Source: Bacteroidota bacterium
Lineage (GTDB): Bacteria; Bacteroidota; Bacteroidia; NS11-12g; UBA955
Direction of reading: 5' to 3'
Assembly (NCBI GenBank): GCA_023957335.1
Contig: JAMLHC010000001.1
Span: 186,001-250,000, forward strand
DNA length: 64,000 bases
Below are positions 1 through 64,000 of the stretch, piece by piece. Positions within the stretch are counted from its first letter, which is position 1. Each line of letters starts with the position of its first letter. The position numbers were made by a program, and so were the translations under genes. The notes below the pieces were generated by a model. The model saw only the letters and a program-made list of their open reading frames with translations, was not told the origin of the DNA and did not search any database.

Positions 1-843
1 AATATGAATGCTCAAGTAGGACTAACCAGTCCCGGCAATATCGGTGCTGACGTTTGTCACCTTAACTTGCACAAAACATTCTGTATTCCTCATGGAGGTG
101 GCGGTCCGGGTATGGGACCTATTTGTGTTGCTTCGCACCTAAAACCTTTCTTACCCGGACATGCCGTGGTGAGCACAGGGGGCGACAAAGGCATAGGGGC
201 GGTATCTGCAGCACCTTTTGGAAGTGCAAGCATTATTCTTATTTCGTATGCTTATATAAAAATGATGGGTGGAAACGGGTTGAAAAAAGCTACTCAGATT
301 GCAATTTTGAATGCTAATTATATGAAAGCCAGACTTGAAACAGCATATCAAACTGTGTATTCCGGCAAGAATGGATACTGTGCGCATGAATTTATTTTGG
401 ATATCAGACCATTTAAAGCAAATAGCGGTATTGAAGGCGAAGATGTGGCAAAGAGACTTATGGATTATGGATTCCATGCCCCCACCCTTTCTTTCCCAAT
501 TCCTAATACACTGATGATTGAACCAACAGAGAGTGAATCAAAAGAGGAACTTGACCGATTCATTGATGCCATGTTATCTATCAAAAATGAAATACAAGAA
601 ATTGAATCAGGACTAATGCCTAAGGAGGACAATGTATTAGTAAATGCACCTCACACTGCAAAATCAGTGATAGCAGACGTATGGGCACATGCATATAGTA
701 GGGAAAAAGCCGCATATCCGGCATCCTTTGTACTAAAAAATAAATTTTGGGCAACCGTTGCAAGAGTAAACAATACTTATGGAGACCGCAACCTCATTTG
801 TGCTTGTCCTCCTACTGAGATGTATGCTGAAATGAATTCCTAA
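1..843 (+). CDS. gcvP: Glycine dehydrogenase (P-protein), C-terminal part
   Basis: This is the 3' end of the pyridoxal-phosphate P-protein of the glycine cleavage system, which decarboxylates glycine and passes the aminomethyl group to lipoyl H-protein. The reading frame is open from base 1, so the gene starts outside the window. The visible part begins in the conserved segment [11 protein letters not shown] and contains the cofactor-binding lysine in LNLHKTF, followed by the glycine-rich [12 protein letters not shown] loop. The remaining 250 or so residues match the C-terminal domain, including the [19 protein letters not shown] segment and a normal end. The full protein is usually about 950 residues, so only the last 30 percent is present. 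Na+-NQR genes follow after 100 bases behind their own candidate promoter, so a shared transcript is not obvious. Confidence 0.96.
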
Positions 844-888
844 TCAATGCTTTGCCATCTAAGAGAAAACTATTTATCTAAATTCGAT

Positions 889-917
889 TTGCAAATTACA
901 GATTAAATTTAATTTCG
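889..917 (+). promoter_or_regulatory. Candidate promoter of the nqr operon
   Basis: A TTG at 889-891 is followed after 18 bases by TAATTTCG at 910-917, one mismatch from the Bacteroidota -7 consensus TAnnTTTG. It would start transcription near 924 and supports the ATG at 944 as start of nqrA. Pattern match only. Confidence 0.35.
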
Positions 918-943
918 TAGCGATTTAAAATAATGCTTTGAGC

Positions 944-2293
944 ATGTCTAAAACAATAAAATTAAGGAAAGGGTACGATATCAGATTGAGTGGTGAAGCA
1001 CCAAGATTTGAACAAACGAACTATCAGTCTAGGCTATTTGCAATAAAACCTCCCGATTATAACGGACTTACTCCCAGATTAATAGTTGAACAAGGCTCGG
1101 AAGTCAAAGCCGGTTCTGTCCTTTTTCAAGACAAAACAGACGAAACAATACAATTCACGTCACCGGTAAGTGGGGAGATTGTTGATATCGTTAGAGGGGA
1201 AAGGAGAGTCATTTTGGAAATCCTGATTTTAGCTGATTCAAAAAATGAATTTATTGATTTTGGGAAAGCAAACCCCAATGACCTTAGTTCAGAAGAAATT
1301 AAATCCAAACTATTGGCAAGTGGCTGCTGGACTTTGATGCGCCAGCGACCCTTTAATAAAGTTCCACAAACTCAACTTACCCCAAAAAATATTTTTATTT
1401 CAGGTTTTGACTCTGCACCCTTTGCAACCAATATTGAATATGCGGTATCCAATGAACTTGCCAATATGCAAACTGCAATTGATGCACTTAGAAAATTGAC
1501 TGATGGCAAAGTTTATTTAGGATTATCAACAGCACAAAAGCAACATAGCGTTTTTACAAAACTTAATGGTGTAGAGATTACCTATTTCGAAGGTCCCCAC
1601 CCGGCAGGAAATGTAGGAGTGCAAATTCACCATACCGCTCCTATCAACAAAGATGAAGTGGTCTGGACAATAAGCCCACAAGACTTAGTCACAATCGGTC
1701 GTTTGTTTAATCAAGGCATATATGACACCCAAAGACTTTTTTCAATTTCCGGAGATGTAGTTAGGAAAAAAGGATATTTCCGTTCGTATCTTGGAGCACA
1801 AGTGACAAAAGCGATTGAAAATAATCTTTTGAACGAACATGTACGCATTATCAGCGGCAATCCGCTTACAGGTACCAAAGTGAGTAGAGATGGATTTATC
1901 GGCACATTTCAAAATTCAATTTCTGTCATCGAAGAAGGAGACGAACCCGAATTCTTTGGTTGGCTATGCCCTACATACAAAAGACCTTCTCTCTCAAGAA
2001 CTTTTACCTCATTCATGCATCCTCAAGAGGAGTACCAAGTCAATACCAATATGCACGGAGAAGCGAGAGCATTTGTAATGTCGGGGGAATATGACAAAGT
2101 GTTACCCATGGATGTATTGCCATTACAATTTTTTAAAGCATGTTACACATTTGACTTAAACAATATGGAGGGATTGGGCATTTACGAAGTTGTTGAAGAA
2201 GATATTGCACTTTGCGAATTTATTTGCACTTCCAAAATGCCTTTGCAACAAATATTAAGAGAAGCCATTAATTATTTAGAAAAAGAGTCTTAA
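944..2293 (+). CDS. nqrA: Na+-translocating NADH:quinone reductase subunit A
   Basis: NqrA is the cytoplasmic, membrane-associated subunit of Na+-NQR, which oxidises NADH, reduces quinone and exports sodium. The protein starts MSKTIKLRKGYDIRLSGEA, the typical NqrA opening, and contains the lipoyl-like segment GSEVKAGSVLFQDK and the conserved FEGPHPAGNVGVQIHH region near the middle. I chose ATG 944 because the upstream TTG at 938 adds only two residues and lies close to the predicted transcription start. Length of about 449 residues fits the family. It is the first of six contiguous nqr genes, with nqrB only 5 bases downstream. The presence of NqrA and NqrF separates the operon from the related RNF complex. 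Confidence 0.97.
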   Translation: MSKTIKLRKGYDIRLSGEAPRFEQTNYQSRLFAIKPPDYNGLTPRLIVEQGSEVKAGSVLFQDKTDETIQFTSPVSGEIVDIVRGERRVILEILILADSKNEFIDFGKANPNDLSSEEIKSKLLASGCWTLMRQRPFNKVPQTQLTPKNIFISGFDSAPFATNIEYAVSNELANMQTAIDALRKLTDGKVYLGLSTAQKQHSVFTKLNGVEITYFEGPHPAGNVGVQIHHTAPINKDEVVWTISPQDLVTIGRLFNQGIYDTQRLFSISGDVVRKKGYFRSYLGAQVTKAIENNLLNEHVRIISGNPLTGTKVSRDGFIGTFQNSISVIEEGDEPEFFGWLCPTYKRPSLSRTFTSFMHPQEEYQVNTNMHGEARAFVMSGEYDKVLPMDVLPLQFFKACYTFDLNNMEGLGIYEVVEEDIALCEFICTSKMPLQQILREAINYLEKES

Positions 2294-2298
2294 AGACA

Positions 2299-3435
2299 AT
2301 GAAAGAGTTTTTTAGAAAAAAATTAGACATAACCCGTCCCTATTTTCAGAAAGGAGGCAAGTTCGAAAAACTTCGCTCCACATACGATGCATTTGCTACT
2401 TTTATGTTTGTACCGGGACACACAACAAGTTCAGGTACTCATATTAAAGACGGAATAGACTTAAAAAGAACAATGATGACGGTTATCATTGCTTTAATTC
2501 CTGCTTTGTTATTTGGTATGTGGAATGTGGGGCTGCAACATTATCGTGCGACAGGTGAGGAAGCTACGTTTATGATGCAATTCAACTATGGCATCATGAA
2601 AGTATTGCCCATTATTGTGGTTTCTTATGTAGTGGGTTTAGGAATAGAGTTTTTGTTTGCCCAACTCAGAGGTCATGATGTCAATGAAGGTTATTTAGTA
2701 ACGGGTATGTTAATTCCTTTGATTATGCCTCCCACCATTCCATTGTGGATGGTTGCAGTGGGTTCAGCTTTTTGTGTTATTATCGGAAAAGAAGTATTTG
2801 GTGGTACAGGGATGAATGTATTAAACCCTGCACTCACTGCCCGCGCATTTTTATTCTTTGCATATCCCGTATCTATGTCCGGAGATATATGGATTGCAGG
2901 CAGACCCGATGCCTACTCAGGAGCTACGGTCTTAGCTGACTTGGCATCATCTACCCCGGCAACATATTCAACATGGGATATCTTCTTAGGCACTATTCCC
3001 GGTTCAATTGGAGAAACTTCAACACTGGCATGTTTGATTGGAGCAGTCATTTTGGGAATTACCGGTATTGGAAGTTGGAAAATTATGCTATCAGTTTTTG
3101 CCGGAGGTTTCTTCATGGGAACATTGATGAATTTGATTCCCGGTGGAAATGCATTTATGCAGCTCCCTGCTTGGGAACACTTAATTATAGGTGGTTTTGC
3201 ATTTGGCGCTATTTTCATGGCTACCGACCCTGTAAGCGCATCTCAGACCGAACAAGGCAAAATTATTTATGGATTGCTAATTGGAATTCTGACTATCATG
3301 ATAAGGGCTTGGAACCCTGCATACCCCGAGGGAATGATGCTTTCCATTCTATTGATGAATGTGTTCGCCCCACTGATTGACCACTATGTTGTTGAAGCTA
3401 ATATTAAAAGGAGATTAAGCCGTGTCAAAGCATAA
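2299..3435 (+). CDS. nqrB: Na+-NQR subunit B (FMN/riboflavin membrane subunit)
   Basis: NqrB is the large integral membrane subunit that carries covalent FMN and forms part of the sodium path. The product of 378 residues has about ten hydrophobic segments. The flavinylation motif is visible as YSGATVLADL near residue 212, where the threonine takes FMN by phosphoester linkage in characterised enzymes. The N-terminal region PGHTTSSGTHIKDGIDLKRTM is typical. It overlaps nqrC by 14 bases, consistent with translational coupling. Flavin attachment would need ApbE flavin transferase, which is not in this window. Confidence 0.97.
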   Translation: MKEFFRKKLDITRPYFQKGGKFEKLRSTYDAFATFMFVPGHTTSSGTHIKDGIDLKRTMMTVIIALIPALLFGMWNVGLQHYRATGEEATFMMQFNYGIMKVLPIIVVSYVVGLGIEFLFAQLRGHDVNEGYLVTGMLIPLIMPPTIPLWMVAVGSAFCVIIGKEVFGGTGMNVLNPALTARAFLFFAYPVSMSGDIWIAGRPDAYSGATVLADLASSTPATYSTWDIFLGTIPGSIGETSTLACLIGAVILGITGIGSWKIMLSVFAGGFFMGTLMNLIPGGNAFMQLPAWEHLIIGGFAFGAIFMATDPVSASQTEQGKIIYGLLIGILTIMIRAWNPAYPEGMMLSILLMNVFAPLIDHYVVEANIKRRLSRVKA

Positions 3436-4159
3436 TAATTCATACATACTTGTTTTTATGATAACGCTGTCTGTATTTTCAGCTGTTATTCTTGCTTTCA
3501 TTTCTGAAAGCTTAAAACCCGCTCAAATTGCAAATATTGAGTTAGAAAAGAAAAAATCCATTTTGGGTACTTTTATTGATGTTTCCAAAATGTCAAAAGA
3601 AGAAATCAATGCCCTTTATGCAAAAAAAGTAAAAACCGTTGTAGTGTCTTTTGATGCTCAAAAACTTGATATAGACGAAGCCAGTATCAAAGTTTCTGAT
3701 GAGTATCGCAAGGATTTAAAAGACCGGAAGCTTCCTGTTTATGAAATCTTTAATGACAAAGGAGAAATAGAATATTCCGTTTTGCCATTTTTCGGGCATG
3801 GTTTATACGATAATATCTGGGGATATATAGCAGTTGAACCTGACATGAAAACTATCAAAGGTGTGGTATTGGATAACAAAGGGGAAACGCCCGGATTGGG
3901 AGCACGCATGTCCGAAAAGCAAATTGCAGACCGTTATCAAGGCAAAACCATTCGAGATGACATGGGCAATATTGTAACAATCGTAATGCAAAAAGGCGAA
4001 AAAGGCGGTGGAGAAGCAAGTATTAAAGCCTATGAGAATGACTCTCATAAGGTTGATGGGCTCTCAGGAGCAACCAATACAGGAAAAGGAATCAACAAGA
4101 TGTTTGAAGAATATCTTCAGGCATATTCAGGTTATTTGAATTCAAAATTAACAAAGTAA
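3422..4159 (+). CDS. nqrC: Na+-NQR subunit C (FMN-binding)
   Basis: NqrC is anchored by one N-terminal membrane helix (about residues 7-26) with an outer FMN-binding domain. The flavin attachment motif SGATNT is visible near residue 219, preceded by DGL, and the GETPGLGAR segment typical of the fold lies near residue 155. The length of 245 residues is normal. The gene begins inside the end of nqrB (14-base overlap) and ends 4 bases before nqrD, so the operon is tightly packed. Electrons would pass from NqrF through the membrane cofactors to the FMN of NqrC and on to NqrB. Confidence 0.96.
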   Translation: MSKHNNSYILVFMITLSVFSAVILAFISESLKPAQIANIELEKKKSILGTFIDVSKMSKEEINALYAKKVKTVVVSFDAQKLDIDEASIKVSDEYRKDLKDRKLPVYEIFNDKGEIEYSVLPFFGHGLYDNIWGYIAVEPDMKTIKGVVLDNKGETPGLGARMSEKQIADRYQGKTIRDDMGNIVTIVMQKGEKGGGEASIKAYENDSHKVDGLSGATNTGKGINKMFEEYLQAYSGYLNSKLTK

Positions 4160-4163
4160 AAAC

Positions 4164-4817
4164 ATGAGCACAGAAAGCGTACAACAAGCGATAAAACCAA
4201 AGTCTGAACCTCTGTTTAGCAAAAAGAACAGAAAATTATTATCCAACCCATTAGATGCAGACAACCCTATTACTGTTCAAATTCTGGGCATTTGTTCCGC
4301 ACTTGCCGTAACAGTTCAAATGAAACCGGCACTGTTTATGGCAGTGGGCGTTACTATTATTGTAGGGCTATCCAGCTTTATTATTGCGATTATACGCAAT
4401 ATGATTCCTAACAGAGTCAGAATTATTGTTCAATTAATGGTAGCGGCAACCTTGGTTGTAATTATTGACCAATTATTTCAAGCCTATGCCTATGATATTT
4501 CAAAACAACTTTCAGTATATATCAGTCTGATTTTGACCAACTGTATCCTATTAGGACGCATTGAAGCATTTGCGATGGGCAACAAGCCTTGGCCTTCATT
4601 GTTAGACGGTATTGGCAATGGCGCAGGCTATGGAGCCATCTTGATGATAACAGCAGTAATCAGAGAGTTGCTCGGCTCCGGTTCATTATTTGGCTATAAA
4701 TTACTCGGAGACAGTTATATAGGCAATGGTGTAATGATTTTGCCTGCTGGTGCTTGTTTTGTTATTGGATTAGTAGTCTGGATGCAAAGAGCAAGAAACG
4801 GCTACAGAGAAGATTAA
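4164..4817 (+). CDS. nqrD: Na+-NQR subunit D
   Basis: NqrD is one of two homologous six-helix subunits that together hold a membrane-embedded iron-sulfur centre. The two conserved cysteines are visible in ILGICSAL and LTNCILLGR, and the second lies in the usual LGRIEAFAMGNKPW block. The protein is 217 residues with a hydrophilic N-terminal tail of about 40 residues. It is followed 24 bases later by nqrE, its inverted-topology partner. Confidence 0.96.
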   Translation: MSTESVQQAIKPKSEPLFSKKNRKLLSNPLDADNPITVQILGICSALAVTVQMKPALFMAVGVTIIVGLSSFIIAIIRNMIPNRVRIIVQLMVAATLVVIIDQLFQAYAYDISKQLSVYISLILTNCILLGRIEAFAMGNKPWPSLLDGIGNGAGYGAILMITAVIRELLGSGSLFGYKLLGDSYIGNGVMILPAGACFVIGLVVWMQRARNGYRED

Positions 4818-4841
4818 TGTAACCCTTTAAAAGAAGAAAAA

Positions 4842-5459
4842 ATGGAAAGTATAATTTCAATATTTGTAAAATCGGTTTTTGTAGATAACATGATTTTTGC
4901 ATACTTCCTCGGGATGTGCACATATATTGCCATCTCTAAAGAAGTAAAGGCCGCATTTTCATTGGGCATTGCAGTCATTTTAGCATTGACTATAACAGTG
5001 CCTTTAAACTGGGTATTATATCACTACTTTTTAGCTGAAGGTGCACTTGCATGGACTGGGATTAAAGCTCTTGCCACGGTGGATTTAAGTTTTCTCGGAC
5101 TTATTACTTATATTTCTATCATTGCTGCCTTTATTCAGATGCTTGAAATGATAATAGAGAAATATTATCCTAGTTTATATAATACATTGGGAATATTCCT
5201 CCCCTTGCTGGCTGTTAATTGCGCAATTTTAGCAGGGTCCTTATTTATGGTTGGACGCCCATACAACCTTGCAGAAGCAACCGCTTATGGTGCCGGTTCG
5301 GGTTTTGGCTGGTTTTTGGCAATTACATCATTGGCAGCACTCAGAGAAAAGATTAAATACTCTAATGTACCGGCTCCTTTGCGAGGTGTTGGCATTACCT
5401 TTATCTTAATCGGTTTGATGGCTTTTGGTTATCTTAGTTTTATTGGTTTTACAATTTAA
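4842..5459 (+). CDS. nqrE: Na+-NQR subunit E
   Basis: NqrE is the second six-helix subunit, homologous to NqrD. The paired cysteines occur in [12 protein letters not shown] and [11 protein letters not shown], the positions known to bind the intramembrane iron-sulfur centre between D and E. The length of 205 residues is typical. The gene lies 24 bases after nqrD and 6 bases before nqrF, so it is almost certainly co-transcribed. Confidence 0.96.
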
Positions 5460-5465
5460 AAAATA

Positions 5466-6785
5466 ATGAACACTCTACTCAGTATAAATCCAACGCTTCT
5501 GGTCGTTAGTGTTGTTGTATTCTTAGCTATATTACTATTCTTAGTAATTCTGATACTTTTTGCAGCTAAAAAAATGGTGCAACAAGGAGATGTCAAGATT
5601 ACTATCAATGAAGAAAAGGAGATCAGCGTTCCTGCTGGAGGCAGTTTGCTCACAACTTTATCAAATGCCGGTATATACCTGCCATCTGCATGTGGAGGGA
5701 AAGGCAGTTGTGCAGAATGTAAATGTCAGGTAATGGAAGGAGGCGGATCCATTTTGCCAACAGAAACCGGACATATCAAACGCAAAGCGCAAAAAGAACA
5801 TTGGAGACTTTCATGCCAAGTAAAAGTAAAAAATGACCTGAAAATCCAAGTTGCGGACGAGGTATTTGGAATTAAGAAATGGGAATGTGAAGTGGTTTCA
5901 AATTACAATGTAGCTTCATTCATAAAAGAGTTTGTTGTTAAACTACCCGAAGGCGAAAATCTCAACTTCAAAGCGGGGGGCTATGTTCAGGTAGATGTTC
6001 CGGCTTGTGAAATTAATTATAAAGATATTGATATCACTTCTCATCCCAGAATGGGTAAACCTGCTGATGAATTTCGCTCAGAATGGGATAAGTTCAAATT
6101 ATGGAACTTAAAAATGAAAAATGACGAACCTATTTTCAGAGCTTATTCTATGGCTAACCACCCTGCGGAAGGCAATATTGTTATGTTGAATATTCGTATT
6201 GCTACGCCTCCTTGGGACAGAGCCAAAAACGGGTGGATGGATGTAAATCCGGGCGTTTGCTCTTCTTACGTATTCAGTAAAAAAGCCGGTGATAAGGTTA
6301 CAATATCCGGTCCTTATGGAGAATTTTTCATCAAAGAAACCAAATCAGAGATGATTTATGTTGGTGGTGGTGCCGGTATGGCTCCTTTGCGTTCGCATTT
6401 ATTCCATCTTTTCCATACACTAAAACAGACCGATCGCAAAGTTTCTTTTTGGTATGGAGGACGTTCTAAAAGGGAACTGTTTTATATTGACGACTTCAAA
6501 GCCATAGAAAGGGAATTCCCTAATTTCAGATTTTACTTAGTGCTTTCAGAACCGCTACCTGAAGATAATTGGAAAGTCAAAACGGACATAGACGACAGAG
6601 AAGGCGATGGATTTGTAGGATTTGTACATCAAGCCCTGATTAATAATTATTTAAGCAAACACAAAACACCCGAAGATATTGAGTACTATTTCTGTGGACC
6701 TCCTATGATGAATGCAGCTGTAGTTAAGATGACACAAGACTTTGGGGTTCCTGCCGAGAATGTTTCGTTTGACGATTTCGGCTAA
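5466..6785 (+). CDS. nqrF: Na+-NQR subunit F (NADH-oxidising, 2Fe-2S and FAD)
   Basis: NqrF accepts hydride from NADH. It has an N-terminal membrane helix (about residues 10-34), a plant-type ferredoxin domain with the cysteine pattern in [14 protein letters not shown] plus a fourth cysteine in RLSCQV, and a C-terminal FAD/NADH reductase module. That module shows RAYSMAN (flavin binding), [14 protein letters not shown] (nucleotide binding) and [10 protein letters not shown] near the end. The length of 439 residues is slightly longer than many homologues. It is the last gene of the nqr operon and is followed by a good terminator hairpin. Confidence 0.97.
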
Positions 6786-6809
6786 AACCTAGCATACAAA
6801 CTTATACAC

Positions 6810-6836
6810 AAGCCGCTGCAAGTTCAGTGGCTTTTT
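6810..6836 (+). terminator. Terminator after nqrF
   Basis: AAGCCGCTG (6810-6818) pairs with CAGTGGCTT (6825-6833), with one G-T pair and a six-base loop, followed by a T-run. It lies 24 bases after the nqrF stop and closes the nqr operon. Confidence 0.8.
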
Positions 6837-6878
6837 CATTTACACAAATCCAATGCGTTGGATTAGTTTTGTGATGCA

Positions 6879-7601
6879 ATGTCAAATGCTTATTTTAAGT
6901 TTAAACAATTTGAAATCATTCAAATGGCAAACGCCATGAAAGTAACTACTGACGCTTGTGTACTTGGTGCATTAGCAGACTTATCCAACTGCAATCATAT
7001 CTTAGATATAGGAGCAGGAACGGGGTTATTAACCCTGATGCAAGCTCAAAAGAATTGCACATCTGCACAATTCTCCGCCATTGAAATCGACCATAATGCG
7101 TTCAACGAACTTAAATTAAACTGTAAAAACTCAAAATGGTCCAATCAAATCCATTGTATCAACCAAAATGTTAAAGACTTTGCCAATGATAGCAATAATC
7201 TACACAAATTTGACGGAATAATTTCTAACCCTCCATTTTTCAGTTCTGACTTAAAACCACCTTCTCGTTCTCGTTCCAACGTGAGACATGAAGAAGAAAG
7301 TCTCAGCATGGATGACTTATTGAATTGTGTCAACACTCTTTTAAGCAAAAACGGAAGACACTTCTGTATATATCCTACAAAAAGATTAGATGAGTTTAAA
7401 CGATTGATTTTAAGTTACAATCTTGTTTGTCATAACCTGATTTTTATAAAAAATAATAAAACTAAGCCGCCTCATCTATTCATAGCAGAAATCATGAGAA
7501 AAAATACTGACCAACCATACAAAACAACCGAGTTCATTATCAGAGAGCAAGATGTTTATAGCAATCAAATGAAGGAAACCATGCTGCCTTACTATTTATA
7601 A
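6879..7601 (+). CDS. trmN6: tRNA1(Val) A37 N6-methyltransferase
   Basis: This matches the YfiC/TrmN6 family, which N6-methylates adenosine 37 of valine tRNA with S-adenosylmethionine. The opening FKFKQFEI and the segment MKVTTDACVLGA are family hallmarks. The cofactor motif LDIGAGTGLLTL follows near residue 45, and the amino-methyltransferase motif NPPFF with the flanking SRSNVRHE lies near residue 118. The length of 240 residues is normal. A TAGTTTTG box at 6864-6871 ends only 7 bases before the ATG, so the message may have almost no leader, although no clear -33 element accompanies it. Confidence 0.93.
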   Translation: MSNAYFKFKQFEIIQMANAMKVTTDACVLGALADLSNCNHILDIGAGTGLLTLMQAQKNCTSAQFSAIEIDHNAFNELKLNCKNSKWSNQIHCINQNVKDFANDSNNLHKFDGIISNPPFFSSDLKPPSRSRSNVRHEEESLSMDDLLNCVNTLLSKNGRHFCIYPTKRLDEFKRLILSYNLVCHNLIFIKNNKTKPPHLFIAEIMRKNTDQPYKTTEFIIREQDVYSNQMKETMLPYYL

Positions 7602-7631
7602 AGGTTTACATTAAATTTTCACGCTTCATAG

Positions 7632-9350
<1,719 letters not shown>

Positions 9351-9359
9351 ATATTCTAA

Positions 9360-9782
9360 ATGAAAATTCTGATTCTGCACGGACCCAATCTGAACCTATT
9401 AGGCAAACGACAACCTGATGTGTACGGAACAACCGGTTTTGAAGAATACTTAGAAACACTTCGAACATCCTTCCCTACAATGCAAATAACTTATTTTCAA
9501 AGCAACCATGAAGGGGAATTAATTGATGTTATACAACAAAGTGTTGGCATTTATGATGGTGTCATTTTCAATGCAGGCGGATATTCTCATACTTCTGTAG
9601 CTATTGCGGATGCTGTTGCTTCAGTTTCAACCCCCGTGATAGGCATACATATCAGCAATATTTATGCGCGCGAAACCCAAAGGCATATTGACTTATTGGC
9701 TAAATACTGCATAGGAACTATCTCAGGACTGGGATTGCAGGGATATGAATTGGCATTAAGCTACTTTTTTAAAAATAAATAA
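9360..9782 (+). CDS. aroQ: 3-dehydroquinate dehydratase, type II
   Basis: AroQ converts 3-dehydroquinate to 3-dehydroshikimate in aromatic amino acid synthesis. The 140-residue protein shows the family pattern in order: LHGPNLNLLGKRQPDVYG with the catalytic tyrosine, FNAGGYSHTSVAIADA with the catalytic histidine, and IHISNIYARE for substrate binding. The small size is right for the dodecameric type II enzyme. It starts 9 bases after the ABC-F gene and faces the convergent cytochrome b fusion gene across 94 bases in which I see no convincing terminator. Confidence 0.97.
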   Translation: MKILILHGPNLNLLGKRQPDVYGTTGFEEYLETLRTSFPTMQITYFQSNHEGELIDVIQQSVGIYDGVIFNAGGYSHTSVAIADAVASVSTPVIGIHISNIYARETQRHIDLLAKYCIGTISGLGLQGYELALSYFFKNK

Positions 9783-9876
9783 GTAGTGCTACAAATAGTA
9801 ACTGATTGGCTTCGGTTTCGGTTTCTAAGAAAACAGATTCTAAACTTTCATAACAGCCAAAAATACCGACAACATT

Positions 9877-11817
9877 TTATTTCACTTCACGCAATGCTCC
9901 TTCCTTGAAAATAACAAAGGTTCCATCCCCTTCTTTTAGCTTCACATTATCAATTCGATAACGGATGTCCGGGAAAGCGGTTTCTTGCATTTCTACATCA
10001 ACTGCATCTTCATCTAATATAAGCTGTGTGTAAATAAACATTGCAATATCACTACGAATCCCACGAGGCTTGTATACCTTTTCATATATAAGTTTCTTGT
10101 CAGTCGCTGAATAAATTCGAAGCATAACATCACTACGCTTCTTTACAACAGGGGCGAGTGCTCTCATGTGTGCCGCATTAGAAGTACTTTGCTCGTATTC
10201 TTCAGGGCTTGAAATATATTTATAATTGACAATGAGGGTTTTTTCTGTTGGATTAAAGAAATGAATAGTGGTGCTGCTCAAAGGTAGCATTAGCGCAAAA
10301 AACAAGGTCATTATCAGAACTGACACAAAATGATTTTGCTTCTTGTTATCTTCTATTCCTGGTTCGTTATACCCTGAGTTAGATGCGCCTTCTTTAGAGA
10401 AATCAGCAAGTTTGTCTTTTGAATATTGTGTAAGGGTAAACAATTTCACATTACTTGCATCATATTTTTTAGAAAATAATGGTGCTCTTTTTCTAGTAAA
10501 TCTATTGACTGTCCATGTTTTGCCCAAGCGGTAATAACAATCCTCGCAACTCAACAGAGCTACTTTATGAGTATTATTGTCCAACATTTCTTGCACATCA
10601 CGTGGGTAAACACTTCCAATACAAGGAACTCTGTAATGTTGAACATTCAAATCTTGAGGAATTTCAGGCTCGGGAAAATAACTACAACTAAGAAGTGTTA
10701 CATCTGTTTTATTTCCATTTGTTTGCAAATCTAAAGAAGGAAATAGCTCATGAGAAATAGCATGTGTATGACAGGAGCCAATGCAAATGTTGCAACCAAC
10801 ACATTTGTCGGGTGAAAGGATTGCCTTGCGCTCTCCGTCTTTGTTCATCATGTCAATGGCTTCATAAGGACAGTCAAAAGCACACAAATTACACCCGTCA
10901 CAAGCATCAAGGTCTATGTGTACCGGAGGGTTGTCTTTGCGTTTGAATATAAATGGGATACATGCTAAAAATGCCCCCGACACAATCAAGTAAATCCAAT
11001 TCATATTAATACTGGATACTTTCATAAAATAATACCCAAAATAATAATACCAATCAAACGTAGTTTGGGTAGGCAAATATGACATCTGTGCAGGTGGATC
11101 ACTCTTAACCGGGAAAGCAAATGCGATGATAGTTAATGCAATGAATGAATAATAGATGAGCGGTTTTGGAGGAAATATTTTGGGTTTGGAGATTCGCATC
11201 ACATGAATCCAAATGATGAAAACCGTAAGCAATGAAAGTGCAATATGCCCAAACACAGCTACTTTGAAAAAGCCTCCAACAGTGTTCAAATCATTCATCA
11301 GAAATGCCCCGGCAATAGATGGGTCAAAAATGGGCAGTGCCGCAAAAAGCTTTGCAGTCAGATAACCCGTAAGTTTTGCTTTTTGGTCCCAAACCAGAAT
11401 AAACCCTGTAATACCAATAATGAGCACAACCATAATAGAAACAACCCCGCTCATCCATGCTAATAGTCGTTTAAATTTAGATACAATCAGAACTTGAATA
11501 AAATGGAGTGCCATAAAAATCACCAGTAAATCAGAGGAGTAGCGGTGAATACTCCTCATATAGCCATGGAGAAGATTGGCAGACATGGCATCTACAGACT
11601 CCCACGCCAATCTCGGATTGATATTATAAAAAATAAAAACATAAATTCCCGAAATACATGCTATCGCAAACATAATAACGGCAATCCCTCCAAGGTAATA
11701 GAGAGGATTTAATTTGGTAGAATATATCTTTCCAAAAAAGCTTGCAAATTTTTGATATAACTGATGTCCGCGAGTATATTTTTTGGGTGGGTTCAGTTCA
11801 GGGTTGTTTTGATTCAT
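9877..11817 (-). CDS. Cytochrome b / 2x[4Fe-4S] / MvhD-like fusion protein
   Basis: This 646-residue membrane protein joins modules that are usually separate. The N-terminal cytochrome b part (about residues 1-235) has two histidine pairs with exact 14-residue spacing, in SIHRYSSD...MALHF and GHIALS...WIHVM, the bis-heme b geometry. After further membrane helices there are two four-cysteine motifs, CDGCNLCAFDCP and CVGCNICIGSCH, expected to bind two [4Fe-4S] clusters. Next comes a domain with four spaced cysteines (LLSCSYF, YRVPCIGS, LLSCEDCYYR) resembling the MvhD 2Fe-2S domain of heterodisulfide reductase-linked hydrogenases. A final membrane helix and about 130 outer residues follow. The gene ends the cluster behind the SCO and heme-copper genes, with only 2 bases between it and the SCO gene. 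I infer a quinone-to-heme-copper electron-transfer role. No Rieske protein or cytochrome c1 is present nearby. Confidence 0.85.
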   Translation of the reverse strand: MNQNNPELNPPKKYTRGHQLYQKFASFFGKIYSTKLNPLYYLGGIAVIMFAIACISGIYVFIFYNINPRLAWESVDAMSANLLHGYMRSIHRYSSDLLVIFMALHFIQVLIVSKFKRLLAWMSGVVSIMVVLIIGITGFILVWDQKAKLTGYLTAKLFAALPIFDPSIAGAFLMNDLNTVGGFFKVAVFGHIALSLLTVFIIWIHVMRISKPKIFPPKPLIYYSFIALTIIAFAFPVKSDPPAQMSYLPTQTTFDWYYYFGYYFMKVSSINMNWIYLIVSGAFLACIPFIFKRKDNPPVHIDLDACDGCNLCAFDCPYEAIDMMNKDGERKAILSPDKCVGCNICIGSCHTHAISHELFPSLDLQTNGNKTDVTLLSCSYFPEPEIPQDLNVQHYRVPCIGSVYPRDVQEMLDNNTHKVALLSCEDCYYRLGKTWTVNRFTRKRAPLFSKKYDASNVKLFTLTQYSKDKLADFSKEGASNSGYNEPGIEDNKKQNHFVSVLIMTLFFALMLPLSSTTIHFFNPTEKTLIVNYKYISSPEEYEQSTSNAAHMRALAPVVKKRSDVMLRIYSATDKKLIYEKVYKPRGIRSDIAMFIYTQLILDEDAVDVEMQETAFPDIRYRIDNVKLKEGDGTFVIFKEGALREVK

Positions 11818-11819
11818 GA

Positions 11820-12563
11820 TTAATTAGAAATAAAAGATTTAATAAACATTCGGGTTACGAGAAAGATAATCAACATTCCGGCAGTAGTGCCGATAATAAA
11901 CCGCCAATCTACTTTGTAGGTTTTATTAAGAGGGTCGTATTTAAGGCATCTGAGATAAAATCCAGTAAACAGTCCCGGTCTTGTTATTTTTGCCTGAGCT
12001 TCCATAACCGAGATATTTAAGTCTTTCTTTGATGGGTTAATTCCATAAATATATCTTGAGACTGCTCCTTGCGGAGTGAGGACAACCAACACCGGGGGGT
12101 GGTCATATTCTTTGGTTGACGAATTGTAGTCATATTCTACACCAATAGAGGACATAAATTTTCGAATATTCTCAGGACTTGCAGACAAAGCCATCCATTT
12201 TTTTCCATCCAAAATCCATCTACTTTCATACACAGCAAGACTTTTGGCGGTTTCTGTGCTGTCAAAAGAAAAGCTGACTACAGTATAATCCTCTCCTAAG
12301 CCATCCATATCTTTAATGACATTTTGCACTCCACTGCTCACAAGTCCACAAATTGAATAACATCGGGTATAGACCGGAGAAATGATGATAGGCTTTCCGT
12401 TGAAGACAGAAGAAAACTGTAAAACTTCTCCCCTTGCATTGAACATGGTCACATCAGCCACTTTTTGAGCAAGGTATTTCTTCTCATTAGGAAGATTAAA
12501 ACTGCTCATCAACAGCCACACAGACACCAAACACAAAACCGATTTCCTCATAAAAGATTTCAA
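11820..12563 (-). CDS. SCO1/SenC-type copper chaperone
   Basis: SCO proteins are thioredoxin-fold, membrane-anchored copper chaperones that help build the CuA centre of subunit II. The 247-residue product has an N-terminal signal or anchor, the copper-binding pair in TRCYSIC (C-x3-C, near residues 68-72, without the usual proline), and the third ligand histidine in YDHPPV. A C-terminal membrane helix (about residues 222-240) is an extra feature not found in all SCO proteins. It lies between the cytochrome b fusion gene and the subunit I gene, which fits maturation of the CuA site encoded by 14293-15216. Confidence 0.88.
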   Translation of the reverse strand: MKSFMRKSVLCLVSVWLLMSSFNLPNEKKYLAQKVADVTMFNARGEVLQFSSVFNGKPIIISPVYTRCYSICGLVSSGVQNVIKDMDGLGEDYTVVSFSFDSTETAKSLAVYESRWILDGKKWMALSASPENIRKFMSSIGVEYDYNSSTKEYDHPPVLVVLTPQGAVSRYIYGINPSKKDLNISVMEAQAKITRPGLFTGFYLRCLKYDPLNKTYKVDWRFIIGTTAGMLIIFLVTRMFIKSFISN

Positions 12564-12605
12564 AAAGAAGGGTTATTGTTGGAACAATAACCCTTCGCAG
12601 ATTAA

Positions 12606-14273
12606 TTAGTTAACGTTCCATGTAGCTGCGAGCCATTTCCAGTTAAGGAAGAACAGCGCAAGGAATACAAGAAGGAACAAGAAAGTCAGCACCAATGTGC
12701 CGGGTGCTTCAAAACCTTTGTGAGCTTTGCCTTCGGGTGGTGCACCTGAAATAGTAAGTTGCATATCTTGTGGTCCGTTTACTTTGGGTCCCCAGAACAC
12801 AGACACAACAACAATGAGTATCCATATTAAAGTGGCAATAAATGCTAAGACACCTCCCAACATGGTGATTACCCAAAAGAAGTCAACAGCAGGGTTGAAA
12901 TTGTGAGAGAAAGGACCTCCTGAGAATGTGTTATCCCAATGTCTTCTTGGAACGCCTAACTGACCTAATACAATCATACCAATAGAAAGCATTGCTATTC
13001 CGATAAAGAATAACCAAGGTTGCCATTGTGCAAGTTTAAAACCGACTATTTTCCTCCTAAATATTAGAGGGATTAAATAATAGGTAATACCCATAAAAGT
13101 CAAAGTAGTACCGATAACCACAGTACCCTTAAAGTGTCCGGGGATTGCGATGGTATTATGGACAATGATATTGGTTTGTTCCATTCCGAAGATAACTCCG
13201 GTAGTACCACCAATAAATCCAAAACCAATGATAGCGAGGATAATAGCAGAAAAGGCCGGATTACCCCACGGAGCTTTAGCTAACCACTGGAATAAACCTT
13301 TGTTGAATCCCCATTTACGTTGCGCTACCTCAAAAGAAGATGGCACAGCAAACGCGTGAATCATAGAAGCAAGTACTGCCAAATACATAGCATAACTTGT
13401 GTTCCATACTTTCCATGCACTACTCACTCCGGGGTCTGTCAACAAATGGTGAGCAGAAGCCAAGCAAATAAAAAGGATATAGAGCACAAAAGCAGAACGT
13501 GAAACTTTTTCATTGATTGAAGTACCGCCCACAGTAAGGAATGAAGTCATATACCAAATAGATACCATAGCAGCCACATTAATCTGCTGAGAAGAATGTC
13601 CAAGTCCCCACCAAATTAACTTATACATTGCAGGGTCAATGTTTTCAACTAAACCTATGGACCATAAGAAAGTAGGAATATAAATCAGTGCACCTGAAGC
13701 GAGGGTAATCACTGCAATGATAGCAGCAGTCATCAATCCGTACGCCACAAGAGGCATGGTTTCTCCATAAGTTTTCTCTCTACGAGCAATCATCAAGTTT
13801 CCAAAAAATAGAATTACTGCAATCAATGCACCAACGGCAAATAGAATAATTCCAAGATAATAAAGTGGGTGTGCTTTAAGAGGTGTATAAGAAGTAAGCA
13901 TCACATCTGCTTTTCCCATAAGGATTATCACATTTGACATTACAAGTCCCGCAACCATCAACCCAAATGCCCACCATCCTGTTTTTGGGGAACAGAACCG
14001 CGTGTTTAATATGACTGTAGAGCCAAAATAAAGTCCTGCAACCTCAAAGAAAATAATCCAAAAAATAAGAGCATTCAATCCGTGAAAAGTGACCAAACGG
14101 TAGTACCATTCAGCACCCAACAAGTGAATAGGCTGATATCTTGTTAATACTAATAAAAGAGCTGCAACTACAGCCAAAAGTAATGAAATGACGGCAAATA
14201 CCGCATTGTATCGTATGAGTTTTTCTGATCTTAAATCGACCTTAAACCCTGTTATATCGCATGTTCTAAACAT
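12606..14273 (-). CDS. Non-canonical heme-copper oxidase subunit I, probable NO reductase type
   Basis: The 555-residue polytopic protein is a heme-copper superfamily subunit I. Conserved ligands are visible: His64 in TFHGLNAL (low-spin heme), His226 (CuB), His275-His276 (CuB) and His380 in IPGHFK (high-spin heme). Two canonical residues are missing. The tyrosine cross-linked to the CuB histidine in A- and B-type oxygen reductases should be at His226+4, but the sequence there is H-S-S-Q-Q, giving Gln230. The second low-spin heme histidine, expected at His380+2, is Lys382. The HNT...PGHF context resembles the B (ba3-like) family. Loss of the tyrosine is typical of nitric oxide reductases, so NO reduction is more likely than O2 reduction. 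The recently described eNOR family is the comparison I would make first, but an alignment is needed. Its partners are the CuA/cytochrome c subunit upstream and the SCO protein downstream. Confidence 0.82.
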   Translation of the reverse strand: MFRTCDITGFKVDLRSEKLIRYNAVFAVISLLLAVVAALLLVLTRYQPIHLLGAEWYYRLVTFHGLNALIFWIIFFEVAGLYFGSTVILNTRFCSPKTGWWAFGLMVAGLVMSNVIILMGKADVMLTSYTPLKAHPLYYLGIILFAVGALIAVILFFGNLMIARREKTYGETMPLVAYGLMTAAIIAVITLASGALIYIPTFLWSIGLVENIDPAMYKLIWWGLGHSSQQINVAAMVSIWYMTSFLTVGGTSINEKVSRSAFVLYILFICLASAHHLLTDPGVSSAWKVWNTSYAMYLAVLASMIHAFAVPSSFEVAQRKWGFNKGLFQWLAKAPWGNPAFSAIILAIIGFGFIGGTTGVIFGMEQTNIIVHNTIAIPGHFKGTVVIGTTLTFMGITYYLIPLIFRRKIVGFKLAQWQPWLFFIGIAMLSIGMIVLGQLGVPRRHWDNTFSGGPFSHNFNPAVDFFWVITMLGGVLAFIATLIWILIVVVSVFWGPKVNGPQDMQLTISGAPPEGKAHKGFEAPGTLVLTFLFLLVFLALFFLNWKWLAATWNVN

Positions 14274-14292
14274 AATTTTTAATTTTAAACTG

Positions 14293-15216
14293 TTAGTCTT
14301 TTAATGATTTTATAAAGGAAACGATTTGAGCTATCTCTTTGTCTGTCATTTGAGTTGCAGGCATTAAGGTAGTTTCAAATCCAATGGTTACTTTTTTCTG
14401 AGGTTCTAAAATAGACTCTTTAATATAGGCATCATCCACATTTACAGACAACTTCTTGCCACTCTCTTTCACTTCTTCTGCCTTGCCATACAGCCCCTTC
14501 CATGAAGGTGCAAGCAACACAGACCCATCAGTACTATGACAACCCACACAGCCTTTTAAGCTATACAATTGTTCACCTAATGAAATCATTTGCTCTTCAG
14601 ACAAAGGCTTGTCATCACTTTCTTCAATGATTGGATCGGGTTTGGTTTTCATATTTTCATAACCATACAACTTGAGGTCTTCGTCTTTCTCAATTACGAT
14701 AATCTTCCCAATCATGGTGTGGTGTCCAATACCGCAGAACTCATTACAAACGATTTTAAATTCTCCTGTTTCTGTAGGTGTAAACCTCAGTACGTAATCA
14801 TAACCGGGATAAATCTGAAAATTCATATTAACCGGCTGTAATGAAAATCCATGTACTAAATCTTTTGAAGAGATATGAAAATTATAAGACTGGTCTTTGA
14901 TAAGAATCATGGCCGGACTAAATCTCCACATTTCTGCCATTAAAAAAACCTCGCTGTTGGGTTCAGGACGAACAACAGGCACCCCATTGTCCATACCCAC
15001 CATATTGCGCTTGATATAGGCTTCACTAAGTTTAGCAAACTCAGTAGTTGTTGTACGGTATGTAATACTTGATGGGTTTTGTTTGCCGTAAACGTGCCAC
15101 AAAATCATCCACACAAACATTGCAATACAGAGGATGAGCGCAATTACCATCCACATTTTTTCATCTTTAGATACTTTAGTGTCGTACCAACCTTCTTTTG
15201 GACTTAATAAACTCAT
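14293..15216 (-). CDS. Heme-copper enzyme subunit II with CuA and fused cytochrome c
   Basis: The 307-residue protein has one clear N-terminal membrane helix (about residues 22-44), a cupredoxin domain and a C-terminal monoheme cytochrome c domain. All CuA ligands can be seen: the histidine of DLVHGFSL and the CNEFCGIGHHTM motif (two cysteines, histidine, methionine and the bridging glutamate position). The heme c motif CVGCH lies near residue 227, with a candidate sixth ligand in LMPATQM near residue 285. The domain order matches caa3-type subunit II, but it is paired with the tyrosine-less subunit I at 12606-14273, 19 bases downstream. It should accept electrons from a periplasmic donor or from the cytochrome b fusion protein and pass them to the heme-copper site. 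Confidence 0.92.
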   Translation of the reverse strand: MSLLSPKEGWYDTKVSKDEKMWMVIALILCIAMFVWMILWHVYGKQNPSSITYRTTTTEFAKLSEAYIKRNMVGMDNGVPVVRPEPNSEVFLMAEMWRFSPAMILIKDQSYNFHISSKDLVHGFSLQPVNMNFQIYPGYDYVLRFTPTETGEFKIVCNEFCGIGHHTMIGKIIVIEKDEDLKLYGYENMKTKPDPIIEESDDKPLSEEQMISLGEQLYSLKGCVGCHSTDGSVLLAPSWKGLYGKAEEVKESGKKLSVNVDDAYIKESILEPQKKVTIGFETTLMPATQMTDKEIAQIVSFIKSLKD

Positions 15217-15238
15217 AATTTTTTTATTTTAGGTTGAG

Positions 15239-15427
15239 CTATTTAATTAAACTTGATTTAATATCGTCCGGGATACCCTGGAGATTTGATAATTCCATTA
15301 CCCCCCATAAGAGGTAAAAAATGGCATAGATAGTTACCCCGAGGAATAATAACAGCATGAAGTCATCCATTATCATTCTGTAAAAGGGAACTCGTTTTTG
15401 CTCTTGATTGTGTTGTTCTTGTTCCAT
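15239..15427 (-). CDS. Small membrane subunit at the head of the NOR-like cluster
   Basis: This is a 62-residue protein with a polar N-terminus rich in Gln and Glu and one membrane helix (about residues 24-44). It begins the heme-copper cluster, 22 bases before the CuA subunit gene. Size and position recall the single-helix accessory subunits (IIa or CcoQ-like) of B- and C-type oxidases, but I see no diagnostic motif. It is likely a real gene because its ATG sits just downstream of a TAGTTTTG promoter box and its spacing to the next gene is operon-like. Confidence 0.7.
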   Translation of the reverse strand: MEQEQHNQEQKRVPFYRMIMDDFMLLLFLGVTIYAIFYLLWGVMELSNLQGIPDDIKSSLIK

Positions 15428-15469
15428 ATTGATTAGTTTTTAATAAGTTGCAGATAACAAACTTACCGG

Positions 15470-15512
15470 CAAAACTATTTTCAATCAGGATGAGCGCATC
15501 CCAAAAAGGGAT
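15470..15512 (-). promoter_or_regulatory. Promoter and nested inverted repeats before the NOR-like cluster
   Basis: On the minus strand TAGTTTTG (15477-15470) is an exact -7 box. Immediately upstream lie two overlapping inverted repeats. GGATG-N4-CATCC (15488-15501) has the 5+4+5 geometry of FNR/CRP operators. ATCCC-N5-GGGAT covers 15498-15512. No well-spaced -33 TTG is present, as expected for an activator-dependent promoter. A candidate activator gene of the FNR family lies directly upstream. Confidence 0.45.
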
Positions 15513-15574
15513 AAAAATGTGTCAAAAAATACGTTTTCGTACTTTCAGTAAAAAGTTAAAATAATGCTTGGTAT

Positions 15575-16309
15575 TTATAATGTGCTGTTAGAAGGTTCTT
15601 GCGAAGTGTTGTTGGTTAATGCAAGTAAGCCTTCAATATTCAAAAAGTGAAACTTTTTTGCTGTACATTTAATAAGCCCCTCTTTCTCAAAGTCTTTGAT
15701 AATCTTAGATACCTGTTCTTTTGTTGTGCCAATCAAATCCGCAATATCTTGTCTTTGAAAATTTATTTTAAAACTTTGTCCACCGCCTTCATATTTGTAA
15801 ACTTCAGCAAGCATTAAGAGTGCTTCTGCCAAATTCTCTCTTACATTTTTGATTGCAAGGTTAACTGCTTTCATTTCGGCATAATGCAATTCATCAATAG
15901 ATTGATTGATAATTTCCTGTTTAAGGTTATCTGATTTTGCAACAATATTTTTAAAAACAATATTTGGCACATAGCAATAATCAACATTAGACCCCGCAAC
16001 TGCCGAAAAGGTGTGCTGTTTGTGTTTTTCGTTCATATTGATTCTGCTACCCAAAATAGCTCCTTTGCCAACTATTCTAAGTATCAGAGGGCGTCCACCT
16101 CTGCCAATAGATTCAATTTTGATAAATCCATTCTTGATAAAATACACTCCCTTGATTTCATCACCCTTGACAAACAAGGTTTCACCGTCTCGTAAAACAC
16201 CGCATATTTTGAATGTACTGAGAGCTTGCAAAGTTTCATAATTGCAGTCTCTGAGGATTGAGCAATCCCTAGTCTTACAATGAATACAATCATATCGCGA
16301 AAAATCCAT
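15575..16309 (-). CDS. CRP/FNR family regulator with N-terminal cysteine cluster
   Basis: This 244-residue regulator has an N-terminal cysteine-rich segment (Cys8, Cys11, Cys16, Cys22), a cyclic-nucleotide-binding-like barrel (about residues 35-125), a dimerisation helix and a C-terminal winged helix with recognition region QDIADLIGTTKEQVSKI. Cys112 in VDYCYVP lines up with the fourth cluster ligand of E. coli FNR (Cys122). The set therefore suggests an oxygen- or NO-sensitive [4Fe-4S] cluster rather than cAMP binding. The gene is upstream of and co-directional with the NOR-like cluster, separated by 147 bases that hold inverted repeats. Control of that cluster is inferred from position. Confidence 0.9.
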   Translation of the reverse strand: MDFSRYDCIHCKTRDCSILRDCNYETLQALSTFKICGVLRDGETLFVKGDEIKGVYFIKNGFIKIESIGRGGRPLILRIVGKGAILGSRINMNEKHKQHTFSAVAGSNVDYCYVPNIVFKNIVAKSDNLKQEIINQSIDELHYAEMKAVNLAIKNVRENLAEALLMLAEVYKYEGGGQSFKINFQRQDIADLIGTTKEQVSKIIKDFEKEGLIKCTAKKFHFLNIEGLLALTNNTSQEPSNSTL

Positions 16310-16418
16310 ATTTATTATCTTGACATTAAACTTACCTAAGCCTCATTAGTGGCAAATATAAATTTAATTCTCCTATCGGAAAAGATGATTATCAAATGAT
16401 TTTTAAGAAGGCATTCTC

Positions 16419-19400
16419 TTATGACAGTATGTTTTCATCCTCTTTTAGTCCCAGCATTTTGGGGGGTAGAAAAACAGGTTGACTACCTATTTCAATTTTA
16501 TTTTTACCGGAATAAGGGCGAGGTATAAAATAAAATGACCCATTGAAACTATCTTGCTTGTGAGTTGTATCTTTCGGGGTGTTTTGAAGCGTATCAACCC
16601 GAGTCCATTTTTTCAGGCTATTAAACTCTTTCCGATAATAGACTCCAAAACCAAAGGTATTGACCGGTGCTGCTGCAATATTTGCATCATTATAAATCGA
16701 CTGATTTTTTGAGAAAACTTTGATTTTTGTTCTTCCATCCTTTCTAACCAAATACTCCATATTAATGCTATGATTTGCATAGCCAAATTGGGTTGTGCCG
16801 TAGGTTCCGTCAATGATGAAACGGTTATTGGCAAACTTTCTTCCTAATTTAAAAATCATATCCGCTCTTTGGTCGGGAGTAACATTTGCCAAACTAAAAT
16901 CTACCAACCACTTGTCGTCAATTTGCGATAGCCATGCATCTATTTGACTAGACACTAAATCAGCAATTCCATTATTAACCATAGAACGCGGGTTCAATGC
17001 TAAATCACCCATTTGAGTAGTTACAAAAGTGGGGGGCATAAAATTTCCGAAAACAAGCAAACTAAACACCTGACGACTGACTTCATCATAGTCGCTTTGA
17101 ACTCGTTGCAAAACATTGGACAATTCGGTCATTCCTTGATCTGCAAGGTCTGGTATTTTCAATCCAAAGGTGATATCCGGGCTGAATAAATTCCCTTTTA
17201 TCATAATTTCACTTCTTGCTTGCACCATGGTTAGTGATTGAGAAGCAGTAGTGCTCCCCGAACCCCTACCCAATAGTGGGTTAGGCGAAGCCTTTTGAAT
17301 ATTATAGGTCAACAAATCAATGGTCGCTTGAAGCGGGTCGCCATCCCATTTGATGGTTCCGCCTTTTTCAATAAAGAATTTTTTATTGACCATATTATTG
17401 AAAGCAACAAAATTATAATCCCCTCTTTCCACTGTAATTCCGCCTCGCATGGTAAACACATCATCTTCGCCTAAAGCCATTGTGATATGCCCTCTTCCGG
17501 CTCCCTTTATAGTTTCACCTGTCTGTTCATCCAAAACGAGTTGCATTTCCATCTCCGGTGTAATATCCATTTCAATAAGCATGGTGTTAAGAAAGCCAAC
17601 ATCCAATTGTTGTTTAGCCACAGTATCACTTTTATCCGACTTGAAACTGATATACGAAACCGGACCTGATGCTTCTGTGTCTCCCAATGGCATTACTATC
17701 AAAGAACCCGGCTTGGATTTGGCTTTCATGGAAATATTAAACTTATCAAAAGTCCCATAAATCTTGGCACTGCCGTCTGCATAAGCATTTCCGTAATACA
17801 AGTCATTGTCTTTGCTTGTAGTTCCAAGCACGTGAAAGTCTTTGAGATTGTCAATACTCACATTGTAGTTCCATTTTGCAAAATTAGTGTGGTTGAGAAT
17901 ACCTGTAATATTGCCAACCTTGCCTTTATCATCTTTGATTTGAGAGCCTTTGTCAAGGGTAATTTTATTTTTCTCGACCAATACTTTTGAGTTTATTGTA
18001 AAGGGCACTTTCAAATAATCAATCATGAATGAAACATCAGATGCATAAAGACTGCCGTTGAGTAAAGGCTTGGCAGGTTCTCCGGAAATGTTAACAGTAC
18101 CGCCCACCTTCCCTTTTAATTTGGAAATTCCTTTTAGAAATTGACCAAATATAGCAACATCTGATTGTGGCATGCTCAGATTTAAATCAAGTGCATCGTA
18201 CTTGTTGACGTTACCAATAGTTCCAACTAAAGTTACACCATTGAAGATTCCACTTTGAATATCACAATTCAACTCATTTTGAAAGGAGTTTATTCGTTTT
18301 GTCTTCACTCCTATTGTCCCGACAGTATCTGTATTCACAGCAAAATTATCAATCTTCAAATCAGAAATAATCTCAAGCATTCCATTTTGTCTGGGTCTGA
18401 AATCAATGCTCCCGTTGCCCAATCCGAAAAATTCCGGGTATGTCTCCGGAGTAAATAAGTTAATATTTTCTAACTGAAAACGATTGAGGTTCAATGCAAT
18501 TTTTTTATGCTCGTTTGAGCCTATATACTCCGCACTGACACTCTGTTCGCCATTGAATAGCTCAATCGGATTCAGCATGAAATATTTTCCAATAACCATG
18601 CTTGTGGTATCACGTAACTTCCATGTCCTACCCTTGATGTCCAATACTATATCCTCTACAAACAAGGAGGCAGTATCTAGGGATGCGAATGACAAGTTTC
18701 CTTTTGCAAAGGACTTCAATTTGTTGCTGAAATCTTCGGCTGAAACTTGATATGAAATCAAATTCTCAACTACCACAGCGTCCAAAAACATACTGTCCGC
18801 TTTGTATGCAACATCATCATAATACATACTTGCAGAGGCAGTAACTTTCATATCTTTCTCCTCACCTTTTCTGGCTCTAAAATTGATATTATCAAAATGG
18901 AGATCGCTGATAACAAACTTGCTAAGGTTGATTCGCATTCCGAATATTTTCTTCTGTGAATTAAAAGCGCCTTGAATTTTGCCTTTTCCAACTTCTATAC
19001 CCCAATCAAACATAGATGTCAGCTTGTCTATTTCTTTGAGATGAATTAAAAAATCAATTCTTGATGAAGGTGTCTTTTTATTGGAAGGGTGGACAATACC
19101 GGGCAATAAATTAGAAGCAAAATTTTGAAAAGCATCAGGTAGAATTTTTAGATCAAACACCCCTTTTAACTCAATATCGGCAAGGTCACTCACCAATGAA
19201 ATATTTCTTTTCTCGTCTATAAACTCAGCAATAACATTGAAATCAGTCATATTAAACCGTTTATCACCACGATATACTTCTATGTTTTTTGTGTGCAATA
19301 CTCCTGTTATTTTATCTATATCAAAGCCTTTCGTACTGAGCAACATGTGCCCTGTAAATCCCGACTCAACAGTATCCAAGCCCAGTGCTTTCAGATTCAT

Positions 19401-20993
19401 CTCATACACATCAACCGTAAAATCAGACATTTCCTCTTGGGCTTTCATGTCAACAACACCATCAAAATCCAATTTTAGATTTGGGTCTTTGATGAATGCT
19501 TTTCCTTTAAAAAGTGATTCGGTAAATTTACCTTCAATATTGATTGCTTTATAGGAATATCCAAACAATTGAATACGTGGAATATCGCCATGTATGTCAA
19601 AAGAAAAATGTTTTGGGGTCAAGCCTACTCCGTTGTGCAAATGTGCTAACAACTCAACAGTTCCGATATTAGGGTTGTTAGTAAACTTACCCAAGTTGAA
19701 GCCTTTGGACTCAATCTGCCCCGAATAAAGGGCATCCTCTATTCCATTTCTAAAATCTAGATTAATATCTGTTCTGACAGAGCCCAAAGCCGTTCCAACA
19801 TTCCCAAAAGCAACAAAGTTGTTATAGAAACCATTCATCCGCCCTTTGTAATCAATGTATCCCAACCTATCCAAATCAGGAGGCATTTCTATATCCAGAA
19901 TCTTAAACAACTCGTGTGGCACCGAGTGGAGCTTATCTATTGTGAAATTTAGATAAGTATTTTGGATATCGGGTAACCCGGTCAAATCAAACTTACCTTC
20001 CAACACGGTGTTATCCAGACTTTTGATTGACACATTGCGACAACGCATCCTCTCTATCGTACCGGTTACATCTCCTTCAATTTTAACCAATGATTTTTCA
20101 AACATCTTCAGACCTGAGCCAAATGGTAAAAGATCTTTTATGGCAAGAAAACTATTGGTAATATCTCCTTTCATGTGCACTTTCTTGATAAAGTCAGAGA
20201 GTTCATCATAACCATCATAGCTAAAATAAAGTGTATTGCCTAAGCTGGAATTAGGAGTTTGCAACAGTAAGTTGTCAAATTCGAGTCCTTTATCATAAAT
20301 TCGTGTCAAAGCAGCAAAGTGTTTTACCACCAAACCGGAACGTTCAACAGTGCTTACATTCTTGGCAATAAAATTCAAAGAATCTCCCACTACCCTAAAC
20401 TTCTCAATTTCTCCATTAATTTGTTTAAACTGAATGTCATGCGGGTTGAATTCATTGGCGGCTACCGGTAATGACAAATCTTCATTAAATTGGCGAAAAC
20501 GTGTATTTTCAAACTTAATTTTATCAAAGGAAATCGTCCATATTGGACGCCCGCTGGGGATAGTATCATATCGGTGCGGACTTATATAATCAAAAAAGAA
20601 TTTATGATTTTGAAAGGCTTCTCCTTTGTGAACACCAAAATTCACATAGCCATCTTTGATTGAAATATTTCCAAAACCTATATAATGCCTGTAACTGTTG
20701 AAACTGCGCAAATTAACCTTCAACTCTTGTATATAAAACAAAGTATCACCTTTCTGATCGGGCACAAAAGCATCTTTGAGATAAACCGTGTTGGGTAGTG
20801 AGAATTTGAAATCCGAGAAGCTAAGTTCAACGCCTAAATCTTTGGAAACACCACTCAAGAATTTTCGTAGAACAAGATTCTGAAAAGCTTTGGTATTAAG
20901 CAGAATAAACAAAATTACCAACAAGCTTAGGAAGCAGAGGGAAGTCCACTTCAGTATTTTCTTTATTTTCGCACCTGCTTTCAAATTTTGCAA
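16419..20993 (-). CDS. TamB-like translocation/assembly module protein
   Basis: TamB-type proteins are long periplasm-spanning, beta-rich proteins anchored in the inner membrane and linked to outer-membrane protein assembly or lipid transport. The 1,524-residue product has one N-terminal membrane helix (about residues 14-34), a long repetitive beta-rich body with AsmA-like character, and a C-terminal DUF490 domain (about residues 1100-1480) with segments such as GRGHITMALGED and IMIKGNLFSPDITFGL. The size is normal for Bacteroidota homologues. The first possible start (TTG 20993) lies within a TACTTTTG box at 20998-20991, so the true start may be slightly downstream, for example TTG at 20984. 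The divergent tsaD gene begins only 20 bases away. Confidence 0.9.
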   Translation of the reverse strand: MQNLKAGAKIKKILKWTSLCFLSLLVILFILLNTKAFQNLVLRKFLSGVSKDLGVELSFSDFKFSLPNTVYLKDAFVPDQKGDTLFYIQELKVNLRSFNSYRHYIGFGNISIKDGYVNFGVHKGEAFQNHKFFFDYISPHRYDTIPSGRPIWTISFDKIKFENTRFRQFNEDLSLPVAANEFNPHDIQFKQINGEIEKFRVVGDSLNFIAKNVSTVERSGLVVKHFAALTRIYDKGLEFDNLLLQTPNSSLGNTLYFSYDGYDELSDFIKKVHMKGDITNSFLAIKDLLPFGSGLKMFEKSLVKIEGDVTGTIERMRCRNVSIKSLDNTVLEGKFDLTGLPDIQNTYLNFTIDKLHSVPHELFKILDIEMPPDLDRLGYIDYKGRMNGFYNNFVAFGNVGTALGSVRTDINLDFRNGIEDALYSGQIESKGFNLGKFTNNPNIGTVELLAHLHNGVGLTPKHFSFDIHGDIPRIQLFGYSYKAINIEGKFTESLFKGKAFIKDPNLKLDFDGVVDMKAQEEMSDFTVDVYEMNLKALGLDTVESGFTGHMLLSTKGFDIDKITGVLHTKNIEVYRGDKRFNMTDFNVIAEFIDEKRNISLVSDLADIELKGVFDLKILPDAFQNFASNLLPGIVHPSNKKTPSSRIDFLIHLKEIDKLTSMFDWGIEVGKGKIQGAFNSQKKIFGMRINLSKFVISDLHFDNINFRARKGEEKDMKVTASASMYYDDVAYKADSMFLDAVVVENLISYQVSAEDFSNKLKSFAKGNLSFASLDTASLFVEDIVLDIKGRTWKLRDTTSMVIGKYFMLNPIELFNGEQSVSAEYIGSNEHKKIALNLNRFQLENINLFTPETYPEFFGLGNGSIDFRPRQNGMLEIISDLKIDNFAVNTDTVGTIGVKTKRINSFQNELNCDIQSGIFNGVTLVGTIGNVNKYDALDLNLSMPQSDVAIFGQFLKGISKLKGKVGGTVNISGEPAKPLLNGSLYASDVSFMIDYLKVPFTINSKVLVEKNKITLDKGSQIKDDKGKVGNITGILNHTNFAKWNYNVSIDNLKDFHVLGTTSKDNDLYYGNAYADGSAKIYGTFDKFNISMKAKSKPGSLIVMPLGDTEASGPVSYISFKSDKSDTVAKQQLDVGFLNTMLIEMDITPEMEMQLVLDEQTGETIKGAGRGHITMALGEDDVFTMRGGITVERGDYNFVAFNNMVNKKFFIEKGGTIKWDGDPLQATIDLLTYNIQKASPNPLLGRGSGSTTASQSLTMVQARSEIMIKGNLFSPDITFGLKIPDLADQGMTELSNVLQRVQSDYDEVSRQVFSLLVFGNFMPPTFVTTQMGDLALNPRSMVNNGIADLVSSQIDAWLSQIDDKWLVDFSLANVTPDQRADMIFKLGRKFANNRFIIDGTYGTTQFGYANHSINMEYLVRKDGRTKIKVFSKNQSIYNDANIAAAPVNTFGFGVYYRKEFNSLKKWTRVDTLQNTPKDTTHKQDSFNGSFYFIPRPYSGKNKIEIGSQPVFLPPKMLGLKEDENILS

Positions 20994-21013
20994 AAGTAAT
21001 TAAAAAACCTGCC

Positions 21014-22012
21014 GTGTCGCCCACCCTATTAGCATTAGAAACCTCTTGTGACGAAACATCAGCATCGGTTATTTCGGGAGGCAAAATACTTGCCAATATT
21101 ATTGCAACGCAGGAAATTCATGCACAATATGCAGGTGTTGTTCCTGAATTGGCTTCACGTAACCATGATTTATATATTACTTCGGTCGTACAAGAAGCAT
21201 TAAATCAATCAACAAAAAGCCTTCACAACCTTGATGCTATTGCGGTTACACAAGGTCCCGGATTATTGGGCGCATTATTAGTAGGCAATACTTTCGCAAA
21301 AGGTTTAGCATGGAGTTTATCCATCCCATTAATTGGTATCAACCATCTGCAAGCACATATTTCGGCTCTGTTTATTGACAATCCCAATCCGAGCTTTCCG
21401 ATTATTACACTGCTGGTTTCGGGCGGACACACCCAACTCATCAAAGTAAGCAGCCATACTGACTTTGAATTGTTAGGACAAACCATCGATGATGCAGCCG
21501 GAGAAGCTTATGACAAGACAGCTAAGCTATTGGGACTGCCCTATCCCGGTGGGCAACATATTGACCGATTAGCTAAAATGGGCAACCCCTTGGCTTTCAT
21601 TTTTCCAGAACCAAAAGTGCCGGGATTTGACTTTTCTTTTAGCGGGCTCAAAACCTCTATCCTTTATTTTGTTAACAATCAAAAACAACAAAATCCGGAA
21701 TTTGTCAATCAGAATCTCCATGATTTGTGTGCATCCATACAGCACACCATAAACAGTTATTTGAGTAAAAAACTCATCAAAGCAATTCAACACACGCAAC
21801 CCAAAGGGATTGCCATAGCCGGTGGTGTATCTGCAAACTCAGATTTAAGAACCAAAATCTCTCAATTGGGAAATCAAATGGGTTTGGAAGTATTAATTCC
21901 CAAATCTGAATATTGTACTGACAACGCTGCCATGATAGCTATGGCTGCTCACTTTGCTTATACTGAAAAGCGATTCATTGGGTTAGATAGCATCCCTTTT
22001 ACGCGGGGATAG
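21014..22012 (+). CDS. tsaD: tRNA N6-adenosine threonylcarbamoyltransferase
   Basis: TsaD transfers the threonylcarbamoyl group to adenosine 37 of ANN-decoding tRNAs. The protein starts with LLALETSCDETSASVI, the nucleotide-binding phosphate loop of the ASKHA fold. It has the metal-binding pair in INHLQAHISALF, the LLVSGGHTQL segment, the FSFSGLKT motif and the C-terminal CTDNAAMIA motif. The length of 332 residues is typical. The start is GTG at 21014, so upstream regulation must lie inside the divergent tamB-like gene 20 bases away. Confidence 0.97.
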   Translation: MSPTLLALETSCDETSASVISGGKILANIIATQEIHAQYAGVVPELASRNHDLYITSVVQEALNQSTKSLHNLDAIAVTQGPGLLGALLVGNTFAKGLAWSLSIPLIGINHLQAHISALFIDNPNPSFPIITLLVSGGHTQLIKVSSHTDFELLGQTIDDAAGEAYDKTAKLLGLPYPGGQHIDRLAKMGNPLAFIFPEPKVPGFDFSFSGLKTSILYFVNNQKQQNPEFVNQNLHDLCASIQHTINSYLSKKLIKAIQHTQPKGIAIAGGVSANSDLRTKISQLGNQMGLEVLIPKSEYCTDNAAMIAMAAHFAYTEKRFIGLDSIPFTRG

Positions 22013-22100
22013 TCACAATTCCTCACAGCACTTGATTTTTATCACGAATTATGTATTTATCACTCATACATAGCAATAACTTTATATTTGCCGCACATTC

Positions 22101-22859
22101 ATGTGTATGAAAAAGCAAAGTCATATATTGATTATTCTTATTTGCATTCAGCCATTTACACTGTTTTCATTTGGTGAATTATCTTTTAACTCGGGGCGCA
22201 ATCAGGCGTCAGCAGGGCAATTTGCTAAAATAACTATTCAAGGAGGTCAATGTTTTTCGAATTGGGAATTTGCCGCTGGAATGGGATTCATTTTTTCAAA
22301 AGCACAAACACAGGACTTGGATGCACTCAAAGTTCAAGCATCGAGATTTTTCTCACCTTCAAAATACCCATTCAAAGTAACCGCATTCTATCAATGGTCG
22401 CCCTACTCCGAAAATTTTTCAGTCAATAATTTTGGATTTATTTTGAATCGCAAACTCAAAAAATGGGAATTAAATTTGGGTGCAAATTCAATGTTTATCA
22501 GCCTTTTCAGCAATCATAATAACAGTAATTCAATTGCAAAACGCACTTTGTGGGAGCCTTTTAATTTGATGTACCGTTTTACATTCAGACAACCCATTGC
22601 CAAACAAATTGACTTATTAGCAACCATCACGGACTATGATAATTTTTTGATTTGGCAAGAAACCAATCCTTTTGTAATGGTGGGAGCAGAATACAAATCA
22701 AGCAAACAATCCAAACTATTTCTTGATATTGCCTACCAATCGGCAGGGCTGTTGAATATCAGGGTCAATGCATACGGCTATTATGTACGCTTGGGTTATA
22801 CTTACGGCTTAGACCTCAATTCTCAAAAAATCAATCATGACAAGAGCAATCACCAATAA
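22101..22859 (+). CDS. Putative outer-membrane beta-barrel protein
   Basis: This 252-residue protein is not one I can name. It has an N-terminal signal peptide (hydrophobic residues about 8-24) and then short alternating, aromatic-rich strands typical of a small outer-membrane barrel, for example FKVTAFYQWSPY, WELNLGANSMF and YYVRLGYTYGL. The start could be ATG 22101 or ATG 22107. An exact TATATTTG box lies at 22083-22090, but without a spaced TTG element. The stop is followed after one base by the ATG of the phosphoesterase lipoprotein gene, so the two are probably co-expressed. Function unknown. Confidence 0.65.
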   Translation: MCMKKQSHILIILICIQPFTLFSFGELSFNSGRNQASAGQFAKITIQGGQCFSNWEFAAGMGFIFSKAQTQDLDALKVQASRFFSPSKYPFKVTAFYQWSPYSENFSVNNFGFILNRKLKKWELNLGANSMFISLFSNHNNSNSIAKRTLWEPFNLMYRFTFRQPIAKQIDLLATITDYDNFLIWQETNPFVMVGAEYKSSKQSKLFLDIAYQSAGLLNIRVNAYGYYVRLGYTYGLDLNSQKINHDKSNHQ

Positions 22860-22860
22860 A

Positions 22861-23709
22861 ATGAAAAAAAACGGATGGCTGCTGTTCATATCGCTGACCT
22901 TGTCTTCCTGTTTCAAAGAAGCTGATTTTTCAGGATTTATCCGTTCAACCGACAGAAGCGAAAGTTGCTTTAAAGAATCAATGGAATGGAATTCAAATCA
23001 TCCATTCAAGATTATTGAAACCGACAACGAAAGCTACAAAGTATTGGTTACCTCAGATGTGCATGTGGGCGGTGCCGATACTTATGAAAATTTTTTAAAA
23101 TTCATTGACAGGTCTTCTCAACCTGACATCACAGCTGCTGTCTATGTAGGCGACTTGTCTTCAGGAAGAAAGGAACACCAAGAACTCTTTAAGTCTTTGT
23201 TGCCACAAGACTCTGTTGTCCAAAGCTTTCCCATTGCAGGCAACCATGATTTATACTTTGATGGATGGGATGCCTTTTATAGTGTCTTTGGCAGTTCAAC
23301 TTATTATTTTACCATAAAAACACCAAGCAAGCAAGACCTTTATATTTGTTTGAACTCCGGCAATGGAACACACGGCAGCAGTCAGATTGCATGGCTGAAA
23401 AACTTGCTTGAAACCCAACGCAATCATTATGATCGCTGTGTGATTTTCTCTCACTGTAATTTTTTCCGCACACATCACACGCCATCCACCAGTCCTAATA
23501 TGGACGAAATCTTAGTGTTAATGGACTTGTTTGAAACACATACTGTCGATATGGTAATTAACGGACACGACCACAAACGGGATGAAAAACAATTAGGTTT
23601 ATGCAAATACATCATTTTAGATGCATTGCGAGATGATGCAAACAATGCTAGCTACATGGTGTTGCAAAAAACAAATACTTCATTCAAATATGAATTTGTA
23701 AAACCCTAA
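22861..23709 (+). CDS. Calcineurin-like metallophosphoesterase lipoprotein
   Basis: The product is a predicted lipoprotein (lipobox LTLSSC near residue 16) with a calcineurin-type dimetal phosphoesterase domain. The five signature blocks are in order: SDVHVGG (D-x-H), YVGDLSSG (GD), IAGNHDLYF (GNHD), IFSHCNFF (H) and INGHDHKRD (GHDH). I chose ATG 22861, immediately after the previous stop, because it places the signal peptide at the N-terminus; an upstream ATG at 22837 would add eight residues and overlap the previous gene. The substrate cannot be predicted. It is likely exported to the periplasm or cell surface. Confidence 0.85.
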   Translation: MKKNGWLLFISLTLSSCFKEADFSGFIRSTDRSESCFKESMEWNSNHPFKIIETDNESYKVLVTSDVHVGGADTYENFLKFIDRSSQPDITAAVYVGDLSSGRKEHQELFKSLLPQDSVVQSFPIAGNHDLYFDGWDAFYSVFGSSTYYFTIKTPSKQDLYICLNSGNGTHGSSQIAWLKNLLETQRNHYDRCVIFSHCNFFRTHHTPSTSPNMDEILVLMDLFETHTVDMVINGHDHKRDEKQLGLCKYIILDALRDDANNASYMVLQKTNTSFKYEFVKP

Positions 23710-23748
23710 TCAGAACTATAAGAGTATGAGTGCAGGCTACGACAACCT

Positions 23749-23937
23749 TTATCTCTTATATCCCTCTTGCGACTCAATTGCACTATCTGCTCCGAGTCTG
23801 TCAAAATTGATTCTTTGGTTTTGAACCTTAATTTTAGGATGACCCTTTACAAATTTTAGATTCATCCAGACTCCAACGCCAATTAACAAGCCCAGAAAGA
23901 GCAGAAATATAATCAGTTTTGAAGCTTTACTTTTCAT
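23749..23937 (-). CDS. Small single-helix membrane protein after lysA
   Basis: This 62-residue protein has a basic N-terminus (MKSKASK) and one membrane helix (about residues 7-26), then a polar tail of 35 residues. It starts 29 bases after the lysA stop in the same direction, so it is probably the last gene of that transcript. No recognised family. The signal-anchor layout and operon position argue that it is real. Confidence 0.5.
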   Translation of the reverse strand: MKSKASKLIIFLLFLGLLIGVGVWMNLKFVKGHPKIKVQNQRINFDRLGADSAIESQEGYKR

Positions 23938-23966
23938 TATATTTAAGAAAACAAAATAGTTCCCAT

Positions 23967-25193
23967 TTAAAGATTTTCCATGGTAGCCAGCAAATCCTGC
24001 AGGTTTTCTCTACGTCTTATCAGAGTTGCTTTTCCATCTTTAATCATAACCTCTGCAGGTCTAAAACGCGAATTATAATTAGAGGACATAGAAAAAGCAT
24101 AGGCTCCGGCATTCAAAAAACACAAAATATCACCTTCGTGTACTTCACTTAATTTTCTATCCATCGCAAATGTGTCTGTTTCACAGATATAGCCCACCAC
24201 CGAATAAACACGTTGTTTCCCTTCGACATTGCTCACATTGACAATATGATGATAAGCATCATACAACTTGGGACGTATCAAATGATTAAAACCTGAGTCA
24301 ACACCGGCAAAAACAGTAGAGGTTGTTTGTTTTACAACATTGGTTTTCACCAAAAAATATCCGGACTCACTAACCAAGAACTTACCCGGCTCAAACCAAA
24401 GTTCTAATTCTCTTCCATAATCTTTACAAAACTCTTTGAATCTATGGGCAATTTTTTCCCCAATCTCTTCTATCTCAGTAATTACTTCATCCGGTTTGTA
24501 AGCAATCTTAAAACCACTTCCAAAGTCCATATACTTCAAATCAGGAAACTCAGAAGCAGCATCAAATAATAATTCAGCACCATACAAAAACACATCCGCA
24601 TCCAAAATATCCGACCCTGTATGCATGTGCAATCCTTCCACTTTGATATTAAAACTCTTTACTATCCTGCTAATATGACGTACTTGATGAATTGAAATTC
24701 CAAATTTAGAATCAATATGCCCCACGGAAATATGTGCATTCCCACCCGCCATGATATGCGGGTTCAGACGAACACAAACCGGCACTTTGCTTCCATACTT
24801 ACTTCCAAATTGTTCCAAAACCGAGAGATTATCAATGTTAATTCTTACGCCCTCTTTAACAGCCATATCAATCTCCTCCATCGAAACGCAGTTGGGAGTA
24901 TAAAGTATTCTTTCGGGCGCAAAACCTGATTTTAACGCAATCCAAACTTCTTGAATAGAAACAGCATCTAATCCAGACCCCATTTTATTAAACTCCTGTA
25001 AAACTGCAATATTGGTCAATGCTTTGCAAGCATAATTCAATCTCACTTTTACTCCCGGGAATGCATTGAACAAGCGTTTATATTGCCTTTCAAACACAGA
25101 CGCATCATAAACATACAGAGGAGTATCAAACTCCTCAATCAATTTTTCGACAGGTATTCCTGCAATATTATATTGTCCGTTAATCAATTCCAT
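23967..25193 (-). CDS. lysA: Diaminopimelate decarboxylase
   Basis: LysA decarboxylates meso-diaminopimelate to lysine, using pyridoxal phosphate. The alanine-racemase-like barrel carries the Schiff-base lysine in LNYACKALTN (near residue 51), the HMHTGSD motif, the GSGFKI phosphate-binding loop and the C-terminal ICETDTFAMD substrate/cysteine motif. I prefer ATG 25193 (MELINGQ) over ATG 25205, because a TACATTTG promoter box occupies 25210-25203 and would place the transcription start at about 25196. The length of 408 residues is normal. Confidence 0.94.
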   Translation of the reverse strand: MELINGQYNIAGIPVEKLIEEFDTPLYVYDASVFERQYKRLFNAFPGVKVRLNYACKALTNIAVLQEFNKMGSGLDAVSIQEVWIALKSGFAPERILYTPNCVSMEEIDMAVKEGVRINIDNLSVLEQFGSKYGSKVPVCVRLNPHIMAGGNAHISVGHIDSKFGISIHQVRHISRIVKSFNIKVEGLHMHTGSDILDADVFLYGAELLFDAASEFPDLKYMDFGSGFKIAYKPDEVITEIEEIGEKIAHRFKEFCKDYGRELELWFEPGKFLVSESGYFLVKTNVVKQTTSTVFAGVDSGFNHLIRPKLYDAYHHIVNVSNVEGKQRVYSVVGYICETDTFAMDRKLSEVHEGDILCFLNAGAYAFSMSSNYNSRFRPAEVMIKDGKATLIRRRENLQDLLATMENL

Positions 25194-25202
25194 AAGGGAG
25201 TG

Positions 25203-25210
25203 CAAATGTA
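25203..25210 (-). promoter_or_regulatory. -7 box for lysA
   Basis: TACATTTG on the minus strand matches TAnnTTTG exactly. It lies 10 bases before ATG 25193, implying a very short leader, and overlaps the alternative upstream ATG. No clear -33 element. Confidence 0.4.
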
Positions 25211-25270
25211 ATTTTTAATGAGTGTTTTAGAAAAGAGAAAATGAAGAAATTATTTTACTCCATTTGCTTA

Positions 25271-26419
25271 TCAATCATAGCGCAACTCAGCATGAAACAA
25301 CACATCTCCGCCCATCTGCTGACGGTTATAATATTGTGACTTTAATACTCTTAATCCTAACTCTGAAAAGAATGGGAAATGAGCTACATTTTCGGGTTCA
25401 AATACAGAGCAGGTAATATAATGCAATGTGCCACCATGTTTTAGAAACGGCAATGCGTTCTTCACTATTTTTTTTTGCAACTCTGTATAATGTTCAATTT
25501 GAGCACAATCAAACCCGCGCAAGTTTTCGGGATTTCTTCTCCAAACACCGCTCCCGCTGCATGGTACGTCAGCTATAAGGGTGTCAAAATACGCTTGTTC
25601 AATTCTCATTTCGGCTTCTTCGCCCGCAAATACAAGGCATTCGTGCGGATTCTCCAAATTGACCTCTGCTGACATAAAAGGCTCCAAACCTTGATTGAAT
25701 GCCCTTTGTTTCAAATTATACAAGATGGATTTGCGTATATCAGAAACGAAAAAATGGCTGCTTGGATGCAACTCTTGCAGATGCAATGATTTGCCACCGG
25801 CTCCTGCACATACATCCCAACATTTTTCACCTATTGCCATCTCTTTACAAATATCTTGTGCTGCTATATCTTGTATTTGTACTAAACCATCTTCTACCAA
25901 TGTATTCAAATATGATGTTGCATCAATCGAATACGTGTTCTCCGCCACTTGTTCAAAAGGCATGTCTGCGAGACAATCCTTGTGTGTTAACTTTCCTTTT
26001 CGGGTTTCCCTAAAATAGACTTTGCCGGTTATGAGGTGATGTTTACAAAAATCAATATAGTCAATCTCCTTGCTAACCATGTTTGAGCAGGGGAAAAAGA
26101 CGTCAAATCCTCCTTCAGAATTCGCTATCAAATCCGCAATGGTGTGACCGGCTATTGTCATTTTTGGTGTAGCCGGTTCTGCAATCAACCCTTTGCATAT
26201 CAATGAAAGTCTGATTTTTTCTTCCACAGTCAATTGCGACATAGATTTTCCTAACCTGAAAAATCCGTAAGCGGCTTCCTTGATGGTTTTGCGATCACGA
26301 CTTCCCATCTTCTTATTTTGCTTGAAAAATCGATTCAAATAGAGATGAAACGGAACTAAATAGTCGTAGGTTGTAATGAGTTCGGCAGCAACCTTAATAT
26401 GCTTATCAATGATTGCCAC
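25271..26419 (-). CDS. RsmB/NOP2-family RNA cytosine-5 methyltransferase
   Basis: The 382-residue protein is a NOL1/NOP2/Sun-type RNA m5C methyltransferase. It has an N-terminal helical region resembling NusB/RsmB. A Rossmann methyltransferase follows, with VCAGAGGKSLHL (cofactor binding), the cysteine motif DVPCSGSG that resolves the enzyme-RNA adduct, and the catalytic TCSVFEPENV. RsmB, which modifies C967 of 16S rRNA, is the closest role, but RsmF-like activity cannot be excluded. The gene lies 3 bases after the lipoprotein gene upstream and probably shares its transcript. Confidence 0.88.
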   Translation of the reverse strand: MAIIDKHIKVAAELITTYDYLVPFHLYLNRFFKQNKKMGSRDRKTIKEAAYGFFRLGKSMSQLTVEEKIRLSLICKGLIAEPATPKMTIAGHTIADLIANSEGGFDVFFPCSNMVSKEIDYIDFCKHHLITGKVYFRETRKGKLTHKDCLADMPFEQVAENTYSIDATSYLNTLVEDGLVQIQDIAAQDICKEMAIGEKCWDVCAGAGGKSLHLQELHPSSHFFVSDIRKSILYNLKQRAFNQGLEPFMSAEVNLENPHECLVFAGEEAEMRIEQAYFDTLIADVPCSGSGVWRRNPENLRGFDCAQIEHYTELQKKIVKNALPFLKHGGTLHYITCSVFEPENVAHFPFFSELGLRVLKSQYYNRQQMGGDVLFHAELRYD

Positions 26420-26422
26420 GCC

Positions 26423-27718
26423 CTATCTAATTTTTTCCAAATCAAAGTTCTCATTCAGTCTGAGAATATTAACAAACCTATTTTCGTAAGTGTCGTTATT
26501 CATGTGTTCAAACTGAAAAGATGTATGCATTAAGGGGAATGATTTACCTTGAATATATGCTCCGAAACCGGTTCCAAATGCTGCCAGAGCTTGCACAAAA
26601 AAAATTGTTTGGTCGTATCCAATATAGGAAAATTTACCGGAAACACCTCCAAACTTGGCATTGTAATTTTCATTAAAGATTACTACCTCAGAATCATCTT
26701 GGCTGACTGTATTATTATTATAAAAAAACAAATTGCATTTTGCCCATGTAGCAAACGGGATTATAGGAAAATCAAACCATTCCATCTCTCCCACCACATT
26801 TACATTTTTTTTACCGGCAGTAAGATTAAGCAGATTATGCACTGTAATATCAGACTTTGTTGGTGCAATAACAATTAATTCCGCACTACTTGCTATATGT
26901 TGATTCAACATGTTCAAATCAACAATTTGGAGAGACTTTTTCTTTTCATTAAATGCACGCAGAAAAGCACGTCTTGCAGGTAGTCCAGCGGCTGTATTAT
27001 CATTAAGCATGACAAATTTACTTGTACCAAATAGTTTCATCAGTTGCAAAGCCGCCAAATAATGACGATTGGAATCATCGCTCACGGGGTTATAGATTGG
27101 CGAAGATGTTCTATTTCTTTTTGAATAAAATCTCAGCGGATTTACGAGCGGAATTCCATACACACTACAGAACCGCTCTACTAATGCAAACTCACTGTCA
27201 TACACCGGTCCTATAACTAAATGTACTGTTTTAAAATAGCTTTGTTTGAGTATTCCGGAAACTACTGCTGTATCATTTTGGGAGTCAAAAATCTCAGTAT
27301 GCACATTCATTCCTCTTTTACTCAACTCTTCAAGAGCCAATTCTACACCCTCAAAATATTCCATAGAAACACTTTTGAGTTGTTCATTTATTTTCCCCTC
27401 TTTGTTAAAACAAAATGGCAGGATTACAGCAACACGATATTCGTTAACATCCGAAACAGGAACCTCAAACTGTTGCCCCATAAAGGTTACAATGGAGGCT
27501 TTTGCATTTTTGTGCTGTTTTTTATTGTCTGTAGTGATGACTACGCCTCCGCTTTTAGATGTTTCATCAGAATAAGCAGGTTCAACGGGTTGCAACACAA
27601 CAGTGTTCCTTTTGCTCACATTTAGTGAACCGCAAGAAACAATCAGTAAAAAGAAGGAAAAAAAGACGAGAGTCTTATTCCCATTCAATAGTCGCAGGTG
27701 GTTTAGAACTGATATCAT
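26423..27718 (-). CDS. Periplasmic-binding-like lipoprotein (type 1 fold)
   Basis: The 431-residue protein has a lipobox (LLIVSCGS near residue 29). The body resembles the type 1 periplasmic-binding fold of branched-chain amino acid receptors and of LpoA-like proteins, from [11 protein letters not shown] through [10 protein letters not shown] to [16 protein letters not shown]. No transporter genes are nearby, so a structural or signalling role is as likely as ligand uptake. ATG 27718 overlaps the end of guaA by 44 bases; an in-frame TTG about ten codons later, before the signal peptide, is an alternative start. The stop lies 3 bases before the methyltransferase gene. Confidence 0.75.
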
Positions 27719-29201
27719 ATACTACTCTGTTTATTCCTTTAACGTTATTAATTATCTTGTTTGAAATGGCAGCCAACAATTCATAGGGAATATGAACCCA
27801 ATCGGCAGTCATCCCATCTGTAGAAGTAACTGCACGCAAACATACAGCATTTTCATAAGTTCTCTCATCGCCCATAACTCCCACACTTTGCACAGGCAAG
27901 AAAATTGCTCCTGCTTGCCAGATTTTGTCATACCAGCCGGCTGCTTTTAGTTCGTTGATATATATGCTGTCTGCTTCTTGCAATGTTTTAACTTTTTCTT
28001 GGGTAATGGCACCCAAAATTCGAATTGCCAATCCCGGACCCGGAAACGGGTGTCGCCCATTGATTTCCTTGGGCAAACCAAGCTCTGTACCCACATTACG
28101 GACTTCATCCTTGAAAAGGTTTCTAAGTGGCTCCAGAACTTTTAAGTTCATTTTTTCGGGAAGCCCGCCCACATTGTGATGAGACTTAATGGTGGCTGAA
28201 GGTCCGTTCACCGAAACGGATTCTATTACATCCGGATAAATAGTACCTTGTGCTAACCAACGTGCTCCTTCCACTTGAGTTGCTTCTTTATCAAACATTT
28301 CTACAAACACCCTGCCAATGATTTTTCGCTTTTGTTCAGGGTCGCTCACTCCATTGAGTTGATTATAGAAAACCTCTGAGGCATCCACTCCCTTCACATT
28401 CAAATCAAGGCTTTTATATGTTTGAAGCACTTCTTCAAATTCATTTTTCCGCAAAAGTCCATGGTTTATAAAAATACAATGCAGGCGTTTTCCGATAGCT
28501 TTTGAAATTAACACAGCAGCAACGCTCGAGTCCACCCCGCCTGACAATCCTAATATTACTTTGTCATCCCCAACAGTTTGTTTGATTTGTTCCACGGTTT
28601 CTTGCACAAAATTGGCGGGAGTCCAATCCCCTTTGCAACCGCAGATATTGTAAACAAAATTTTTAAGAATCGTTTTTCCTTCGATGCTGTGTGTAACTTC
28701 AGGATGGAACTGTATTCCGTAGATATTTTTGCCTTTCACCCTAAAACCTGCAACCGGAATTGAATCTGTGGTTGCGACAATTTCAAACTGAGCAGGAAGA
28801 CTCGTAATGGTGTCTCCATGCGACATCCAAACCTGAGAGGTATGTGCAATACCGGCAAATAACTCACATGAAGTATTGGCATTCAAAATGGCTCTGCCAT
28901 ACTCTTTATTGGAAGTTTTACTCACAACACCACCATTGTTATTTGCTATGAGCTGCGCACCATAACAGACACCCATAACGGGCAGATTAGCACTCAGGGC
29001 ATCAATATCTACTTGTGGTGCAGCTTTGTCATGCACTGAAGCAGGGCTGCCCGAAAGTATAATTCCTTTCATATTTTCATCCAATTGAGGAATTTTATTA
29101 TACGGATGAATTTCGCAATAAACATTGAGTTCTCTGAGCCGTCTGGCAATAAGCTGAGTAAACTGAGAACCAAAATCAAGAATTAATATTTTCTGGTGCA
29201 T
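27675..29201 (-). CDS. guaA: GMP synthase (glutamine-hydrolysing)
   Basis: GuaA converts XMP to GMP using glutamine and ATP. The N-terminal class I amidotransferase domain (about residues 1-195) starts [17 protein letters not shown] and has the nucleophile in GVCYGAQ and the histidine/glutamate pair in FHPEVTHS. The ATP pyrophosphatase domain has the PP-loop [11 protein letters not shown] (near residue 218). The C-terminal dimerisation domain includes [11 protein letters not shown] and ends PPATIEWE, the standard end of GuaA. The length of 508 residues is normal. Confidence 0.98.
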
Positions 29202-29340
29202 ACAAGGCTTTGGATAAGTGTGCGAAATTAAGCAGTCAAGACTATTAATTTGAGAATATTTTGAGAGATATTCCTACGTTCATAATTCATTCTTATTCCA
29301 TAGAACGCAAACACTACAGTTAGTTACATATCTTTGCAAT

Positions 29341-29706
29341 GTGAAAAAGGGTGTCAAAATATTCTTTTCTATTTTTATTATGGTTGCATACATTTTTGCA
29401 ACGGGGCAGAACCTTTATCACAGCCATACACATCACTATCATGCTAATTCCAACCAATCCGAAAGTTTTTCAATACAAAAGATTAATGGACTCAGCCTCG
29501 CCAGCGGAAACGAGAATGCTTTTGCAAACAGTCTTAGGATGTATTACAATGGCGAGAAGAAACTCACCAATGACTTCAAAAGGATATTAGAATCAGCCGA
29601 ATACTATTATAGGACATCTTGGTTTCATTATCTCGACTTTGAAAAAAACAGTTTCGTGAGGTTTAGCCCACCGGATATAGTTTTCCCTTTTCATTATTTT
29701 TGGTAA
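29341..29706 (+). CDS. Small exported histidine-rich protein
   Basis: This 121-residue protein has an N-terminal signal peptide (hydrophobic about residues 7-22) followed by a short histidine cluster, LYHSHTHHYHAN, that could bind metal. The rest is polar, with aromatic residues near the end (PFHYFW). I do not recognise the family. The start is GTG 29341, or ATG 29380 if the TATCTTTG box at 29329-29336 is the promoter, because GTG 29341 would then precede the transcription start. No gene partner is obvious; the next gene begins 100 bases later. Confidence 0.5.
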   Translation: MKKGVKIFFSIFIMVAYIFATGQNLYHSHTHHYHANSNQSESFSIQKINGLSLASGNENAFANSLRMYYNGEKKLTNDFKRILESAEYYYRTSWFHYLDFEKNSFVRFSPPDIVFPFHYFW

Positions 29707-29806
29707 TTGTTTCCGATTCCTTCCATTATTCAAATGGAATCATATCTTAATCAGCCACCACAACGGAGGCAAAAACAATTATTCACAAAAATAAATTTAA
29801 AAAAAA

Positions 29807-30277
29807 ATGTTATCAGAAACAACCATCATCGGGTTGATAATTCTATTAGTATTTATCATCCCTATTATCATAATGTATGTTAAAAGTCAACAGAAAAAAG
29901 GACGCGCAATAAATTCACTCAAGGCACTTGCTTTAAAAGAGAACAAGCACATTTCAGAATCCGACACTTGGAAAGAGAACGCCATCGGATTGGATGAAAA
30001 TAAAACTACTGTTTTTGCAATCAGGAAAACAAAAGACAGTATAATTCCTTATACAATCAGATTAAAAGATGTAAAATCATGTCAGTTCATCAACAGAAGC
30101 AGTACGAACTTTATTGAACAATTAACACTTACATTCACATTTAAGGATAATGCTAAGTCTAACCTGACTCTTGATTTTTATCATAATGAACTTGACTCTA
30201 CAGAAATTGCAGACGAACTGCAACTGATTCAAAAATGGGACAAATTAATCAATGAGCGAATGAAAGAAATTGATTAG
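29807..30277 (+). CDS. Membrane-anchored conserved hypothetical protein
   Basis: The 156-residue product has one N-terminal membrane helix (about residues 7-25) followed by a basic stretch and a cytoplasmic beta-rich domain with DENKTTVFAIRKTK and LKDVKSCQFINRS. This layout recalls small signal-anchored proteins of unknown function in Bacteroidota. No catalytic motif is visible. A strong terminator follows 21 bases after the stop, which supports a real gene. Confidence 0.6.
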   Translation: MLSETTIIGLIILLVFIIPIIIMYVKSQQKKGRAINSLKALALKENKHISESDTWKENAIGLDENKTTVFAIRKTKDSIIPYTIRLKDVKSCQFINRSSTNFIEQLTLTFTFKDNAKSNLTLDFYHNELDSTEIADELQLIQKWDKLINERMKEID

Positions 30278-30298
30278 TTGACTTTATTAATTTAGAAG

Positions 30299-30325
30299 GC
30301 CTCGCTCTTGTAGCGGGGCTTTTTT
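30299..30325 (+). terminator. Terminator after 29807-30277
   Basis: GCCTCGCT (30299-30306) pairs with AGCGGGGC (30312-30319), including one G-T pair, with a five-base loop and six following T. Confidence 0.85.
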
Positions 30326-30472
30326 CATATCCTAAAACCTATGTAACTCATTTATAATTTGAAAAAGACGAAAATCAAATCATATATAATGTGGTTACGC
30401 AAATAAACACTTCAGAACAATCCATATATCATAAAAAGTTTTAGTTTTGGACATTGATATTTAAATTGAGTA

Positions 30473-32464
30473 TTGAACGTCCACTTTCATAAATACAAGC
30501 ATCTGTTTTATATCTTGACCTGTATGGTATTGTTTCCCACATACCTACATGCTCAAGAATCTACTCAAAAGAGGGAAATGGTGAACCGTCTAATAGATGA
30601 AAACAAAGATGACTCAGCCATTCTTATATTAAAACAAATACTGGCTCTATCCCCAAAAGACAGTATTGAGCACCAAGGCAGAGTATTGCATCAAATTGGC
30701 AAGTTACTTATTTACGAGGGGCATTATAGAGAATCTTTCCAATATCTCGAACAAGCCCAGAAGAAATACCAAAAGATTCAGAACCGGTATCTCGAACATC
30801 TAATTTTACAAAGCAAAGCGCAAGCCTATGCAGACTCGGGCGATTATGCATCCGCTATTCACCTGATTCAAACAGCGTTAACATATTGGGAAGCAGAGCG
30901 AGACACCTCAAAAACTATGGGACACCTTCTGGATTTAGGTTTGTATTATTACGAAAACAATCAGATTAATCTGGCTTTGAATAGTTATCTCAAAATTGTG
31001 AACCTCCCATACGATAAAGAGCAAATCCAAAAAGCAAAGGCATACAATCAAATGGGGAATATTTGGGCTGCAGAGTTAGAAAACAATCATAAGGCACTTG
31101 AATATTATTTTAAAAGTCTTGCCATCAAATTGACATTGGGCGACAAATACCTAAAATCTGTTTGTGCATCATACAATAACATCGGACTTTCATATAAAAT
31201 ACTCGGGAAATTAGACTCTGCCGCCTTTTACTATCAAAAGTCGATTGAGTTTGGGAAAAAGTCCGGTGCATTTGAGTCACTTATTGAACCGCTGAATAAT
31301 TTAGCCAACATCTATAAGCGTGCTAATAAATTAGAAAAATCCGAAGAAGCATTGCTTGAAGCGTTTCAATATATCAAATATGGTTCGATTGCTAATCAGA
31401 TACTGATACATACAAGCTTAGGGATTTTATATAATGAAAAGAAAGAATATGCCAAAGCCTTAAGTTATTTTGAAATTGCCAAAGAACTGGCAGACAAAAC
31501 CGAAAATCTCAATGATATGGGCGATGTACGCGAGTTTATGATTGAGTCCTATTTTGGGTTAGGACAACTTGACAAAGCAAATGACTGTTTAGCTCAACTT
31601 CTTAGCATCAAGGACAGTATCACCAATCTCAAACTCAATCAAACTGTTGCTGAAATGATGGTTAAGTATGAAACAGAGGAAACCAATAAGGCATTACTGC
31701 TTGCACGTCAGCAAAATCTGGAAAAAGATTTAAAATCCAAACAATTAACCATGTGGTTTCTTGTGGTTTTGCTTTTTCTTTTTACCCTAACTTCCTATTT
31801 TTATTTGAAGTTAAGAAAGAAACAAGCATTGGCAAAACAAGCAGCTCTTGAACTTTCGCTTCAGGAACAGAAAATAAAAAATAAAATTCAAGAGGAACGT
31901 TTGAGAATTTCACGCGAACTGCATGACAATATTGGCTCTCATCTTACACTTATCAATGCACTCACCGAAGAATTTGACGAAAATGACATCAAGTCCAAAA
32001 AGATACGTAAAAGTATCCTGTTGAGCATGAAAGAACTACGCAAAACCGTTTGGTTGTTGAACAAAGATTCAAATTCTATTGATGAAATTGTCATTCGCTT
32101 GCGAAGTTTCTTGAGCAACATGGATGACGAACGCATTAACATTCTGATTCAGGCAAGCGGCAATACCGAAGTTGTATTAAATGACATCCAAACAACCCAC
32201 TTTTTCAGAACTATTCAAGAAGCGGTTAACAATGCCATCAAATATTCGCAATGCAGCGAAATTAAAATTACGATTAATATTGACAATAATAACCTTATAC
32301 AGTTTAAAATTGCAGATAATGGAAGCGGATTTGACACTGATAACACAAGTACAAATAATGGATTGGCGAACATGAAATATAGAATAGAATATCTAAACGG
32401 GCATCTGGATATTGAGAGTAGCCCGAGTGAAGGCACCACCATAAAAGGCTTCTTTAAAGTTTAA
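30473..32464 (+). CDS. TPR-containing sensor histidine kinase (HisKA_3 type)
   Basis: The 663-residue protein has a signal peptide (cleavage near LHAQ, residue 28), an outer sensor region of tetratricopeptide repeats (about residues 35-390), one membrane helix (about residues 424-445), a coiled coil, and a NarL-type kinase core. The phosphoacceptor is His484 in ISRELHDNIGSH. The ATPase shows EAVNNAIKYS, DNGSGFD and GLANMKYRIE. The start is TTG 30473, and a TAGTTTTG box lies at 30442-30449. The response regulator gene follows after 38 bases, so the pair form a two-component system. The signal is unknown. TPR sensor kinases of this layout are common in Bacteroidota. Confidence 0.93.
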   Translation: MNVHFHKYKHLFYILTCMVLFPTYLHAQESTQKREMVNRLIDENKDDSAILILKQILALSPKDSIEHQGRVLHQIGKLLIYEGHYRESFQYLEQAQKKYQKIQNRYLEHLILQSKAQAYADSGDYASAIHLIQTALTYWEAERDTSKTMGHLLDLGLYYYENNQINLALNSYLKIVNLPYDKEQIQKAKAYNQMGNIWAAELENNHKALEYYFKSLAIKLTLGDKYLKSVCASYNNIGLSYKILGKLDSAAFYYQKSIEFGKKSGAFESLIEPLNNLANIYKRANKLEKSEEALLEAFQYIKYGSIANQILIHTSLGILYNEKKEYAKALSYFEIAKELADKTENLNDMGDVREFMIESYFGLGQLDKANDCLAQLLSIKDSITNLKLNQTVAEMMVKYETEETNKALLLARQQNLEKDLKSKQLTMWFLVVLLFLFTLTSYFYLKLRKKQALAKQAALELSLQEQKIKNKIQEERLRISRELHDNIGSHLTLINALTEEFDENDIKSKKIRKSILLSMKELRKTVWLLNKDSNSIDEIVIRLRSFLSNMDDERINILIQASGNTEVVLNDIQTTHFFRTIQEAVNNAIKYSQCSEIKITINIDNNNLIQFKIADNGSGFDTDNTSTNNGLANMKYRIEYLNGHLDIESSPSEGTTIKGFFKV

Positions 32465-32502
32465 TTGCAATTTATACGAAACACTGCGTATTGATATAAA
32501 AT

Positions 32503-33177
32503 ATGGAAAAAAAGAGTTTTGCCCCCAATATGCCCATTAACATCGCCATAGCAGAAGATAACTGTTTTTCAAGACAGGCTGCCATAGAGCGCATGTCAAA
32601 ATATCCGCAAATTCGGATAAAACATATTGCAGCTAATGGAAAGGAATTGATTAGCATGCTCCACAAAGATTGCAACATAGACTTGGTCTTGATGGACATT
32701 GAAATGCCTGTAATGAATGGTATCGAGGCAACAAAAGAAGTAAAGAAGAATTGGAATCAAATCAAAGTATTGATGCTCACAATGTTTGACGATGAACAAA
32801 ATCTATTTGATGCTATCTTGGCGGGTGCTTCAGGTTATATACTCAAAGAAAGTAACGCTGAACAGATATTTAGGGCTATGATGGACACGATAACCGGGGG
32901 GGCTGTCATGAGCCCTGCAATCGCACTCAAAGCATTGAACCTCATCAAACACCCGCAACAACCAACGCAAAACACTCAAGACTTTGGCTTATCTGAAAGA
33001 GAAATAGAGATTCTTAACCAACTGAAAAATGGACTCACGTATGAACAAATAGCCTCTAATCTATTCATAAGCTATCATACAGTTCGCAAACACATTGAAA
33101 ATATTTATCGAAAATTGCAAGTAACCAATAAAGTCGAGGCACTCCAAAAAGCTTCAGGAAACCGCCTACTTGATTGA
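32503..33177 (+). CDS. NarL/LuxR-family response regulator
   Basis: The 224-residue protein has a receiver domain with phosphoacceptor Asp65 in LVLMDIEMPVMNG and the conserved lysine in GYILKES. A LuxR-type helix-turn-helix (about residues 160-220) has LSEREIEILNQLKNG, EQIASNLFISYHTVRKHIENI and YRKLQVTNK. It is the cognate partner of the TPR histidine kinase immediately upstream. The downstream outer-membrane gene starts within 90 bases in the same direction and may be a target or part of the same transcript. Confidence 0.95.
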   Translation: MEKKSFAPNMPINIAIAEDNCFSRQAAIERMSKYPQIRIKHIAANGKELISMLHKDCNIDLVLMDIEMPVMNGIEATKEVKKNWNQIKVLMLTMFDDEQNLFDAILAGASGYILKESNAEQIFRAMMDTITGGAVMSPAIALKALNLIKHPQQPTQNTQDFGLSEREIEILNQLKNGLTYEQIASNLFISYHTVRKHIENIYRKLQVTNKVEALQKASGNRLLD

Positions 33178-33263
33178 GTTATAAATACGCAATTATACTT
33201 ATTGAAAACATGATTACAGAATTTCTAAATTTGAGCCCTGAAACACTAATACTTACAAACAAA

Positions 33264-34267
33264 ATGAAAAAAATACTACTTTGTCTTATGACAGTTACTT
33301 TTGGATTGAGTGCCCAAAGTCAAAACATCTCCTACAGTATTCGTAGTGATGACCCCTATGACATCAAGAAAACAGTCATACATCTTGACCCTTTCTATGT
33401 CGATTGCTGGATGACTAATATAAACATAGGGTGGGGCATCAGGGTAGATTACAGATTTAACAAAAATCTCAACTTTGCATTAACTTTTAGAAGAGCCTAC
33501 CTTGATATGAATGCAGGCGAACACATGGATGGAAATCTAATGTATGCAGCAGGAGGATTAAAAAATACATTTTTGTTGAACCCGTAGCTTACTACACATT
33601 GGCTGACTATACCAATAGAGCAAGTATGCGAATAGTGTTATCATCTAATTCCTATTCTTATGGCGGATATACCTACACAAACACAAAATCAATTAATGTC
33701 CCCGGAACAGCAAGACACGTAATCAGTGCACGTGGCGGTCTCATGTTTATTAACAATGCAGTAGATTTTAGCGAAGGAGACGCAGAACCTGATTTTGAAG
33801 CAGTAAATTTCAAGGACAAAAATCAAAAATTTACATTTGGTCCTTATGGCCAAACTGTCGGTGGAAGCCCTATTTATAACGGCTATACTATGATGACAAT
33901 GACTTCTCTGTTTGCCGGTATTTCGTATAAATATATTTCAAATCTTGTTGTAGATGTGGAAGGTTGGGGCGGCAGAAGAAATGCAGGATTAAATGATATA
34001 TATTTTGATTTAATGTTTGCACCCGTTATTTCTTATGCAGACATGGCATCAAGAGATAAAAGAGTGTGGGAAATAAGCAACAAAAATCAGAGCAGAATAG
34101 GTTGGAGAGTAGGCTGGCAATACAGACATCCCGTTAAAACATGGATGTCATTTGAATGTGCTTTTGGTGCTCGTCCCGGATATAAAGGACAGTCAAAAGG
34201 AATATTGAATGCACGAGCATTTTTAGACTTAACTATGGGTATTTCCATCCCTACAAATAAGCTCTAA
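33264..34267 (+). pseudogene. Outer-membrane protein gene with a -1 frameshift
   Basis: The sequence encodes an exported protein (signal peptide MKKILLCLMTVTFGLSAQ from ATG 33264) with aromatic, glycine-rich strands like an outer-membrane barrel. The first frame stops at 33585-33587. The protein continues without loss in the -1 frame as KKYIFVEPVAYYTLADY and runs to a normal end at 34267. The switch occurs in TTA-AAA-AAT (33558-33566), where the homopolymer A6 needs one more A. The site A-AAA-AAT also fits the X-XXY-YYZ pattern of ribosomal -1 slippage, which would give the same fused protein. So this is a real null allele, a homopolymer sequence error or, less likely, programmed frameshifting. 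It lies 86 bases after the response regulator gene. Confidence 0.65.
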
Positions 34268-34326
34268 TCACAGAGAGGCAAAAGTAATTGCCATATAAAT
34301 TAGCTATCAGTTGTCAACTTGATAAG

Positions 34327-34364
34327 AGTCCTCAAACCTGCCTATGGCGGGTTTTGGACTTTAT
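34327..34364. terminator. Terminator between convergent genes
   Basis: AAACCTGCC (34334-34342) pairs with GGCGGGTTT (34346-34354) around a three-base loop, and flanking GTCC/GGAC extends the stem. It serves the outer-membrane gene on the plus strand and possibly coaD on the minus strand. Confidence 0.7.
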
Positions 34365-34390
34365 AAAAAGTACTGCAATAAATAAAAAAC

Positions 34391-34849
34391 TCAAGATTCT
34401 CCCACACCTTTAGGAACAAAAGGTCTGAAATCTCCACCGGAGACAATAATTTCTCTGACTATTGAACTGCTAATGGTAGCCGCATTTTCCGGAGCTAAAA
34501 CAAAGATGGTTTCAATCTCTGGCGACATCTTTTTGTTGGCATGCGCAATAGATTGTTCGTAGTCGAAATCTGTTGAATTGCGCAGTCCTCTAATAATAAA
34601 TCCGGCATTTTGACTTTTACAAAAATCGATAGTCAAGCCTTCGTATGTCATGACCTTAACCTTGTCCGTGTTTTTAAAAACTTGCTCTATCCATGCTTGG
34701 CGTTGTTCCAAACTGAACAAAGTGGCTTTTTTCACATTAGAACCAATCGCAATAATCACCTCGTCAAAAAGATTTAAACTTTTTTCAACGACACCAACAT
34801 GTCCGTTGGTAATAGGATCAAATGTTCCGGGGAAAACGGCTCTTTTCAT
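34391..34849 (-). CDS. coaD: Phosphopantetheine adenylyltransferase
   Basis: CoaD makes dephospho-CoA from 4'-phosphopantetheine and ATP, the fourth step of CoA synthesis. The 152-residue protein starts RAVFPGTFDPITNGHVG, the nucleotidyltransferase HxGH-type motif (here NGHVG), and has RGLRNSTDFDYE and the C-terminal ISSSIVREI motif. Length and order are typical. It follows rsmD by 20 bases; the DUF3822-rsmD-coaD order is recurrent in Bacteroidota. Confidence 0.97.
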   Translation of the reverse strand: MKRAVFPGTFDPITNGHVGVVEKSLNLFDEVIIAIGSNVKKATLFSLEQRQAWIEQVFKNTDKVKVMTYEGLTIDFCKSQNAGFIIRGLRNSTDFDYEQSIAHANKKMSPEIETIFVLAPENAATISSSIVREIIVSGGDFRPFVPKGVGES

Positions 34850-34869
34850 CTATGCAAAGTAAACGATTT

Positions 34870-35400
34870 TTATTTTCTATAGAAACTGATAGTGGATTGG
34901 CCATAGAATTTTTCTTCAACGAGCGTAATATGTGGCAGCAAATGGTTTCTTTCATGTTCCAAACAAACCAAAGTAGGCGATGCAACTTTCTTCATTATTT
35001 GATTTAATAATTCCTGATAGAATGTCCAATGATAGGGCGGATCTGCATAAATGACATCATAACTTTGCAAGTCATGTATTTGCACAAAATTCAAAGCATT
35101 TTCTTTCTTTAAACTCCAATTATCAGCAACTCCAAATTCCAATTTAAGTTGTTTCATAAATTGTATGGATTTTGGGTTTAAGTCAACAGATACTACATCA
35201 ACACACCCTCTGGAAATAAACTCTAAAGCCATAACCCCGGTACCCGCGAACAAATCCAATACTTTTGTTTGAGCAAAATCATATCTGTTTTGCAAAATGT
35301 TAAAGAAACTCTCACGCGCTCTGTCTGTGGTGGGTCGCACATGGCTACCGGGACTCCCCTTGATTACCCTTCCCGCAAACTCCCCACCTGTTATACGCAT
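34870..35400 (-). CDS. rsmD: 16S rRNA G966 N2-methyltransferase
   Basis: RsmD methylates guanine 966 of 16S rRNA. The protein starts MRITGGEFAGR and shows RPTTDRARESFFNIL, the cofactor motif LDLFAGTGVMALE and the catalytic YADPPYHW. The length of 176 residues is typical. The start overlaps the end of the DUF3822 gene by 10 bases, which suggests translational coupling. Confidence 0.96.
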   Translation of the reverse strand: MRITGGEFAGRVIKGSPGSHVRPTTDRARESFFNILQNRYDFAQTKVLDLFAGTGVMALEFISRGCVDVVSVDLNPKSIQFMKQLKLEFGVADNWSLKKENALNFVQIHDLQSYDVIYADPPYHWTFYQELLNQIMKKVASPTLVCLEHERNHLLPHITLVEEKFYGQSTISFYRK

Positions 35401-36134
35401 TGTGGAAGTTGAAACAACAAAGAAAATTCTTGTAAGTCAAACGGTGCTGATCCTTGGTAATTAGGTAATTTTAATTGCTTTTCAATGGTAATAACATTTG
35501 CAAAATACGGCTTCCAAAGGTTAGAGGCACTTTCTGAGTATTCCGTCTCTGAATAAACAAGACTGCACTCTTCTTGACGAATACCGTAGTCTTTGAGTAT
35601 GTTCAAACAAAAATACAAAACCTCCTCATAAGCAGTAAAATCAAAAGAATTGGCAAATAGAAGTTTATTCTTTTGTAAAAGAATCAGATGAAAACCATCC
35701 TCCTTTCTAAAAACGAAAATACTGTTAGTTGTAGTGCACTCTAAAAGTGATTTAGCAACCAGCTTCATTAATAAATCGGTTACAGATATTTCTGTTATTT
35801 GTCCTTTATTCGATATTGATCTATTACCCATTTCATTGCGTAGCAATAAAGTATTTCCAAAAAAGTCCAATTCTGATTCATTTACAGGATTCATTGGATT
35901 CAAAACTCCCGCTCCTTTGAAAATAGCAGGAATAATTTCGAAATGCTGAGGGGTATATAAAAATGATACCGAAGAGCAATGATGGTTTAGCGGTTCAAAA
36001 TTATGCGGAGCAATGCCTTCATCAAAGGTTTGCCTAAAAGCCAAAAGCTCATAATTAAGAGCAAAAACAGCTTCGTTATAAAAACCATTTTTCAAAGTAA
36101 AAGCATAGAAATAGCCTGAAGAGCTATCCTCCAA
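35391..36134 (-). CDS. DUF3822 family protein
   Basis: The 247-residue protein fits the Bacteroidota family DUF3822, which is usually encoded next to rsmD. It contains no membrane segment or signal peptide. Visible family-like blocks are NGFYNEAVFALNYELLAF near the N-terminus and GFHLILLQKNKLLFANSFDF near the middle. The fold may be ASKHA-like, but that is from memory of the family and not proven here. Function unknown. It overlaps rsmD by 10 bases. Confidence 0.75.
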   Translation of the reverse strand: MEDSSSGYFYAFTLKNGFYNEAVFALNYELLAFRQTFDEGIAPHNFEPLNHHCSSVSFLYTPQHFEIIPAIFKGAGVLNPMNPVNESELDFFGNTLLLRNEMGNRSISNKGQITEISVTDLLMKLVAKSLLECTTTNSIFVFRKEDGFHLILLQKNKLLFANSFDFTAYEEVLYFCLNILKDYGIRQEECSLVYSETEYSESASNLWKPYFANVITIEKQLKLPNYQGSAPFDLQEFSLLFQLPQCV

Positions 36135-36177
36135 CCATCTTTTGGAGGTAAACTCCTTAAAGACATTGGCTTTATTC

Positions 36178-36711
36178 TTATTTCCAGTTTCCAGAATAGA
36201 TTGCTTCTTTCATTGAGCCCACTTTCAGGGTTCTAACGCGATTATATGGATGCGGGTCAGTAACTTCAAACACAGGTACTTGAACATCATTCTTTTCAAT
36301 AAATCCGGCAGAGATTAAGAACTTTGCGGTATCTTGTGGAGGCACTAATGCAATTTTATCAATATTATATTCTTTGTTGCCAAATACTTTCTCTAAAGGA
36401 TTTGAAAACACGGTATCAACCTTTAAACCTGCCAGTGAATCTTTATCCAAGTCCCCTATACTTTTAACTTCCATGTATTGTTCATGTTTATAAAAGTAAA
36501 GTAATGAATCAAAATTATCGGCAAATTTACCTTTGGTATCCTTATAGCCAAGTTGAGCCTTTTGCACCTCTTTTAATCGGTCAATCACTTGTTGGTCAAT
36601 TTGTCTGACCTCATTCGTATAATCAACATCCATCTTAACGGAATGGTAAATGAGATAGCCAACAACTGCGTTTAGGATTAACAAAACAATGATGATAGTT
36701 TTATTTGACAT
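36178..36711 (-). CDS. Membrane-anchored hypothetical protein
   Basis: Starting at ATG 36711 (MSNKTIIIV), the protein has 177 residues with an N-terminal membrane helix (about residues 4-21), a charged helical stretch with VRQIDQQVIDRLKEVQKAQ, and an outer domain. The residues YKDTKGKFADNFDSLLYFY resemble a pilin-like or prepilin-like segment. I do not assign a function. It is upstream of the DUF3822-rsmD-coaD genes with 43 bases between and may be in the same transcript. ATG 36732 would add seven residues before the helix. Confidence 0.6.
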   Translation of the reverse strand: MSNKTIIIVLLILNAVVGYLIYHSVKMDVDYTNEVRQIDQQVIDRLKEVQKAQLGYKDTKGKFADNFDSLLYFYKHEQYMEVKSIGDLDKDSLAGLKVDTVFSNPLEKVFGNKEYNIDKIALVPPQDTAKFLISAGFIEKNDVQVPVFEVTDPHPYNRVRTLKVGSMKEAIYSGNWK

Positions 36712-36771
36712 AGGTTTTAAATGAGAGTGCAATATTAATACTTTTGGAATTAATTTATTAAAAAGCCCCTC

Positions 36772-36792
36772 TGAATTAACATAAGGGGCTTT
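36772..36792 (-). terminator. Terminator after the yceI-like gene
   Basis: AAAGCCCCT (36772-36780) and AGGGGCTTT (36784-36792) form a nine-pair stem with a flanking T/A-rich run, 46 bases beyond the YceI stop on the minus strand. Confidence 0.6.
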
Positions 36793-36837
36793 ACATAAAA
36801 CAAAAGATATTAAAAAGGTCGTTTCAGGCTGATAATG

Positions 36838-37515
36838 CTATTGATTAGCTACTAATTTCACTGTTATTTCAAGTTCATTCTTCACAAAATCATCTTTGCC
36901 TTTCTTTACAACGCCATCCAGAAATCCTTTAATTCCTTCTTCGTCATAAGTAACTCCCCAATCAAGTCTATTAATTATAAAAGTTGCATTTGCACGGAAA
37001 CCGTTCTCAGAAAAATCAACTTTGGCAGGGAAACTAATCTCTTTTGCCAATCCATTAATTGTCAAATTACCTGAAATAAGGTGTGTATTGCCCTTGTCAT
37101 CAGATTCTACCTTAACAGAAGTGATATGGAAAGTAGCTGTTGGGAATTGTGCTACATCAAAGAAATCGGGACTTTTAAGATGCCCCTCTAATTTAGCTTG
37201 GTTATAATCACCATCAACGGGTAAATCAAGATTTTTGATTGTGCTCATATCTGCCGCAAAATCACCTGCAGACACATGTCCATTCTCAATAGAAACAGTC
37301 CCGCCAGCAAGGTTAATGGTACCATGATGGGTTTTGCCAAGGTGCTTACCTCCCACCCATTCAATGATACTCTGGGTTGTATCAATTTGAAGGTTGAGTG
37401 CAGTAGTTTCGGCTTGCGCTACTTCTCCGGCTTCGTTAGCTTCAACATGCTGTGTCTGGTTGGAACATGCAGCAAATAAGAGCGCTGCGAAACTGATTAA
37501 AAATACTTTTTTCAT
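36838..37515 (-). CDS. YceI-like lipoprotein
   Basis: YceI proteins are periplasmic lipocalin-like barrels that bind isoprenoid-type lipids. The 225-residue product has a lipobox (LLFAACSN near residue 18), the opening TQSIIEWVGGKHLGKTHHGTI, the HLKSPDFFDV segment and FPAKVDFSENGFRA, all typical of the family. It seems monocistronic, with its own terminator. Confidence 0.9.
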   Translation of the reverse strand: MKKVFLISFAALLFAACSNQTQHVEANEAGEVAQAETTALNLQIDTTQSIIEWVGGKHLGKTHHGTINLAGGTVSIENGHVSAGDFAADMSTIKNLDLPVDGDYNQAKLEGHLKSPDFFDVAQFPTATFHITSVKVESDDKGNTHLISGNLTINGLAKEISFPAKVDFSENGFRANATFIINRLDWGVTYDEEGIKGFLDGVVKKGKDDFVKNELEITVKLVANQ

Positions 37516-37584
37516 ATTTGTTTATTTTGGATTTTAGGTTGCAAAGATAATCAAAAAATTTAAATACATGTACATACATGCATT

Positions 37585-39237
37585 TTATTTCATATAACGG
37601 TTTCCTATCCACACATACCTTCGATTGATAAAATTCGCATCAGTGAATGTGGCATTGCCTGCAGGATTACCACCGGTAACATGCAAATCGGAAAAAGCAG
37701 CATGCTGATTAACAAATGCTGCTCCGGTAAAATTAAAAGAGACAGGTATAAATACTTGATTCATAGAATCCTCTATAATTTCACATTGTTTATTATCTGT
37801 GCAATAAGCAAGACAAGTGATTGCACCTTTTTCGACAGCAGATTTCGCGGTCAATTGAAGTGATTCTTCAAAATTATTTGTCTGAACCAGAATAGTCAAG
37901 GGTCCAAAATATTCCTTCCAAAATAAATCTTTTTGAGAGCTATCCACTGAAACAATGGTAGGAGTTTGAACTCTTGCAGATTCGAACTCGGGATTGACAA
38001 AAGGTTCAGGAGATTTTACTAAATTCGAAAAGTTCTTTTTACTTTCTGTAACTCTTTGAATAGTTGCATCATTTTGGATTGCACCTAAGGTACCGGGTCC
38101 TGCTTTGGGATTATTCACCAACGCACTGACGGCATCGGCAAAAATCGTTTTAAATTCATCATAGCTTACCACTCCGTTTGATGTTTTAATACCTTCTTTT
38201 GAAATATAAATATTTTGAGGCGCTGTACACATCTGACTTGAATACAAACAAATTGAAAATGCAAGATTAGCCGCCACTTTTTGTATATCATCACAAGAAT
38301 CCAGAATAACAGAGTTAATACCCGCCTTCTCTGTAAAGACTTCTTTACCTTTGAGTTGTTCAACATAATCGCCAAACAGATTGCCTCCCGTATAGTCAAT
38401 TAGTTTCACAGCAGGATTTTCGCATAGTTGTTTGGTTATCAGCTCTGAACTACGGTCAATCGCAAGTTGCACAGTTCTTTTATCAAAACCATGTTTAGCT
38501 AAGACTTGTTGAATTTCATGAATGACAATAGCCATCGGATACACAGCTTTGGGATGTGGCTTCACGATGACCGGATTGCCTGCAATCAAATTTGCATATA
38601 GACCCGGCAATGAATTCCATGTAGGAAAAGTGGTACAGCCAATAACCAGCCCTACCCCTTTGGGGATTGGCTTAAAGTTCTTTTCAAGCACCAAATCAAA
38701 TTTTCCTAGATTCTTTGTCCAAGTTACATCTTTTGCAAATCGGGTTAATTCAGCATATCCAAGCGTAATAGTTTCGACTGCTCTGTCCAATGCATGAGGT
38801 CCGCTTGCCTGAAAAGACATCAAAAATGATTGTCCCGTTGTATGCATGGTCGCATACGCAAGTTCAGAGAAATGATTTTTTACTTCATCTAAGGTTTTAA
38901 GTAAAATATCTATACGTGTTTCTATGGAAGTTTTAGCCCAAGTGCCACGAACCGATTCTGCATTGTGAATGAGTGTCTCTGCTGAAAATCGAGGGTATTT
39001 TATACCCAACCCTACTTGCAGGTATGGCGAAATTTCTTCACCAGCCCAATCAACACATCCATCTGAATATAATGTATCAAAATTTGTATTTAATCGGCTA
39101 TGGAAGTCTTTTTCACCCTGTTTTAACTCATCTTCGGTATATGCTTTAGGATTTTCGGGATAAAGTGAAAAATACTCTCTGCTTCTAATTTGCTTGAGAT
39201 AAAGCTCTAATTTTTTAAATTCTTGTATAGCGTTCAT
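37585..39237 (-). CDS. paaN: PaaN-type aldehyde dehydrogenase
   Basis: The 550-residue protein fits the PaaN family, aldehyde dehydrogenases associated with phenylacetate degradation. Visible features are the N-terminal PENPKAYTEDELKQGE, GCTTFPTWNSLPGLYANL in the cofactor domain, the general-base glutamate in VFTEKAGINSV and the catalytic cysteine in SQMCTAPQN (near residue 336). It lacks the fused hydratase domain of PaaZ. No other paa gene is within the window, so the pathway cannot be confirmed. A TAAATTTG box lies just upstream of the ATG. Confidence 0.85.
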   Translation of the reverse strand: MNAIQEFKKLELYLKQIRSREYFSLYPENPKAYTEDELKQGEKDFHSRLNTNFDTLYSDGCVDWAGEEISPYLQVGLGIKYPRFSAETLIHNAESVRGTWAKTSIETRIDILLKTLDEVKNHFSELAYATMHTTGQSFLMSFQASGPHALDRAVETITLGYAELTRFAKDVTWTKNLGKFDLVLEKNFKPIPKGVGLVIGCTTFPTWNSLPGLYANLIAGNPVIVKPHPKAVYPMAIVIHEIQQVLAKHGFDKRTVQLAIDRSSELITKQLCENPAVKLIDYTGGNLFGDYVEQLKGKEVFTEKAGINSVILDSCDDIQKVAANLAFSICLYSSQMCTAPQNIYISKEGIKTSNGVVSYDEFKTIFADAVSALVNNPKAGPGTLGAIQNDATIQRVTESKKNFSNLVKSPEPFVNPEFESARVQTPTIVSVDSSQKDLFWKEYFGPLTILVQTNNFEESLQLTAKSAVEKGAITCLAYCTDNKQCEIIEDSMNQVFIPVSFNFTGAAFVNQHAAFSDLHVTGGNPAGNATFTDANFINRRYVWIGNRYMK

Positions 39238-39302
39238 GGCGGCACAAATTTAACCAAATATGCTATGACCGCACCGTCTGTAACTGCAATAATTAGGGCA
39301 AA

Positions 39303-39333
39303 AAAAAGAGCATCTTGTTCAGATGCTCTTTTT
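39303..39333 (-). terminator. Terminator after the 39359-40267 gene
   Basis: AGAGCATCT (39307-39315) and AGATGCTCT (39321-39329) form a perfect stem with a five-base loop. Flanking A- and T-runs make it work in both directions. It lies 26 bases after the minus-strand outer-membrane gene. Confidence 0.85.
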
Positions 39334-39358
39334 GAAGATGACGAGTTATTTTTATCTA

Positions 39359-40267
39359 TTAGAAATAGAAATAAAGATTGATAGCTGCATTAGTATTATC
39401 TAGACCCATACCTGTAGATGTGAGTCCTGCATTTCTAACAGACTTGAAAGTTACTTTCTCAGCTTTAAGATTATCAAAATCAAAAGTTTCGTTTGTAACA
39501 TAAGTACTACTGTTTCTCATAAAAGCTAACGAATAGCCTAATTCACCGCCAAGAGAAATTTTGGGAGCAATAAAATATTCAACACCAACATAACCACGAG
39601 CACCTATGAAGAATGCACTTCCAAGATTCGATTCTGTTGTTCTGGCAAACTGTCCACCAAGGGTAGTAATATTTCCTGTACCAAAGTTAGTTGAATTTGG
39701 AGCAGTAAAATCAACATCAATAGCGTTGCCATATTGATACGATTGCTTTTGTCCAAAATACCCTAAGAATGCTTCCGCTCCATATACGCCCTGTAAACGT
39801 GTACTTCCTTTGCGTTTTTCAATACCTGCTCCTAAGAACACTGTTGAGAGTCTATTGGTGAAATTATCTTGAACAAATTCGGGTAAAAGATTGTTTAAAA
39901 TCAATTGATTTTTTTGAACCATACCAGCGCGCTTCTCATTATATAAGTTCATGGCAAATCTCGCACGATAAGCAGTATTGGGTGAAATGATCTTTTTACC
40001 TAAGAGAGCAAAAGAACCTGTATTGAGGTTATTGTTCAATATGGTTGAAGCACCTGCATTATTGAAGGTAGGAGCTGCGTTACCATTGGTTCCATTAATA
40101 AAATTACCAAAGTAATTTAGGAATGGGTTGGCGGAGATACCAAATCCCCAGTCACCCGCTTGTGGCAACACCTCGTGTCCATTCTTGCTCTTAAAACTTT
40201 GTTCTCCTTGCGCAAATGCATATACACTTACACTTAGAAATAAAGCTACTAAAAATACTTTTTTCAT
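39359..40267 (-). CDS. Exported outer-membrane beta-barrel protein
   Basis: The 302-residue protein has a signal peptide cut near YAFAQ (residue 20) and aromatic, alternating strands through to a C-terminal NLYFYF. The final aromatic residue is typical of outer-membrane barrels. Segments LGGELGYSLAF and GYVGVEYFIAPKISL match general porin-like patterns in Bacteroidota. Function unknown. It is 21 bases after the lipoprotein gene at 40289-41143 and closes that transcript. Confidence 0.75.
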   Translation of the reverse strand: MKKVFLVALFLSVSVYAFAQGEQSFKSKNGHEVLPQAGDWGFGISANPFLNYFGNFINGTNGNAAPTFNNAGASTILNNNLNTGSFALLGKKIISPNTAYRARFAMNLYNEKRAGMVQKNQLILNNLLPEFVQDNFTNRLSTVFLGAGIEKRKGSTRLQGVYGAEAFLGYFGQKQSYQYGNAIDVDFTAPNSTNFGTGNITTLGGQFARTTESNLGSAFFIGARGYVGVEYFIAPKISLGGELGYSLAFMRNSSTYVTNETFDFDNLKAEKVTFKSVRNAGLTSTGMGLDNTNAAINLYFYF

Positions 40268-40288
40268 ATTTATGTTATTAAAAAGCTA

Positions 40289-41143
40289 TTAATTAAACTC
40301 TAAATTAGAAATAGTAGTTTCGCCTTTGTTCAAACCGACATTTTGACTACCATGTACATAACCATAATCAGATTTAGTAACACAATCGCTACCGTCTTTT
40401 TCTTTTCTGTTTGCAAAGAATTTGCGTCCTTTGATCTTAATATTTTTAGAAGATTCTTTAGTTTCTAGTGTTGCACTATAATTTCCGTTACCATCTACTT
40501 TTACTTCAATTTCTCTGTCATAAGCCATAGAACCATCAGACATCCAAGAAATCACGATTACTGTTCCACTTGGAGCATCATGTAATTGGTCGTCACCTGT
40601 TTCGCACATATCATTTCTGAATTTAACTTTTCCTTTTACAGTCATTAATCCCATAGGTATTTCAGGAACAAATGTATAATTAGCGTTTTCTGTTTTTGTT
40701 TCGCCTTTGTAAACTGTAATATTACGTGTTGCTGAATTTACAGTGTACTCCATTACTTCTTTAGCACCATCTTCTTTTGTTTGTTCAAGATTAGCTTTTG
40801 CTGGGAAACTAACGGTTACGTTCATTGGTTTGTTCCCTGCGTCAAGTTTAATAGTAAAATTTCCGTCAGCATCAGTAGTTGCTTCATAAACTTTTACTGC
40901 ATTTGCAGGAGCAGAACCAGAAGTTACCAGGTCAGACATATTCACCCTAGCAATTACCTTAATTCCAGCAACTGGATCTTTCTCTCCACTTAATAGGTTA
41001 AGGTTTCCATTAATTTTCCCAACAACAAATGCTGAGCCTAGTGTTGCTGTGCTTGTGTTCTCATTGTCCTTTTTACAAGATTGAATTGAAAAAAGAACAG
41101 GTAATGCCATCAATACGGCAAATTTTAAAATTTGTTTTTTCAT
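40289..41143 (-). CDS. Lipoprotein with carboxypeptidase-regulatory-like domain
   Basis: From ATG 41143 the 284-residue protein has a lipoprotein signal (FSIQSCKKD, cysteine near residue 22). Beta-sandwich domains follow: a segment from GLKVIARV-like strands to TDADGNFTIKL is typical of carboxypeptidase-regulatory or transthyretin-like modules, and a second ends DGNGNYSATLE. A start at 41182 would add 13 residues before the signal and is less likely. It is probably surface-exposed and co-transcribed with the outer-membrane protein gene downstream. Function unknown. Confidence 0.7.
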   Translation of the reverse strand: MKKQILKFAVLMALPVLFSIQSCKKDNENTSTATLGSAFVVGKINGNLNLLSGEKDPVAGIKVIARVNMSDLVTSGSAPANAVKVYEATTDADGNFTIKLDAGNKPMNVTVSFPAKANLEQTKEDGAKEVMEYTVNSATRNITVYKGETKTENANYTFVPEIPMGLMTVKGKVKFRNDMCETGDDQLHDAPSGTVIVISWMSDGSMAYDREIEVKVDGNGNYSATLETKESSKNIKIKGRKFFANRKEKDGSDCVTKSDYGYVHGSQNVGLNKGETTISNLEFN

Positions 41144-41253
41144 TTGAATTATTAATTTTTTTGAGGTCGCAAAGAAAAGCAAAAATTACATTCAATAATC
41201 AACTACTCATTGATTATGTTAACATTACATCCAGAATGTCTAATATTGTGACA

Positions 41254-41291
41254 ATAAAAAAATCCGATTATGATAATTCATAACCGGATTT
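41254..41291 (-). terminator. Terminator of the cox operon
   Basis: AAATCCG (41260-41266) pairs with CGGATTT (41285-41291), with an inner TTATGA/TCATAA stem. On the minus strand it ends in a run of T. It lies 19 bases after the coxD stop. Confidence 0.85.
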
Positions 41292-41310
41292 GAATTGTTG
41301 ATACTAGATA

Positions 41311-41673
41311 TTATTGAATATAGTTTGATAATTCTATGGCGCCCCCTTCATGAATAATTAGTGCTATAAGATAGACTACCAAGATTAAGGGTAATAAGAT
41401 TGTTAAAACCAGATTCTTAACTTCATATTTAAGGTGCATAAAAGTACCTACTATATAGAAACCTTTAAGCACTCCCAAAGCAATAAAAGTCAAGTGTCTT
41501 GCGGTTGAGGGGTGGAAAATGAAATAGATAGCTACATCAATTAAGGTTAGAAAAAGTAATATATAGAAAACCATCCATACTTCTTTCTTGCCATGACTAT
41601 GTGCTTCGGGAACATATTGTGATGGGTCGTACTCCTTTTCTGGATCTTCAATAGTGTGATTCATTGTACTCAT
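41311..41673 (-). CDS. coxD: Cytochrome c oxidase subunit IV
   Basis: The 120-residue protein has three membrane helices after a histidine-containing N-terminal tail. It shows the subunit IV pattern ALGVLKGFYIVGTFMHLKYE, found in caa3- and bo3-type oxidases. Subunit IV supports assembly of the CuB site. It is last in the cox operon, 27 bases after a subunit III gene and before a strong terminator. Confidence 0.9.
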   Translation of the reverse strand: MSTMNHTIEDPEKEYDPSQYVPEAHSHGKKEVWMVFYILLFLTLIDVAIYFIFHPSTARHLTFIALGVLKGFYIVGTFMHLKYEVKNLVLTILLPLILVVYLIALIIHEGGAIELSNYIQ

Positions 41674-41700
41674 ATCTGTAATTTATTATTGTTAATAGTT

Positions 41701-42447
41701 TTAAATGAGGTAAAAGAAGGTAAATACAAAAACCCAAACCAAATCAACAAAGTGCCAATATAAACCCACTTTTTCAACCATATCATAGTGTCCTCTCCTT
41801 TCATAAGTACCAAAAATAACATTGATATAAACAACAAGGTTGATGATAACACCACTGAAAACGTGTAAACCATGGAATCCGGTTACCAAAAAGAAAAATG
41901 AAGAAAATTGCGGTGCGCCAGTCATTCTATATCCTTCTTGCCAATGGTAAGTGTCAAAAAGTTTGAGGCTGTGTGCATATTTAGCGCCTTCTGCTGTCAG
42001 CCCAAAATCATTTCCATACATTCTGGCGCCTTCGCCAATAAAGACAGACCATTCCCAAGCCTGACATGACAAGAAAATAAGTCCACCCACGATGGTCAAC
42101 AGCATGTATTTAGCAACTTCTTTCTGTGCCATTCTTTGTCCGGCTTCCACTGCCAAAACCATGGTAACTGAGCTAAATATCAGCACAAAAGTCATGAAAC
42201 TAACGAAAAACAAAGGTAGATGCATGTGTCCGGCAAAAGGGAAGTGATTAAACACCATATCCGGTGATGGCCATACATCCCAATTGGCAAATCTGGTTGC
42301 ACCATAGAAAACTAAGAGTGAGGAAAATGTGAAGATATCTGAAATCAAGAATATCCACATCATCAATTTTCCATAGCTAACATTAAATGGAGAGCGACCT
42401 CCTGCCCACGTAGGCTTAGCTTGTTGAATTGTAGCAGTGTTTGACAT
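41701..42447 (-). CDS. coxC: Cytochrome c oxidase subunit III
   Basis: The 248-residue polytopic protein has about seven hydrophobic segments and conserved subunit III blocks: LMMWIFLISDIFTF with an acidic residue, WEWSVFIGEG, TGFHGLHVFSGVI, and LYWHFVDLVWVFVFTFFYL at the end. It stabilises subunit I and proton uptake. It lies 29 bases after a second, more divergent subunit III gene. Confidence 0.93.
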   Translation of the reverse strand: MSNTATIQQAKPTWAGGRSPFNVSYGKLMMWIFLISDIFTFSSLLVFYGATRFANWDVWPSPDMVFNHFPFAGHMHLPLFFVSFMTFVLIFSSVTMVLAVEAGQRMAQKEVAKYMLLTIVGGLIFLSCQAWEWSVFIGEGARMYGNDFGLTAEGAKYAHSLKLFDTYHWQEGYRMTGAPQFSSFFFLVTGFHGLHVFSGVIINLVVYINVIFGTYERRGHYDMVEKVGLYWHFVDLVWVFVFTFFYLI

Positions 42448-42476
42448 CTATTTGTAAATTAAGTTAATTTTGTTTG

Positions 42477-43106
42477 TTATCGCGCAAAGTAAAGAAATAA
42501 AAGAATACAAATCCAAAGTAATCCGAGAAAATGCCAATATGTTGTTGAGATATTAATAAACACAAGGTCTTTTCTATGAACTTTGAGCTTTAAAGACTTA
42601 TAAAAAGTAATAATAAGCAGTGCTAAACCAATCAGGATATGTGCCAAATGCACCAGTGAAATCACATAAACAAAACTGGCAGATATTTCCTCAGGTTCTT
42701 GATTGGAAATGAACAAACCTCTACTTGTCATATCCTTCCAACCCAAGAATTGAGAAATTCCAAACATAAGTCCGGTAATAATGGCTAAAAATACAAGACT
42801 GGGCACAAGTTGCACATCATCTTTGCGAGCAGAATTATATGCCTTTTGCATTAAGAAACTCGATACAACAGCAATACCGGCACTCACCCAAAAACATATA
42901 GGTAACTGAAATTGAAGCCAAGCCTCATTGCGCAATCCATCAGTTCTTTGTACAATATAAGCACTGATAAATCCTGAGAAAAGCATGATGGAAGCTATGA
43001 TGAGCAGCCAAACAAGGAATACAACTGGATGTACTCCAAAACTGCTTTTATCCTCCCTTGTATTCTGAATATTACTTGGATTTATATTTGTAATTTTTTC
43101 ACTCAT
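42477..43106 (-). CDS. Divergent cytochrome c oxidase subunit III
   Basis: The 209-residue protein has five hydrophobic segments and ends TTYWHFLGLLWICILLFLYF, the typical subunit III close. LVHLAHILIGLALL matches the GFHGLHV region of coxC. Cox loci of Bacteroidota often have two subunit III genes in a row. It begins 6 bases after ctaB. Confidence 0.88.
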   Translation of the reverse strand: MSEKITNINPSNIQNTREDKSSFGVHPVVFLVWLLIIASIMLFSGFISAYIVQRTDGLRNEAWLQFQLPICFWVSAGIAVVSSFLMQKAYNSARKDDVQLVPSLVFLAIITGLMFGISQFLGWKDMTSRGLFISNQEPEEISASFVYVISLVHLAHILIGLALLIITFYKSLKLKVHRKDLVFINISTTYWHFLGLLWICILLFLYFAR

Positions 43107-43112
43107 TTTAAA

Positions 43113-44015
43113 TTAAAATAATAAAGCAACTAAAACAAAAACGATATGCAGATAGCTTGCTAACATAACCTTTTTGGCGTCTTTGTTCTCTAATGTTTTA
43201 TATAATTGAAGGGCATACCATAGCACAATTCCACCGCATATCATGGCAACAATGAGATAAACGACTCCACTAAAACCAATCAAGAAAGGAATGGCACTGG
43301 CAAGTGTCATCAACAGTGAGTACCACCATATTTGAAAGGCGCTATTCTTACTTTTGCCCTGACGCGAAGGCAACATAAAATAACCGGCTTTAAGATAATC
43401 CTCATGTAATAGCCATGCTAAACTCCAAAAGTGAACAAATTGCCAGAAAAATTGAATGGCAAAAATGATAATTGCAATAAATGAAATTTCTCCTGTTGCT
43501 CCAATAAAACCAAGCATGGGAGGAGCCGCACCGGGCAAAGCTCCAACAAAAGCACAAATGGGAGTAATCTTCTTTAAAGGAGTGTAAATAAAGGCATATA
43601 TAACCAATGAGCCTAAGCCTAAAAATGCCACTGTTGCGTTAAAAGTAATTCCCAATATGAAAATACTCAATATTGAACTGATAAAGGCAAAAACTAAAGC
43701 TTCGTTGATAGACATGGAATTAGTCACGAGTGGACGGTTCTGTGTTCTGGTCATTAATTTATCAGAATCTCTTTCCATCACTTGATTCAGCGCATTGGAT
43801 GCTGCGGATAACAAAAAACCTCCAATCAGAAGTAGTAATAAAGAAGCAAAGTGAAATTCAGCGTAAGGGTCTTTGTAAACACCCACAAGATAGCCAATAC
43901 ATGCAGTCACCGCAACAAGAAGTGATAGTCGAAACTTCCCCAGTATGAGATAGTCTTTTACACTAGCCTTGGAGGTAAACACTTCCACATTCGATATTTC
44001 GGGCTGATTCTCCAA
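43113..44015 (-). CDS. ctaB: Protoheme IX farnesyltransferase
   Basis: CtaB makes heme O, the precursor of heme A, from protoheme and farnesyl diphosphate. The 300-residue polytopic protein has the prenyl-binding motif in NALNQVMERDSDKLMTRTQNRPL and the second aspartate-rich region around LLHEDYLKAGYFMLP. Its place inside the cox operon fits heme supply to the oxidase at 47040-48956 and possibly to the second heme-copper enzyme. Confidence 0.95.
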   Translation of the reverse strand: MENQPEISNVEVFTSKASVKDYLILGKFRLSLLVAVTACIGYLVGVYKDPYAEFHFASLLLLLIGGFLLSAASNALNQVMERDSDKLMTRTQNRPLVTNSMSINEALVFAFISSILSIFILGITFNATVAFLGLGSLVIYAFIYTPLKKITPICAFVGALPGAAPPMLGFIGATGEISFIAIIIFAIQFFWQFVHFWSLAWLLHEDYLKAGYFMLPSRQGKSKNSAFQIWWYSLLMTLASAIPFLIGFSGVVYLIVAMICGGIVLWYALQLYKTLENKDAKKVMLASYLHIVFVLVALLF

Positions 44016-44054
44016 CTTGTAAACCGCGTGCGAAATTAATTCAAAATGGCAAAT

Positions 44055-44092
44055 AATAATAAAGGCAGCATAAAAATGCTGCCTTTATTATT
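44055..44092. terminator. Strong bidirectional terminator after the OmpA-like gene
   Basis: A 17-pair stem (44055-44071 with 44076-44092) closes on a four-A loop. Its core is AAAGGCAGCAT/ATGCTGCCTTT. It lies between the OmpA-like gene and ctaB, so ctaB and the genes after it may need their own promoter or read-through. Confidence 0.85.
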
Positions 44093-44114
44093 TTAACGAT
44101 ATGTATTCGTAAAA

Positions 44115-46763
44115 TTATTTTTCTAAGATACTGAATTCAACCCTTCTGTTCTGTTGTCTTCCTTCTTCGGTATCATTGGTTGCAACGGGCTTGGTTTTGC
44201 CGTAACCTTTAGCTTGCATTCTGCTTTCAGATATGCCTTTGCTCACCAAATAAGTTTTCACAGAATTTACACGATCTTGTGACAGTTTGTTATTAGACGC
44301 ATCACTTCCCACGTTATCAGTATGACCGGAAAGTTCAATTTTGACAGTTGGATTTTGTTGTAAAAACTCAACTACCCTATTTAACTCTGAATAGGACTCT
44401 TCTTTTAAATTAGCAGAACCAAATTCAAAGAAAATATTATTCAACCTCACTGTAGCACCAACCTCAATAGGAACCAAGAATAGATTCTTTTCTATCTCTC
44501 TATATTCCCCTACTTGTCTCAAGTCTAAGTTTTCAGATACACCGATAAAATTAGGAGCGCTGGCAGTGATATCATAGTTTTTGCCATAAGGAAGGACAAT
44601 CTTATATTCACCTGTGGCAGGGTTTGTTCTGGCTATTCCATAATTCACACCATCTTCAATTCCATTATAAACAATAGTAGCTGCAATGGGCTCATTGGTT
44701 TTCTCATTCAAAACCTTACCTTTGATAAGAATAACAGGGTCCGGTTGCACTTCTTGTTTTAATTCTATTCTGATAATGTCAGTCAACCCAACTGAGTTTT
44801 TAGAACTTGCCATATAAGCATATTTACCGGAAGCATCAATTGAGTAGTAAGCATCCCATTTTTCAGTATTTACATCACTTCCAAGATTTTCGGGTTCTGA
44901 CCAATTTGTCCAAGTATCATCCAAACGTTTTGCCATCCATATATCATTGCTACCCAATCCACCTTTTCTGTTGGAAGAATAATAAAGAGTTTTTCCGTCT
45001 GATGCCATAAATGGAGAGTGTACATCATCTCCTTTGGTATTGATGGTTGTACCTAAACTGATAGGTCTTGACCAAGTACCACCTTTTTGCAAATGGGAAA
45101 CATACAAATTTTCATTATCATCAGACGAACTTTCTGAGAACCCTAAAATCAAGTGTTTACCATCTTGTGTCCAATAGCAAGCAACGTAAGTACCTTTTGC
45201 CATATTTTCATAATCCTTAATATCAATTCCTTGTGGTTTTGACCAACCATCAACGGTTCTATAGATAAAAGAATATCCTTTTTTCACATATTCACCATTA
45301 TTAAAGTAACCTTTGATTACCATGGTGTTTTCGTCAGGGCTAACACCGGCAACGCTGTTATAGGTTCTGGTGTTAAAGGGGGCGTCAAGGTGTTTAGCTT
45401 CGGCATTTTCTATTCCATTGCTAATATCAGCCACCCAAATATCTTGCGAACTATAGGCACCGGTGTTATTCAAAGGATGATCTGAGCGGATGAAATAAAG
45501 TGTCTTTCCATCAGGAGAAATAGTCGGGCTAATTTCGCTATAAACAGTATTAATATGTCTATCCATTTTAGCAATTACCTCCTCATTAAATGTGGGATAT
45601 TGATGAGAAGGCGACTTGGTAGGGAACTTATAAAGAACTTGGAACTGCAATCCATAAAGATTCATCATTGATTTTAGCTTTTGAGGTGCTCCTTGTGGAT
45701 TACCGGATTCCAAATAACTAACATCAGATAACATCAAGTTAAATTGAGCGTATGCCCTAAGCCCAATCATCACAGGAAGTGATTTTGATGGGTTAATATA
45801 CATACCTAAGTTATAGCTCAAACCAGCGGTAAAACCACCTCCCAACCTACCTTGTGGTATTCCGGTTACATCGTTTGCAGTAATTTTAGACTTAATATTG
45901 GTCATTGCTCCATGGAAACCCCATCCGGAATAGGTAATCACAGGTCGATAGTAATGTTTAGAAGGTTTGAGGAATATAAAATTCAAAGCATTTGAACCAA
46001 AGCTATATGAGCGACTCCAATCAGCACCACCACCTTTGGATACAGCTTTCCTACTCTGAATCTGAATTTCTATGATAGACTTTCCTGTTTTATAAAAAGC
46101 ACCCATTATATCAATACCATTGGTAGTACCCATTTTGTTTAAGGGTTCTGATAATAATAGGGGATTATTTGCACCATCCTTTTTATTAGGGTTTTTATTG
46201 TATGCATCAATATATTCATTAAAAGCACTATAACCGCCCCACGCTCTATCATAACCCAGACCAGCATATACCGGCATCCATTTGTCTGATTTTTGACCAA
46301 ATGCACCATCATTCATTTTCCAATTTTTAATTTGGTCTAAGCTTGATGCTAAATTGTGATAAGTATTCACATCCACAAACCACATAATTTCTCTCACCCA
46401 CTCATCTTTTACTACATTCAGTGCTTTGACTGCATCTTCTGTTGATAGATTTTTAAGAATCTGGGCTACTACATCTCTTTTGCAACTCGTCAATATCGCA
46501 ACAATTTTTAATTTTGAATCTTGATCACTTGAATTTTCATTCAACTTACCAAGAAGCAGTTCAATCACTGCTGCACCAACTGCAGGGGTGGACTCATTAA
46601 CGGTTTTCACCAACTTCATATCCGGTGTAATCGTCTTGTAATTGGGTTTGTAAGTAGCCTTGTATTGCTCATACGACATTTGCGAATAGAGCGAATTACA
46701 AAACAACATGAAAGCAGAAACGAACAAGATTCTGCCTAAGCTTTTGAGTAGTTTGTTTTTCAT
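44115..46763 (-). CDS. OmpA-family protein with PD40 propeller repeats
   Basis: The 882-residue protein has a signal peptide (residues 1-27), a long N-terminal region (about 28-390) with barrel-like segments, PD40/WD40-like propeller repeats (about 400-665), and a carboxypeptidase-regulatory domain (about 675-755, VLNEKTNEPIAATIVY). The OmpA peptidoglycan-binding domain is at the C-terminus (about 765-882: IELSGHTDNVGSDASNN, QNRRVEFSI). It resembles T9SS PorE-like proteins in the last three domains, but I see no TPR domain or lipobox. The position between coxA and ctaB is unusual and is flanked by terminators on both sides, so it is likely transcribed on its own. Confidence 0.85.
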   Translation of the reverse strand: MKNKLLKSLGRILFVSAFMLFCNSLYSQMSYEQYKATYKPNYKTITPDMKLVKTVNESTPAVGAAVIELLLGKLNENSSDQDSKLKIVAILTSCKRDVVAQILKNLSTEDAVKALNVVKDEWVREIMWFVDVNTYHNLASSLDQIKNWKMNDGAFGQKSDKWMPVYAGLGYDRAWGGYSAFNEYIDAYNKNPNKKDGANNPLLLSEPLNKMGTTNGIDIMGAFYKTGKSIIEIQIQSRKAVSKGGGADWSRSYSFGSNALNFIFLKPSKHYYRPVITYSGWGFHGAMTNIKSKITANDVTGIPQGRLGGGFTAGLSYNLGMYINPSKSLPVMIGLRAYAQFNLMLSDVSYLESGNPQGAPQKLKSMMNLYGLQFQVLYKFPTKSPSHQYPTFNEEVIAKMDRHINTVYSEISPTISPDGKTLYFIRSDHPLNNTGAYSSQDIWVADISNGIENAEAKHLDAPFNTRTYNSVAGVSPDENTMVIKGYFNNGEYVKKGYSFIYRTVDGWSKPQGIDIKDYENMAKGTYVACYWTQDGKHLILGFSESSSDDNENLYVSHLQKGGTWSRPISLGTTINTKGDDVHSPFMASDGKTLYYSSNRKGGLGSNDIWMAKRLDDTWTNWSEPENLGSDVNTEKWDAYYSIDASGKYAYMASSKNSVGLTDIIRIELKQEVQPDPVILIKGKVLNEKTNEPIAATIVYNGIEDGVNYGIARTNPATGEYKIVLPYGKNYDITASAPNFIGVSENLDLRQVGEYREIEKNLFLVPIEVGATVRLNNIFFEFGSANLKEESYSELNRVVEFLQQNPTVKIELSGHTDNVGSDASNNKLSQDRVNSVKTYLVSKGISESRMQAKGYGKTKPVATNDTEEGRQQNRRVEFSILEK

Positions 46764-46975
46764 TGGATTAATTAATTAAAATAATGCTGCAATAATAATT
46801 GTTTGGAATCACATAGATAATCTTTATTTAAAAAAAATACCATTTTTTTTATCGTCCCAATCCCATTGAAAGTGCTTACGATTTGAGCATCATAGCATAA
46901 AATAAATAAATTATCATTCAATAGTATTAGCAAATTGCAAGGTTATATGTGATAAGAATATTTCAAAAACGGTAA

Positions 46976-47010
46976 AATAAAAAAAGCCTCTAAATGTGAT
47001 TCAGAGGCTT
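46976..47010 (-). terminator. Terminator after coxA
   Basis: AAGCCTCT (46984-46991) and AGAGGCTT (47003-47010) pair with an 11-base loop. On the minus strand the stem is followed by a T-run. It is 30 bases after the coxA stop. The rest of the 276-base gap to the OmpA-like gene is A/T-rich and holds no gene. Confidence 0.85.
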
Positions 47011-47039
47011 TGCACTATAATAAATCCTGATTGTAAATA

Positions 47040-48956
47040 TTAAGAGGCTTTTACCAAACCAAAAAGTCTGGCAAATGAAGTGAAAAACACTTTACCGGCA
47101 TCGGGACTTTCATCTAATGTTGGTACGGTATCATTTTCCGGTGTGACATTCTTAACATTTTCATGTGAAAATTCGGAAACATCACCGTCTTCCGGTTCGT
47201 TTTGAGGCCAATAATCCAATTCTCTCCCAGGTACGCTATATTCATAAGCACCTCTGTAAACTACGGGTAATGGACCGTCCCAGTTTCCATGGATGTGTTC
47301 AACAGGTGTAGTCCATTCAAGTCCGTTTGCCTGCCATGGGTTTTGGGTTGCTTTCTCCCCCCAATAAATACTCTTCACAAAGTTAACAATGAACAAGAGT
47401 TGTGCAGAAACGCCTAAAATAGCACCCAATGTCATCACAATATTAGCGTCCATCCAAATCCCAAATTCAGGAATTAAAGTAAATTCATAATATCTTCTGG
47501 GCACACCTGCCACTCCCAAGAAGTGCATAGGATAGAACACAACATAAGCACCAATAAAGGTCAGCCAAAAGTGGAAATGTCCTAAGGTATTGTTCATCAT
47601 ACGTCCAAACATTTTGGGGAACCAATGATAAACACCACCAAACATTGCAAATATTGCCGCAGCACCCATAACAAGGTGGAAGTGTCCAATTACAAAATAT
47701 GTATCATGGAGTGTGATATCAACAGCAGCATTACCCAAGAACATTCCGGTAACACCACCTGAAATAAACAAAGAAACCATGCCTATTGAAAATAACATAC
47801 CGGGTGTAAATCGGATATTCCCTTTCCACAAAGTGGTCAGATAATTAAAAGTTTTTACCGAAGACGGTACTGCAATAATTAGCGAGATTGCCATAAAGAC
47901 TGTGCCCAAGAATGGATTCATTCCGGTTACAAACATGTGGTGTCCCCATACAAGAAATGATAAGAATGAAATTGCAAACATAGAAACAATCATGGCAGTA
48001 TAACCAAAAATAGGTTTACGTGCATTGTTTGCAATGATTTCAGAGACAATACCAAATGCCGGCAAGATGATAATATACACTTCCGGATGTCCTAAGAACC
48101 AAAACAAGTGTTGATACAAAATCGGGCTTCCACCCACATTATCCAAAGCTCCTACACCATTTAAGTATATATCGGACAGAAAAAATGAAGTTCCCAACAT
48201 TCTATCAAAGATTAAAAACAATCCTGCTCCCAACAACACGGGGAAAGAAAGCAGACCCACAACCGCAGCAAAAAAGAAACTCCAAACAGTCAACGGCATG
48301 CGGTTCATGGACATACCTTTTGTTCTCATATTCAATACTGTAGAGATGTAGTTAATACCTCCCAACAAGGAAGATATAATAAAGAGCACTATTGAAAACA
48401 ACCAAAGTGTCATTCCGGTGCCTGAGCCTGGTATGGCTTTATCCAAAGCCGACAAGGGAGGATATACTGTCCAACCACCTGCGGCAGGACCTGTCTCCAA
48501 AAAGAATGAACAAACCAACACAAATGCAGAGGCAATAAAGAACCAAACCGCCAACATATTCATAAAAGGTGATGCCATATCTCGGGCACCAATCTGTAAT
48601 GGAATAAGTAAATTACTATAAGTACCGCTCAACCCGCCTGTCAACACAAAAAACACCATGATTGTACCGTGAATAGTAACAAGTGCAAGGAAGAAGTTAG
48701 GGTCGATAACTCCGCCTTTACCCCATTTGCCTAAAAACATTTCAATAATGGTAAACGAGTGACCGGGCCACGCCAATTGCAATCTGAAAAGCAAAGACAT
48801 AAACCCTCCGATGCAACCCATGATAATACCGGTAATCAGGTATTGACGGGAAATCATCTTGTGATCCAGACTAAAAATATACTTGCTGATAAAACTCTGC
48901 TTGCCATGTTCGTGATGACCGTGTTCGCCTGATTCTATGTGTGCTGTATGATTCAT
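47040..48956 (-). CDS. coxA: Cytochrome c oxidase subunit I, A-type
   Basis: The 638-residue subunit I carries the heme a and heme a3-CuB centre of an aa3-type oxygen reductase. All canonical residues are present: GHPEVY with the cross-linked tyrosine, HHMFVTG with the two CuB histidines, and HDTYFVIGHFHLVMG with both heme histidines. The N-terminal TIHGTIMVFF contains the other low-spin heme ligand. It therefore contrasts with the enzyme at 12606-14273, which lacks the tyrosine and one heme histidine. The C-terminal extension of about 60 residues is acidic. It is 35 bases downstream of coxB. Confidence 0.98.
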   Translation of the reverse strand: MNHTAHIESGEHGHHEHGKQSFISKYIFSLDHKMISRQYLITGIIMGCIGGFMSLLFRLQLAWPGHSFTIIEMFLGKWGKGGVIDPNFFLALVTIHGTIMVFFVLTGGLSGTYSNLLIPLQIGARDMASPFMNMLAVWFFIASAFVLVCSFFLETGPAAGGWTVYPPLSALDKAIPGSGTGMTLWLFSIVLFIISSLLGGINYISTVLNMRTKGMSMNRMPLTVWSFFFAAVVGLLSFPVLLGAGLFLIFDRMLGTSFFLSDIYLNGVGALDNVGGSPILYQHLFWFLGHPEVYIIILPAFGIVSEIIANNARKPIFGYTAMIVSMFAISFLSFLVWGHHMFVTGMNPFLGTVFMAISLIIAVPSSVKTFNYLTTLWKGNIRFTPGMLFSIGMVSLFISGGVTGMFLGNAAVDITLHDTYFVIGHFHLVMGAAAIFAMFGGVYHWFPKMFGRMMNNTLGHFHFWLTFIGAYVVFYPMHFLGVAGVPRRYYEFTLIPEFGIWMDANIVMTLGAILGVSAQLLFIVNFVKSIYWGEKATQNPWQANGLEWTTPVEHIHGNWDGPLPVVYRGAYEYSVPGRELDYWPQNEPEDGDVSEFSHENVKNVTPENDTVPTLDESPDAGKVFFTSFARLFGLVKAS

Positions 48957-48991
48957 TATTTGATTAATTATTGTTTAGCGATATGTATTAA

Positions 48992-50500
48992 TTATATTGA
49001 GGGAGTGATTTTATTGGATTCGTTTTTAACCATTCTTGTATTTGATTGTTGTACTTCTGAATTTGCAAAAGCTGGCTTTTGTTGTTTCAACCATTCATTG
49101 TATTCGGCTTCTGTATCTACAACCGTAATTTTAATTTTCATATTAAAGTGAGCCTGTCCACATACTTTATTGCAATAAACAAAGTAATCGAACGAATCAT
49201 CTTTTTTCTCAGCTCTTGCTTCTTTTGTTGATTTAATGGGCTCGAACACAAAATAAGTACTCATTCCGGGAACAGTATTCATTTGCAATCTGAAATCGGG
49301 TGCAAAAGCAGAGTGAATAACATCTCTTGAACGGAATTTGAATCTCACGGTCTTTCCTTTTTGAAGCACTATTTCTTTTACTACGATATCATCATTTGCC
49401 TCGCCATTAAAGGTACTTGCAAACTTTGTTTTGTCAGATTCCACAATAGCCATTCTCTCCAATTGCTTGGTTCTTCTTCTCAACATTAAAGCCATTTCGT
49501 CTGCATATTCACCATTTTTTACTTTTGTAATCTCCTTCTTGGTATCTTCAATACCCTTCGCGTCAGCTTTATTGCTATAAGCATCTAATTGCTTATACAA
49601 ATCATCCAAATACCCTTTAACATTCACAATTTTAGCACTATAATTGGCGGTATCTTTTTTCAGTTCTTCTTTAAAATTGTCAACTTCTGATTTTACTGCA
49701 AGTCCCAACGGATTGGTTCCTGAAATATAGTTAAAACTGGAAACTCCCAATTTACCGTCATTGCCGGGATAGCGAGCAGACCACCCAAATTGATATGCAA
49801 AAACTTCAATTTCTTGCGCTTGCTTAGCCTCGGGATTATAAGTAATTTCTTTCCATGCAGCATTACCTCTAAAGACCATAAACAACAACATCACAAAAGG
49901 TACAACCGTCCAAAAGATTTCAAGTTTATTATTTTCAGGATAGTAATAGGCTTTTCTTCCTTCTTTAGTTCTATACATAAATGGGAATATGAACAGAAGT
50001 ATTTCGGTAATGATAAATACCGCAAAAGTCAAAACAAATGTAAACATGAACATATTGTCTATTGCAAACCCGTGCGCAGCGCTAGGATTAGTAACTTTGG
50101 CATATTTACCATGAATGGCAAGTTCCCAAAATGCAAAATAAACTCCTAAAATCAGAATGATTAGACCAATCCATGCACTGACTTTGTTTACATCAGCCAC
50201 TTTCTTTCCGGTTATTTTTTGAGTGAAATGGGCAATATCAAACACAAAAGCAAGCACAGTTACCAATAACGCAAAAGCAATAAAAATCATCCATAAAACT
50301 TCTGTACGTATGGTTTCATAAGGAGTTGATTCGTGGTAAGGCTTAAATTCACCACCGCCCACACCAAACCAAGAGGCTTGTTGTGTTTCAAACGGGAGTG
50401 AATGCATATTGAAAAGGGGTGCGAATATGTATGTTAATGAAACAACTAAAATCGCTGCAAAGGCTTTAAACAAGTTCTTTTTTATCGTAGTATTCATCAT
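48992..50500 (-). CDS. coxB: Cytochrome c oxidase subunit II (CuA)
   Basis: This long subunit II (502 residues) has three hydrophobic N-terminal segments (a signal or helix near 12-30, then helices near 70-90 and 110-130, and more near 150-175). Its periplasmic cupredoxin domain is interrupted by a coiled-coil-like insert of about 100 residues. CuA ligands are seen in DVIHSAF and YCNKVCGQAHFNM. The usual bridging glutamate position in the CxExC motif is Lys (CNKVC); copper is bound there through backbone oxygen, so function may be kept. No cytochrome c domain is fused. It heads the cox locus and has a good promoter. Confidence 0.95.
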   Translation of the reverse strand: MMNTTIKKNLFKAFAAILVVSLTYIFAPLFNMHSLPFETQQASWFGVGGGEFKPYHESTPYETIRTEVLWMIFIAFALLVTVLAFVFDIAHFTQKITGKKVADVNKVSAWIGLIILILGVYFAFWELAIHGKYAKVTNPSAAHGFAIDNMFMFTFVLTFAVFIITEILLFIFPFMYRTKEGRKAYYYPENNKLEIFWTVVPFVMLLFMVFRGNAAWKEITYNPEAKQAQEIEVFAYQFGWSARYPGNDGKLGVSSFNYISGTNPLGLAVKSEVDNFKEELKKDTANYSAKIVNVKGYLDDLYKQLDAYSNKADAKGIEDTKKEITKVKNGEYADEMALMLRRRTKQLERMAIVESDKTKFASTFNGEANDDIVVKEIVLQKGKTVRFKFRSRDVIHSAFAPDFRLQMNTVPGMSTYFVFEPIKSTKEARAEKKDDSFDYFVYCNKVCGQAHFNMKIKITVVDTEAEYNEWLKQQKPAFANSEVQQSNTRMVKNESNKITPSI

Positions 50501-50536
50501 GTATTTTATGACTTTTTAGGGGTTATTTATCGCGTG

Positions 50537-50565
50537 CAAATGTATTCATATTTTCATTTAATCAA
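50537..50565 (-). promoter_or_regulatory. Promoter of coxB
   Basis: On the minus strand TTG (50565-50563), an 18-base spacer and TACATTTG (50544-50537) match the Bacteroidota promoter pattern. Transcription would start near 50530, 30 bases before the coxB ATG. The rest of the 249-base divergent gap is A/T-rich without a recognisable gene. Confidence 0.65.
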
Positions 50566-50733
50566 GCAAAATTGAAAAATTATAAAGCCTAACACCCGTT
50601 AGTATCAAGGGATTGCAGCAGATTTACCAATAGTTAAAGTAAATAAAAACTTTTTTTATTTTAGACTAACCCATATTTTTATTTTACGATTTACAAATCC
50701 CGTTTTTAAATAAAAATAAGTACGAATTCATTG

Positions 50734-50741
50734 TACTTTTG
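50734..50741 (+). promoter_or_regulatory. -7 box for the prfC pair
   Basis: TACTTTTG matches TAnnTTTG exactly and ends 8 bases before the ATG at 50750. No well-spaced TTG was found. Confidence 0.4.
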
Positions 50742-50749
50742 CGCGCCTT

Positions 50750-50974
50750 ATGAGAAAGTCACTCCAAGTCATTTTATTTCTTGTATTTTTGACTACGACT
50801 GTGCCTATATCGTTGCTATCATTCGATTTTGACATAGCACAATTCGCACAATCAGATTCAATGACTCTCACTCCGGTTGAACATAAACCCAGAATTATAT
50901 TGTTTACAGTAATTGGATTTGTGTCTGCACTTATATTATTTATCATCATCAAAAGAAGAAAAAAGAAATCCTGA
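50750..50974 (+). CDS. Small membrane protein upstream of prfC
   Basis: The 74-residue protein has an N-terminal hydrophobic segment (about residues 5-24, possibly a signal peptide) and a second helix (about residues 49-67) ending in a basic KRRKKKS tail. The stop is followed one base later by the prfC ATG, so they share a transcript. No family recognised. Confidence 0.55.
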
Positions 50975-50975
50975 A

Positions 50976-52577
50976 ATGAATCCTGCCTTTGTTAAAGAAA
51001 TAGAAAAGCGAAAAACCTTTGCTATCATTAGCCACCCCGATGCGGGAAAAACCACCCTTACAGAAAAGTTGTTGCTGTTTGGCGGTGCTATTCAGACAGC
51101 AGGAGCGGTTAAATCCAACAAAATCAAGAAAACCGCCACTTCTGATTTCATGGAAATTGAGAAGCAGAGAGGAATTTCCGTTGCGACCTCCGTTATGACT
51201 TTTGCTTATAAAAACAAACTCATTAACATTTTGGACACTCCCGGACACAAAGACTTTGCAGAAGATACTTTTCGAACCCTTACGGCTGTGGACAGCGTCA
51301 TCCTTGTGATTGACTGTGTAAAGGGGGTTGAGGAACAAACCAAAAGGCTGATGGAAGTGTGTCGTATGAGGAATACGCCTGTGATTGTTTTTATAAACAA
51401 ACTCGACCGAGAAGGTCAAGACCCTTACGAGTTGCTTGACGAACTCGAAGAAAAACTTTCCATCAAAGTACGCCCTCTCAGCTGGCCTATAGGAATTGGA
51501 GCAACATTTAAAGGAGTTTATAAATTATATGACGGAAGTTTTCGCTTTACAGAAAGTGCCAAAACTAAAGTGGGCAAAGAAGTAGCAATATTGAACGACC
51601 TCAACTCTCCTGAACTGGGAAAACTTATAGGAGAAAAAGAAGCGGACAAACTCAGAGAAGACAAAGAATTGATTGAGGGAATCTATGGGGACTTCAATGT
51701 AAAACAATACCTTGACGGCAAATTAGCTCCTGTATTCTTTGGGTCTGCCTTAAACAATTTCGGAATCCAAGAAATGTTAGACAAATTTGTGGAGATAGCA
51801 CCATTCCCAAGGTCGCGAGAAAGCACAACAAGAGAAGTTCTTCCTTCAGAAGAAAAATTAAGCGGATTTGTATTTAAGATTCATGCCAATATTGACCCCA
51901 AACACCGCGACAGAATTGCTTTTATGCGCATTGTTTCAGGCAAATTTGACCGCAATACTTTTTATTATCATGTACGACTGAATAAAGAAATGAAATTCTC
52001 CAATCCTGTAACATTTATGGCAGAAAGCAAAAGTCTGGTTGATAGTGCTTATCCCGGTGATGTGGTCGGATTGTATGATACCGGAACTTTCAAAATTGGA
52101 GACACTTTGACCCAAGGCGAAAAAATGATGTATAAAGGCATACCCAGTTTCTCTCCCGAAATTTTCAAGGAACTGATAAACCTCGATCCCATGAAGTCAA
52201 AGCAATTGGAAAAAGGCATAGACCAGCTCACAGACGAAGGGGTAGCGCAACTTTTCAGACAAGAGCCGGGCAACAGAAAATTCATTGGCACAGTTGGCGA
52301 ACTCCAATTTGAGGTAATTCTGTACAGACTTGAACATGAATATGGAGCAAAATGCCGTTTTGAGCCACGCTCTTTTTACAAAGCATGCTGGATTACGGGC
52401 GACAAAGCTAAAATCCATGAGTTTATTAAATTCAAATCCAAAAACATTGTTACAGACAAAGACCTTAACCTTGTTTTTTTGGCTGAGACCGCATGGGTGC
52501 TCAAAACTGCAATGGAAACCAATCCCGACATTCAATTCCATACAACTTCCGAGTTTAAAGATGACTTAATGTCATAA
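50976..52577 (+). CDS. prfC: Peptide chain release factor 3
   Basis: RF3 is a translational GTPase that recycles RF1 and RF2 from the ribosome. From ATG 50976 the protein has 533 residues and starts [21 protein letters not shown], with the P-loop. The G-domain shows [16 protein letters not shown] and FINKLDREG. The C-terminal RF3-specific domain ends [11 protein letters not shown]. An earlier in-frame start at 50913 would overlap the preceding gene and is not needed. Confidence 0.97.
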
Positions 52578-52608
52578 AAAAATATACTATTTGAGTTTTT
52601 TCAAAAAT

Positions 52609-52641
52609 TTGCATCACGGAATTTTCTATTTCATACCTTCG
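52609..52641 (+). promoter_or_regulatory. Promoter candidate of the subtilase gene
   Basis: TTG at 52609-52611, a 22-base spacer and TACCTTCG at 52634-52641 (one mismatch) form a weak promoter. It overlaps TTG 52641 and so favours ATG 52653 as the start. Confidence 0.35.
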
Positions 52642-52652
52642 TGTTGTCAAAT

Positions 52653-55600
52653 ATGAAAAGAATAAGTAGCGGTATATCACTAATTTTACTGAATTTCTTC
52701 TATTTAACTTTATCTGCACAAATACAGGATTATAATGTATTTTTTAAAAACGGGACTTTTACACCTGCTGAAAATAAAGGTGTTGTAAGCAATTATGAAA
52801 TAACAAACACAAGTGTTGAGGGTTTTGTTTATGGATTTATTCAATTTTATGAAATCCCCAACCAAGAGCAAAGAAACCAACTTCATAATATAGGTATAGA
52901 ATTAGGAGAATATATAAAACGAAACACCTACGCTGCTGTCATTCCACAACACAATTTCACTTTAATTCAAAATCTGCAAGGGCTGCGTAGCTTTTTTGTC
53001 CTACCCTCTACATTCAAAATAAGAAAAGGAACTGAAACCGTAGGAATCGAACGCATAAACCTATGTATTTCAATTTACAAAAATGCGAATTCACAGGCTG
53101 CCATCTCTCACCTAAAGAGTCAGGTTGACGATATAAATTTTATAAGTATAACAAAGGGTATTTTCGTTGTCAATATCAGAAGAGAGCAAATTCATCAAAT
53201 AGTTGAGCTTCCCTATATCCAATGGGTTGAAGAGCAGGATATGACACCACATTTATTGGACATATCATCTATTAATTTGCACAAAACCAACATACTTAAA
53301 TCCACCTTGACCGGACAAAGAGGATTAAGCGGCAATGGTGTTGCCATTGGCATTTTTGACGGCATTGTTTACAACCATATTGATTTTGCCAACAGGTTGA
53401 CTATCGTAAGCGGGTCTTCGGTATATGACCATTCAACAGAAATAGCAGGTTTGTTTGCAGGTGCAGGAAACAGAAATCCAATTGCCATCGGACACGCCCA
53501 TAAAGCCGACATTTATTCATGGGAAATTACGAATAACATTATCAACGATATTGATTCAGGGGTCATTGACTACAATATGATGATTGCCAACCATTCGTAT
53601 TTTATTGGCAATTCTGGCAGTTGCACAAATCGAGGAGAATATGATATTGTGAGTTATTATTTTGACACACTGGCTGCCAAACACCCAAGTTTACTTCAAG
53701 TATTTGCTGCGGGCAACCACAGAGCCAATAACTGTATTGCAGGTGGATACAGAACCGTTTTTGAAGGTTTGCAATCATCAAAAAACGGAATGACAATCGG
53801 CTCAGTTACGGCTATAGACGGTAACAGCAGCGACCATTCTTACGGACCCACATTGGACGGGAGAATCAAGCCCGATGTAGTAGCAAGAGGTGTTAGCGTA
53901 TATAGCTCCATCACCGGACAAAACTACACAACAGTTTCGGGCACTTCGTTCAGCACTCCCAATACCGGAGGAACTGCAACTTTATTGTATGAACATTATC
54001 GTGCGCTTAATTCAGGCAAAGACCCTGCAACACACACAATCAAAGCCATTTTGATGAATACGGCTACTGACTTGGGCAACGCAGGACCCGATTTCATATA
54101 TGGATATGGAAGGATTGACGGATACAAAGCAGCTAAAGTGCTTGAGAACAAATATTACCTTGTGGATAGCATTGCCCATCAAGACTCGCTCACTGATTCA
54201 CTTTTCATATCAGGAGTTTCTAAGACCAAGGAAATCCGCTTCATGTTAGCTTGGGCGGAAGACCCCACTCCTTTACCTTCAGCCATGGCACTGATAAATG
54301 ACCTTGATTTGTTTTTGATTGACCCCAACTTCGACACTATCCGACCCTTGGTTCCCGATTACACAAACCCAAGCACTGTTGCCGGTGAACAGATTGACAC
54401 ACTGAACAATAATGAACAAGTGGTGGTCAGTAATGTAATTCCAGGATATTACAAAGTTGTTGTATTAGGAAAATCAATTCCGGCAGGCAAAGTGGGCTAC
54501 ACTTTGACATGGCAGGAAACTGAACCTTATTTAGAGCTGACCTATCCTTTTGGAGGAGAAAAATGGCTTCCACCCAAAGATGCCGCCACTGCACAGATTA
54601 TTGCTTGGGACGGTTATGATTTGACCGGGACTATCAGTGTTGAATTCTCTGATGACAGCGGTTCTACATGGAACACACTTACAAGCGGATTAGCCAATAC
54701 AACAAGATACTACGTTTGGAACAATGCTTCCCCTACTTTATACACCGGGCAAGCGCTCATCCGCGTTAGTACAACAGGTGGAATGAGTTCACAAAACAGT
54801 CGTGTATTTACCATTATGTCCAATCCCCTTAATACGGGAGTGTCAGGCATTCCTTGTTCTCAACAAGTAACACTCTATTGGAAGTCAACCGTAGCAACTG
54901 ATACTTTCCGCATCTTTCAGTTGATTGGCGAAGAAATGACTGAAATCGCCAAGACTACTGACACATTCTATATCGTAACCGGATTGACAAACGGCACACA
55001 GTATTGGTTTGCGTTGTCTATCATCGACCAAAACAATGTTGAGAGTATCCGAAGTTGGGCACAACCTTTTACCCCCATTGCCGGCACAATACCGACATCT
55101 GTGAACACACAGCCCACAAATCAAAAAGCATGTAGGTTTTCTGACATAAGTTTTAACCCTTCTTTCAACGGCACACCCACGATTTATTATCAATGGGAAC
55201 GGAGCACAGATGGGGGTGCGACTTGGACCAACATAGTAGGAGAAACTTCCGCAAGCCTTAGCATCACCTCCATAGACTCCGGACTGATGACTAACTTATA
55301 CCGCAACTCTTTTTACAACGCCTGCGGTGGTCTTTTTTATACCAATAACGTGTCGGTCATTGCTGACTCTATTCCACTCAAACCAACGATTGGCATTAAC
55401 CCCTTGACTGTTTGCAAAGACACTATTGAGTTCAGCTATCCCCACGGACTGGTTAACTTAAATTATGATTGGAAATTTGAAGAGGCAGAGTACCCCACCC
55501 TGAGCGGACTTAATTTAGATAATCCAACCAATCAATGGGTTTATCCTACCCTCCCGGGAATCAAAGAAATCATACTCAAAGTTACTTTTCCCGGCAACAA

Positions 55601-56168
55601 TTGCTCAAACGCAGATACAACAACCACAAACATTGGATGTATAGCGTTACCCATTGAATGGCTCAGCTTTTCAGCTACTGCTCAGGCAAATTCAATCTTA
55701 TTGCAATGGCAAACTGCTAATGAATTCAACAATGATTATTTTACCATACTTAAATCACTTAACTTGACCGATTGGCATGCCATTGGCACAAAGAAAAGCG
55801 CTGGCAATTCATATTCTGTTGTTCAATATCTGTTCAACGATGAACATCCTGTCAATGGAGTACAATATTACAAGTTGCAACAAACCGACATAGACAATTA
55901 CAATTCTTTTTCAAAGGTTGTGCAGGTTTTGTATCAATTACCGACAAGCAACATCACAATCAACCCTAACCCTGTCAATGATTGGTTATATTTTATTTCT
56001 CCTGACGCAACAAACAATATCTATATCAAAGATATAACCGGCAAGATAATCCGTTCATATATAAATGCCCAATCTCAAATCAATGTCTCAGACTTAGCCA
56101 ATGGAGTATATTTTATAGAAATAGAAAGCGAAGGGCGAATATTCAGGTCTAAGCTTTTGAAGCAATAA
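52653..56168 (+). CDS. T9SS-exported subtilisin-like (S8) protease
   Basis: The 1,171-residue protein has a signal peptide (residues 1-22, ending LSAQ) and a prodomain-like region. The S8 catalytic domain follows: Asp in IGIFDGIVYNH, His in VYDHSTEIAG, oxyanion Asn in FAAGNHRANN and nucleophile Ser in VSGTSFSTPN. After it come a P-domain-like region, fibronectin- or Ig-like domains, and a C-terminal T9SS type A sorting domain of about 70 residues beginning INPNPVNDWLYF and ending YFIEIESEGRIFRSKLLKQ. It should be secreted through T9SS and attached to the surface or released. The DG after the catalytic Asp and the HSTE in place of HGTH are variants, but all triad residues are present. Confidence 0.92.
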   Translation: MKRISSGISLILLNFFYLTLSAQIQDYNVFFKNGTFTPAENKGVVSNYEITNTSVEGFVYGFIQFYEIPNQEQRNQLHNIGIELGEYIKRNTYAAVIPQHNFTLIQNLQGLRSFFVLPSTFKIRKGTETVGIERINLCISIYKNANSQAAISHLKSQVDDINFISITKGIFVVNIRREQIHQIVELPYIQWVEEQDMTPHLLDISSINLHKTNILKSTLTGQRGLSGNGVAIGIFDGIVYNHIDFANRLTIVSGSSVYDHSTEIAGLFAGAGNRNPIAIGHAHKADIYSWEITNNIINDIDSGVIDYNMMIANHSYFIGNSGSCTNRGEYDIVSYYFDTLAAKHPSLLQVFAAGNHRANNCIAGGYRTVFEGLQSSKNGMTIGSVTAIDGNSSDHSYGPTLDGRIKPDVVARGVSVYSSITGQNYTTVSGTSFSTPNTGGTATLLYEHYRALNSGKDPATHTIKAILMNTATDLGNAGPDFIYGYGRIDGYKAAKVLENKYYLVDSIAHQDSLTDSLFISGVSKTKEIRFMLAWAEDPTPLPSAMALINDLDLFLIDPNFDTIRPLVPDYTNPSTVAGEQIDTLNNNEQVVVSNVIPGYYKVVVLGKSIPAGKVGYTLTWQETEPYLELTYPFGGEKWLPPKDAATAQIIAWDGYDLTGTISVEFSDDSGSTWNTLTSGLANTTRYYVWNNASPTLYTGQALIRVSTTGGMSSQNSRVFTIMSNPLNTGVSGIPCSQQVTLYWKSTVATDTFRIFQLIGEEMTEIAKTTDTFYIVTGLTNGTQYWFALSIIDQNNVESIRSWAQPFTPIAGTIPTSVNTQPTNQKACRFSDISFNPSFNGTPTIYYQWERSTDGGATWTNIVGETSASLSITSIDSGLMTNLYRNSFYNACGGLFYTNNVSVIADSIPLKPTIGINPLTVCKDTIEFSYPHGLVNLNYDWKFEEAEYPTLSGLNLDNPTNQWVYPTLPGIKEIILKVTFPGNNCSNADTTTTNIGCIALPIEWLSFSATAQANSILLQWQTANEFNNDYFTILKSLNLTDWHAIGTKKSAGNSYSVVQYLFNDEHPVNGVQYYKLQQTDIDNYNSFSKVVQVLYQLPTSNITINPNPVNDWLYFISPDATNNIYIKDITGKIIRSYINAQSQINVSDLANGVYFIEIESEGRIFRSKLLKQ

Positions 56169-56330
56169 CACAAGTTGCACCCTTCTTGTAGTTTAAACTA
56201 TACTTTCTTACATACATAATACATACAAATACGCAATTCAACATACGATTGCCATAATGACATTTTTCTACATTTTGCGCCATTGAATATCCTTGCAGCA
56301 GATTAATCCTTAATATATTAATCTTTAAAA

Positions 56331-56550
56331 GCCGTGTTTGTTGTTGTCACCAACCACACAAATTAAAAGTTGGATTATATAAACAATAATCCTTGCAGTT
56401 CAGCAGAAACATTAGCTTTATTACCTACTGACTACTATCATAGAAGTGCTTCTTTCTATGATACAGGAATAAAGAATTTTAAATTTATTCAAGGTTATAG
56501 ATGTTTAAGGGAAGATGATTGGAGTGGTTGGTGACAACACCAACCACGGC
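56331..56550. repeat. REPIN-like pair of inverted hairpin repeats in a gene-free gap
   Basis: The 402-base gap between the subtilase and acs genes holds no gene. It contains two 27-base copies of one sequence in opposite orientation, at 56331-56357 and 56524-56550, identical at 25 of 27 positions. The right copy is itself a perfect hairpin with a ten-pair stem GTGGTTGGTG/CACCAACCAC and loop ACAA; the left copy is a slightly degenerate version. Both end in the GCCGTG/CACGGC foot at the outer side. The 166 bases between them contain a third ten-pair hairpin (56436-56463). Two inverted palindromes around a short spacer is the layout of a REPIN, normally moved by a RAYT (Y1) transposase. No transposase is present in the window. 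Confidence 0.6.
56436..56463. repeat. Ten-pair hairpin inside the REPIN-like element
   Basis: TATCATAGAA (56436-56445) and TTCTATGATA (56454-56463) are perfect complements around an eight-base loop. There is no T-run, so a terminator role is not indicated. Confidence 0.55.
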
Positions 56551-56570
56551 TGGAAACCTTTCCCCCTTAG

Positions 56571-58469
56571 TCAAGTCCCTTTTGCCCCGTCAATAATTTT
56601 GTTCACTATGCCGGGGTCGAGCAGGGTGGTGATATCGCCCAAATTAGAAATATCGCCTTCGGCAATTTTGCGAAGAATCCTGCGCATAATCTTGCCGCTT
56701 CGGGTTTTGGGCAAGCCTGACACGATTTGAATTTTGTCGGGACGGGCAAAAGCTCCTAATCTTTCTGATACAATTTTCTTTATCTCATCGGGGATATGAG
56801 TTGTGTCTCCACAATTTTCGACACAAATCACAAAAGCATAAAGTGCTTGACCTTTAATGTCATGCGGGAAACCCACCACTGCACTCTCTGCCACTAAAGT
56901 ATGACTATTGATTACCTCTTCCACTTCTCCTGTTCCAATACGATGACCACTTACATTAATCACATCATCTACCCGACCCGTAATGCGATACATTCCGTTC
57001 TCATCCCTTCGCGCTCCATCTCCCGAAAAATACAAATGAGGATACAGTGAAAAATAGGTTTGTTTGAATCTTGCATGGTCTCCATAAAGGGTTCGTGCCA
57101 TGCCGGGCCAAGGGAAACGCATGCACAATCGCCCTTCTGCCGGATTGCCGATTACTTCTTTGCCGTTTTCATCTACCAACAGCGCTTGCACACCCGGCAG
57201 GGGTAATGTAGCAAAAGCAGGCTTCATGGGCGTGGCATGAGCAAGAGTAGAAATTAAAATACCTCCCGTTTCGGTTTGCCACCAAGTGTCCACTATCGGG
57301 CATCGTTCCTTGCCTACATTCTTGTAGTACCATTGCCACGCTTCTTCGTTGATGGGCTCGCCCACACTGCCCAACACCCGCAACGAACTCAAATCTTTAT
57401 TTTTAAAAATATCAGTACCAAAAGTTTCTAATGAACGAATAACCGTAGGTGCTGTATAAAGAATATTCACCTTGTGTTTATCTATGATATCCCAAAAACG
57501 TCCGTGGTCCGGAAAAGTAGGGATACCTTCAAAAATCACGGTAGTACCGCCATTGAGCAGAGGTCCGTAAAGAGTGTAACTGTGTCCTGTAACCCAACCT
57601 ATATCGGCAGTACAGAAAAACACCTCACCCTCTTGGTAATTAAATACTTGCTTGAATGTATAAGCTATATAAATCATGAAACCGGCTGTTGTATGTTGTA
57701 CTCCTTTGGGCTTACCTGTAGAACCGGAAGTATAAAGCAAAAACAGTGCATCTTCGGCATCCATTGGTACCGGCTCATGGCTGTTATCTTGTTTGTCCAC
57801 CAAGTCTTGCCACCACACATCGCGCCCTGCAACCCAATTCAGACTCTCATTCATGTGTTTAAAAACAAGACAATGTTCAATGGAAGGTGTTTCTGCAAGC
57901 GCAGTATCTGCAATCTCTTTGAGCATCACTTTCTTATTACCTCTGTAAAAAGCATCGGCAGTGATAATCAATTTACATTTAGAACCATTGATTCTGTCCC
58001 GTAAACTATCTGCTCCGAATCCGGCAAACACCACCGAGTGAATGGCACCTATTCTGGCGCAAGCGAGCATAGCAACAGCTCCTTCTGGTATCATGGGCAT
58101 ATATATACATACCCTGTCGCCTTTTTGTACTCCAAGACTTTGGAGTGCATTGGCACATTGGCAAACTGACGCATGGAGTTCTCGATAGGTGATTTTTCTG
58201 TCGGCATCTTTTGGATTATTAGGTTCGAAAATAAGAGCCGTTTTATTGCCAAACTTAGCAAGATTGCGGTCTATCGCATTGGCGCAAATATTGGTAGTGC
58301 CACCAGCAAACCATTTTATTTCAGGAGTGTCAAAATCCCATTGGAGTACTGAGTCCCATTTTTTATACCACACAAATTCTTCGGCTATTTCTGCCCAGAA
58401 TGTTTCAGGGTGTGATACACTCCTTTGGTAAGCTTCGCGGTATTCTGCAAGGTTGGATATCTGTTTCAT
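56571..58469 (-). CDS. acs: Acetyl-CoA synthetase
   Basis: Acs activates acetate to acetyl-CoA through acetyl-AMP. The 632-residue protein has the ACS-specific N-terminus (HPETFWAEIAEEFVWYKKWD), the ATP-binding P-loop YTSGSTGKPKGV (near residue 247), the adenylate motif WWQTETGG, the hinge SGDGARRDE and the acetylatable lysine region KTRSGKIMRRILRK (near residue 600). Length is standard. The upstream 250 bases hold only the divergent promoter of the secreted-protein cluster and A/T-rich sequence. Confidence 0.97.
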   Translation of the reverse strand: MKQISNLAEYREAYQRSVSHPETFWAEIAEEFVWYKKWDSVLQWDFDTPEIKWFAGGTTNICANAIDRNLAKFGNKTALIFEPNNPKDADRKITYRELHASVCQCANALQSLGVQKGDRVCIYMPMIPEGAVAMLACARIGAIHSVVFAGFGADSLRDRINGSKCKLIITADAFYRGNKKVMLKEIADTALAETPSIEHCLVFKHMNESLNWVAGRDVWWQDLVDKQDNSHEPVPMDAEDALFLLYTSGSTGKPKGVQHTTAGFMIYIAYTFKQVFNYQEGEVFFCTADIGWVTGHSYTLYGPLLNGGTTVIFEGIPTFPDHGRFWDIIDKHKVNILYTAPTVIRSLETFGTDIFKNKDLSSLRVLGSVGEPINEEAWQWYYKNVGKERCPIVDTWWQTETGGILISTLAHATPMKPAFATLPLPGVQALLVDENGKEVIGNPAEGRLCMRFPWPGMARTLYGDHARFKQTYFSLYPHLYFSGDGARRDENGMYRITGRVDDVINVSGHRIGTGEVEEVINSHTLVAESAVVGFPHDIKGQALYAFVICVENCGDTTHIPDEIKKIVSERLGAFARPDKIQIVSGLPKTRSGKIMRRILRKIAEGDISNLGDITTLLDPGIVNKIIDGAKGT

Positions 58470-58642
58470 TATTGACTTGTATTGTGCTGGCTAAAGTAGA
58501 ACAAAACATAAAAGGCTGTTATGTCTTTTCCACCAATACAATACAAATCCCTATGACAAATAAAGAATTGAATGATTTAATATGCCGAATACAACCTCTG
58601 ATTATAAAATTTCCACCTTTGATTAAGTTTTATGTTTCGTGC

Positions 58643-58674
58643 TTGCTTTGTATGTTTATTTTGATTTAACTTTG
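58643..58674 (+). promoter_or_regulatory. Promoter of the phase-variable gene
   Basis: TTG at 58643-58645, a 21-base spacer and an exact TAACTTTG at 58667-58674 give a transcription start near 58681. That is about 40 bases before ATG 58723 and before the CTAC repeat, so the repeat lies in the transcribed, and probably translated, region. Confidence 0.65.
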
Positions 58675-58722
58675 CACATAGAGACCTAAATTTTATTATT
58701 CAACCCTTAAAATAAAAATGTT

Positions 58723-59693
58723 ATGAACTACAAAAATTACTCTCCCAAAGGTTACAACACCTACCTACCTACCTACCTACCTACCTACACAAGGTAATAG
58801 GTCTAAAAACATCTTTTTCGGCTTTTTCTAAGATTTGCTTGCTGTTTATTGTTATGGTATTTTTTCACTCAAATATCACAGCTGAGACATTTGGAATGCC
58901 ATTCATCAAGACCTGTTACCAAGAATTTCAACAGCAGTATAAGCATCCACAGAAAATTAAATTACTAAAATCGGGGACAAGTGTGGATGTAACCTTTGGA
59001 AGCACCAATATTGGCGACATCTCTGCTTTCCATATCTATGCAATCGTTGACAACATTCCTCTTTTTTATGATTACATAGAGTATCCGGATCCTTTTACTA
59101 CTCCATATACAATAGTAGGAGTTGCAGAGCTAAATACTAACCAAAAGTATAGGATTGTACCTGATTCTAAATATGGTGTTGGCAGTTTCGTTTCTTATGA
59201 TCCTTTTGAAATTGAATTTGTAGATTTTGAATTCACTCTCAAGAACCCCAATCCGCTCAAAGACGATAACTGTATTCAATTAGGAGATAACGGAATGTTG
59301 GAGTTAGAGCACAATCTGACGGGTTTGTGTATGACTCCGTCATTTAAATTTCGTTCTACACCCATTAACTTATTTGGCATCCCTTTCCCTGCAGAATCTT
59401 TTTCTATAAAAGTATCTGAAAATCAATTAGAATTCAACAACATATTTGCGGGATTCACGATTAACCCTGAAGATTGTTATCAGCCTTATCATCAAGTTGA
59501 TGAATATGGAAATATTTATTCAGTTCCAAAATGCGAAAATTTCGACCTCGACATTACCTTTTATCCTTGCGTTTTTGCCGAAGGCGACCCTAATTGTCCT
59601 CCATTTACTATAACACAAAATTTTTTAATCTGCTGCAAATGCAGAGAGCATGCAACCGGTTACGAAGGACCAATTTGCACTAATTGCGACTGA
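58723..59693 (+). CDS. Secreted protein gene with CTAC repeat, currently out of frame
   Basis: The long open frame (to 59693) begins at 58716 with no ATG before 58854; its only start near the signal peptide is a TTG at 58839, which leaves no basic n-region. ATG 58723, placed just after the promoter, is in another frame. Reading from it gives 24 codons through the seven CTAC units and stops at 58795-58797. One extra unit (eight) or two fewer (five) would join ATG 58723 to the long frame, giving a short repeat peptide, then SKICLLFIVMVFFHSNITA as signal peptide and the ETFGMP mature start. The mature protein of about 270 residues is beta-rich and ends in a cysteine cluster, CCKCREHATGYEGPICTNC, that loosely resembles an EGF/laminin module. 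No T9SS sorting domain is seen. It is first in a cluster with two T9SS cargo genes. Function unknown. Confidence 0.65.
58761..58788 (+). repeat. Tetranucleotide repeat (CTAC)x7
   Basis: Seven perfect CTAC units lie 38 bases after ATG 58723. The unit length is not a multiple of three, so slipped-strand changes shift the frame. Repeats of this kind at the 5' end of surface-protein genes are classical contingency loci. Confidence 0.95.
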
Positions 59694-59725
59694 TCTTAAT
59701 TGTATAACTTTTAAAATTAACAAAA

Positions 59726-60520
59726 ATGAAAAACTTAATTCAAACTTCAATCCTTAGTTTTTTTGCAATGTTCATGTTGAACGCACAAGGTCAATGGATG
59801 GAAGTTAGATACATTGATTTGGGTACTAACTGCATTAGCCCCCTACCAAATTCTTACTTTACTACACCCGCACATTTTGAAGTTAAATTTTCGATTGTCA
59901 ACTATGGACCGGACACTATTATACCGGAGGATTCAGTTAGAATATACATGGATTTCAAAACCGCTAATGGCATTTATAATGGAGATTTTGGTTATGTTTA
60001 CCCGTGCAACATTTCAATCCTACCGGGAGATTCAATTGTGCTGACAAAAACAATATCAATCGACTCAATCCTTTTCTTTGACAATGATTTCCACCTCTCT
60101 TGTGAAGCGTGGCTAAGAAATCGTTCAATAAATATTCATCGCCCTTATATCGGAGAAATTGCAGGCGACCCAAAAACAAATCGTGAAAATAATTTCTGGT
60201 ATCGCAAGATGAAGCACCGCTCCATTATTAGCTCAATTGAGTTCATAAACAATTCATCGCAGGATTTCAATTATTACCCAAATCCTGTCAATGATATGCT
60301 CACAATTCAATATAACAACATCAGTCGAACACCACAACGTATTGAATTAATTGACATCAACGGGCGCTGTATGTATTCTCAACCAATCCTTCGGGCAGAA
60401 CACATAACCGACAGAGCAATACAGATAAACATCCCTGCTTATTTGCAGAATGGAATCTATCTCCTGAAATTATATGTAAACGATGTACCCACTTGGCAGA
60501 AAATCATTATTCAACGATAG
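59726..60520 (+). CDS. T9SS cargo protein with CARDB-like domain
   Basis: The 264-residue protein has a signal peptide (ending LNAQGQ, about residue 22). A single beta-sandwich domain of the CARDB kind follows (FSIVNYGPDTIIPEDSV and LPGDSIVLTKTISI). The T9SS type A sorting domain is about 80 residues, beginning FNYYPNPVNDMLTI and ending GIYLLKLYVND...KIIIQR. It is likely exported and displayed on the surface. It is 32 bases after the phase-variable gene and 6 bases before a paralogous gene, so the three probably form one transcript. Confidence 0.8.
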   Translation: MKNLIQTSILSFFAMFMLNAQGQWMEVRYIDLGTNCISPLPNSYFTTPAHFEVKFSIVNYGPDTIIPEDSVRIYMDFKTANGIYNGDFGYVYPCNISILPGDSIVLTKTISIDSILFFDNDFHLSCEAWLRNRSINIHRPYIGEIAGDPKTNRENNFWYRKMKHRSIISSIEFINNSSQDFNYYPNPVNDMLTIQYNNISRTPQRIELIDINGRCMYSQPILRAEHITDRAIQINIPAYLQNGIYLLKLYVNDVPTWQKIIIQR

Positions 60521-60526
60521 AACTTT

Positions 60527-61281
60527 ATGAGGTCAATTCTAATTTGTCTGCTTCTGCTAATTGGACATTCAACTTTCTCCCAAGAAAGGAAAGTACACTT
60601 AGTTCCAATTGAGATTATTGAGCCAAGATACAATGATACTTTTGATGAAGACAAGAATGGCACAAAAAGAGTGGGTGTGTTTGCATTTACAAATCAAGGA
60701 CCCGACTCTCTGTTGATGGGTGACAATATAGAGTTCTATGCAAAATTTGCAACAAGCAAACACTATGTTATACGTTCTTTAGCTCCCGGAGAAACAGACA
60801 CTATCAAATATTCATATATTTCTTCAGCATTTAGGACTGAAACCCACAATATGGAATTTTGTGTCTATCTTAAATCTGTACGCAACTCCAAAAATATTGA
60901 AATTACAAAAAGAAAACAGCCTATGTTGACCCAGACAAACAGCTATGCACCAAAATTATATATTACTCTATTTATTCTCCCAGACCTGAGAAGTTGAATT
61001 TTATTGACTCCTCCATTATCAACAAACCTTCATCCACCTATTATTATTCGCTTTTCCCTAACCCTGCATCAGGCTATTTTTTTGTTAGATTAACTGATAA
61101 GGAGATAAACCCGCAGCAAGTTGAATTGATTGATGCTGCCGGCAAGATTCAGCTATTAGAATTTGAAATCTTCAGTCCTACATTAATTAGAGTGAATGCA
61201 GCACAAATGGCAAAAGGCTTGTATGTATTCCGTTTGATTTCAAAAGACGCTGTCAGAACAGAGAAAGTACAAATCGAGTAA
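60527..61281 (+). pseudogene. T9SS cargo paralogue with a single-base frameshift
   Basis: The first part (60527-about 60916) encodes a signal peptide and the same CARDB-like domain as the preceding gene (FAFTNQGPDSLLMGDN, SLAPGETDTIKYSYI). The frame then runs off to a stop at 60995-60997. The adjacent frame from 60901 reads TAYVDPDKQLCTKIIYYSIY, which aligns with the preceding paralogue (GDPKTNRENNFWYRKM), and continues into a full T9SS sorting domain (SLFPNPASGYFFVRL ... GLYVFRLISKD) to 61281. One base is missing within 60901-60921, most simply from the A5 or A4 run at 60907-60916. This is real decay or a homopolymer sequence error. Confidence 0.7.
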
Positions 61282-61361
61282 GCACAAGTATGCAACATAG
61301 AATGAGCTGCTTATTTGATATTTACTTTAAGCTTCTATTCTCAATTACGGGCTAAAAAACG

Positions 61362-61369
61362 TAGTTTTG
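61362..61369 (+). promoter_or_regulatory. -7 box for the epimerase gene
   Basis: TAGTTTTG is an exact match, placing the transcription start near 61376 and favouring ATG 61394 over 61367 as start. No clear -33 TTG. Confidence 0.45.
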
Positions 61370-61393
61370 CGCCCCTACATTCGTTATTCCTTT

Positions 61394-62446
61394 ATGTCAA
61401 AAATACATTTAGTTTCAGGGGGTTGTGGTTTTGTTGGACGCAATCTGATTAAAAGACTTTTGCAAACAAGCAACGATACAATCTTTGTTGTGGATGACTT
61501 GTCTGCAGGCACTCCTCCGCCCGATGCGTGGTATCACGAGCCATTGCATGAAGAAGTGCAAGATTTGCGAATCTACGGAAGCAACAAACGCTTGATTTTC
61601 AGAAAAGGAGATTTCCGCGATTTTCTGTATGAAATCAGAAAAGACCCTGAATTTATCAACAAACGCTATGGGTTTAATTTTCCTCGTTTTTCTGATGTTT
61701 ACCACTTTGCCGCCATAGTAGGTGGACGAGCCAAAATAGACGGAGACCCTATGGTTGTCGCACTCGACCTCAGTATAGACGCAGAACTTTTTTATTGGGT
61801 TTGCAACTACAAGCCGGCAAGAGTGTTGTACCCCAGTTCTTCGGCTGCTTATCCCATTGATCAACAGACCGAATCGGAAGCGGTGGCACTCAAAGAAAGC
61901 GATATCAATTTTAACGGCAGACTGGGACAACCCGACATGACCTACGGCTGGAGCAAACTCACAGGAGAATATTTGGCACAAATTGCCGCTCAATATTACG
62001 GCATCTCAGTTGCCTGTATCCGACCTTTTTCCGGCTATGGCGAAGACCAGGATTTAACATATCCCATTCCGGCAATAGCAGCACGCGCAGCCTCTCGCGA
62101 AAACCCGTTTGAAGTTTGGGGAAGCGGTAAACAAGGACGTGATTTTGTACACATTGACGACTGCATTGACGCGATTTTAATGGCGATGGACAATATTTCT
62201 GACGGTTCTGCCATCAATATTGGCTCAGGTAAATTGACCTCTTTTCTGGAAATCATTGAAGTATTTTGTAAAATTGCAGGATACAGTCCTACCATAAAAC
62301 CCTTGTTAGACAAGCCTGTGGGTGTTCACTCACGCTATTCTGACATGAGCTACGTAGCAAACAAATTCGGATGGAAGCCCAAGATTTCTATTGAGGAGGG
62401 AATGAGAAGGGTGTACAACAAGGCACTTGAAAGAAATAATGAATAG
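61394..62446 (+). CDS. NAD-dependent sugar-nucleotide epimerase/dehydratase
   Basis: The 350-residue protein is an extended short-chain dehydrogenase that acts on nucleotide sugars. It has the NAD-binding loop SGGCGFVGRNL at the N-terminus, VVDDLSAG, the SSSAAYP segment with the catalytic serine, the YGWSKLTGEY motif (Y-x3-K) and GKQGRDFVHIDDCID near the C-terminus. The exact product (epimerase, dehydratase or GDP-fucose-type synthase) cannot be told. The neighbouring glycosyltransferase suggests cell-surface polysaccharide or glycoprotein synthesis. Confidence 0.9.
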   Translation: MSKIHLVSGGCGFVGRNLIKRLLQTSNDTIFVVDDLSAGTPPPDAWYHEPLHEEVQDLRIYGSNKRLIFRKGDFRDFLYEIRKDPEFINKRYGFNFPRFSDVYHFAAIVGGRAKIDGDPMVVALDLSIDAELFYWVCNYKPARVLYPSSSAAYPIDQQTESEAVALKESDINFNGRLGQPDMTYGWSKLTGEYLAQIAAQYYGISVACIRPFSGYGEDQDLTYPIPAIAARAASRENPFEVWGSGKQGRDFVHIDDCIDAILMAMDNISDGSAINIGSGKLTSFLEIIEVFCKIAGYSPTIKPLLDKPVGVHSRYSDMSYVANKFGWKPKISIEEGMRRVYNKALERNNE

Positions 62447-62505
62447 TCGGGCATAGCATTCCTTATCAGTTTATTAGCTTCTTAATGAAATTTCTCACAG
62501 AATCA

Positions 62506-62513
62506 TAATTTTG
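62506..62513 (+). promoter_or_regulatory. -7 box for the glycosyltransferase gene
   Basis: TAATTTTG matches TAnnTTTG exactly and would start transcription near 62520, 20 bases before TTG 62541. No -33 TTG at the right distance. Confidence 0.4.
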
Positions 62514-62540
62514 CAAAACACATAAGAACCTATAAATCAT

Positions 62541-63815
62541 TTGTCAAATCAGGCTCCTAAAATAGTTTGTTTCGGTCCCGGACCGGCTTTCAAAGGTGGC
62601 ATTGCCAACTACAACACCTCTCTTGCACTTGCTTTAGAAAAAGAAGGAGCAGATGTCCATATAGTTTCATGGACACAACAATATCCGGCCATTATCCCCC
62701 GCGATTTTAAAGACCGCGCAAGCAAAAGCGACTTATTAGAAGGGACAAACATTAAGGTGAGCTATTTGACCAATTACAACAATCCTTTTTCGTGGGCACA
62801 AACCGTTCGTTACATCAAAAGCCTTAATCCCGACAAAGTGATTTTCCAATGGGCTATTGCCATTCAGGGCTTACCAATGGGTTACATAGCACGCAAACTC
62901 TGCAAATGGGGCAAAACAGAAGTTATTTTTGATTGTCATCTCGTTGTACAAAAAGAGGGTTCATCCTTAGATAAATTTTTCACTCGCATGGGTTTAGCGC
63001 ATGCCCACACTTACCTGGCACATGCCTACAAAACCGTAAATGAACTTAAAGAGGTTTTTCCTAAATTTCAATTTGCCGTAAACGAAGACGGTCAAAGAAC
63101 TACTTCGCCTCAACGCAGTGTCATTAAACTATACCACCCTGTGTATGACCTTTTTAAACCCAATACAAGTTTTGATGTAGCCAAGGCAAAAGCAGCAATG
63201 GGATTAAAGCAAAATGTGTTCTTGTTTTTTGGTTTTATACGCAAATACAAAGGCTTACACCAAGCAATAGAAGCCTTTGACAAGGTTTGCAAACAAAGAG
63301 ACGATGTTTCTTTGCTGATTGTAGGCGAATCATTTTGGAACACTTTACCCAAAAACAACGCAGGTGCAAGGCTCAAGAAATTTTTATTTGGCTTAGCCAA
63401 AACCATTTTTCTCAAAAAGTCAGATGATGAACAAAATTACAAGCCCTTGGATTTGATAGACACACTAGGGTTGCAAGAGAATGTCAAAGTGGTGAATGAA
63501 TTTGTACCCAATGAAGACGTGCACAAATACTTTCAAGTGAGCGACAATATTATCTTGTTTTATTTGACAGCAACCCCATCCGGAGTTGAGTCCTTGTCTT
63601 ATAATTTCAACCTTCCGGTTTTGGCAACCAAGGTGGGACATTTCCCCGAAACTATTATAGATGGATTTAACGGGTATCTTGCAAATGACAGAGATTTAGA
63701 AGACATGGCAAATGTAATGCTCAAAGCCATAGAACAGCCTATTCCGAGAGAAAACATCAAGAAATCTACTGAAAAACTCAGTTGGAAAAACTACGCCAAA
63801 GCTATCTTGAAATAA
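62541..63815 (+). CDS. Glycosyltransferase family 4 (group 1)
   Basis: The 424-residue protein is a GT-B fold glycosyltransferase. The N-terminal half has GPGPAFKGGIANYNTSL (acceptor-side glycine-rich loop) and the C-terminal donor domain has FFGFIRKYKGLHQAI, then VKVVNEFVPNEDVHKYF, and PSGVESLSYNFNLPVLATKVGHFPE with the E-x7-E-like motif. The start is TTG 62541 (reading SNQAPKIVCFG); no ATG fits the N-terminal loop. A role in surface glycan synthesis with the epimerase upstream is inferred. Acceptor and sugar are unknown. Confidence 0.9.
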   Translation: MSNQAPKIVCFGPGPAFKGGIANYNTSLALALEKEGADVHIVSWTQQYPAIIPRDFKDRASKSDLLEGTNIKVSYLTNYNNPFSWAQTVRYIKSLNPDKVIFQWAIAIQGLPMGYIARKLCKWGKTEVIFDCHLVVQKEGSSLDKFFTRMGLAHAHTYLAHAYKTVNELKEVFPKFQFAVNEDGQRTTSPQRSVIKLYHPVYDLFKPNTSFDVAKAKAAMGLKQNVFLFFGFIRKYKGLHQAIEAFDKVCKQRDDVSLLIVGESFWNTLPKNNAGARLKKFLFGLAKTIFLKKSDDEQNYKPLDLIDTLGLQENVKVVNEFVPNEDVHKYFQVSDNIILFYLTATPSGVESLSYNFNLPVLATKVGHFPETIIDGFNGYLANDRDLEDMANVMLKAIEQPIPRENIKKSTEKLSWKNYAKAILK

Positions 63816-63860
63816 GTTGAAAAGGGCTTAAAATTTCTTACCACTTTGAATTAAAATCCT

Positions 63861-63890
63861 TTGTATGAGTGAGTATCTTTTCTAACTTTG
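63861..63890 (+). promoter_or_regulatory. Promoter of the last gene
   Basis: TTG at 63861-63863, a 19-base spacer and TAACTTTG at 63883-63890 match the Bacteroidota promoter exactly. Transcription would start near 63897, 31 bases before ATG 63928. Confidence 0.7.
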
Positions 63891-63927
63891 CTTTCTCATT
63901 TCATTCATTTATTTAAACACCATTCAC

Positions 63928-64000
63928 ATGAAAAAATTCCTAACAATGACAACTTTGGCAGCAATGGGTGCCATCATCGCTTGTAACAGCGGTCAAAACC
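63928..64000 (+). CDS. Lipoprotein, N-terminal fragment
   Basis: Only 24 codons are in the window. They read as a lipoprotein signal: a basic start (MKKFL), a hydrophobic core and a lipobox IIAC with Cys19, then NSGQN. The strong promoter upstream supports a real gene. Function cannot be judged. Confidence 0.7.
   Translation, partial: MKKFLTMTTLAAMGAIIACNSGQN

Follow-up and report, generated by a model that had tools for sequence, protein, structure and literature searches.

On the forward strand of the window (the whole 64-kb stretch of DNA analysed here), an ATG at 58723 is followed by seven CTAC units (58761-58788, read directly from the sequence), which we propose to be a frame switch. 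By TRF and by sequence the exact array is slightly longer (58759-58788, + strand; 7.5 units, 30 nt), beginning 36 nt past the ATG. It has the top TRF score within the window and is the longest short-unit repeat there; when the window was simulated 60 times under a Markov-1 model, the longest 4-mer run reached 16 nt, which places the array far outside chance. A pattern search found no second occurrence of the CTAC repeat in the source genome, and none in 96 related genomes. The promoter that the original prediction placed here has a plausible counterpart in a putative Bacteroidota-type −7 element, TAACTTTG (TANNTTTG type; 58667-58674, + strand), 48 nt before the ATG.

The frame opened by this ATG (58723-58797, + strand) translates as MNYKNYSPKGYNTYLPTYLPTYTR and ends after 24 codons at a TAA (58795-58797): as sequenced, with seven units, the gene is OFF, as had been predicted. 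The ATG misses a long open frame of 298 codons (58797-59693, + strand; TGA stop at 59691-59693) that, from the ORF and the family alignment, encodes a secreted cysteine-rich protein. The signal-peptide coding region (…HKVIGLKTSFSAFSKICLLFIVMVFFHSNITA) occupies 58789-58884 on the + strand, as judged by aligning homolog signal peptides; its end is approximate, the cleavage site having been placed by eye. This arrangement of ATG, seven CTAC units and a long frame out of register with the ATG agrees with the original prediction, as does its arithmetic: 58839 lies 116 nt from 58723, and one unit more or two fewer joins the frames. Computed in silico, 5, 8 or 11 units take the ATG frame into the complete signal peptide and the 298-codon open frame, and the remaining tract lengths tried all lead to a stop in 40 codons or less. 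The joined product (+1 or −2 units) reads MNYKNYSPKGYNTYLP...YLHKVIGLKTSFSAFSKICLLFIVMVFFHSNITAETFG..., a short extension followed by a standard-looking signal peptide, so that the predicted gain of a signal peptide is borne out by the frame outcomes. The locus combines a tandem unit that is not a multiple of 3, close to a start codon; a tract length that toggles in silico between full-length and truncated products; and a gene otherwise intact, with its 298-codon frame and every family cysteine.

Translation might instead begin downstream of the tract, at TTG 58839, with the repeat merely part of a leader. This codon does open an annotatable ORF (284 codons), and the homolog in the UBA6161 genome has an in-frame ATG after its own tract. 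However, TTG 58839 is one of the codons for the signal peptide's hydrophobic core (in the stretch LLFIVMVFF), so a product begun there would have no charged n-region; the long frame contains no ATG, GTG or TTG upstream of it, and no further usual start codon is available in frame. The repeat-free homologs, moreover, begin ahead of the charged region. A downstream start is very unlikely on these grounds.

The switched protein matched nothing in Pfam or NCBIfam searches. Its family alignment has a set of invariant cysteines, all of them kept in the OFF-state CTAC gene. Full-length homologs occur in a few genera of the order, of which 97 and 108 genomes were searched, and a class-wide search of 395 genomes added a single distant member beyond the order, which has no repeat; remote C-terminal homologs, about 330 aa long, are also without repeats. 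An AlphaFold model from two sequences (pLDDT 53) is beta-rich, with only an N-terminal beta sandwich. PDE6D-like and Ig-like matches in the PDB were set aside, all PDB E-values being above 1e-3 and the model of low confidence.

A T9SS C-terminal sorting domain (e.g., PF18962) is absent from the switched protein and found in its neighbours. The next gene (59726-60520, + strand), 32 nt past the stop codon, encodes a secreted protein with this domain (PF18962). It is conserved in relatives in one to three copies, lying beside the cysteine-rich family in UBA6161 (three copies), at a paralog locus in the source genome, and in the genomes G001, G068 and G062. A second T9SS-tail gene (60527-61281, + strand; ORF and domain search) is split by a frameshift into 60527-60997 and 60994-61281, most likely through an indel in an A-rich stretch around 60900-60920, and represents either a pseudogene or a sequencing error. 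The cysteine-rich gene probably heads an operon with these T9SS-exported proteins; in the OFF state, its long untranslated stretch could also reduce expression of the downstream T9SS genes.

Homologs were compared using one genome per species. The UBA6161 homolog (G003; 37-39% identity) has an ATG, 14 nt, ten CT units, and then a signal peptide in another frame, and so is OFF; 8 or 11 units would turn it ON. A paralog in the source genome (G000:C2:125190-125936, 35% identity) also has an ATG and 14 nt, followed by a run of 23 C (C23) and the signal peptide. The C23 run keeps ATG and signal peptide in frame, and a second frameshift directly after the signal peptide halts the frame. In G068, from another genus, seven TCAAACT units occupy the same place, immediately preceding the signal peptide; they share a frame with an ATC that stands in the position expected of the ATG. 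Its sister G062 has an ATG at the matching position and a short AAACAAC repeat. Several members in genus g13 are repeat-free, with an ordinary start.

The likely ortholog of the C23 paralog (L075 10951-11091) in G001, a sister species in the same genus, is a remnant without the 5′ part (L090 3173-3403), behind the same TPR-like gene. Some loci are decaying, since the paralog has its second frameshift and the G001 ortholog has lost its 5′ part. Repeat-free homologs (L005, L006, L007, L009) have upstream of the gene a conserved inverted repeat of CGTAAAACTACG...CGTAGTTTTACG type and, after it, a T run: a putative terminator or regulatory hairpin.

The same layout is found in unrelated secreted proteins. 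In the source genome, two Gly-rich T9SS-tail paralogs, 81% identical and with nearly identical leaders, each have an AC tract between ATG and signal peptide: 19.5 units in one (G000:C2:78836-78874, L074) and 20.5 in the other (G000:C1:159255-159295, L125/L148). Both are OFF, and both tracts appear to be further switch loci. Homologs of this T9SS-tail family in UBA6161 and G066 are ON, with nine AC units and with C8 at the equivalent point, respectively. UBA6161 also has 9.5 AC units before a lipoprotein-type signal peptide, OFF, and an additional CT tract (nine units) following an ATG at a contig end. Runs of (AC)9 or longer occur in 2 of 105 genomes of the order, these being the source genome and UBA6161. 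Of the switch loci, nine have a mapped ATG, and every one of these has a TANNTTTG box upstream, 19-48 nt before the ATG in eight. Between the AC-tract gene in L074 and a release-factor-like gene is a degenerate minisatellite of CTCAGCAACCGCTATACTACG-like units (L074 18982-19261).

The unit lengths at these loci are thus 1, 2, 4 and 7 nt, none a multiple of 3, and both ON and OFF alleles are found. A chance or neutral repeat is very unlikely, because homologs and unrelated secreted proteins share the position with different non-triplet repeats, in both states: neutral repeats would not concentrate four such unit lengths at one position, in homologous and non-homologous genes alike. The same evidence bears on the possibility that the CTAC gene is a decaying pseudogene, its array a neutral expansion that broke the frame by chance. 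It is OFF as sequenced; the C23 paralog is broken, as are the copies in G001 and G062; and the T9SS gene at 60527 is likewise frameshifted. Against this, the open frame has all invariant cysteines, an open frame of 298 codons has a chance of about 1e-9 in random sequence of the same composition, homologs carry other repeat units at the site, and the second family includes ON alleles; decay seems quite improbable as an account of the CTAC locus.

Assembly error is a further consideration: the gene might normally be ON, with its units miscounted, or ribosomes might change frame on the repeat. There is a single assembly; poly-C and poly-AC counts are error-prone and sensitive to assembly quality, and repeats may be slippery for ribosomes. 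A tetranucleotide tract of 30 nt is, however, easily spanned by reads, and no slippery motif is common to tracts of four unit lengths at this site. Miscounting or ribosomal frameshifting is given hardly any weight here.

The CTAC tract is therefore, with high probability, a translational phase-variation switch operating by slipped-strand mispairing, and one of several at secreted-protein loci; the original phase-variation reading gains support from the differing non-triplet repeats in homologs and from the unrelated secreted proteins with the same layout. Replication slippage would alter the number of CTAC units. One length in three (5, 8, 11 ...) would be ON, letting translation from ATG 58723 read through the signal peptide into the cysteine-rich protein, and the other lengths would be OFF, giving a peptide of about 20-40 residues. 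The tract would lie in an N-terminal extension that precedes the signal peptide; because this extension is presumably dispensable, translating the tract in ON alleles would cost little. The same design is found again at other secreted-protein loci in the source genome and its relatives. We infer slippage at some rate, variation within the population, and expression, export and a surface role of the protein, with exposure to host or phage. Judging from the sequence comparisons, these bacteria very likely switch secreted proteins ON and OFF through repeat slippage, and selection for such expression would be the simplest account of the pattern. We lean slightly toward a broader proposal, a switchable secretome: several Sec- and T9SS-exported proteins would have, after the start codon and before the signal peptide, a repeat cassette that is interchangeable and whose units (1, 2, 4 or 7 nt) were gained independently, producing combinatorial population mixtures without DNA inversion.

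Opa proteins of Neisseria are eight-stranded outer-membrane barrels. The switched protein was considered as an Opa family member and rejected: the CTAC repeat is ahead of the signal peptide, Pfam is blank, and the low-confidence, beta-rich model has no significant PDB hits. In mechanism, the nearest parallel is nonetheless opa, in which a non-triplet CTCTT pentamer in the leader-peptide region of an exported surface protein shifts frame by slipped-strand mispairing (PMC3960869). Both have a non-triplet repeat in the 5′ region of a gene for an exported protein; unlike opa, the CTAC repeat precedes the signal peptide, the family is unrelated, units differ among homologs (1, 2, 4, 7 nt), and the host belongs to the Bacteroidota. 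Tetranucleotide loci of Haemophilus influenzae, e.g., the AGTC repeats in mod, are ON/OFF frame switches (PMC3711429), as is proposed for CTAC; there is no sequence relation, and the proteins here are secreted, with T9SS partners. In Helicobacter canadensis, phase-variable genes have homopolymer tracts near start codons and some near C-termini, and variation was shown in reads (PMC2823697). The source genome resembles it in its start-proximal tracts and in poly-C near the ends of lipoprotein-like genes, but has mixed unit types rather than homopolymers only, and its switching is deduced from sequence.

Phase variation in the Bacteroidota is known mostly through DNA inversions. Bacteroides, of the same phylum, has a phase-variable surface through promoter inversion (PMC3090145), as against the repeat slippage proposed here. 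No report of a repeat-driven phase-variable set in Bacteroidota was found in open-access papers. The mechanism is of a known kind, like that of Neisseria opa; what is new is the set of Bacteroidota loci and the convergence across unit types. A slippage-based set of secreted proteins in this phylum, with unrelated units at one position, would point to convergent selection for a hypermutable switch. If so, automatic annotation would truncate such genes or place their starts within the signal peptide.

The repeat background was taken from sampled stretches totalling about 0.78 Mb, together with pattern searches; because this sample is less than one third of the source genome, there are at least as many switch loci as counted here. 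Such tracts are otherwise rare: the only non-triplet ones of at least 12 nt and at least 4 copies in it were CTAC, C23, a TG tract, and shorter poly-C/G. Among the latter, a lipoprotein-like gene has G12 and C13 toward its 3′ end (L068 17797-17808 and 17945-17957), and its paralog a C14, also toward the 3′ end (L081 9525-9538); length changes in these tracts would alter the C-terminus or fuse the gene to the next. One member of a tandemly arranged lipoprotein family contains a C12 that leaves its frame intact in the sequenced state (L094 6945-6956), and a frameshift divides a neighbouring member in two.
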